Virus record (IMG/VR): IMGVR_UViG_3300005563_000082
Span: 1-29,643 of that record
Length of the DNA: 29,643 bases
Direction: 5' to 3' (one strand)
DNA from: a virus
Both the position numbers and the translations under genes were made by a program. The notes beneath the pieces were generated by a model. The model did no database searches. It was not told the origin of the DNA and saw only the letters and a program-made list of their open reading frames with translations. This document shows positions 1 through 29,643 of the stretch, one piece after another. Each line of letters begins with the position of its first letter. The first letter of the stretch is position 1.

Positions 1-276
1 GGAGACCACGGCCCCGACGCCGGCTATCGCGCCGCCCGCCCCTACGGCGGCGCCGCTGGCTACACCGCCGAACAGGCCCATGTACTTGGTCAGCTGGAGG
101 ATGCCCTCGCCGCTGCTCTTGGCCTGGCCGCCGATGTAGTCGGACAGGCTCCCGAAGACGCCCTTGATCTCGACGGCCGTGGCGGCCATCTTCGTCTTGG
201 CCATGTCGAGGCCGCGGTCGAACTTCGAGCCGTCGAGGCCGAGATAGGCGACAAGGTCGCCGACGGTGAGCGCCAC
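1..276 (-). CDS. Tape measure protein, N-terminal part
   Basis: This is the first 92 codons of a gene that runs off the left edge. The frame reads VALTVGDLVAYLGLDGSKFD followed by RGLDMAKTKM, the form typical of the start of actinophage tape measure proteins, which set tail length and line the tail tube. A hydrophobic Gly/Ala stretch (about residues 67-92) follows, as is common in this family. I chose the GTG at 276 because a GAGGGG stretch lies about ten bases upstream and because it follows directly after the frameshifted tail chaperone gene, the usual order in siphoviruses. Most of the protein lies outside the window. Confidence 0.85.
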   Translation of the reverse strand, partial: MALTVGDLVAYLGLDGSKFDRGLDMAKTKMAATAVEIKGVFGSLSDYIGGQAKSSGEGILQLTKYMGLFGGVASGAAVGAGGAIAGVGAVVS

Positions 277-289
277 GGTTCACCGCCCC

Positions 290-960
290 TCACAGACCGG
301 CCATCGCCTGCCGCGCCTGCTCGTCTGTCGCCATCGGACCGTCGTCCTCGATGGCTTGCATGAACCGGGATTGCGGGCTGAGGCCGATCAGCAGGAAGCG
401 GAACTCGCGCTGGCGGAGTTCGGGGATGCCGTCGGCCGTGATGCCGTACTCGCGCCGAAAGTCGGCGACGATCAGCGGCCAGTGCGCGCGGATGCGCGGG
501 TCCGCGAGGATGCCCTGCGGGCCGCGCGGTTCAGCGGCACCGGGGCTTTTCCCTCGGCGTCACGGGCCCGCGCCTTCTCGACGATCTCGGCCGCCTCGGC
601 GAAGGACGTCTCTTGCCCCTGGCCATTGGCCATGCCCCACGCGAGGATGACCTGAAGCTGCGCGGTGGTCGCGCCGTTCTCGACCCACGCCGCCAGCGGG
701 TCGGTGCCGAACAGCGTCGTGAGCAGGTGCTTGACGTCGTCCTCGTCGGACGAGGACGCCAGCTCCGCGACCTGGTCGTTGAACTTCAGCGGGAGGTCGC
801 GGGGGATCGGCACGACCACGCCGATGATGGTCTTGGTCTCGACGGCCTTCTCGGGTCGAGACGCCCAGTAGGAGAGGAAGTCGTCCTCGTCGGCGACGAG
901 CTCGACGAACTCGCGGCCGTTCTCGACGACCCGTACGGCCTTCTTGCCGGCGGCGGTCAC
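290..960 (-). CDS. Tail assembly chaperone GT-type fusion made by -1 frameshift
   Basis: This is the long product of the tail assembly chaperone gene. Ribosomes that slip back one base at the GGGAAAA heptamer (547-553) leave the short frame after the GGA AAA codons and continue in a frame that stays open to a stop at 290-292. The new tail begins SPGAAEPRGPQGILADPRIR, includes HWPLIVADFRREYG and ends ARQAMAGL. This matches the lambda G/GT arrangement, in which both forms help assemble the tail tube around the tape measure. The extension has no start codon or ribosome site of its own, lies directly before the tape measure gene, and keeps strong GC third-position bias, all in favour of real coding. 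Confidence 0.85.
472..960 (-). CDS. Tail assembly chaperone, short form
   Basis: This 162-residue protein starts VTAAGKKAVRVVENG and is the lambda gpG-like unshifted product. In the established model it coats the tape measure during tail assembly and is absent from the finished virion. The GTG at 960 overlaps the stop of the major tail protein gene by four bases (GTGA), indicating translational coupling. The middle contains an acidic SSDEDD stretch and a helical segment, typical of this class. The last twenty or so residues beyond the slip site are Arg-rich and low in complexity, as expected of a tail read only when no frameshift occurs. Confidence 0.85.
   Translation of the reverse strand: MTAAGKKAVRVVENGREFVELVADEDDFLSYWASRPEKAVETKTIIGVVVPIPRDLPLKFNDQVAELASSSDEDDVKHLLTTLFGTDPLAAWVENGATTAQLQVILAWGMANGQGQETSFAEAAEIVEKARARDAEGKAPVPLNRAARRASSRTRASARTGR
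547..553 (-). other. Slippery heptamer GGGAAAA for -1 frameshifting
   Basis: Read on the minus strand the sequence is GAG GGA AAA GCC. The heptamer G GGA AAA fits the X XXY YYZ rule in the correct phase for a tandem -1 slip to GGG AAA. Shifting here joins the short chaperone frame to the downstream open frame. Lambda uses the closely related GGGAAAG at the same gene position. Confidence 0.85.
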
Positions 961-1409
961 GGGGCGCTCGTCAGGGTCGTCGCGCCGGACCTGGTCACCT
1001 TGACGCCCCAGCTGGACATGTCGTTGTTCTTGCCACCGGTCTTTTGCTCCTCGAACACCGCGCCCCAGTTCTTCCACTGGGTGTCCTGCGGGTGTCGGAA
1101 GCGGAGCTTGCCGACGCTGGCCTCGCCGGTCGCCTCGGCGAGGGTGACGCAGCGGGCCTGCCCGGCGTCCTGGGTGCCGGTCACGTCGTCCTTGATCAGG
1201 AAGCCGTTGATGTCCATGGCCTTGCCGCGCTGCATCGCGCGGGCCTCGTAGTTGCCGGCGCTGTCGAACGTGGTCACGTCGGCGATGGACGCGTTGGACG
1301 AGGGGTCGATCGTGACCTCGGTCAGCGAGCTGATCGGCAGCCACGTCAGGTTGTCGGCGGCGAGCACCTGCACGATGATCGAGCGCGCCGGGATCTTGAC
1401 GGCAGTCAT
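957..1409 (-). CDS. Major tail tube protein
   Basis: This 150-residue protein starts MTAVKIPARSIIVQV. Its size, beta-rich composition and position just before the tail chaperones fit the major tail protein that polymerises into the siphovirus tail tube. Features include a region TFDSAGNYEARAMQRGKAMD and a C-terminal Thr/Ser-rich strand ending TTLTSAP. A clear ribosome site (GAAAGGA) precedes the ATG. The high-copy role of the protein agrees with its own good initiation site rather than overlap with the upstream gene. The family is assigned from context and overall pattern, not from a diagnostic motif. Confidence 0.8.
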   Translation of the reverse strand: MTAVKIPARSIIVQVLAADNLTWLPISSLTEVTIDPSSNASIADVTTFDSAGNYEARAMQRGKAMDINGFLIKDDVTGTQDAGQARCVTLAEATGEASVGKLRFRHPQDTQWKNWGAVFEEQKTGGKNNDMSSWGVKVTRSGATTLTSAP

Positions 1410-1440
1410 GATCGGTCCTTTCGGGACAGTGGGTGCCAGA

Positions 1441-1863
1441 TCACTGGCGCTGAGCGGACTGGTTCCGGATCTCCATCCGGAAGTTCACCGACCACTCGAA
1501 ACGGTTTCGGAGATCCGGCCCGATGTAGACCGGGCCGCCACTGGTGCCGATGCACAGCATCAGGTACGTGCCGCCCGGCAGTACCCGCATGCTCAGGCCA
1601 TGCAGGGCGTCGTATATCCGCTGCGCCAGGGCCTCGGGCGCGGACGCGTCGGCGTCGGTACCGCGCGTGCGGATCTGGATCGTCGGCTGGTCATAGCCCA
1701 ACAGGGCGTCCGACTCAGGGCCGCCATACCGCGCAACGGTGATCGCGGCGTCCGGCTGGTCTGCGGCCTGCGTCAGGAAGATGTTGCCCGTGCCGCCGGT
1801 GTCGTCGTAGGTCCCGAGACCCAGCTGGACCAGCAGGCGCGCGATCTGCTCGGTGAGCGTCAT
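1441..1863 (-). CDS. Tail terminator / minor capsid-type protein
   Basis: This 140-residue protein starts MTLTEQIARLLVQLGLGTYD. It resembles the small phage proteins annotated as minor capsid protein or tail terminator: an N-terminal helix, then a strand-rich core with YGGPESDALLGYDQPTIQIR and a GPDLRNRFEWSVNFRMEI C-terminal strand. Its position between the connectors and the major tail protein is where siphoviruses encode the protein that caps the tail tube and joins it to the head. The ATG overlaps the stop of the previous gene by four bases (ATGA), which settles the start. Confidence 0.75.
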   Translation of the reverse strand: MTLTEQIARLLVQLGLGTYDDTGGTGNIFLTQAADQPDAAITVARYGGPESDALLGYDQPTIQIRTRGTDADASAPEALAQRIYDALHGLSMRVLPGGTYLMLCIGTSGGPVYIGPDLRNRFEWSVNFRMEIRNQSAQRQ

Positions 1864-2216
1864 TCCAGCGCCCTCCGCAGCTGCTCGGCGATGAGGGCGA
1901 GCATGACGTCGTTCTCTTCCTGCGCCGAGAGTTCGAGCCACTTCGCGCGCCGCCCGGGGGCGTGTCGGTTCTCCAGCCGCTCGTGCTGGTACACCGCATA
2001 GACGGTGTCGTAGCTGACCGCGCCCCTCAGGTCGGCCTCGTCGACCTGGGCCACGCCGGACCGCAGCAGCGTGCCCTCTTCCAGCGGCACCGTGCGGTTC
2101 GACGCTTCGAGCAGGTGCTCGGTAGCCAGCTTCAGCCCGCGCACGCCGCCCTCGCGTGCCCGGATCTGTGCGTACGGGCCGTCCCACTGCATCTCGACAC
2201 GGACGTCGTCGCTCAC
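1860..2216 (-). CDS. HK97 gp10-like / minor capsid connector protein
   Basis: This 118-residue protein starts MSDDVRVEMQWDGPYAQIR. The order of a short N-terminal strand, a long helix with LKLATEHLLEASNRTVPLEE, the segment GTLLRSGVAQVDE and a C-terminal VYQHERLENR stretch resembles the HK97 gp10-like head-tail joining family. Those proteins form part of the neck between portal and tail. The gene overlaps its neighbours by four bases on both sides, so it belongs to a tightly coupled connector block. Assignment is by pattern and position. Confidence 0.7.
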   Translation of the reverse strand: MSDDVRVEMQWDGPYAQIRAREGGVRGLKLATEHLLEASNRTVPLEEGTLLRSGVAQVDEADLRGAVSYDTVYAVYQHERLENRHAPGRRAKWLELSAQEENDVMLALIAEQLRRALE

Positions 2217-2533
2217 GTCGTCATCACCTCAAGGTGTGACGGCACCGGAAGACTTCCGCCGTCCTGCTGGTTGGCCACCAGCACGATGGCGGTGCGCCCG
2301 TCGGCGAAGGTGATCCGCGAGCCGACCGGGCACGCCAGGCTCAGCCGAAACAACACCGTGGCATTCGCGGTCACCTGCTCGGCGTTCTGCCCGCGCGTCA
2401 GCCGCTGTCCGTTCGACACGAAACACGGCACATCGTCGACCTTCGGGCCGTACGTCGGCCCCTTGCCGCTATGCCCGGTGAACGGCTCGACAGACACCGT
2501 GTCTTGCAACAACCATGCGGGGATCTCGGCCAC
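2213..2533 (-). CDS. Head closure / head-tail stopper protein
   Basis: This 106-residue protein starts MAEIPAWLLQDTVSVEPFTG. Small, strand-rich proteins with an N-terminal LLQDTVSVEP-like strand at this position are usually the head closure (stopper) protein that plugs the connector after packaging. Its stop overlaps the start of the next gene by four bases. The ATG follows a GAAAGGGGG ribosome site. The function rests on gene order (adaptor, stopper, gp10-like, terminator) and general character; I see no catalytic motif. Confidence 0.65.
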   Translation of the reverse strand: MAEIPAWLLQDTVSVEPFTGHSGKGPTYGPKVDDVPCFVSNGQRLTRGQNAEQVTANATVLFRLSLACPVGSRITFADGRTAIVLVANQQDGGSLPVPSHLEVMTT

Positions 2534-2545
2534 AGCGACCCCCTT

Positions 2546-2962
2546 TCACCACCAGGTGGTGATCGTGCCGGGCGTGAGTCCGGCGGCCTTGAGCGGACCG
2601 CCGAGGTACGGGCACACCCGCGGCAGCGGATCCCACGCGTTCGAACCACTGCCACGGCTCAGCGACACCGAGCCGATCGACACGGACTGGTACTGCATGG
2701 CCTGGCCGGACTCGGTTCCCGGGTTCTGCAGCCACCACACGACTTGCATGCAGGTCGCGTTGCTGAGTGCCTCGATGACGTCCGTATCGGTCGGCATCCC
2801 GCTGTCGTCGGTGTCGTACACCGCCGACAGGATCACGGTGTCGACTTCCTCGGACGCCCGCGTGAGCAGCCGGGTCGCCTCAGGCTCGGCCGGCACGGTC
2901 ACGTCGGCCGGCGCGTAGGCGGTGAGCGCGTTCCGGTCGGCGTAGACCCGGGCCATGGTCAC
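2546..2962 (-). CDS. Head-tail adaptor (connector) protein
   Basis: This protein of about 138 residues reads ARVYADRNALTAYAPADVTV at its start, then an acidic helix (EATRLLTRASEEVDTVILSA) and the segment ATCMQVVWWLQNPGTES. The helix-rich N-terminus followed by ALSNATCMQV matches head-tail adaptors of the gp6 type, which bind the portal. The GTG at 2962 overlaps the previous stop by four bases, as at most junctions here, but the ATG two codons later (2956) is an equally possible start. Neither has a strong ribosome site. Confidence 0.7.
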   Translation of the reverse strand: MTMARVYADRNALTAYAPADVTVPAEPEATRLLTRASEEVDTVILSAVYDTDDSGMPTDTDVIEALSNATCMQVVWWLQNPGTESGQAMQYQSVSIGSVSLSRGSGSNAWDPLPRVCPYLGGPLKAAGLTPGTITTWW

Positions 2963-3297
2963 ACCGCCGGCAGTTCGAGCACCGCTCGCGTGACGCTCGC
3001 CGTTGCCGAGTAGTCCAGGTAGACGTTGCCGTCGCTCTGGTTGTAGTTGGCCGGGAACGGGCCGATGAACTTGTCCGCGCCGGCGGTGATGGTGATGGCC
3101 ACGCCGGTCGGGCTGTGCCCGTTGATGGCGCCGCCAATGTTGAGGGTCACGGTCAGCGAGGAGCCGCCGCCGTTCTTGACGTGCACGAGCCGGCGGCCGT
3201 TGTTGGCGACCTGGTCGTTGTTGGCGGACACCGCGGTGTAGTTCGCGGCGAGGCCGTCGGTGACGAACGGCTGCACCGCGGGGACGTCACGCGCCAT
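2959..3297 (-). CDS. Decoration-like structural protein, copy 2
   Basis: This 112-residue protein starts MARDVPAVQPFVTDGLAANY. It is strand-rich with the segments RRLVHVKNGGGSSLTVTLNI, IGPFPANYNQSDGNVYLDYS and a final beta strand. Its layout matches the protein at 3921-4289: MAR start, variable head, LHVKN/LRVANTDG strand, FxGPF turn, then a last strand ending in Val-rich residues. These two are probably distant paralogues with a jelly-roll-like fold that decorate the capsid or the neck. The role is inferred from position after the coat protein; no exact family is recognised. Confidence 0.6.
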   Translation of the reverse strand: MARDVPAVQPFVTDGLAANYTAVSANNDQVANNGRRLVHVKNGGGSSLTVTLNIGGAINGHSPTGVAITITAGADKFIGPFPANYNQSDGNVYLDYSATASVTRAVLELPAV

Positions 3298-3532
3298 CGG
3301 TCTTCTCCTTGCCGGGCTTGGCCGGCTTGGCCGGCTGGTTCGTGGCGTCGCCGCCGGTGTCGTCCTGCTCCTGCTCGGCGAGCGGCTCGACGACCTGGCC
3401 CTCGCGGCGCCAGCCGTCGCCGCCCGTGTAGTCGAGCGCGAGCAGGCCGAGCTGGGTGTCGGTGTAGTCGCCGTCGAAGGGGATGACGCGCTCGACCACG
3501 ACGCCGTCGACGACCTTTTCGTAGGTGGTCAC
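3287..3532 (-). CDS. Small acidic head-module protein, unknown
   Basis: This 81-residue protein starts VTTYEKVVDGVVVERVIPFD and ends in a Pro/Ala/Lys-rich tail (NQPAKPAKPGKEKTDGA). The GTG at 3532 is chosen because GAAAGGA lies eight bases upstream. The N-terminal strand pattern resembles small proteins found next to coat genes in several actinophages, but I cannot name its function. Its 3' end overlaps the next gene by eleven bases. A short hairpin lies just upstream (3556-3581). Confidence 0.65.
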   Translation of the reverse strand: MTTYEKVVDGVVVERVIPFDGDYTDTQLGLLALDYTGGDGWRREGQVVEPLAEQEQDDTGGDATNQPAKPAKPGKEKTDGA

Positions 3533-3555
3533 GGTGGTCCTTTCGGTGAGGTGCC

Positions 3556-3581
3556 GGGCCGGCCGAGGGGGTGACCGGCCC
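3556..3581. terminator. GC-rich hairpin in head operon
   Basis: A perfect 7-bp inverted repeat, GGGCCGG (3556-3562) and CCGGCCC (3575-3581), sits in the gap between two head genes. There is no T-run on either side, so it may be a weak terminator or attenuator that lowers expression of distal genes after the abundant coat protein, or a processing site. This is a guess from structure only. Confidence 0.35.
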
Positions 3582-3588
3582 AGCGGTC

Positions 3589-3924
3589 TCACTGGCCGTA
3601 GCGCTCCTGCATGTCCTTGACGGTCATGGCCTGCGCGTCGTCGACCGACACCGGATGATCGGTGTTCTCGGTGAGTGTGACGACGTAGCCCACCCACTCG
3701 TCCTTGCTGGCGTTCTTCGCCGGCGCCTTCGGGGCGACCACCTGGGGCACTCCGTCGTCGGCCGGCTCGACGTAGGGCTCGCCGTCCTCGGTGACCCGGC
3801 GGAGCTCGCCGCGGGTGATCTGCGCCTGCACGGCCTCGTGCGGCGGCCAGTCCAGCTGTAGGACCTGGCCGCCGGCGGCGCGGTAGTGCCTGACCTCGGT
3901 CTCGTCGCTCATGCCGGGCCTCAC
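3589..3924 (-). CDS. Small head-module protein, unknown
   Basis: This protein of about 111 residues (start GTG 3924, overlapping the previous stop by four bases; an ATG four codons later at 3912 is the alternative) contains YRAAGGQVLQLDWPPHEAVQ and ITRGELRRVTEDGEPYVEP, then a Lys/Ala-rich linker and a helical end (VGYVVTLTENTDHP, MTVKDMQERYGQ). The last segment resembles short helix-hairpin proteins often found between coat and connector genes in actinophages. No function can be read from it. Confidence 0.65.
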   Translation of the reverse strand: MRPGMSDETEVRHYRAAGGQVLQLDWPPHEAVQAQITRGELRRVTEDGEPYVEPADDGVPQVVAPKAPAKNASKDEWVGYVVTLTENTDHPVSVDDAQAMTVKDMQERYGQ

Positions 3925-4289
3925 GTGTTCCGGGGGACCGAGAACGCGGTGATGGTGCCCGCGAACGAGGCCGCGAAGTCGATGCTCATCGAGCCGTCCT
4001 TCTGGACGAAGCGGCCGGACTCGAACGGGCCGAGGAACACCACGCCGGTGGTGGCCGGCACGGAGACGGTGAGGTCGCCGAGCGACGCGGCGATGTCCGG
4101 CGGCTGCGTGCCGGCGCGAACGATCACGTTGTGCGCCGCGCCATCGGTGTTGGCCACGCGCAGCACGGTGAGCTCGGGCTTGGCCTTGGCGATGGTCATG
4201 CCATTGGCCTGGTCGACGGCGGTGCCCGCCGGGTTGGACAGGCTGGAGTTGGGGACGAGCGCGCTGTAGGCGATCGCGGTGCGAGCCAT
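3921..4289 (-). CDS. Decoration-like structural protein, copy 1
   Basis: This 122-residue protein starts MARTAIAYSALVPNSSLSNP and lies directly downstream of the coat gene behind a strong GGAGGA ribosome site. Its strands include LTVLRVANTDGAAHNVIVRA and VVFLGPFESGRFVQ. The same FxGPF turn occurs in the protein at 2959-3297, suggesting two related structural proteins. The position immediately after the coat protein is where many siphoviruses encode a capsid decoration or head fibre protein, and this is my preferred reading. It remains an inference. Confidence 0.65.
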   Translation of the reverse strand: MARTAIAYSALVPNSSLSNPAGTAVDQANGMTIAKAKPELTVLRVANTDGAAHNVIVRAGTQPPDIAASLGDLTVSVPATTGVVFLGPFESGRFVQKDGSMSIDFAASFAGTITAFSVPRNT

Positions 4290-4304
4290 GATCAGGTCCT
4301 CCTA

Positions 4305-5171
4305 TCAGGCGGTCGCGCCGTCGACATAGGCGACGGCCAGGTTGTCGGGGCGGACGAGCTTCGCGCCGTACAGCGCCAGGCCCTTGACGGCGTCGGCGAA
4401 CTTGTCCTGCGGCCGGTACGCCTCGGTCTTGTTGATCTGCTCGGCGAAGGAGATCGCCGCGCTGGTGCCGGCCGTGACGGCCTGCACGGTGCCGGTCGGC
4501 ACGGGGACGTTGTTGGACTCCAGGATGTCGAAGCCCGCCGCGCGCCCGACCATGCCGTTGCGCAGCGCCTGGCCGCCGTCGCCGGCCTCGTTGACCTTGA
4601 TGAACCGGGAGTCCTTGAGCAGCGCCGAGTGAAACTCGGGCGAGACCACGACGTAGCGGCCCGCATTCGGCACGTTGGCCTTGGTCAGCTTGGTGCGCAG
4701 CGGAACGAGCACCTTGTCGTAGGCGTCGGACGCGGTCGCCAGGGACTGCGGCGAGCCGGTGGACGCGACGGTGTTCGCGGCCGGCACGCCGGTGTAGAAG
4801 CCGGCGACGTACTGGTCGATGACGTCGGCCATGCCGTACGCGGCCTCGTCCATGGCCTGCGGGATGACGTTGCCCTTGGCCTGCCGTGCGTCCACGTCGT
4901 CGACGAAGAACGCGAAGTACTTGGACTGGTCCACCACGAGGGTCCGCTGCGCGTCGGTGAGCTCCTCGGGGGCGATCACCGTGCTGTTCGGGCTGTAGGT
5001 GGCGATGGTCGGCCGCGAGATCGAGGTGATGCGGACGGTGTCGCCGGCCTGCGTGATCTCACCCTCGTAATCGCGGTTGACGATGGTCGGGCCCGCGTAG
5101 ACCAGCTGCTTGCGCAGGGCCACGAGCAGGAGCGCCGACCAGATTTCCGGGCGGAACCTGGTGATGGACAT
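4305..5171 (-). CDS. Major capsid protein, P22 coat-like
   Basis: This 288-residue protein starts MSITRFRPEIWSALLLVALR. The opening FRPEIWSALLL, the early VNRDYEGEITQAGDTVRITS strand, the DVDARQAKG segment and the C-terminal ALYGAKLVRPDNLAVAYVDG pattern are typical of HK97-fold coat proteins of the P22 gp5 family found in many actinophages. It would form the icosahedral shell. It lies after the scaffold gene and has its own GAGAGG ribosome site before the ATG, as expected for the most abundant virion protein. Confidence 0.92.
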   Translation of the reverse strand: MSITRFRPEIWSALLLVALRKQLVYAGPTIVNRDYEGEITQAGDTVRITSISRPTIATYSPNSTVIAPEELTDAQRTLVVDQSKYFAFFVDDVDARQAKGNVIPQAMDEAAYGMADVIDQYVAGFYTGVPAANTVASTGSPQSLATASDAYDKVLVPLRTKLTKANVPNAGRYVVVSPEFHSALLKDSRFIKVNEAGDGGQALRNGMVGRAAGFDILESNNVPVPTGTVQAVTAGTSAAISFAEQINKTEAYRPQDKFADAVKGLALYGAKLVRPDNLAVAYVDGATA

Positions 5172-5192
5172 TGGTTACCTCTCTTGGTCGGC

Positions 5193-5912
5193 CTACAGCA
5201 GGTTGCGCAACTGGCCCTTGCTCAGCGCGTCGGCGATCTGCTCGGGCGTCATGGTCTTGAGCTGGTCCTCGGTGATCTGATCCGGTGCGCCGGGCGCGCC
5301 GGTGAACTGGCCGCCGGACCGGGCGGGACCAGCTGGTGTGACCTTCAGCAGCGGGTTCGCGCCGACGGCCGCGGTGATGGCGGCCTCGACCTGCGCGGCG
5401 AAGTCGCCCGCGTTGGGGTCGAGGTCCTTGGTGGCGTTGGCGAAGCCGACGGAGTCGAGCAGCGCGTCGGCGTTGGCGCCGGCCTTGCCTGCGGCCCGAT
5501 AGACGGCGAGCTGCACGGCGGATTGCCGGGCGGCCGCGGTCTGCGCGGTGAGCTGCTCGGTCAGCTTGGCCGGGTCGACCGTGTCGTCCTGGACGAGGCC
5601 GAGGGCCTTGCCGATCTGCTGCGCCAGGTCCTTGCGTGCCTCGTCGGCGGCCTGCTGCTTGGCGGTGGTGCGCGCCTTGCCGGCCTCCGCGCGGGCGTCG
5701 GCGATCAGCTTCTGCACGGCCGGCGGCAGCGTGGAGACGTCCACCTGCTCACCGGCGGCTGGCTGCTGCGCCAGCGCGGTCGGCTGCTGTGCGGGTGCCT
5801 GCGGCGTCGGAGCGGGCTGGCCAACGGCGGGCGCCTGGCCCGGGTCGGTCGCCGCCGGCGCGGCAGGGGCGGTCGGTGTGGGCGCGGGCGCGCCAGCTGC
5901 TGGAGTGGTCAC
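5193..5912 (-). CDS. Capsid scaffolding protein
   Basis: This 239-residue protein has a Pro/Ala/Gln-rich N-terminal third, a charged helical middle (AEAGKARTTAKQQAADEARK) and a C-terminal region ending MTPEQIADALSKGQLRNLL. Low-complexity head, coiled middle and placement just before the coat gene are classic for scaffolds that guide procapsid assembly and then leave. I chose GTG 5912 because GGAAGGA sits seven bases upstream. The same frame is open back to a TTG at 5993 (266 residues) with convincing codon bias, so a longer form is possible. Confidence 0.8.
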   Translation of the reverse strand: MTTPAAGAPAPTPTAPAAPAATDPGQAPAVGQPAPTPQAPAQQPTALAQQPAAGEQVDVSTLPPAVQKLIADARAEAGKARTTAKQQAADEARKDLAQQIGKALGLVQDDTVDPAKLTEQLTAQTAAARQSAVQLAVYRAAGKAGANADALLDSVGFANATKDLDPNAGDFAAQVEAAITAAVGANPLLKVTPAGPARSGGQFTGAPGAPDQITEDQLKTMTPEQIADALSKGQLRNLL

Positions 5913-6029
5913 GATGGTCCTTCCGGTCGGTTCGAGCACCTGGCCCTCACCGGCGATGAGCACCGCGGGCACCTGGCCGGCGGTGTCGAGCAACCCGGGC
6001 TCCTGGCCTGGGCAGTCTGAGAAACGCGG

Positions 6030-7154
6030 TCAGCGAGCAGTGCCGATCTGTTCGCGGTGGCGCTGTCGGAACAGCGTCGTGATCGAGGTGTCGGCGACGT
6101 GGTCGCGGATCTGCTTGTTGATCGCGCGGACCTTGGCCTCGGCCAGCTTGCGGCCTTCGTCGGTGATCGCGGCGTCGGCTTGCAGCTTGGCCGTTCGCAC
6201 GTTCCGTTCGAGACGTCGTAGCTTCTGCCGCGCGGCGTCGCCCTCGGGATCCTCGGTGTGCGTGATCGGCTTGGTCGCCCCGGGCAGATAGCCGTTTGAG
6301 TTGTGCCGACAGTTCGGATGGAACAGACCGGCCGCGATGGCCTCGTCGAGCGTGCCAGCGATGTGGATCGTCAGCATCTCGTCGGACACCAGCGACCGGC
6401 GCTCGATGGTGCGCGGGCCCGGCGGTCCCGAGGTGGCGAGGATCTTGCCTTCCCAGGGCCGACACCTGATGCACTCCTGCGGCGAGTCGGAGATCATCCG
6501 CAGGTCCACGCCGGCCGCATTGAGCCGGTCGTTGTGCGCCTCGATCGACGCCTGCATCACGCCGGTGCGAGTCGCCATCTCCACATAGGACGCGAGCTGC
6601 CAGCGCCGGCCCGACTTGTCGACGAAGCCGGTGATGCCCTGGGACAGGAGCTGATCCCAGGCGGTCTGTGCCGCGGCGAGCCGCGACTTAGTGCCGAGCA
6701 GCACCGGCGTCAGCGCGGTCCTGGCGATGACGTCCCGATAGGCGTCCAGTGGCCAGCGCAGCACCTGCAGGTGCGTGCCACGCAGTGTGGTCACCAACGC
6801 CTTGACGAGCACGTTGATCGCCTCAGCGCCCGGCAGCGCCTGCCGCAGTGCCGCCATCTCGGCCGGCGTCAGGTACCGCTTGAGCTCGTCGAGCGCCGCG
6901 TTGCCGCCGCGCTGCCAGGCCAGAACGAGCGCCTGGTGCGCGACGCCGGTGGTGTCGGCGTCGAGCTTGGCGACGATCCGCCGGGTGGCGTTGCGCAGGT
7001 CGTTGATCGCGCCCAGCTTCGCCGGTGCGGACACGTCGCCCGCGTTGCGGCGCAACTGGCGCGCGACCTCTTGCGCGATGCGCACGGCTGCGTCGTCGTA
7101 CAACGCAACCAGCGTGTCGACCAGGTCCTGCGCGAGGGTGCGGTCGACGGGCAT
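6030..7154 (-). CDS. Phage minor head protein (minor capsid protein 2-like)
   Basis: This 374-residue protein starts MPVDRTLAQDLVDTLVALYD. The N-terminal two thirds are helical; the C-terminal part carries DSPQECIRCRPWEGKILATS and, further on, GLFHPNCRHNSNGYLPG. The Cys-x-x-Cys followed by HPNCRH is the signature of minor capsid proteins related to Mu gpF and the minor capsid 2 family, which sit inside the head near the portal and may be injected with DNA. The start is the ATG at 7154, three bases after the preceding gene's stop. The last 60 residues form a charged coil (LRRLERNVRTAKLQADAAIT). Confidence 0.85.
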   Translation of the reverse strand: MPVDRTLAQDLVDTLVALYDDAAVRIAQEVARQLRRNAGDVSAPAKLGAINDLRNATRRIVAKLDADTTGVAHQALVLAWQRGGNAALDELKRYLTPAEMAALRQALPGAEAINVLVKALVTTLRGTHLQVLRWPLDAYRDVIARTALTPVLLGTKSRLAAAQTAWDQLLSQGITGFVDKSGRRWQLASYVEMATRTGVMQASIEAHNDRLNAAGVDLRMISDSPQECIRCRPWEGKILATSGPPGPRTIERRSLVSDEMLTIHIAGTLDEAIAAGLFHPNCRHNSNGYLPGATKPITHTEDPEGDAARQKLRRLERNVRTAKLQADAAITDEGRKLAEAKVRAINKQIRDHVADTSITTLFRQRHREQIGTAR

Positions 7155-7157
7155 CGG

Positions 7158-7451
7158 TCACTCCTCGTCGACGGCCTCGGCGCACGGCCATGGCGTCTTG
7201 CACGTGCGGCAGGCCAGCCAGGTCTCGCCGTCACTTGTCCATCGCGCTTGCCGTGGCTGGTGCTCAGCCACGGTGTTATTGCGTCCTGGCACGACGTTCG
7301 GAAGCAGGCCGAGCGCACGGGCATCGTTCAGTCGTCGGTGAGCGGTTGCCCGCGAGACGAACAGCGCGGAAGCGACCGCGACGACTGGCTTGGCGTCGCC
7401 GCGCATGACGGCCTCGCGATAGACCTCGGCTGCACGAGAGACCACATCCAC
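7158..7451 (-). CDS. Small HTH protein with C-terminal Cys cluster
   Basis: This 97-residue protein starts at a GTG with MDVVSRAAEVYREAVMRGDA. Residues 22-46 (PVVAVASALFVSRATAHRRL) form a clear helix-turn-helix, and the C-terminus has WLACRTCKTPWPCAEA, three cysteines that could bind zinc. The combination suggests a DNA-binding regulator. It is unusual to find one between the portal and minor head genes of a structural operon; similar small HTH genes do occur there in some actinophages. The target is unknown. Confidence 0.7.
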   Translation of the reverse strand: MDVVSRAAEVYREAVMRGDAKPVVAVASALFVSRATAHRRLNDARALGLLPNVVPGRNNTVAEHQPRQARWTSDGETWLACRTCKTPWPCAEAVDEE

Positions 7452-7467
7452 AGCGCCAATCTCCCCG

Positions 7468-9147
7468 TTAGCCAGTCGCCGGCTGCGGCCCGGCGTTCAG
7501 CCCGACGCCATCCGCCGTGTACGTCGGCGCACCAGGGTTGGGCTGCGGCTGCGCCGGTTGCGGGCCGAGCTGCTGGCCGGTGACCGCGATCGGGCCGCCG
7601 GTGAACGTGCCCGGATCGGTCAGACCCGCGCCGGGCTGCTCGCCCTGGATCAACGCGACTTCCTTGTCGACCTGAGGGTCTTCCCAGTCGGGGTGCAGCA
7701 TCTGCACGCGGGTCTTGGTGCTCGCGGCCTGCGCGGCCTCCAGGAGCTGAAGCGTGCGGGCGACGGACTCTGGATCCTGCGACACGGCGTCACCGAACCT
7801 CAGTTCCGGTTCCTGCACCGTGATCCCGGACCCGAACTGGGCGACGTCGACGAGCTGCAGGGTTTCCAGCAGCTCGGTGAGTTCTGGCTTCCAGTACTCG
7901 ATCTTTCGATCGCGGGTGATAGAGGACTTCTTGTCCCGCGAGTTGACCTCGGTCGCGGTGGTGGCGGGCTTCGGGCCCTCATCCATGCCGAACGTCTGGA
8001 GCGAGTAGCCGGCGTCGCTGATGATCCGGGCCAGCGCCTCCTTGGCGGTGCGCGAGTGCTCCTCGACGCGGATCGAGAACTGGACGATGGACATCTGTGG
8101 CGGGCCGCCGGGCTGCGGCAGCATGTTGAGCGTCTCGTAGACCTCGCGGTCGACGTCCCACCGCGCGCCCTTGCCGGGCCCGTTGCTGTCGAGGTAGACG
8201 TCGGGGACGATGACGCGGCCCTTGGCGAGCCGGATGTCCCGCATCCAGCTCGACCAAATCTCGTCGAGCGCGTCCATGACCGGCTCGACGCCGCTGTAGT
8301 CGGAGCGGCCGAGGCCGGCGGCGGCTGGGTTCGCGCGCCACATGCGGTTGGGCCGCATGTTCGGGATGTAGACCGCGGTGAGCCGGCCCGGCACGCCGGT
8401 GTCGATGATGTCGCCGGGCAGCATCTGGTCGTCGACGAGCTCCGCGGTGGTCGGGTGGTCTTCCAGCGCCATCCGGTCGCCGAGCTCGCTAGGACTGCCC
8501 TTGTAGAGGCCGTGCATGATCGCGCCGGGCTCGTGCCGCTCGAGGTGCCGCCAGACGGTGTCTCCGTCAGCCTCGATGACCCGCCAGAACGTGACCGCGC
8601 CGAGCTCGTCGTAGCACCACTCCGGTACTGCGGCGTCGGCGTGCACAGCGGAGATCCACGGCCCGTCGGGTCGCTCGTCCTTGTCCCAACACACCCTCAG
8701 GTAGACGCCGCCGAGTGCGGCCTGCACCTCGGCGGCCTCGAGGAGCCGGGTGTGGAGGCGGCGGTTGACCTTGTCGATGCGGTCCTGGGTCTTCTTGGTC
8801 TCGAACTTGATGGTGGGTGGCTCGGAGAACAGCAGGTCCGCCGAGGTGGCGGCGAGATCGCCGGCGATGGGGATGTGCAGCTTGGTGCGGCGCTCGCCCA
8901 TCGGCGTGCGGGCACCCCAGAACAGGCGCTGCAACCAGCCGGACACGCCGCCACGGTGCGCCCACCCGCCCTTTTCGCTGGCGAAGAACCCCGTGCCGGT
9001 CGGGTCGTAGCCCGACTGTCCTCCGTAGACGGCAGAGAGCTGGTCGGGGTCGCCGGAGTACCAGGCGGACCAGGCGGACATGCGGTTCTGCACGCCGCCG
9101 AGCTCGCGTGGTGGCCACGCGACCTTTCCGCCGACGGGGAGCGGCAC
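7468..9147 (-). CDS. Portal protein
   Basis: This 559-residue protein starts VPLPVGGKVAWPPRELGGVQ. The length, the early WLQRLFWGARTP and KLHIPIAGDLAATSADLLFS segments, and the later WSSWMRDIRLAKGRVIVPDV stretch match SPP1 gp6-type portals, the twelve-subunit ring through which DNA enters and leaves the head. The C-terminal 50 residues are Pro/Gln/Gly-rich. I chose GTG 9147 because of a near-perfect ribosome site, GGAAGGAGG, six bases upstream. The next gene in transcription order is a small HTH protein and then the minor head protein. Confidence 0.9.
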   Translation of the reverse strand: MPLPVGGKVAWPPRELGGVQNRMSAWSAWYSGDPDQLSAVYGGQSGYDPTGTGFFASEKGGWAHRGGVSGWLQRLFWGARTPMGERRTKLHIPIAGDLAATSADLLFSEPPTIKFETKKTQDRIDKVNRRLHTRLLEAAEVQAALGGVYLRVCWDKDERPDGPWISAVHADAAVPEWCYDELGAVTFWRVIEADGDTVWRHLERHEPGAIMHGLYKGSPSELGDRMALEDHPTTAELVDDQMLPGDIIDTGVPGRLTAVYIPNMRPNRMWRANPAAAGLGRSDYSGVEPVMDALDEIWSSWMRDIRLAKGRVIVPDVYLDSNGPGKGARWDVDREVYETLNMLPQPGGPPQMSIVQFSIRVEEHSRTAKEALARIISDAGYSLQTFGMDEGPKPATTATEVNSRDKKSSITRDRKIEYWKPELTELLETLQLVDVAQFGSGITVQEPELRFGDAVSQDPESVARTLQLLEAAQAASTKTRVQMLHPDWEDPQVDKEVALIQGEQPGAGLTDPGTFTGGPIAVTGQQLGPQPAQPQPNPGAPTYTADGVGLNAGPQPATG

Positions 9148-9163
9148 GGCGGCCTCCTTCCGG

Positions 9164-9859
9164 TCAGCGCTTGGGCACGACGGCGTCGGCGCCCTGCTCG
9201 CGGAGCTGCGACCAGGTGTAGACGGACATGCGGAATGAGCCGGCGTCGCCCCACTGCGGGCCCCAGCTGTTGTCGAGGAACAGGTACGAGTCGCGGTCGT
9301 TCTGGCCGTGCTCGTAGCCGCGCACCACGATCTCGTGGCCGCCGCGCACCTGGCCGGCGATGGTGACGCGGCCATACTCGTCGGGCTGGTCGAAGCCCTC
9401 GAACCAGGACACGCCCACGATCAGCGGCTGGTGCTGGATCGCGTGCAGCAGGCCGAGTGTCGTGAACGCGTGACCGTAGCGGCTGATGAGGCCCTCGCGC
9501 TTGACGACCTTGGCGACCGCGAGGCCGGACGAGCCGGTGTCGTCGGGCGGGTACTCGCCGGGCACGTGGTCGATGCGGGTCGCGGCCGAGTAGACGTCGA
9601 CCGCGTACGCCTCGTCGTAGCGGGCGGCGTCGGCTCGGCTGCCGCAGAACGGGGCGCAGGCGAGCGCGCCGGTGATGGCGTTGCCCGTGCAGCTGCCGAG
9701 CTGGCCCTGGTCGAAGATGTCGGCGTACCGGTTCCACAGCACGGAGCGCGGCGCGAACAACTCCTCGAGCTCGACGGCGTGGTCGCGGCTGCGGTCGTCG
9801 TGCTCGATGTGGCGGCCGCCGCCGGAGAATAGCGGCAGGCGTTCGATGTGGACTGACAT
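9164..9859 (-). CDS. Papain-like (C1A) cysteine protease
   Basis: This 231-residue protein carries all papain landmarks: QGQLGSCTGNA (Gln51 as oxyanion residue and Cys57 as nucleophile, six apart as in papain), GGHEIVVRGYEHG (His175) and LDNSWGPQWGDAGSFRM (Asn197 within the NSWG box). Nothing resembles a signal peptide; the first 40 residues could serve as a very short propeptide. The ATG at 9859 follows GGAG. It lies between the fibre-like gene and the portal gene, so it may process head proteins, be carried in the virion or act on a host protein. It is not of the HK97 or ClpP-like prohead protease type, and no other maturation protease is visible. Confidence 0.88.
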   Translation of the reverse strand: MSVHIERLPLFSGGGRHIEHDDRSRDHAVELEELFAPRSVLWNRYADIFDQGQLGSCTGNAITGALACAPFCGSRADAARYDEAYAVDVYSAATRIDHVPGEYPPDDTGSSGLAVAKVVKREGLISRYGHAFTTLGLLHAIQHQPLIVGVSWFEGFDQPDEYGRVTIAGQVRGGHEIVVRGYEHGQNDRDSYLFLDNSWGPQWGDAGSFRMSVYTWSQLREQGADAVVPKR

Positions 9860-9869
9860 GTCGCTCCGT

Positions 9870-11090
9870 TCAGCCGAGGTAGATCGGCAGCACGAAGCCG
9901 CTGCCGGTGGTGAGGTCGGTGCCGGGCACGAGGTTGCTCGGCCAGCTCGGCGTGTAGCCGCCAGCCTTGTAGCGGGCGAGGCCGCCGATGTCGGCCAGGA
10001 TGCCGGTGTCGGCGTCGTCGACGAACCCGAACTCCGGTGCAACCGAGTAGCCGCGGGCGCTGACGCCGACCCAGTACCAGGTGTCGACGCTCGGCGTCGG
10101 CCCGCTGATCGGCTTGGTGATCTGTCCGGTGGCCTGCCACATGGTGTCGTCGCTGACAGTGCTGGCGATCGGCGCGCCGCCGGCGTCGGCGAAGATCGCC
10201 ATGCCGTTGAGGCCGCCGGCGCCGACGGTCGCCGCCAACGCCGTGCGGAACACGCTGACCGACGCGACGGGCACGCCGGCCCGGACGAGCACGCGCGCGA
10301 ACCACGCCTCGTTGTTGATGGTGCTCTTGCGCGTGATCGCGAAGACCGGCACGTTGCGGGTGTGGCAGCCGTAGCGGACGGCATCCTCTGGCGCGGGCGC
10401 GATCTGTAGCGCCGTGTCCGCCTTGCCCAGCGAGGTCTGGACTGCGGCGGCGAGGTCGGTCTTCGGGATCCCGCCGCCAGGCTTCTGGTACGCGGTGTCA
10501 GCCGCGCCGAGGCTGGTCTGCACCGCGCTGGCGAGCTGCGTCTTGAGCAGCCCGGCGTTGCTGGCCACCTTGACGGTGGGGTTGGTGGCGGTGCCGCCGA
10601 TGGTGATCGTGCCGTCGGCAGCCGTCACCGAGGCGACCGCGTTGCCGCCGCTCCCGCTGGGCAGTTGGTTGGCCGGCACCTTGCCGTCGGTGCCGAGCGT
10701 CGCCACGCTGACGCCGAGCGCCTGCAACGGCACGTACACCTGTGGCACTGGCGGATCGGCGACCTGCACGAGCTGATCGAGGGTGATGTGCGTCGGCGTG
10801 CTGGGCACGACGGCCTTGAACGTCAGGTAGAGAACGTCGGTGCGGATGGTGACGACGTAGGCCCATCCGACAGGGGACACGCCGGGCGTGTCGTTGGCCG
10901 GCACCTGCATCGAGAGCACACCGTTGGTGATCGAGCCGACGATCGGCGCGGTGCCGAGGATCACCTGGTCGTTGCCGTCGAGCAGCGGCGCCGGGAGGGC
11001 GAACTCGGCGGTGCCGGTGGCGGGTGTGCCGTCGGAGCCGAGCACGCTGCCGCCGACGGTGACGAGGTCCAGGCCAGCAGGAAGCGGCAC
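9870..11090 (-). CDS. Fibre-like / minor tail protein
   Basis: This 406-residue protein starts VPLPAGLDLVTVGGSVLGSD. Its N-terminal 100 residues form a strand-rich domain (TAEFALPAPLLDGNDQVILG). The middle has Thr/Gly/Ala-rich repeats in which LASAVQTSLGAADTAYQK recurs as LAAAVQTSLGKADTALQI. The C-terminal half looks like a lectin- or jelly-roll-like domain with WFARVLVRAGVPVASVSVFR. This plan fits receptor-binding fibres. I chose GTG 11090 because GAGGAGG lies six bases upstream; the ATG at 11111 overlaps a hairpin. Its site between terminase and portal, away from the tail genes, is odd. Confidence 0.75.
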   Translation of the reverse strand: MPLPAGLDLVTVGGSVLGSDGTPATGTAEFALPAPLLDGNDQVILGTAPIVGSITNGVLSMQVPANDTPGVSPVGWAYVVTIRTDVLYLTFKAVVPSTPTHITLDQLVQVADPPVPQVYVPLQALGVSVATLGTDGKVPANQLPSGSGGNAVASVTAADGTITIGGTATNPTVKVASNAGLLKTQLASAVQTSLGAADTAYQKPGGGIPKTDLAAAVQTSLGKADTALQIAPAPEDAVRYGCHTRNVPVFAITRKSTINNEAWFARVLVRAGVPVASVSVFRTALAATVGAGGLNGMAIFADAGGAPIASTVSDDTMWQATGQITKPISGPTPSVDTWYWVGVSARGYSVAPEFGFVDDADTGILADIGGLARYKAGGYTPSWPSNLVPGTDLTTGSGFVLPIYLG

Positions 11091-11110
11091 GGCATCCTCC
11101 TCGTTCGACA

Positions 11111-11149
11111 TCAGCCAGGCCGAGGTTGATCACGCCTCGGCCTGGCTGA
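11111..11149. other. Perfect 15-bp inverted repeat before fibre gene
   Basis: TCAGCCAGGCCGAGG (11111-11125) is exactly complementary to CCTCGGCCTGGCTGA (11135-11149), with a nine-base loop. In leftward mRNA it ends about 20 bases before the fibre start and just touches an upstream ATG. There is no T-run, so it may be a U-less actinobacterial terminator, a processing site or a translational control element. Confidence 0.6.
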
Positions 11150-11202
11150 GCGATCCCGGATTGGTGGCGGCCGGGCCCTTCTCTTTTTGTGGGAGCTGGT
11201 GG

Positions 11203-11490
11203 TCAGACGCGCGGCGGCCAGTAGACGCCGTGGAACTGGTTGCCGGCCGCGGCGGCGCCCATCTGCTGTGCCCACTCGGACTGGGCGGCGGAGAACTGCT
11301 CGACGGTGTCGAACAGCGGGACCGACGTCCACCAGAGGACGTCGTGGCTGTCGCACAGCACGCGGACGTTGACGAGGCCGCCCGACCATGCGCGGGTGAT
11401 GACGGCCGGCGCGACGTCGCTGCCGTTGTTGCCGGTGGCCGGCACGCCGCCGGCGAGAACCACGCGACCGACGCTGGGCTGCTGGCTCAT
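11203..11490 (-). CDS. Small conserved-looking protein after terminase
   Basis: This 95-residue protein starts MSQQPSVGRVVLAGGVPATG. The middle has VITRAWSGGLVNVRVLCDSH and WWTSVPLFDTVEQFSAAQSE, followed by a short Trp/Ala-rich end. Its ATG overlaps the large terminase stop by four bases (ATGA), so it is translated with it. The composition suggests a compact strand-rich domain. No function is recognisable; its place suggests a packaging or head role. Confidence 0.7.
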   Translation of the reverse strand: MSQQPSVGRVVLAGGVPATGNNGSDVAPAVITRAWSGGLVNVRVLCDSHDVLWWTSVPLFDTVEQFSAAQSEWAQQMGAAAAGNQFHGVYWPPRV

Positions 11491-12782
11491 GCTGCTGTCG
11501 CCTCCATGATGTACGGCCGCCATGCGGCCTCGGTGGTGCGCAGGTCGTACCTGCCCGCGTCGAGCGAGTGGTCGTCGTTCTTGACGGGCTGATCGATGCC
11601 CTTCGCGGCGGCCTTGTCGTCCCAGCTGTAACCCGGAGCCTCTTCGATCCAGCCGGCGCACGACTCGTGCACGGCCAGCTGCTCGCCGGCGAGCAGCGAC
11701 GAGACGAGGCGGATGCCGTCGAGGACGGAGTTGTCGGCCAGGGTCGGGGTGAGGCCGTCGCGGTGCAGCTGGGTAACGAACGACGCGGCCGACGGGTCGA
11801 CGACCGTCCACGGCGGATGGACGCCGAGCACGTTGGGCGCGCCGGGGTGCGGGATGCGGGCGAGCCAGTCGCGCAAGCGCTGCGAGTATTCCAGGTCGGT
11901 GAGCTGCCGGCGCTGAGTGCGGGACTCGTAGCGGTACTCGTTGGTGAAGTACAGCTTGCGGTCCGCGCCGACGCCGAGCAGCAGCGCGGCGAACGGGTTG
12001 ACGGTGCCGTAGTCAACGCCGAGGCCGATCCAGCGGTCGATGCGCGGCAGCTCGCGGACGACGTGCCGGTCCGGGTCCCACATGTCGTAGATCGCGCCCT
12101 GGGCGAGCACCCATTCGCCGAGGACGAACCGCCGGTAGAACAGGCCGACGTACTCGCGCTTGAGCGCCTCAACGTAGGCGTGGGACAGGGTCGGGTTGTC
12201 GGCGAGCTGGAACGTGAACCGGTGCAGGTCGAGCGCGTCGGGCGCCGCCGACTCGACGATGCGGCCCTCGCGGGTGAGGTGCAGCTTGGCCCGGTCGAGG
12301 TAGTTCTTCTTGAACCAGTGGTTCGGACCCTCGGGGTTGGTGGTGCCGAACCACTGGGCGTCGTCGACCGACAGGCGCGTGCCGAGCATCGAGAAGAACG
12401 ACTCGGGGTAGGTGGTGACCTCGTCGCAGTAGGCGCCGGCGAGCGTGATGCCCTTGATCTTGTCTGCGGCGCGTTCGTCGTTGGCGCCGGCGACGTAGAT
12501 GGTGCGGCCGAACAGGTCGAGCTCGCCGGCCCCGACGCGGTAGCGGCAGCGTCGCTGTCCGACCATCTCCTGAATCGGATCGATGATGTTCCGCTTGAGG
12601 CTGCGCTCGGTCTTGCCGGTCATGAGCAGGTTGCCGCTGGGTCCCGTTCGGACGTAGCGCAGCCAGTGCAGGATGCTGCACACGGTCTTCGAGGAGCGGA
12701 CCGCGCCTTCCCAGATGTTGCCGCGGGCGGTGGCCAGGCGGACGCTCTCGCGCTGCTTGCCGACGAGCGGAACGACGGCCAT
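11487..12782 (-). CDS. terL: Terminase large subunit
   Basis: This 431-residue DNA packaging motor has an ATPase half and a nuclease half. The Walker A region is EGAVRSSKT (residues 25-33), a variant in which the usual Gly before Lys is Ser; Walker B is LAGAYCDE (about 114-121); GTTNPEGPNHWFKK (146-159) matches the coupling region. The RNase H-like nuclease shows GLGVDYGTVNP (Asp257), VVDPSA (Asp329) and NDDHSLDAGRY (near 402-411). The pattern is that of PBSX/SPP1-like terminases. The ATG at 12782 follows GGGGG; the small subunit gene ends eleven bases upstream. Confidence 0.93.
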   Translation of the reverse strand: MAVVPLVGKQRESVRLATARGNIWEGAVRSSKTVCSILHWLRYVRTGPSGNLLMTGKTERSLKRNIIDPIQEMVGQRRCRYRVGAGELDLFGRTIYVAGANDERAADKIKGITLAGAYCDEVTTYPESFFSMLGTRLSVDDAQWFGTTNPEGPNHWFKKNYLDRAKLHLTREGRIVESAAPDALDLHRFTFQLADNPTLSHAYVEALKREYVGLFYRRFVLGEWVLAQGAIYDMWDPDRHVVRELPRIDRWIGLGVDYGTVNPFAALLLGVGADRKLYFTNEYRYESRTQRRQLTDLEYSQRLRDWLARIPHPGAPNVLGVHPPWTVVDPSAASFVTQLHRDGLTPTLADNSVLDGIRLVSSLLAGEQLAVHESCAGWIEEAPGYSWDDKAAAKGIDQPVKNDDHSLDAGRYDLRTTEAAWRPYIMEATAA

Positions 12783-12793
12783 CGTGCCCCCGT

Positions 12794-13258
12794 TCAGTCT
12801 CCGATCATGTCGCGGAGCCAGGCGTCGACGGCGGCGAGGCCCTGGGTGTCGGCGTCGTGCTGCTCGATGCGGAGGACTCCGTCCAGCGCGGCCTTGGCGG
12901 CCTGCACGATCTTCAGCTGGCTGGTGAAGTCGGGCTTGTCGTGCCACGTCTCGGCGTAGGTGTTGTCTCGGCCGCCGAAGCTGTAGACCAGGGCCGGCTG
13001 CCACAGTTGGGCGCGGATCTTCGCGGCGTCGTCGAGCAGGTCGTTGGCGAGCTGGGCCCGCTTGGCCTTGGCGTCGAGGACCAGGGCTTCGGTGGCCGCT
13101 CTGGTCTGCGCACGGTCGAACTTGAGGTCGAGCCGGCGCGCGTGCCTGGAGATCGTCGAGCGGTTGACGCCGAGCTCGTGGGCGATGGCGGCGCAGCTGA
13201 GTCCTTGGGCGTGCAGCTGGCGGAGACGGTCCGGGTCGATGTCGGCGGGCGGAGGCAC
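12794..13258 (-). CDS. terS: Terminase small subunit
   Basis: This 154-residue protein starts VPPPADIDPDRLRQLHAQGL and has an N-terminal helix-turn-helix (SCAAIAHELGVNRSTISRHA, about residues 21-40) followed by a long helical region (LVLDAKAKRAQLANDLLDDA). This is the plan of small terminase subunits, which recognise the packaging site and feed DNA to the large subunit. I chose GTG 13258 because GGAGGTGAT stands just upstream. Position directly before the large subunit supports the call. The preceding non-coding stretch holds repeats that could be its binding site. Confidence 0.82.
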   Translation of the reverse strand: MPPPADIDPDRLRQLHAQGLSCAAIAHELGVNRSTISRHARRLDLKFDRAQTRAATEALVLDAKAKRAQLANDLLDDAAKIRAQLWQPALVYSFGGRDNTYAETWHDKPDFTSQLKIVQAAKAALDGVLRIEQHDADTQGLAAVDAWLRDMIGD

Positions 13259-13280
13259 ACGATCACCTCCGCTACGCGCG

Positions 13281-13320
13281 TGCGGCGGACGTTGCACCGT
13301 TGCGGCGGCTTTGTTGCACC
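13281..13320. repeat. Two-copy direct repeat upstream of terS, possible packaging site
   Basis: TGCGGCGG occurs at 13281-13288 and 13301-13308, each followed at a short distance by TTGCACC (13292-13298 and 13314-13320). The two-part unit thus repeats within 40 bases immediately before the small terminase gene, where cos or pac sites are often found. Small-terminase binding is an inference from location. Confidence 0.4.
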
Positions 13321-13327
13321 AGACACG

Positions 13328-13366
13328 ACGAAGCCCCAGCAGGTCTCTAGCCGGCTGGGGCTTCGT
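13328..13366. terminator. Hairpin between early region and packaging genes
   Basis: ACGAAGCCCCAGC (13328-13340) pairs perfectly with GCTGGGGCTTCGT (13354-13366) across a 13-base loop. It lies in the 183-base gap between the last early gene and the small terminase gene. There is no T-run, but long GC-rich stems of this kind often end transcription in actinobacteria. It would separate early from late transcription. Confidence 0.6.
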
Positions 13367-13441
13367 GCTCGTCGACGGGCGCACCTGTGCTACCCGCGCC
13401 GTCAGGTTAACACGCCTTGATCGACGGTCGATACATGCTGG

Positions 13442-14284
13442 TCAGGCGGCGTGTTCGGGCTGACCAGCGGCCTGGGCGTCGACCGCGCGATCGATGAGCA
13501 GCCGCACGACGGCGACGCGGTAGCGCGGGGAGCGTTCGCCCTCGCGCGGCGGATGCTGGTAGATCCGCCTGCGACGTGCCCACATGCCGATACGGGCGAG
13601 GGTGAGCTCAACCCCGCGATACCCGGCGAACGCGCGCGTGCACTCGGCCGCGGTCAGCTTTTCGCCGCGCATCGCCGTGAGCATCACGGCGCGCCGCTCG
13701 GCGACCTGGTGCGTGACCCAGCACTTCGGACACTTGACGGTGCTCCGACCCTCGGGCGCGTACAGGTCCTCGTCGCACAGCTCGGGCTCGTCGTCATCCT
13801 CGTTGAGCGGCGCCGAGCACACGCCGAGATAGGCCCGGCTGCCACCGCGGGGCAGCACGGCGTACCTGGCCCGCTCGGTCAGCTCGTGCACCTCCGCCCA
13901 CAGTTCGCCGGCCGCCTCGTGCCGCCGGATCTCGCGCTCGTGCTCGCCGAGCCACCGCGCCAGGTCGGCGATCCGGTTGGCGACGTCGACGAGCAGCGCG
14001 TTGTCCTCGCACAGCACACGCACCCAGCCGCCGAGCGTGTTGTGCAGCTGGCGCAACAAGTCGCCGGCGCGCTCGTCGAAGCCGATGCCGCGCTCGGCGG
14101 TCCGTACGACGATCCCGATCGGGCTGCCGCCGGTCTTGGTGAGGCCGGCCAGCACGCGCTCGAGGTCGTGCACCAGCTCGGGCAGCTCGGCGAAGTCGGC
14201 GCGCAGGTCGGCCCAGCACGCGGCACAGAGCTGGCCGCCGTCGTGCACGGGCCGCTGGTCGACGACGCACAGGGGCTGGTTCAC
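13442..14284 (-). CDS. Zinc-binding/HTH protein at the end of the early operon
   Basis: This 280-residue protein starts VNQPLCVVDQRPVHDGGQLC. It has an N-terminal cysteine set (LCVVD...QLCAACW), a long helical middle (LHNTLGGWVRVLCEDNALLV), a second Cys pair (VKCPKCWVTHQVAERR) and a C-terminal segment that could be a winged helix (LTLARIGMWARRRRIYQ). Proteins with this layout are common in actinophages just before the terminase genes and are often called HTH DNA-binding proteins. A role in late gene control is possible but unproven. The GTG at 14284 overlaps the previous stop by four bases and follows AGAGGAG. Confidence 0.75.
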   Translation of the reverse strand: MNQPLCVVDQRPVHDGGQLCAACWADLRADFAELPELVHDLERVLAGLTKTGGSPIGIVVRTAERGIGFDERAGDLLRQLHNTLGGWVRVLCEDNALLVDVANRIADLARWLGEHEREIRRHEAAGELWAEVHELTERARYAVLPRGGSRAYLGVCSAPLNEDDDEPELCDEDLYAPEGRSTVKCPKCWVTHQVAERRAVMLTAMRGEKLTAAECTRAFAGYRGVELTLARIGMWARRRRIYQHPPREGERSPRYRVAVVRLLIDRAVDAQAAGQPEHAA

Positions 14285-14460
14285 GTCGTCTCCTCTGGGC
14301 GCTTGGTGATGAGCAGCGTCCGGCCGCACTCCTCGTAGGGACAGGCGATCACGTCGCTCCACGCGTGCCGGGTCGGCGGCGTCTCGGTGAGTTCGAAGCC
14401 GTCGGGGACGTCGCATTCCTGGGGGCATTCGATCTTGCATGGGCCTTGATAGGCGGTCAC
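14281..14460 (-). CDS. 59-residue Cys-rich protein
   Basis: This short protein starts VTAYQGPCKIECPQECDVPD and contains five cysteines, in CKIECPQEC and ACPYEECG, so it probably folds around zinc. The GTG at 14460 follows GGAGGAA and its stop overlaps the start of the next gene by four bases. The same length and cysteine spacing recur among the small proteins of this operon. Function unknown; nucleic acid or protein contacts are possible. Confidence 0.65.
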   Translation of the reverse strand: MTAYQGPCKIECPQECDVPDGFELTETPPTRHAWSDVIACPYEECGRTLLITKRPEETT

Positions 14461-14744
14461 CGGTTGTTCCTCCGTCGGATCTTGCCGCGCAGCGCGACCG
14501 GAAGCGGTCGTGGTTGTGCCCACGCGCAGTGGGTGAGGTTGCGTCGCGCCCATTGCGGCCTCGCCCGGCGGTCGAAGACCTGGCCGAGTTGGACCGTGGA
14601 GTGGTCGGGCAGCAGCAACGACACGCGCGGCACGAAGCGCCGCCACAAGCGGGCCTTGGTGCTGATGTCGGGCAGCAGGGTGACGTCACCGACGACTTCG
14701 GACGGTCCGTTCAGCCGCTTCGTGATGGTGAGCGTCATGGTCAC
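14457..14744 (-). CDS. 95-residue basic protein, unknown
   Basis: The protein begins VTMTLTITKRLNGPSEVVGD and has strand-like halves (RFVPRVSLLLPDHSTVQLGQ) with a very basic C-terminus (VALRGKIRRRNNR), which suggests contact with nucleic acid. The GTG at 14744 is preferred over the ATG two codons on because GGGAG lies six bases before it and because it overlaps the stop of a preceding small frame by four bases. I recognise no family. Confidence 0.6.
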   Translation of the reverse strand: MTMTLTITKRLNGPSEVVGDVTLLPDISTKARLWRRFVPRVSLLLPDHSTVQLGQVFDRRARPQWARRNLTHCAWAQPRPLPVALRGKIRRRNNR

Positions 14745-14815
14745 AGCAGGCTCCCGTCGTCCCGCTCGACGTGCGCCCCGAGGATCGCGGCGAGCAGCCG
14801 CAGCAGGCCGGTCAC
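14741..14815 (-). CDS. 24-residue frame echoing the start of the HigA-like gene
   Basis: This frame reads VTGLLRLLAAILGAHVERDD and then GSLL. It overlaps the gene before and after it by four bases each (GTGA), the same coupling seen across the operon, which argues that it is translated. Its first nine residues, VTGLLRLLA, almost repeat the start of the adjacent gene, VTGLLRALA, so it may be a fragment of a duplicated start or a conserved leader. It is short, so confidence is limited. Confidence 0.4.
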   Translation of the reverse strand: MTGLLRLLAAILGAHVERDDGSLL

Positions 14816-15108
14816 AGGCCACCTCGCGCGCGCTCGGCGTTCAGGTCGTAGTCGGCCTGGACGTGGACCCAGAAGTCGGCGCGGATGCCGAGCACGAGCT
14901 CGAAGTCGAGCGCAGTGCGGGCGGTGATGCCCTTCTTGCCGGTGATGATCTCGCTGACCATCTGGGCCGGGCGGCCGATCTGGGCCGCGAATGCGGCTTG
15001 GCTGAGGCCGCGTTCTGCGAGTTCCTCGCGGAGGATCTCGCCGGGGTGGATCGCCCAGCCGGGGCCGGGCGCGACGGTGGCGGCAAGGGCGCGCAACAGT
15101 CCGGTCAC
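14812..15108 (-). CDS. HigA-like XRE antitoxin-family regulator
   Basis: This 98-residue protein contains WAIHPGEILREELAERGLSQ followed by AAFAAQIGRPAQMVSEIITG and KKGITARTALDFELVLG. HPGEIL...RGLSQ with a HTH and ALDFELVLG is the hallmark of HigA/VapI-type antitoxins, which bind DNA and usually neutralise a HigB RNase. No HigB-like frame lies beside it here, so it may act as a solo regulator. The GTG at 15108 overlaps the previous stop by four bases. Confidence 0.82.
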   Translation of the reverse strand: MTGLLRALAATVAPGPGWAIHPGEILREELAERGLSQAAFAAQIGRPAQMVSEIITGKKGITARTALDFELVLGIRADFWVHVQADYDLNAERARGGL

Positions 15109-15665
15109 TCGGTCACCTCCGAGCGGTGCGGCCACTGCGCGCCGTTGAGCGCTGCCGGATGGTGCGCGCGGCTCGGCGTCTTCGGCCAGTCGAGCCACTG
15201 CGCGCCCATCGTGGCGAGTCCGAGGGCGTCCCATTCGTTGTCGTTGGCCCCGGTGGTGTCCGGCCAGAGCCGGGCGAGCTGCACGGCGACGGTGGCCTTG
15301 TCGGCGGCGCCGCTGTTGGTGGCCCACTTCTTGAGCGTGCTGGGCGGTACCACGGCGACGGGCAGCTCGATGGCGTGCAGCGCGCCGACGACCCACCACC
15401 AGAGGCCGGCGCGGTCCCAGTTGCTGCCGCCCTTGGACATGACCGAGGGGCCTTCGACGACGACGAGAATCGGCGAGTAGCTGCGCAGGTCGTTGGTGGC
15501 GGCGAGGATCCGGTCGGCGAGGTTGTGCAGGCGCGCGGACCGCTCGGCCACGGTGTCCTTGGCGGTGCCCTTGGACGTGATGGTGGTCAGCGCGGGCGGC
15601 TCGTCGCGGTCGAGGCGGCAGAGGCCGGTCGCGGTGAGGCTGAGGTCGAGTCCGACGACGGTCAT
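15105..15665 (-). CDS. RuvC-like Holliday junction resolvase
   Basis: This 186-residue protein begins MTVVGLDLSLTATGLCRLDR. The RuvC/RNase H fold acidic residues are visible: Asp7 in GLDLSLTATG, Glu71 in ILVVVEGPSV, and Asp142/Asp146 in NDNEWDALGLA. VVPPSTLKKWATNSGAADK (residues 105-123) matches the family's basic segment. It would cut branched DNA during recombination or before packaging, working with the RecT and exonuclease products encoded upstream in the same operon. It is coupled by four-base overlaps to the genes on both sides. Confidence 0.85.
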   Translation of the reverse strand: MTVVGLDLSLTATGLCRLDRDEPPALTTITSKGTAKDTVAERSARLHNLADRILAATNDLRSYSPILVVVEGPSVMSKGGSNWDRAGLWWWVVGALHAIELPVAVVPPSTLKKWATNSGAADKATVAVQLARLWPDTTGANDNEWDALGLATMGAQWLDWPKTPSRAHHPAALNGAQWPHRSEVTE

Positions 15666-15997
15666 TCCCCATCCCCAAACACGGCGGCTTCGAGGCGGCT
15701 CAGGCGCTCGTCGGTCGTCGTGACGGCGACTTCGCCCAGCAGCTTTTCGGGCGTGACCTCGAAGAGCGCGGCGAGGGTGACGAGCTCATCGACGGTGACG
15801 GCGACGCGGCTGCCCCGCTCCAGCTTGGAAACGATCTGGTGATTCCACGGGGTGCCGAGTTTGGTCATGCGCTCGGCGACCTCGAAGCCGGTCCAATGGC
15901 GAGCCCGACGCAGCGCGCTGAGGTTCTCAACCACCGTCTGGGTGATCGGACCCTGAACGCCTCTCTCGCGGTCGCCCTGTCGGGTGTCCTCGGTCAT
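15662..15997 (-). CDS. XRE-family transcription regulator
   Basis: This 111-residue protein starts MTEDTRQGDRERGVQGPITQ. Residues 20-85 form an XRE helix-turn-helix domain: VVENLSALRRARHWTGFEVA, then WNHQIVSKLERGSRVAVTVD and LVTLAALFEVTPEKLLG. The last 25 residues (TTTDERLSRLEAAVFG) form a possible coiled coil for dimerisation. The ATG at 15997 overlaps the previous stop by four bases (ATGA). It is one of several DNA-binding proteins in the early operon; its operator is unknown. Confidence 0.82.
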   Translation of the reverse strand: MTEDTRQGDRERGVQGPITQTVVENLSALRRARHWTGFEVAERMTKLGTPWNHQIVSKLERGSRVAVTVDELVTLAALFEVTPEKLLGEVAVTTTDERLSRLEAAVFGDGE

Positions 15998-16293
15998 GAT
16001 CGGTCCGTTCTCGCGCCAGCGGCAGAGCTGGGCGGCTGTTCGATGGGTTCTTGATCGGCCTGCGCCGCGCGGGCGGCGTCTTCGAGCCGGGGCGGGTGCG
16101 GGGTCTTGCGGTCGACGCGTCCGCGGCGGCCGGGTCGGACGCACTTCTCGCCGATGCCGGCGCCGCAGCTGCCGACGGGGCAGATGACGAGCAGCGGGTT
16201 CGGCCGGACCTCGGCGGGCCGGATGTCGCCGGCGGCCGGGTCGGTCCAGTCCCAGAGGCCGTCGCGGTGTCCGGGGCTGCGCCGGCGGCTCAA
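15994..16293 (-). CDS. Zinc-finger protein, phage type
   Basis: This protein of about 99 residues has CPVGSCGAGIGEKCVRPGRR followed by KTPHPPRLEDAARA, the C-x4-C...C...H pattern of small zinc fingers frequent in actinobacteria and their phages. The only start that fits the operon's four-base overlap habit is a TTG at 16293 (TTGA with the HNH stop); no ATG or GTG lies in frame before the zinc finger. The C-terminus is disordered and Gln/Pro/Ala-rich. Probably a nucleic-acid-binding accessory protein. Confidence 0.62.
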   Translation of the reverse strand: MSRRRSPGHRDGLWDWTDPAAGDIRPAEVRPNPLLVICPVGSCGAGIGEKCVRPGRRGRVDRKTPHPPRLEDAARAAQADQEPIEQPPSSAAGARTDRS

Positions 16294-16808
16294 AGGAGCC
16301 TGCTCGGGTCGGCGGTCCACGAGGTCAGGCCGCAAGTGCCGCAGAAGGCCGACAGGCGAGGCGCGTGCATGTCCTGCTCGAACTCGCCGACGATGCAGAC
16401 CGGGCACGCGGTCGAGTAGCGGCGATGGCGGTACTCGGTGCCCATTTCGTCGAACTCGCTGTGGCTGATGCAGCAGGGATCGCACACCGGCACGACAGGG
16501 ATGAGCCGGGGCGGGATCCACTCTCGCCAGTTCGACCGGTTCTGGTTGCAGCTGGCGCACAAAGTCCGCAGGTTGTCGCTGGTGTCGGAGCCGCCGGCGG
16601 ACCAGGGCAGCACGTGGTCGAGCTGGAGCGGGCCATTGCTGCCGCAGTAGCGGCAGCGACGCCCGTCGCGCTCGTAGACGAGCTGGCGCAGGAACGGGTG
16701 CAGCTCGCCGCGCTTGCCGTACCGGACGCGGGGGTGGCGCTCGTAGGGCTGGAGAGCGTCGTCGAGGAGTTCGCGAACGACGTCGGTCATTTCGGGGGGC
16801 TCGGTCAT
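16290..16808 (-). CDS. HNH endonuclease
   Basis: This 172-residue protein contains a full HNH site: CRYCGSNGPLQLDHVLPWSA (Cys52, Cys55, Asp64-His65), then GGSDTSDNLRTLCASCNQNR (Asn79, Cys84, Cys87). Two more Cys clusters follow (VCDPCC and FCGTCG), probably zinc ribbons. HNH enzymes near terminases are often needed for packaging, but this one lies in the early operon next to the replication gene, so a role in replication or recombination, or a selfish homing activity, is equally possible. Overlaps of four bases link it to both neighbours. Confidence 0.88.
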   Translation of the reverse strand: MTEPPEMTDVVRELLDDALQPYERHPRVRYGKRGELHPFLRQLVYERDGRRCRYCGSNGPLQLDHVLPWSAGGSDTSDNLRTLCASCNQNRSNWREWIPPRLIPVVPVCDPCCISHSEFDEMGTEYRHRRYSTACPVCIVGEFEQDMHAPRLSAFCGTCGLTSWTADPSRLL

Positions 16809-17632
16809 GTCGGGACCTCCTCACGTTCGGTGGTCGTGTGCGGAGCGTTGCGGCGGCAGAGCGGACATCGCGGGGTGCCGTCGGGCTCGGCGGTGCCGTC
16901 GAGCCCGTGGGCGCACTTGGGGCCGGTGCGGACTCGGTCCGGTTTGGACAGCGGCAGGATTTCGTCGAGGGTTCGGGTGGGCGGCGGTTCGCGCGCGTCC
17001 GGTGGTTGCGCTGGGAGGTGACTACCGGTGTTGGTCCTCTTAGGTGGTTTGGTCAACTTGGTAGTCGGACATAGCTGTGTCCGGTCAATCGCCTCAGAAT
17101 GTCCGGTCATTCGTTTCGTAACGCTGTTAGATGTCCGGTCATTCGGGGCGGCCTCAGTGGATTGAGAGGACATCTGGATGTCCGGTGATTCCGAGTTATC
17201 CACAGGTTCGTCAGCCGTTTGACCGGACACCTGGATGTCCTCTGATTCATCGAATGACCGGACATCCAGGTGTCCGGTCGGTTCGTCCCGCCGACCGTCC
17301 GGAGAGAGCATCTCAACCCGTTCCATGAGGTCCACGGGGATCGTCAGCCGGTACTCCGACGCCTTCCCGCGACCGCCTCGGCCGCCTCCACGGGAGACGA
17401 TTTCGAGGAGCCCGAAGCGGTTCCGCAAGGCGGCCAGCAGCCGCCGAACGTTACGCTCCGTGTCACCGGTGACGTCCGCGAGGACCTCGGCACCGGGGCG
17501 GATGCGCGAGCCGTCCGGGTCGGCGTAGGTCGCCAGAGCGAGCGCCAAGAGCTTGTACGGCTTGGGCATCACGATCCGGCGGACGATCCGCTCCCACTCG
17601 TACCGGCGGGCCGGCATCAGCTCCTCGGTCAC
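16805..17632 (-). CDS. Winged-helix replication initiator-like protein
   Basis: This 275-residue protein starts VTEELMPARRYEWERIVRRI. Residues about 24-100 form a winged helix: MPKPYKLLALALATYADPDG, then TGDTERNVRRLLAALRNRFG and a Gly/Arg-rich wing. The middle (about residues 117-189) is polar and low in complexity and is encoded by an array of palindromes with a DnaA box, as in lambda O, whose origin lies inside its own gene. The C-terminus ends with a zinc ribbon (KCAHGLDG...PRCPLCRR). The GTG overlaps the previous stop by four bases. No helicase loader or helicase gene is visible nearby. Confidence 0.78.
   Translation of the reverse strand: MTEELMPARRYEWERIVRRIVMPKPYKLLALALATYADPDGSRIRPGAEVLADVTGDTERNVRRLLAALRNRFGLLEIVSRGGGRGGRGKASEYRLTIPVDLMERVEMLSPDGRRDEPTGHLDVRSFDESEDIQVSGQTADEPVDNSESPDIQMSSQSTEAAPNDRTSNSVTKRMTGHSEAIDRTQLCPTTKLTKPPKRTNTGSHLPAQPPDAREPPPTRTLDEILPLSKPDRVRTGPKCAHGLDGTAEPDGTPRCPLCRRNAPHTTTEREEVPT
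17067..17283. other. Putative phage replication origin: palindrome array and DnaA box
   Basis: Four palindromes of identical geometry, GGACA-N6-TGTCC, lie at 17067-17082, 17168-17183, 17225-17240 and 17260-17275. The 13-mer TGTCCGGTCATTC occurs exactly at 17100-17112, 17132-17144 and (reverse) 17252-17264, with one-mismatch copies at 17078-17090 and 17179-17191. A perfect DnaA box, TTATCCACA, sits at 17196-17204 between the second and third palindromes. All lie inside the winged-helix gene, encoding its disordered linker. Confidence 0.7.
17196..17204 (+). promoter_or_regulatory. DnaA box TTATCCACA
   Basis: This is an exact match to the classical bacterial DnaA box. Its place in the middle of the palindrome array makes a chance match less likely and suggests the host initiator helps open the phage origin. 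Confidence 0.6.
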
Positions 17633-17895
17633 GCAGCGGCTCCTGTCGGGGGTCGACACGTCAGCCCGAGCCGCGTGCGGATTGCGGCTGCCGTGTAGGT
17701 GGACATGCGGGTGTAGGCGGCGACCTCGACATCGGTCCAGCCGAGCAGCCACAGCTCGTAGACGAGGTGCTCGCGGGCCGCGGTGGTGAGCAGCTCGGCG
17801 GGTTCGAGGCCGGCCCTGCACCGGTCGTAGAGGTGCTGGTCGTAGACGGGCCGCGCAGGGGCCGGCCCGCCGGTGGGGCGGAGGCGGATGGACAC
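17629..17895 (-). CDS. Small HTH protein
   Basis: This 88-residue protein starts at a GTG with MSIRLRPTGGPAPARPVYDQ. Residues 48-75 contain WLLGWTDVEVAAYTRMSTYT and AAIRTRLGL, which fit a sigma-region-4-like or HTH fold. Many actinophages and actinobacterial elements encode similar short proteins beside replication genes. Its stop overlaps the start of the replication protein by four bases, so it could help control that gene or the origin array, but this is only a suggestion. Confidence 0.68.
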   Translation of the reverse strand: MSIRLRPTGGPAPARPVYDQHLYDRCRAGLEPAELLTTAAREHLVYELWLLGWTDVEVAAYTRMSTYTAAAIRTRLGLTCRPPTGAAA

Positions 17896-17959
17896 GCTGT
17901 GCCTCCCGTGGTTCGGTGGTGGTGCGCCGGCCCGGTTAGTGGCCGGGCCGGCGCGGTGA

Positions 17960-18139
17960 TCAGGCCCCGCGGACTTCGATGCCGGTGCCGTGCAGGAGTC
18001 GCTTCGCCTCGGCGAGCCAGTCCTCTTGGTCCTGATGGGTCAGGTCCCGCCACGGCCGGTCGAGGTTGTGGCGGTCGCGGAGGTTCTCGGCGATCCGGTG
18101 CAGGTGCGTGTAGTTGATGGTCGGGCGGCCGGCGGTCAT
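17960..18139 (-). CDS. 59-residue protein, unknown
   Basis: This protein starts MTAGRPTINYTHLHRIAENL and continues with the mostly helical, Trp/Asp-rich HNLDRPWRDLTHQDQEDWLA. The ATG overlaps the stop of the previous gene by four bases (ATGA). It resembles short helical phage proteins that bind other proteins, but I cannot assign it. A 64-base gap without features separates it from the HTH gene that follows. Confidence 0.65.
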   Translation of the reverse strand: MTAGRPTINYTHLHRIAENLRDRHNLDRPWRDLTHQDQEDWLAEAKRLLHGTGIEVRGA

Positions 18140-18723
18140 GACCCACCGAGACCGTCTCGCCGCTGCCGGGCGAAGCCGACGGCCATCTGGGCGCGGATCG
18201 CCCGCAGCTGCTTGATCGCGGCCGAGAGCGGGATCGCGTGACAGCCGCAGGGGCACGTGTTGGGCACCTTCGCTCCGAAGTCACGATCGAGGCCGACGCC
18301 GTCGCAGTCGCCGTGCTGGCCGGCGTGGCAGAGGTCGCTGTCCTCCCAGCCGGAGGCCCAGTCAGGGCACGTGTGGTAGCGCGGGTGGCCGCACATGCAC
18401 TGGTCCGGCAAGGCGTTGGGGTGATCGGACTCGCCGTGCCCCTCGCCATCCCACTCGGGCTCGTCGAGGTTGAACCCGATCGGCGGCACGTGCTCGTCGA
18501 GCTGCGTGCAGTTCTCGCGGTGCAGCAGCGTGACGGGCGGGTCGACGCCGAGCTGGTGCAGCTCCTCGGCGTAGCCCTCGCTGTCGGCTCCCTCGTGCGT
18601 CTCGCCGTGGTCGCGGTGCCGCCCCTGCTTCTTGCGGTGCTGGCCTGCCGGCGGGAACAGGCGGAGCAGGAGCAGACCGCCCGCGCACACGCCGGTGAGC
18701 ACGACCGCGACGATGCCGATCAC
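18136..18723 (-). CDS. Membrane-anchored Cys/His-rich protein
   Basis: This 195-residue protein starts VIGIVAVVLTGVCAGGLLLL, a single N-terminal membrane segment followed by RLFPP. A basic stretch rich in His, Lys and Arg comes next, then an acidic region. The C-terminal part has a Cys/His cluster: CMCGHPRYHTCPDW, DLCHAGQHGDCDG and NTCPCGCH, which probably binds metal. The soluble part would lie in the cytoplasm if the basic flank obeys the positive-inside rule. The GTG overlaps the stop of the LuxR-type gene by four bases. Function unknown; a membrane tether for host or phage complexes is possible. Confidence 0.68.
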   Translation of the reverse strand: MIGIVAVVLTGVCAGGLLLLRLFPPAGQHRKKQGRHRDHGETHEGADSEGYAEELHQLGVDPPVTLLHRENCTQLDEHVPPIGFNLDEPEWDGEGHGESDHPNALPDQCMCGHPRYHTCPDWASGWEDSDLCHAGQHGDCDGVGLDRDFGAKVPNTCPCGCHAIPLSAAIKQLRAIRAQMAVGFARQRRDGLGGS

Positions 18724-18965
18724 CGGTTCACCGCCGGAGTCCGGAGCACGCCGGTGTGGTAGCCGATGGCGACCATGTGCGCGACGTTGCGCGCGCCGAC
18801 AGCGGCGCGCATCCGCTTCACGTGGGTGCGGACGGTGTTGCGGGAGAGGTAGAGCCGCTGGCCGACCTCCGTGCCGCTGAGGCCTTGCGCGAGCAGGCAC
18901 AGCACCTCGACCTCGCGCTCGGTGAGCGGTCGGCGGACGGCCGGCTTGGTCCTGGTTTCACCCAT
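18720..18965 (-). CDS. GerE/LuxR-type HTH protein
   Basis: This 81-residue protein is almost only a GerE DNA-binding domain: LTEREVEVLCLLAQGLSGTE, then VGQRLYLSRNTVRTHVKRMR. LTxREvEVL...G.s..eia..L..s..TV..H motifs are all present. It has no receiver or ligand-binding domain, so it acts as a constitutive or partner-dependent regulator. Its ATG stands inside a 19-base repeat that also supplies a ribosome site (AGGTGG). Confidence 0.85.
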   Translation of the reverse strand: MGETRTKPAVRRPLTEREVEVLCLLAQGLSGTEVGQRLYLSRNTVRTHVKRMRAAVGARNVAHMVAIGYHTGVLRTPAVNR

Positions 18966-19167
18966 CGGTGCTCACCACCTGGATCTCTCGCAGCACTGCG
19001 AGCGTCTGCGGCCCGAACTCGCCTGCAAGGACCTGCTCCGGGTCCTCGCCGTGCAGGATGCGCGCGACCGCCTGGACGCTGAGGAGCACCGTCTTTCCAC
19101 GGCCGGTGGCGATGTGCCAGGCGCGTTTCCGGTCGGCGTCAGCGGTCCACGCTGCCATCACGGCCAT
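18958..19167 (-). CDS. 69-residue protein, unknown
   Basis: The protein starts MAVMAAWTADADRKRAWHIA and ends VLREIQVVSTDG. The middle contains TGRGKTVLLSVQAVARILHG; GRGKT has the look of a P-loop but the context is too short for an ATPase. Both its start and its end lie within copies of a 19-base repeat. It overlaps the C-terminal codons of the coiled-coil gene. I recognise no family. Confidence 0.6.
   Translation of the reverse strand: MAVMAAWTADADRKRAWHIATGRGKTVLLSVQAVARILHGEDPEQVLAGEFGPQTLAVLREIQVVSTDG
18962..18980 (-). repeat. 19-base translation-start repeat, copy 1
   Basis: On the minus strand this reads AGGTGGTGAGCACCGATGG. It encodes the last residues VVSTDG of one gene and supplies a ribosome site plus ATG to the next. 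The identical 19-mer recurs about 200 bases away at 19164-19182. Confidence 0.75.
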
Positions 19168-20590
19168 CGGTGCTCACCACCTCGTACAGCGGACGCCCGG
19201 TGCTGGTCATCCACGCCCATGAGCCGCCCCGGGCGGGGCACTTCTCGGGGGTGAAGGCGCAGATGCCGTCGCGGTGCCAACCGCGTTGGTGTCGGGTGAA
19301 CTGGTACGTGTCGCGCCGCACCGTCGTGCCGACCTCCGGCTCCGGGTCGCCGGCGACCCAGCGACGCGGCTCGGCCGGCTTCTTCAGCTTGCCGAGCGTG
19401 ATGTTGATGGCGGTGAGGTTGCGCTGGATGGCGACCAAGCCGTTGGCCATCGCGTCCCGCTCGGCGTGGGCCTCGTCTCGCTGTTGGCGGTGCAGGATGC
19501 GCGTGCCGGTCTCGGCCTTGAGTACCTCGGTCAGTTCGTTCAGCTCGCCGGCGAGCTGGTCGAGGGTGGCCACCTCAACGCGCGCGTCCTCGCGTTGCGC
19601 CTCGATCATCTGGTTGACCAAGCGGCCGTAGACCCTGGGCAGCCCGTCGAGCTCCTGGCGCAGGCGGTCCCGCTCGTCGCGCACCTTCAGGTACTCCCGC
19701 CAGCCCTCCTCGCAGCGCACGATGGCGTCCTGACGGCTGAGACCGTCCCAGCCGTCAAAGGGAACGTTCTCGTCGCCGACGAGCCGCTTGAGCCGGGTCA
19801 CCTCGGCGTCGGCGCGCTTGCACTCCTCGCGGGCCTCGTCGCGCTGCTCCTCCAGCTTGTCGGCGATGCTGACAAGCTGCTCGATCTTCTCGTCGCGGGC
19901 CTCGACTACCTCGCGCAGCCGCTCGATCTCGGCGTCGCGCGGGTCGGGGTCGGATCCGCCGGCACCCTCAATCGCGTTCCGAATTGCTTCCTGTGCGGCG
20001 AGGTAGCCGAGGCCGCCCTCGCCTACGTGAGGGTTCGCGCTGCGATCACATGCCCGCAACGCCGCCGAGACGCGGGCGGTCTCGCGAGTGAGATCTTGAA
20101 CTTTCAGCTCGTAGGACTCCTGGAGCCGCTCGATTTTGGCGTCGCGCGGGTCCGGCTCGCCGAACACGTTCAGCAGCTGCTGACCGAGCGACGCCAACTG
20201 CTCCTTGGTCGTACGCCTGCTGGTGATACCCGCGCGCTGGTCGGCGTCCGAGGTGGACACGCACACGTAGTGCTCGCCCTTGGCGTGGTCGTAGGCGAAC
20301 GTCACCTTGCAGCCGAACGACAGGTCCCAGCCGATGCCGTCGACGCGCATGGCGTCGACGTCCTCGTCCCACTCGGCCTCGATGCCGGGATTGCTGGTGA
20401 CCGGCTTCCGCTCGGCCGCCTGGATCTCGACATCGGCCGAAATGAGGCCGGCGGCCACCAGGCCCTGACGGAACTGCCAGAGCGGGACGGCACGGAGGCT
20501 GTCGATCACCGTGTCACGGATGGCGTTGAAGTCGGGGGCGGGCGCCCCGCCGGCCGTAGCCGACGGAGCGCCATCCTGCTCGGTGGTCAC
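19139..20590 (-). CDS. Coiled-coil protein with internal repeats
   Basis: This 483-residue protein starts VTTEQDGAPSATAGGAPAPD. Residues 24-140 form a mixed domain (VPLWQFRQGLVAAGLISADV, VDGIGWDLSFGCKVTFAYDH). From about 145 onward it is mostly coiled coil, with a repeated motif DPRDAKIERL near 147 and DPRDAEIERL near 210. The C-terminal 60 residues (KCPARGGSWAWMTSTGRPLY) form a small separate domain. The GTG overlaps the DUF2303 stop by four bases. Similar long-coil proteins occur beside DUF2303 genes in phages; the role is unknown. Confidence 0.7.
   Translation of the reverse strand: MTTEQDGAPSATAGGAPAPDFNAIRDTVIDSLRAVPLWQFRQGLVAAGLISADVEIQAAERKPVTSNPGIEAEWDEDVDAMRVDGIGWDLSFGCKVTFAYDHAKGEHYVCVSTSDADQRAGITSRRTTKEQLASLGQQLLNVFGEPDPRDAKIERLQESYELKVQDLTRETARVSAALRACDRSANPHVGEGGLGYLAAQEAIRNAIEGAGGSDPDPRDAEIERLREVVEARDEKIEQLVSIADKLEEQRDEAREECKRADAEVTRLKRLVGDENVPFDGWDGLSRQDAIVRCEEGWREYLKVRDERDRLRQELDGLPRVYGRLVNQMIEAQREDARVEVATLDQLAGELNELTEVLKAETGTRILHRQQRDEAHAERDAMANGLVAIQRNLTAINITLGKLKKPAEPRRWVAGDPEPEVGTTVRRDTYQFTRHQRGWHRDGICAFTPEKCPARGGSWAWMTSTGRPLYEVVSTDGRDGSVDR
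19164..19182 (-). repeat. 19-base translation-start repeat, copy 2
   Basis: This is the second exact copy of AGGTGGTGAGCACCGATGG, near the 3' end of the coiled-coil gene, giving the start of the 69-residue protein. A tandem duplication of a coupled start region is the simplest explanation. Confidence 0.75.
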
Positions 20591-21450
20591 CGCTGGTCCC
20601 TCAGCGCGGCCGGCGCGGTGCCCTCGAAGAACTCCGTGGCCGCCGTGCCGTTCTTGATGCCGTTGAACACCATCGTGAACGCGGACTGCTTCACCAGGTC
20701 CGGGCGCAGCAGCGCGTACCCGATGCCGAGGCCGCCGCCGTCGTGGACGCGGTACCGCAGGCGAGCCCGCACCACGACCGGATCGGTGTTCACGTACACC
20801 GGCAGCACCAGCTCGAACTCGGTCGGCACCTCCACGTTGCCCTTGCCGGCCTTCGCGGTGGTCTCGGTGGTGTAGTCGAACTGCACGTCGCCGGAGTCCA
20901 GCCGGGTCGCCGAGCTGAACGACACGTTGCGCTTGGCCTGGAAGGTGCGGCTGACTTCGAGCATCTCGGCGGCCGACGGTCGCGTCACCGTGTGGACGAG
21001 GTCCTCGATGTGCTCGGCGAACGTGGCCTGGTCCAGAAGCTTGCCGTCGTGCTTCGTCCACGCCAACCAGTCGGCGTCGTAGCGCAGCTTCAGCGACAGC
21101 CGGTGGTCGCGCCAGCCGGGCCTGTTGGCCGCGACGTCGGAGTGGTCGTTGAGGATCGACGTCACCGAGGCCTGCTCGACGTCGGCCCACACCGTGGTCT
21201 GGTTCGAGATGCCGAGGCGGTCGGTGAGCCGGCAGAAGCTGTCGGGGTCGTAGACGGTGACGTTGCCGCGGGCCGCGAGCGGCTCGATGAGCTTGGTCTC
21301 CAGGTCGACGATCTTCAGCGCCTCGTCGGCGCGGACGCGGGCGAGCACGAGGGACGTGTCGCCGTCGAGCGAGTAGGGCTCGACGTTGGTCGACAGCCGG
21401 CCGAGGGCGGCGGCGACGTCGGCCTCGGCGCGGTGCTGGGTGTCGGTCAC
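20587..21450 (-). CDS. DUF2303 (YfdQ-like) protein
   Basis: This 287-residue protein starts MTDTQHRAEADVAAALGRLS. Segments LNDHSDVAANRPGWRDHRLS, EHIEDLVHTVTRPSAAEMLE and LDSGDVQFDYTTETTAKAGK fit the DUF2303 family, known from E. coli prophage YfdQ and many actinophages. Family function is not established; its genes usually lie near recombination or replication functions, as here between RecT and the replication initiator. It is coupled to the coiled-coil gene by a four-base overlap. Confidence 0.82.
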   Translation of the reverse strand: MTDTQHRAEADVAAALGRLSTNVEPYSLDGDTSLVLARVRADEALKIVDLETKLIEPLAARGNVTVYDPDSFCRLTDRLGISNQTTVWADVEQASVTSILNDHSDVAANRPGWRDHRLSLKLRYDADWLAWTKHDGKLLDQATFAEHIEDLVHTVTRPSAAEMLEVSRTFQAKRNVSFSSATRLDSGDVQFDYTTETTAKAGKGNVEVPTEFELVLPVYVNTDPVVVRARLRYRVHDGGGLGIGYALLRPDLVKQSAFTMVFNGIKNGTAATEFFEGTAPAALRDQR

Positions 21451-21812
21451 TTGCCGCCTCCGAACAGGCTGTGCTGGTGCGGGTTGTCGCGGACGAGGTT
21501 GTTGTCGCCGTCGACGAAGAACAGGGACTTGCGGCGCTCGCCGGCCGGCAGCTTCACCGCGATCTGGTCGGTGACGATGACCAGGTTCTCGGTGCCCGCC
21601 TCGGGCTTGACCTCGACCTTGTAGGTGAGCGAGCCGGCCTTGCCGGTCTCCTGCACCTTGGTGATGAGGTCGCGCAGCTTCTCGGACAGCTCGACGTGCG
21701 ACTGGCCCTTGTTGATGTCGAGCAGGAAGGAGGCGAACTCGCGCGCCTCGCTCTGCTCGGTGTCCTGCTTGGACTCGGCCACTGTGCGTGGCTCCTCTCG
21801 GGTGGGGATCAT
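21447..21812 (-). CDS. Small protein preceding DUF2303
   Basis: This protein (about 121 residues from ATG 21812) contains AREFASFLLDINKGQSHVEL, then TYKVEVKPEAGTENLVIVTD and RRKSLFFVDGDNNLVRDNPH. An N-terminal helix followed by strands and a C-terminal DGDNNLVRDNPHQHSLF is a pattern I associate with small actinophage proteins next to DUF2303. ATG 21812 fits the four-base overlap habit; a GTG at 21782 with AGAGGAG nine bases upstream is a strong alternative start (111 residues). Confidence 0.7.
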   Translation of the reverse strand: MIPTREEPRTVAESKQDTEQSEAREFASFLLDINKGQSHVELSEKLRDLITKVQETGKAGSLTYKVEVKPEAGTENLVIVTDQIAVKLPAGERRKSLFFVDGDNNLVRDNPHQHSLFGGGK

Positions 21813-22012
21813 TGGTTGCGCCTCGCCTCGAAGGTGGCGACGCGCTCTCGCTCGTGCTCGGCGCACTCGGGCGTGCTGCACACGGTCATGCCGCCCGCGA
21901 CCGGGACGGGTTCGCCGGGTGTGCCGTCGGGCTTGTTGCACCACAGCCAGCCGCCGCAGACCGGGCAACCCTCGCCGAGGACGGCGAACTGATCGCACGC
22001 GATGACGTCCAT
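21809..22012 (-). CDS. 67-residue Cys-rich protein
   Basis: The protein starts MDVIACDQFAVLGEGCPVCG and has GCPVCGGWLWC and VCSTPECAEHE. The paired cysteines suggest one or two zinc sites. The start overlaps the previous stop by one base (TGATG). It belongs to a run of four tiny genes between RecT and DUF2303. Function unknown. Confidence 0.65.
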   Translation of the reverse strand: MDVIACDQFAVLGEGCPVCGGWLWCNKPDGTPGEPVPVAGGMTVCSTPECAEHERERVATFEARRNQ

Positions 22013-22152
22013 CAGCGGCACGCTCCCGGCAGCGGGCAGTTCGGGTTGGCGCACAGGGCGCAGAGGATGGCCGCCTGCTCGGTCGGCGGGACCTCGACGA
22101 CGGGCCGGTTGTCGAGCGGCGGCGGCATGATGAACTCGCTGTAGGAGGCCAT
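22012..22152 (-). CDS. 46-residue Cys-containing protein
   Basis: This short frame reads MASYSEFIMPPPLDNRPVVE and ends with CALCANPNCPLPGACR, four cysteines that resemble a treble-clef knuckle. It starts and ends in TGATG one-base overlaps with its neighbours, which supports translation. Nothing further can be said about its role. Confidence 0.6.
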   Translation of the reverse strand: MASYSEFIMPPPLDNRPVVEVPPTEQAAILCALCANPNCPLPGACR

Positions 22153-22349
22153 CAGTCGTCACCGTCCCCGGCGCCCATGACGCCAGCCCATTCCAGCTCC
22201 GTCGCCGAGCACTGCCGGATCTCGACCTTCTCGTCGTCCTCGCCGAGCTCGATCTGCTGCTCAAACTCGGCCATCGCGTCCCCGTACTCCAGGGGCTGTT
22301 GCGGACTGACCGGCGTGTCGCCGACCCAGACCAGCCAGTAGCGCGCCAT
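22152..22349 (-). CDS. 65-residue acidic protein, unknown
   Basis: The protein begins MARYWLVWVGDTPVSPQQPL and continues with the acidic EFEQQIELGEDDEKVEIRQC. It follows RecT with a one-base overlap (TGATG). The composition is strongly acidic, as in DNA mimic or inhibitor proteins, but this is only an impression; no family is recognised. Confidence 0.6.
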   Translation of the reverse strand: MARYWLVWVGDTPVSPQQPLEYGDAMAEFEQQIELGEDDEKVEIRQCSATELEWAGVMGAGDGDD

Positions 22350-23248
22350 CAGGCACCGGCTTCGGGCTCGGCGAGTTCGGCGTCGCAAAACGAGCAGCCC
22401 GGCGCCGGCGCGTCGTTGTGCGCCGAGACGTGCTCCTGGTACTCGGGGCTGTCCTCGATGACCTGGGCCGGCTGGCCGTCCTCGACGACCTGGCCCTCGA
22501 TCCACGTCGGCAGCGCCTCGTCGACCGGGGCCTCGTAGTCGGTGCGGACCGAGCCGTCCAACGTGGCCGCCTGGTTGAACGCGCGGAGCTCGGTGGACAT
22601 CGGCAGGAACTTCGCCAGCTGCCGCAACGCGGTCTTCTTGGCCATCGCGTTCCAGTCGGTCACCCACGGGCCGTTCTTGCTGGCCTTGCTGCGGGCCCGG
22701 ATCTCCTCGACGTCGTCGACCGACATCACCACGAACGCGCTGCCGCCGTTGAGGAACGTGGCGACCGCGTAGACGTCGGTGACCTTGCCCCGCTTTTTGC
22801 CCCGGGCCGGCTTGTGCTCCAGGAACGGGTTCAGCCCGTACGCGAAGTCGAACTCGTCGGCCTCGTACACCTCGTGCGCGTCGATGTGCTTCAGCTGCTG
22901 CGACTGCCACGCCAGCTTGATGAGTCCCTTGTAGCCGGGGATGAACGTCACCGTCCGGCCGTAGGGCACCAGGTACGCCTCACCGAGCGGGCCCGGCTCC
23001 AGACCGAGCTGCGCGGCGGTCATCAGCGCGCCGAGGAACGACTCCGACGTGCACGCCGCGAGCTGCTGGTTGCCGCCAACCAGGGTGATCGCGATGCGCG
23101 CGATCCGGTCGGGGTCCATGTGCTTGGGCAGCGCGCGGGCGATCTCCGGGCGCATCCTGTCGATCAGCTGGCGCAGGCTCGGCTTCCCGTCCTGCTGCGG
23201 CTTCTCGGCGGCGGCCTTGCTCACCCGCTGGGCGAGTCCACTGGCCAT
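22349..23248 (-). CDS. recT: RecT single-strand annealing protein
   Basis: This 299-residue protein starts MASGLAQRVSKAAAEKPQQD. RecT family landmarks are plain: RPEIARALPKHMDPDRIARI, ALMTAAQLGLEPGPLGEAYL, VPYGRTVTFIPGYKGLIKLA and WNAMAKKTALRQLAKFLPMS. It anneals complementary single strands made by a partner exonuclease. That partner is the YqaJ-type gene directly upstream. The ATG follows GGAGATC. The C-terminal 60 residues are acidic and end with CSFCDAELAEPEAGA, where a lone CxxC pair may bind metal with another chain. Confidence 0.93.
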   Translation of the reverse strand: MASGLAQRVSKAAAEKPQQDGKPSLRQLIDRMRPEIARALPKHMDPDRIARIAITLVGGNQQLAACTSESFLGALMTAAQLGLEPGPLGEAYLVPYGRTVTFIPGYKGLIKLAWQSQQLKHIDAHEVYEADEFDFAYGLNPFLEHKPARGKKRGKVTDVYAVATFLNGGSAFVVMSVDDVEEIRARSKASKNGPWVTDWNAMAKKTALRQLAKFLPMSTELRAFNQAATLDGSVRTDYEAPVDEALPTWIEGQVVEDGQPAQVIEDSPEYQEHVSAHNDAPAPGCSFCDAELAEPEAGA

Positions 23249-23250
23249 GG

Positions 23251-24258
23251 TCAGATCTCCTTCACGGGCTTGGGGTTCTTCGGGACGCGCAGCACGCGCG
23301 CCCGGTAGGCCGACCACAGCTCGGGCCGCTCCGCCTTGAGGCGAGCGACATCGAGCACGGGCGTCGGCGTCAGGTACTCGTCGACCAGCTCCGGGTGTTC
23401 GGCGGCGAACTTCGCCGACCGGAACGCCCCGTTCTGGTGGTAGGTGGCCTTCACGAGGCCCGTCACGGCGAGGCCGGTGGCCGGTCCGAACTCGGCGCGC
23501 AGCTGGTTGTCCAGCTCGGCGACCTCGTCCTCGACGGCCTTGAGCCGCTGCTTCGCGCGGTCCCGACGGCTGATCAGATCGTCCACCTCGACGCCGGCAG
23601 ACACCACCTGGTCGACGGCGAGGCCGTAGCGGGCCTTCAGCGCTTCGGTCGTCGAGTCGCTGCCGTCGATCGCCGGCGCCACATCGGCGATCACGTGGTC
23701 GAACCAGAAGGTGCGCTCGACGTCGGTCAACTCGGCGATCAGCTTCTCGTCGCGCTGCACGACCTGGTGAAGCGGCTTGCGGCCGTCGATCAGCACGACG
23801 CAGTGCGCGTGATCCTTGCCAGTGACCGCCATTCCGTGCTGCGACTGCAACTCGGCGTGGTCGGGGACCTGGCCGTCGAGCCACACCTCGGCGTCCTGGG
23901 TGCGCCAGCTGGTCGTCTTGGTTTCCAGCACCCCGCCGCAGTCGCACAGGCCGTCCGGGGTGAACTGCTGGAACGGCACCTCGCGGGAGCGGAGCAGCCC
24001 GGACCGGCGCGTCTTGACGCCGGTCGTGTCGGTGAACCAGTCGCGGATCACCGGCTCCAGCCGGCGGCCCCACTCCATCGCGTCGTTGTCGGGCTTCTCG
24101 ACGCTGCGGCCGGTCTTGTCCAGCCACAGCGAGTACTGGGACATGTAGGGGTTGAGGCCGACGACGGTCGACGCGTCAGAGCCGCCGAGGCCGGCCCGCC
24201 GGGCGGCGAGCCAGTCCTCGCGCGGCGCGGCCGCCGGCAGGATGAGTTGCGCGGTCAT
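23251..24258 (-). CDS. YqaJ/lambda-Exo-type exonuclease
   Basis: This 335-residue enzyme has the YqaJ-type nuclease order: GLGGSDASTVVGLNPY (residues 24-38), WGRRLEPVIRDW (63-74, Glu68), PDGLCDCGGVLETKTTS (101-117, Asp102, Glu112, Lys114) and ELQSQHGMAVTG (136-147, Gln138). It would digest one strand of double-stranded ends so RecT can anneal the other. The C-terminal third has a long coil (RDRAKQRLKAVEDEVAELDN) of the sort seen in YqaJ proteins of phages. The ATG at 24258 overlaps the previous stop by four bases. Confidence 0.9.
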   Translation of the reverse strand: MTAQLILPAAAPREDWLAARRAGLGGSDASTVVGLNPYMSQYSLWLDKTGRSVEKPDNDAMEWGRRLEPVIRDWFTDTTGVKTRRSGLLRSREVPFQQFTPDGLCDCGGVLETKTTSWRTQDAEVWLDGQVPDHAELQSQHGMAVTGKDHAHCVVLIDGRKPLHQVVQRDEKLIAELTDVERTFWFDHVIADVAPAIDGSDSTTEALKARYGLAVDQVVSAGVEVDDLISRRDRAKQRLKAVEDEVAELDNQLRAEFGPATGLAVTGLVKATYHQNGAFRSAKFAAEHPELVDEYLTPTPVLDVARLKAERPELWSAYRARVLRVPKNPKPVKEI

Positions 24259-24560
24259 AGCCACGCCTTCCGGTGTCGGCCCGGCGCGTGCCGCAGGGCG
24301 TAGGAGATGAGTCCGATCAGGACGGCGCACCACGACGCCCACAGCACCGCGACCGCGGCCTGCGGGCCGTAGGCGCCACGGGCGGCGATCGCGCCGAGCA
24401 GGCCGGCCGCCAGCAGCACGCCGACGATCAGCGCGCGGGCGGCGGCGGACAGCGCGCGGTCGAAGAACGGCGGCTGGTAGACGGCCGGGCGCTCGGGCTG
24501 CGCCTGGTCGTCGTCGGCGAGGTCCTCGTCGAGGAGTCCGGTGTAGACGTCGGCGGTCAC
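24255..24560 (-). CDS. Two-segment membrane protein
   Basis: This 101-residue protein begins MTADVYTGLLDEDLADDDQA (acidic, probably cytoplasmic) and has two hydrophobic segments: AARALIVGVLLAAGLLGAIA and VAVLWASWCAVLIGLISYAL, ending in basic HAPGRHRKAWL. It is coupled by four-base overlaps to the previous and next genes. It may be a superinfection or host-membrane protein, or simply an early protein of unknown role. No diagnostic motif. Confidence 0.65.
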   Translation of the reverse strand: MTADVYTGLLDEDLADDDQAQPERPAVYQPPFFDRALSAAARALIVGVLLAAGLLGAIAARGAYGPQAAVAVLWASWCAVLIGLISYALRHAPGRHRKAWL

Positions 24561-24712
24561 TTCTGCTCTCCGCTCGCCCAGTAGCCGGACATCTCGTCGG
24601 CCGAGGTCTTCTCGGCCTCGCTCGCCTTGTCCCAGTCGGACTCGGCGTTCTTCTTGACCTCGCGGGCGACCAGCTCGCGGAGCTCGGCGTCGGTGAGCTT
24701 CTTGCCGCCCAT
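24557..24712 (-). CDS. 51-residue helical protein, unknown
   Basis: The protein reads MGGKKLTDAELRELVAREVK and continues with KASEAEKTSADEMSGYWASG. Highly charged and helical, it may be a small DNA- or protein-binding factor. Its end overlaps the membrane protein start by four bases (GTGA), supporting translation. Confidence 0.6.
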   Translation of the reverse strand: MGGKKLTDAELRELVAREVKKNAESDWDKASEAEKTSADEMSGYWASGEQK

Positions 24713-24858
24713 CACGCCTCCTTCGGGAAGAACTCGTCGAGGATCTTCTGGACCTCGAGGTAGCGGTCGGTCTTGTCGGGGTCCTTGGACACCGGCACGT
24801 CCGGCTTGTTGTGCTTGCCGCTGCCGCTGGACGCGGGCGGTACGGTCGGTCTGGCCAT
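24712..24858 (-). CDS. 48-residue protein, unknown
   Basis: The protein starts MARPTVPPASSGSGKHNKPD and ends with the helical YLEVQKILDEFFPKEA. The ATG follows GGAG, and the stop overlaps the next start by one base (TGATG). The Pro/Ser/Lys-rich first half is probably disordered. Role unknown. Confidence 0.6.
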   Translation of the reverse strand: MARPTVPPASSGSGKHNKPDVPVSKDPDKTDRYLEVQKILDEFFPKEA

Positions 24859-24926
24859 GGAGGTCACATCTCCTGTGGTCTGCGGGTCGTCCGGTGGCTG
24901 CCGGGCGGCCCGCCCTGTTGAGGGGG

Positions 24927-25106
24927 TTAGGCGGCGCGCTTGCGCGGCGTGGCGCAAGGGCGGGGACGGAGCAGGATCGCGAGCCGCGCCTTGATCTCGG
25001 CCGACAGCGGTGGCGCGGCGGCGACCAGCTCCCGGATGCGGATCAGCGACGCGACCGAGATGCCGCGACGGGCGGCCTCGGCGGCGAGGGCATGCTCGGG
25101 CGTCAT
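24927..25106 (-). CDS. 59-residue basic helical protein
   Basis: The protein starts MTPEHALAAEAARRGISVAS and continues with LIRIRELVAAAPPLSAEIKA, then a strongly basic C-terminus (RPRPCATPRKRAA). This is a helical, Arg-rich protein that could bind nucleic acid. The ATG overlaps the Cro-like gene stop by four bases (ATGA), so it is the second gene of the early operon. No family recognised. Confidence 0.62.
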   Translation of the reverse strand: MTPEHALAAEAARRGISVASLIRIRELVAAAPPLSAEIKARLAILLRPRPCATPRKRAA

Positions 25107-25354
25107 GCCGACCTCGCGGGCTGCTCGTCGTCGAGCAGGTCGTCGACCTCGACGCCCATGGCATCGGCGATCGCCTTGAGCAGTGGCGCGGAGGGGATGC
25201 TCATGCCGGTCTCAATGCGCCGCAGGTGCTCAGTGGAGACCTTGTGGCCGATCTCCTCGCACCGCTTCGCCAGGGCCGGCCTCGTCATGCCCAGCCGCTC
25301 GCGCGTTCCGCGCGACTTCTCCCAGCTGAAGGGGAGGCTGAGGTGTGTGGCCAT
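25103..25354 (-). CDS. Cro-like XRE regulator, first gene of the early operon
   Basis: This 83-residue protein has an XRE helix-turn-helix: MTRPALAKRCEEIGHKVSTE, HLRRIETGMSIPSAPLLKAI and ADAMGVEVDDLLDD. It is divergent from the repressor-like gene at 25494, the usual Cro/CI layout. Its ATG at 25354 stands seven bases after a -10-like TAGTGT, so its transcript may be leaderless, which is common in actinobacteria. Operator half-sites overlap this promoter. Confidence 0.85.
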   Translation of the reverse strand: MATHLSLPFSWEKSRGTRERLGMTRPALAKRCEEIGHKVSTEHLRRIETGMSIPSAPLLKAIADAMGVEVDDLLDDEQPARSA

Positions 25355-25390
25355 GTGTGAACACTAGGCCCACTGGTTCACACATACCAA
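25355..25390 (-). promoter_or_regulatory. Leftward early promoter with overlapping operator
   Basis: On the minus strand, TTGGTA (25385-25390) and TAGTGT (25361-25366) are separated by 18 bases, with the ATG seven bases after the -10 box. The inverted pair GTGTGAAC (25355-25362) and GTTCACAC (25376-25383) straddles the -10 box, so a bound dimer would block transcription. Confidence 0.55.
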
Positions 25391-25473
25391 CACATGGCGG
25401 ATCTCTTTTTGGTCAACTTCACACAGCAACCCACGTGCTACCCTGCGCGTCGTAAATGTGCGAACATGTTCAC
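25355..25473. promoter_or_regulatory. Immunity-region operator array
   Basis: Half-sites of the form GTGTGAAC occur at 25355-25362 (forward), 25376-25383 (reverse), 25417-25424 (reverse, one mismatch), and as a close inverted pair GTGCGAAC/GTTCACTC at 25458-25475. They fill the 139-base gap between the divergent Cro-like and repressor-like genes. The region is also locally less GC-rich, with CTCTTTTTGG near 25403. Confidence 0.6.
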
Positions 25474-25493
25474 TCACGACACGGGGGCTAGTG

Positions 25494-25928
25494 GTGGACC
25501 CAGCACGCGAACGCCTGAACAAGGCCATGACCGAACGGATGCGCCAACTGCGGCTCAAATGGGCCGACGTCGCCCGTCGTGCTGATGGCATGTCGCAGCA
25601 GCACCTACTCAGGATCCGCAAGGGACAGGTCCCCATCACTCCAGAGGCGGCGGCGTCGATCGAACGAGCACTGGAGTGGGCGCCGGGCAGCGTCGTCGTG
25701 GTCTGTGGCGGCGGAGAGGCGACGGTCACGGCGGCGGCGGTGGCTCGCCCGCGCTGGCAGAGTTACAGGCTTACCGCCGAAGAGGCACTTGCCATGTTGC
25801 AAGTTGCACTGGGGGACTACGGGCCTGGCGGCTTCTGGCGCGAATTCGACTTCATCTTTGAACGCCGCGAGGACACGGACCGAACATCAACCGATTCGCG
25901 GAGTAATCAGGAAGGCCGGACAGCCTAA
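25494..25928 (+). CDS. Repressor-like XRE protein
   Basis: This 144-residue protein (start GTG 25494 six bases after GGGGG; another GTG directly precedes it) begins VDPARERLNKAMTERMRQLR. Its HTH is LKWADVARRADGMSQQHLLR followed by IRKGQVPITPEAAASIERAL. A C-terminal region (VARPRWQSYRLTAEEALAML) could mediate oligomerisation; there is no LexA/CI-type protease domain, so an SOS-driven self-cleavage mechanism is not supported. It lies divergent to the Cro-like gene and is the best candidate for the prophage repressor. Confidence 0.78.
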   Translation: MDPARERLNKAMTERMRQLRLKWADVARRADGMSQQHLLRIRKGQVPITPEAAASIERALEWAPGSVVVVCGGGEATVTAAAVARPRWQSYRLTAEEALAMLQVALGDYGPGGFWREFDFIFERREDTDRTSTDSRSNQEGRTA

Positions 25929-25955
25929 ACCTATACCCGTTCGGGTGTTTCCCGT

Positions 25956-26019
25956 GTCGTCCAGCTGGGTCTTTGATGGATCGCGGTCCTAACGGGAACG
26001 CACGCCGGGGCTGGACGAC
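25956..26019. repeat. 10-bp inverted repeat between repressor and membrane gene
   Basis: GTCGTCCAGC (25956-25965) and GCTGGACGAC (26010-26019) are exact complements 44 bases apart. They lie in the 113-base gap. They could form a long-loop structure or be two operator sites. A short ACCCG/CGGGT hairpin stands just before them. Confidence 0.35.
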
Positions 26020-26041
26020 GTGCCAGGCAGGAGGGAGCCAC

Positions 26042-26365
26042 ATGGAGCGGATCTGCACGATTGCACTTGTGGCGGCAGCAATTCTCACCGTTGGCGCAGC
26101 GTTGTTAGACGTGGCCGCAATCGCCGACCCGCGACAGAACGGGTTCGACACCGCCGCGATCATCACGTCCATGATATGCCCGTCCGTGTGGCTGTTCTGC
26201 GGCATCAGCTACCTGCAAGGCAGGCAGACGGGCGACATCGACGCGAGCATCAACAACACGAGAGCAAAAACCAGGACGGACGCCGTGATCGCACGGCGGC
26301 GGCTTGCGTTCGACCCGCCGACCCAGCCGTTGACGGCGCCGGTCAAGCTCCGTCGAGTGCAGTAG
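26042..26365 (+). CDS. Small membrane protein next to repressor
   Basis: This 107-residue protein starts MERICTIALVAAAILTVGAA. It has two membrane segments, residues about 4-26 and about 38-58 (TAAIITSMICPSVWLFCGIS), then a basic cytoplasmic tail. GGAGGG lies seven bases before the ATG at 26042. It follows the repressor in the lysogenic direction, so it is probably expressed in the prophage state. Superinfection exclusion is a reasonable but untested guess. Confidence 0.65.
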   Translation: MERICTIALVAAAILTVGAALLDVAAIADPRQNGFDTAAIITSMICPSVWLFCGISYLQGRQTGDIDASINNTRAKTRTDAVIARRRLAFDPPTQPLTAPVKLRRVQ

Positions 26366-26373
26366 TGGCTGTG

Positions 26374-26410
26374 CCCGTGGCGCCGTCGACCCCCAGGGCG
26401 GCGCCGCGGG
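26374..26410. terminator. Hairpin between convergent genes
   Basis: CCCGTGGCGCCG (26374-26385) pairs with CGGCGCCGCGGG (26399-26410) to make a 12-bp stem with one G-U pair. It lies exactly between the end of the rightward membrane gene and the end of the leftward integrase gene, where a bidirectional terminator is expected. Confidence 0.6.
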
Positions 26411-26415
26411 CAAGG

Positions 26416-27933
26416 TCACCGAAGCCAGTCGACGCGCACGGCATCCGGATCGAACGACGCGCCCCCAACGCGCCTACCTCGGGTAGTTCGCAGCACGGTG
26501 ATCTCCACCAACGAGCCGAGCACTGCGCGACGACGCCCGAGCTCGAGGCCGTCACTGCGGTCGGGCTTCGTGCCGAACCACAGTACGGAAACGTCCTCGA
26601 CGCCAACAACGCCGGCGAGCGGATCGACCCTGGCGGCGACCTCGATCTCGCGATCGATCTCGGCGAGACGGTCACGCATCCGGTCGTTGCGGCGCTGCCA
26701 CCGGGCCCGCGTGATCCGGCCGTCGTCGAGATCGTCGTCGAGATCATCGAGCCGCCGCCGCAACGACACGGCTTCCGCGCTGAGCTCCGCCGTGTCCACC
26801 GCGGCCTCGGGCGCCCGCAGCAGCTCGACGGCGTCAGGCCGCGACAGCCGCTCAACGATGAGGTGCTCGACGAAGGCATCCAGCGGCGCGGCGGCCCGCA
26901 CGACGTGCGGACCATCCTTCACGTCTCGCCGGTTGCGGGCACGGCAGCGATAGGCCGGCTTCTGCTCCCCGCCGCCGGCGGTGCTCACGCGGAGGTCGGG
27001 CAGCTCGCACACGCCACAGACGTACAATCCCGAGCCCAGCCAGCGCACACGGTTGCTGCTGGCTGTGCGCCTGTCGGCATCGGTCAGGACGGACACGAGC
27101 GCCCTCCACGTGTCTTCCGGCACGATCGGATCCCACACGGCGCTGCCGACGATCTCGCCGCGGTACACCGCGAGGCCGGCGTTGCGCGGCCGCAGCAGCA
27201 CGTCCTTGAACGAGATCGTCTTCCATTCCTTGCGCCCGAAGGTGGTGCGGAAGCCGCGTTCGTTGACGGCGCGCACGACGCTGCGCAGCGACGCGCCGGC
27301 GACGATCGCCTCGCTGGCGGCGAGGATCTCGGCGGCCTCGTCGGGTCGGATCGTCTCGCCGTCGGCCTCGAAGCCGAACGGCCGGGCGCCGCCTTGCCAT
27401 CGGCCTGCGCGGGCTGCTTGCAGCCGGGCGGCCCGGATCCGGTCGGCCTTGTGTTCGGACTCGAACCTGGCGACCGCGCCGAGCTGGCGCGCGATCATGC
27501 GGCCGGATGGCGTCGCCAGGTCGAGGTGACCGGCCTTGACGGTGTAGGTGACCACTCCGCGCGGGTCGCAGACCGCGATGTACTTCTCCAGCTCGACTGG
27601 GGAGCGGTGCAGGCGGTCGGTGTGCCACGCGGTGACGGCTTTGGCGTGTCCGGCGCTGAGGTCGGCGAGCATCTGCTGGTAGTCAGGCCGAGGCTTGCCC
27701 GAGTAAGCGCTCAGGTCGTTGTCCGCGTACACGCCGGCCAACGAGAAGCCGAGCCGCTCGAACAGGTCGCAGAGATCATCGAGTTGCCGCTCGACGCCGA
27801 GACCAGCGCCCTCTCGGTCCTGGGAGATCCGGACGTACATGACGGCGGCCGTGCCTTCGCGCTCGCCGAGCGCTTGCAGCCTCGCGACCAAACGGTCCGG
27901 AAGGTGGACGTCCGGCAAGCGCAGTTGTCCCAT
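26416..27933 (-). CDS. int: Large serine recombinase (integrase)
   Basis: This 505-residue protein has the resolvase catalytic domain with YVRISQDREGAGLGVERQ (nucleophile Ser37), DNDLSAYSGKPRPDYQQML and AWHTDRLHRSPVELEKYI. A recombinase domain follows (RPFGFEADGETIRPDEAAEI and later LRPRNAGLAVYRGEIVG), then a zinc ribbon near residues 300-340 (GLYVCGVCELPDLRV...YRCRARN) and a coiled coil (SLRRRLDDLDDDLDDGRITR). Such enzymes integrate at short att sites without supercoiling. It is the outermost phage gene on the right. The ATG lacks a ribosome site; TATGAC 11 bases upstream could be a -10 box. Confidence 0.93.
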   Translation of the reverse strand: MGQLRLPDVHLPDRLVARLQALGEREGTAAVMYVRISQDREGAGLGVERQLDDLCDLFERLGFSLAGVYADNDLSAYSGKPRPDYQQMLADLSAGHAKAVTAWHTDRLHRSPVELEKYIAVCDPRGVVTYTVKAGHLDLATPSGRMIARQLGAVARFESEHKADRIRAARLQAARAGRWQGGARPFGFEADGETIRPDEAAEILAASEAIVAGASLRSVVRAVNERGFRTTFGRKEWKTISFKDVLLRPRNAGLAVYRGEIVGSAVWDPIVPEDTWRALVSVLTDADRRTASSNRVRWLGSGLYVCGVCELPDLRVSTAGGGEQKPAYRCRARNRRDVKDGPHVVRAAAPLDAFVEHLIVERLSRPDAVELLRAPEAAVDTAELSAEAVSLRRRLDDLDDDLDDGRITRARWQRRNDRMRDRLAEIDREIEVAARVDPLAGVVGVEDVSVLWFGTKPDRSDGLELGRRRAVLGSLVEITVLRTTRGRRVGGASFDPDAVRVDWLR

Positions 27934-28017
27934 GGCGAAAGTGTGTCATACACTCGGGACCGTAGTCACGAGACCTAGATCAAAACATATCTAGGCAGCC
28001 ATCGAGGGGACCCGCCA
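27934..28017. other. Probable attachment-site and promoter region
   Basis: This 84-base gap between the divergent integrase and a membrane gene contains two inverted repeats: AGTGT-GTCAT-ACACT (27940-27954) and CCTAGAT-N8-ATCTAGG (27974-27995). It is AT-rich compared with its flanks. Serine integrase att sites often lie just beside the integrase gene, and functions to the right no longer look phage-like, so the right att site may be here. The exact core is not visible. Confidence 0.4.
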
Positions 28018-28238
28018 TGCCCGCGCACCCCATCCGCCGCGCCATAGGCGCTCTCACCGACGGCTTCCCGTGGCCGTCGACCATCATCGGCGTGCTCCTG
28101 GTCGCCATCGTCGGCCTCGCGCTCGCCGGCAGCGCCTGGTCGCCGAGCGCGCCCGCCGGGCCAGCGCCGGTCATCGCGATCACTCCGGACGACCCGGCCG
28201 CGGCCACGCCGGTGCCCGTTCAGGACCTCGAGCGCTGA
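28018..28238 (+). CDS. Small single-pass membrane protein
   Basis: This 73-residue protein starts MPAHPIRRAIGALTDGFPWP and has one membrane segment (IIGVLLVAIVGLALAGSAW) followed by a Pro/Ala-rich tail. GAGGGGA lies seven bases before the ATG. It is the first gene of a three-gene rightward cassette. It could be phage cargo or host; no family recognised. Confidence 0.65.
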
Positions 28239-28242
28239 GCCG

Positions 28243-28479
28243 ATGGACACCGTCATGGACATCCCGAACGCGCTCGTCCGGTTCATGCAGCTCGCCGTCG
28301 CCGCCGCCGCCACCTCCTGGTGGGGATGGGCGATCTGGCTGACCGTCATCGCGCTGGCCGTCATCGCGCTGCGCCGCGAGCTCGTCGAGGTTGTCGCCGG
28401 ACTCCGCGCCGTGCCGGACCAGCTGCGACGTGCAGGAAGTAACGCCGTGCGCACCATCCGCCGAAAGGGTCAACCGTGA
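28243..28479 (+). CDS. Small membrane protein, second in cassette
   Basis: This 78-residue protein starts MDTVMDIPNALVRFMQLAVA and has a hydrophobic core (WWGWAIWLTVIALAVIALRR) and a basic end. An ATG four codons on is possible. It ends in a four-base overlap with the lipoprotein gene, so the three genes form an operon. The function is unknown. Confidence 0.65.
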   Translation: MDTVMDIPNALVRFMQLAVAAAATSWWGWAIWLTVIALAVIALRRELVEVVAGLRAVPDQLRRAGSNAVRTIRRKGQP

Positions 28480-29021
28480 AAACTCTCGCGCTCATCGCCG
28501 TGCTCGGCGTCGTCGCGCTCGCCGCCTGCTCCACATCCAGCACGCCCGGACCGGCCGCCGCCGCCGGCACACCGACGGCCAGCTCCGCCACACCAGCCGC
28601 CGCCGCGGCCGACGGAACCGCCGACCACCCGCTCGCGTTCGGCGCCACCTGGGGCAACGACAGCCAGATCCGGATCACCCTCGGCGCGCCGGCCCCGTAC
28701 ACTCCGTCGCCCTCGGCGTTCATCCCCAGCGGCACGGCCGCCAGGGCCGTCGTCCTCGACGTCACGATCGTCGTCCCGACCGGCCTCGGCAAGGCATTCC
28801 CGGCGATGCTGCTCACCACCCAGGCGACTGTCGGCGCCGCGCAGGCCCAGAGCATCGAGGACGTCGGCAACGGCGTCGGCACGCCGACGGCCAGCGTGCT
28901 GCCCGGCAAGAGCCTCACGTGGAAGGTCGCGTTCGCCGTGCCGGCCGCGCCGAGTGATTTCACCGTGCAGGTGAGCACCGCGATCGGCGGCCAGCCCGTG
29001 TTCTTCACCGGCAAGGTCTGA
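28476..29021 (+). CDS. Secreted lipoprotein
   Basis: This 181-residue protein starts MKTLALIAVLGVVALAACST, a lipoprotein signal with lipobox LAAC (lipid-attached Cys18). A Ser/Thr/Ala/Pro-rich linker follows, then an extracellular beta domain (ITLGAPAPYTPSPSAFIPSG, RAVVLDVTIVVPTGLGKAFP, LPGKSLTWKVAFAVP). The pattern resembles DUF4352-like immunoglobulin-type domains. The GTG overlaps the previous stop by four bases and follows AAAGGG. It would sit on the outer face of the membrane. Confidence 0.8.
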   Translation: MKTLALIAVLGVVALAACSTSSTPGPAAAAGTPTASSATPAAAAADGTADHPLAFGATWGNDSQIRITLGAPAPYTPSPSAFIPSGTAARAVVLDVTIVVPTGLGKAFPAMLLTTQATVGAAQAQSIEDVGNGVGTPTASVLPGKSLTWKVAFAVPAAPSDFTVQVSTAIGGQPVFFTGKV

Positions 29022-29051
29022 CCGCGTAGCCTTCGCGCAGGTCGACCTACG

Positions 29052-29086
29052 ACAGGACCCCCGGCACACGTCGCCGGGGGTCCTGT
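29052..29086. terminator. Strong bidirectional terminator hairpin
   Basis: ACAGGACCCCCGGC (29052-29065) and GCCGGGGGTCCTGT (29073-29086) form a perfect 14-bp stem with a seven-base loop, followed on the plus strand by TCTATCT. It separates the rightward lipoprotein cassette from the leftward DUF397 gene. Confidence 0.85.
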
Positions 29087-29091
29087 TCTAT

Positions 29092-29271
29092 CTACAGCTC
29101 GCCGCGAGCAACCGCCGCGAGCAACCGGGACACCGGACTGCGGTCCTCGAACCGCAGAACAGCGCCATTTGGATTCTTCGAGTCGCGAAGGGCGCCGAGG
29201 CTGCTGACCTCGATGCAATCGCCGCCCTGGCCCCCTCCGCTATAGCTCGACTTCCTCCATTCCTCGGTCAT
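29092..29271 (-). CDS. DUF397 protein
   Basis: This 59-residue protein reads MTEEWRKSSYSGGGQGGDCI, then VSSLGALRDSKNPNGAVLRF and a helical end. WRKSSYS...G..CVEV...RDSK is the DUF397 signature. These proteins pair with XRE/DUF5753 regulators in actinobacteria, as here, where the ATG overlaps the upstream regulator's stop by four bases. The pair is thought to act as a regulator with its partner (for example the BldB/WhiJ-type loci of Streptomyces). This supports host DNA at the right edge. Confidence 0.9.
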   Translation of the reverse strand: MTEEWRKSSYSGGGQGGDCIEVSSLGALRDSKNPNGAVLRFEDRSPVSRLLAAVARGEL

Positions 29272-29643
29272 GTTCTCTCCATCCTGCCGGCCAGCAATTC
29301 GGTGACTTTCATGACCGACATCCTCGGGGTGAGCGCCACGTCGAGAACCTTTCGCGCGGCGTCTCTGTAGCCTTCCACGTCCGCCTCTTCGTGAAGATAG
29401 AGACCGGCCTCGCCGACCTCGATATGGAGGATCGGGCTCGCGCTCTCGAAGTCGAACAGACTGAATAGTGGCTTCACCATTCCCGGGTGGTAGCCGATGC
29501 CACCCGGAACGATACGGAGGTCAATATTCGGCTTCTCTGCCATTGTCAGCAGGTGGCGCAGTTGATCGTCCATTGCCTCGCGCCCACCGACGTTCGCCGT
29601 GATCGCGGCCTCGCCGATCAGTGCGGTCATCTGGACAGGATTG
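29268..29643 (-). CDS. XRE/DUF5753 regulator, C-terminal part
   Basis: This is the end of a gene that runs off the right edge. The visible residues, NPVQMTALIGEAAITANVGG, then DDQLRHLLTMAEKPNIDLRI, VPGGIGYHPGMVKPLFSLFD and VEGYRDAARKVLDVALTP, match the DUF5753 sensory domain found after an XRE helix-turn-helix in actinobacteria. The HTH itself would lie beyond 29643. It shares a four-base overlap with DUF397. Confidence 0.88.
   Translation of the reverse strand, partial: NPVQMTALIGEAAITANVGGREAMDDQLRHLLTMAEKPNIDLRIVPGGIGYHPGMVKPLFSLFDFESASPILHIEVGEAGLYLHEEADVEGYRDAARKVLDVALTPRMSVMKVTELLAGRMERT

Follow-up and report, generated by a model that had tools for sequence, protein, structure and literature searches.

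Why should a phage gene for a winged-helix protein carry a dense set of palindromic repeats in its middle, and does the DNA or the encoded peptide matter there? The IMG/VR virus record with this locus is 29,643 bases long, and we refer to the whole stretch as the window. An earlier note on this DNA had read the repeats as a replication origin embedded in a replication gene, and comparison with about 60 relatives supports that reading: they keep the array, the position of a DnaA box and an adjoining tract as DNA, their repeats covary with the recognition helix and wing of the encoded protein, and the protein matches O-like PHROG families. From these sequence comparisons, the array is very likely an intragenic theta-type replication origin of the phage, set inside the gene of its own initiator.

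Genes for RecT, a YqaJ exonuclease, a RuvC-like resolvase, an HNH protein and a serine integrase neighbor the initiator gene, which identifies the surroundings as the early region of a temperate phage, here an actinobacterial one. The 29.6-kb window may be incomplete, as the 16.8 kb around the initiator gene are identical in another contig, of 39 kb.

A repeat array in the linker-coding part of the gene

The initiator gene (positions 16805 to 17632, minus strand) is an open reading frame for a 275-aa protein with matches to O-like replication initiation families in PHROG. Its product joins a winged helix to a linker encoded by the array and a zinc-ribbon-like C-terminus. Repeat searches delimit the array to 17062-17280, where ten half-sites of TGACCGGACAT, read in the gene sense with up to three mismatches allowed, form four inverted pairs and two singles. 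The earlier note had located the array in the part of the winged-helix coding sequence that specifies residues 117-189, and these coordinates are correct. All four inverted pairs share one 15-nt offset and correspond to the palindromes GGACATCCAGGTGTCC (17260-17275), GGACACCTGGATGTCC (17225-17240), GGACATCTGGATGTCC (17168-17183) and GGACATAGCTGTGTCC (17067-17082), the last of which adjoins the ACCA-rich tract described below. Exactly four copies of GGACA-N6-TGTCC are found in the window, at 17067, 17168, 17225 and 17260, all of them inside the array, whereas dinucleotide shuffles lead one to expect 0.03. The 13-mer TGTCCGGTCATTC has three exact copies, at 17100 and 17132 on the plus strand and at 17252 on the minus strand, and two further copies with one mismatch, against an expectation of 0.06. 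Both the four evenly built palindromes and the three exact 13-mers of the earlier note are thus borne out. Ahead of the ACCA tract, three half-sites in the same orientation follow one another at 32 and 22 bp (17077-17141, minus strand), a spacing that is kept in relatives. The array is also a local GC minimum, at 53% compared with about 70%.

The layout is conserved as DNA

Direct searches with the window protein, using the whole protein or the domain alone, returned no named phage and no genome contig. Relatives were instead reached through an alignment with one Micromonospora plasmid record in which phage genes are present, and alignment searches then found viral contigs, Nocardia and Paractinoplanes contigs, and many genomes of two actinobacterial families. 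The set therefore spans phages, a phage-like plasmid and genomes of actinobacteria. We examined 72 loci for repeats and kept the 63 with a clear array, leaving out nine without one.

In each relative the array lies directly 3' of the winged-helix domain, and its repeats are its own or common to close kin only. Long forms have an intragenic array that is translated as a linker. In a short Nocardia/Micromonospora type, the protein ends at about 115 aa and an untranslated intergenic array follows. Because the array is kept whether translated or not, selection acts on the array DNA itself rather than on the peptide. A DNA signal maintained within a gene can be seen this cleanly because some relatives carry the same signal out of frame. 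The earlier note had proposed comparing the array across relatives for conservation beyond codon constraint, and such conservation is what we observe, with array, box position and tract kept in coding and noncoding settings. Repeated sites inside an initiator gene that are conserved as DNA are what an intragenic iteron origin would be expected to show.

The repeat sequences vary among relatives, and what is kept is the half-site spacing, the distances to the DnaA box, the tract and the end motif. When the last three half-sites in one orientation are compared at 59 loci, their spacing is mostly 22/22 or 33/23 bp, and distances of 22 or 33 bp amount to two or three helical turns. One variant deserves separate mention: a locus (L043, 1501-2175) has a 255-aa open reading frame with two tandem winged-helix copies, which may encode a fused-dimer initiator, and TCGTATTTGGCAC repeats form the array behind it. 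Separately, a viral contig (L013, 7163-7319) contains a low-complexity tract of CGGCGACGG/CGGCTACGG repeats.

A DnaA box, an ACCA-rich tract and an end element

The earlier note had also seen a perfect DnaA box amid the palindromes. This box, TTATCCACA (17196-17204, plus strand), lies within CCTGTGGATAAC on the gene strand and is the only TTRTCCACA in the whole window, where 0.11 would be expected. Judged by the window by itself, the box is no more than suggestive. Boxes are enriched at the same place in relatives: array regions totalling 26 kb contain 41, and 388 kb of other sequence contain one, a density about 600-fold higher in the arrays. The box is present in 31 of 73 loci, and a consensus box is missing from about half of the relatives. 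A consensus box at a conserved place is what would be predicted of a DnaA-assisted origin. Six intragenic members, the window's identical copy included, were compared. Their repeats comprise several unrelated sequences, yet in all of this variety sites recur at about +16, +32, +63, +95 and +117 from the box, with some of these positions missing or shifted in individual members. In long forms, CCTGTGGATAAC with its DnaA box codes for Pro-Val-Asp-Asn, a protein-level mark of the origin.

Beyond the array lies a strand-asymmetric, ACCA-rich tract with four ACCA (17032-17062, minus strand), which, judged by the tracts of relatives, is a candidate unwinding element. After their arrays, relatives have 2.71 ACCA per 70 nt compared with 0.37 in controls, and 0.11 per 70 nt of the opposite-strand TGGT; the conserved tract is about 57% GC. 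Relatives also share an element near CGCAACTCACGACCGCGCG, mostly 45-70 nt past the array and 3' of the ACCA tract. At 79% of loci it scores above the 95th percentile of controls, under a model that was seeded by eye from the same sequences. The window's version, CGCAACCACCGGACGCGCGCGAAC (16986-17010, minus strand), was located by hand; the automatic end-motif search missed it (score 1.8), and the likely reason is a spurious site that displaced the end of the array.

The initiator and its match to the array

Residues 1-109 (17306-17632, minus strand) form the winged-helix DNA-binding domain in an AlphaFold2 model built with 41 sequences (pLDDT 90, pTM 0.82). The recognition helix spans residues 59-72 (17417-17458, minus strand) and the wing residues 81-92 (17357-17392, minus strand). 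Near the other end, residues 240-259 (16856-16915, minus strand) make up a zinc-ribbon-like motif, CxHGL...PDG...CPLC, which recurs as CxHGL...PDG...CxLC near the end of many long-form relatives. The window protein matches the replication initiation/O-like families phrog_391 (9e-7) and phrog_270 (4e-6), which are matched by 31 and 37 of 41 relatives, respectively. HTH_36 is found in the window protein at E 0.0075, below the gathering score; of 41 relatives, 38 match it with an E of up to 1 (best 2.9e-11). By these matches the window protein belongs with the O-like phage replication initiators that have an HTH_36 domain. The RepA_N family (PF06970) is absent among the window protein's matches at E up to 1 and from the 25 commonest families of the 41 relatives, and we do not assign the initiator to it. 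A sequence search of solved structures with the initiator gave generic winged-helix regulators alone, and a Foldseek search of its model against the PDB gave nothing below E 0.001; the top Foldseek hits include 5kbj, a complex of Rep with DNA, at a non-significant E of about 0.005 and a TM of about 0.5. The AICE replication types RepSA, RepAM and Prim-Pol (PMC3218068) were set aside for this initiator, as their domains differ.

If the protein binds its own array, its DNA-contacting residues should track the repeat sequence. We computed sliding-block partial correlations between repeat similarity and block similarity, controlled for the rest of the domain and excluding the nine loci without a clear array. 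Covariation peaks at the start of the recognition helix (0.41) and at the wing with the second strand (0.43), against a block mean of 0.10, and is near zero or weak in the remaining blocks of the domain. This covariation is of moderate size, among relatives that are not independent of one another, and partial Mantel p values are 0.0005-0.04 across different subsets. Both peaks coincide with the DNA-contacting parts of the winged helix in the model. Since repeat similarity tracks the recognition helix and wing, the winged-helix protein very probably binds the array of its own gene. The array, box and tract, their conservation as DNA and the covariation of protein and array are thus established by computation.

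Alternatives to an origin

Palindromic sites are typical of repressors, and the earlier note had offered as an alternative that the array is an operator for an HTH protein, through which the winged-helix protein, or a different HTH protein encoded by the phage, would repress transcription. Several HTH genes do lie close to the initiator gene, and autorepression by the initiator could coexist with origin function. An operator would, however, be expected near the gene's promoter, and relatives have 10.1 repeat sites per array, whereas the 380 nt that lie upstream of their domain have 0.22 (control stretches have 0.11 and 0.03); in long forms, moreover, the array is inside the gene. Nor are DnaA boxes, an ACCA tract and helical-phase spacing operator features, and the tracking of the repeats by the DNA-contacting surface of the gene's own protein argues against another HTH protein as the binder. 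The operator alternative is therefore unsupported, and we consider it very unlikely.

Less probable still is that the repeats serve an extrachromosomal prophage in partitioning, as a parS-like site, or in incompatibility, and not as the origin. Iteron arrays can serve partition or copy control, and one relative is a plasmid record, but the window proteins scanned include no ParA/ParB-like protein, a serine integrase is encoded in the window, the DnaA box and tract point to initiation, and the protein predicted to bind the array comes from replication-initiation families. We give least credence of all to the repeats being a by-product of a repetitive protein linker, with no function as DNA. The linker is of low complexity, with SPDIQ/EDIQ-like words, yet its half-sites use all three codon phases and both strands, and synonymous re-drawing of its codons rarely recreates the repeats: of 200 trials on the window, 1 attained the observed count, and the same test on six long-form relatives gave 0 or 1 of 200. 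Together with the untranslated arrays of short forms, these results exclude a mere peptide by-product, and a geometry that stays while the repeat sequence changes also argues against it.

Proposed mechanism and distribution

For the origin reading, we infer binding, melting, helicase recruitment and initiation at the array as follows. The winged-helix domain would bind half-sites through its recognition helix and wing, with initiator pairs on the palindromes and further initiators on the last sites of the array, which lie on one face of the helix at intervals of 32 and 22 bp. Host DnaA, which probably assists at this origin, would occupy the mid-array box and aid the complex. The assembly would melt the adjoining ACCA-rich tract, one strand of which would probably be held by the initiator and/or DnaA, and host helicase and primase would enter next, with DnaA as the probable route and the zinc-ribbon C-terminus as a possible one. 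Helicase recruitment by DnaA is plausible. The remark in the earlier note that no helicase or loader gene is visible nearby holds for the window proteins scanned, among which no helicase, loader or primase was recognized.

Iteron arrays of this kind occur in mycobacterial prophages too, and in Mycobacterium phage phiGD34-2 intragenic iterons alternate with DnaA boxes. For extrachromosomal mycobacteriophage prophages, a published study detected no repeated motifs in the region that it covered, and the origin was merely presumed to lie in or beside repA (PMC7157519). Mycolicibacterium phages of 10.9 kb, WillG and its kin (L089, 4741-5853), have a small, satellite-like gene set; their initiator is of the same type, and its gene contains CTCACGGGACAT repeats and lacks a consensus DnaA box. 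Bordetella phage PHB09, in which the gene is annotated as replication protein O, carries the same kind of module, and related viral contigs have arrays with 21-22 bp spacing and then AACCATCA repeats, which suggests that the layout extends past actinobacteria. The loci concerned (L090, 3240-3450, and L092-L135, one of them from a Bordetella phage) encode O-like initiators whose genes contain iterons at intervals of 21-22 bp; AACCATCA-like repeats in tandem come next.

With rather more doubt than conviction, we propose that these loci represent a very widespread class of phage replicons, in which an HTH_36 winged-helix initiator would read fast-changing iterons, a shared ACCA/AACCATCA unwinding element would be read as a single strand, repeats and recognition surface would co-evolve into many incompatibility types, and the origin would move in and out of the coding frame. 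An origin module that can be recognized, is widely distributed and has a readable specificity code gives testable predictions of which phage and plasmid initiators recognize which origins, a means to find origins in uncharacterized actinobacterial elements, and candidate compatible replicons for genetics.

Comparison with known systems

The lambda origin lies inside O, with mid-gene iterons of inverted symmetry and an adjacent unwinding region (PMC6022878, PMC7466680). The earlier note's comparison with lambda O is apt: the window likewise has mid-gene iterons with inverted symmetry, a DNA-binding N-terminus, an adjacent candidate unwinding region and a separate C-terminus, and the PHROG families it matches are named O-like. 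Unlike lambda, the window has a DnaA box embedded in the array, a tract that is ACCA-rich where lambda's is AT-rich, single half-sites 22/33 bp apart in addition to palindromes, and a protein with a zinc-ribbon C-terminus; among the proteins scanned it also has no recognized P-like partner, that is, no sign of an O/P-type phage-encoded helicase loader. SPP1 gp38 binds repeats within its own gene 38 (oriL), beside an unwinding element (PMC6316719), and the window's repeats similarly sit in the initiator's own gene next to a candidate element of this kind. SPP1 has its own loader, gp39, and helicase, gp40, neither type of which was found among the scanned window proteins.

Among plasmids, pSK41 has its origin in rep, whose product has a winged-helix N-terminus, a dispensable linker encoded by the origin and a host-facing C-terminus; the pPR9 initiator is phage-like, with HTH_36, and its rep region supports autonomous replication; and DnaA boxes had gone undetected in staphylococcal plasmids as of the review (PMC5703833). 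The window shares with the pSK41 and pPR9 initiators the winged-helix N-terminus, a probable origin in the linker-coding part and possibly a host-facing C-terminus. Unlike RepA_N initiators such as that of pSK41, its protein has no listed RepA_N Pfam match and a different C-terminus, and unlike in staphylococcal RepA_N plasmids, its array contains a DnaA box.

In iteron plasmids with a DnaA box (RK2 type) and for Vibrio RctB/oriC2, the origin normally lies outside the initiator gene. Plasmid Rep proteins bind one strand of repeats in the unwinding element (PMC4081077), and ATCA repeats in the unwinding element of Vibrio oriC2 are bound on one strand by RctB (PMC10316083); given this strand-specific binding, the ACCA tract is a candidate of the same kind. 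The window thus resembles RK2-type iteron plasmids and RctB/oriC2 in combining initiator sites with repeats in a candidate unwinding element, whereas the initiators of those systems belong to other families. What is new here relative to known intragenic origins is the embedded DnaA box, the conserved tract that is not AT-rich, and the visible specificity code.
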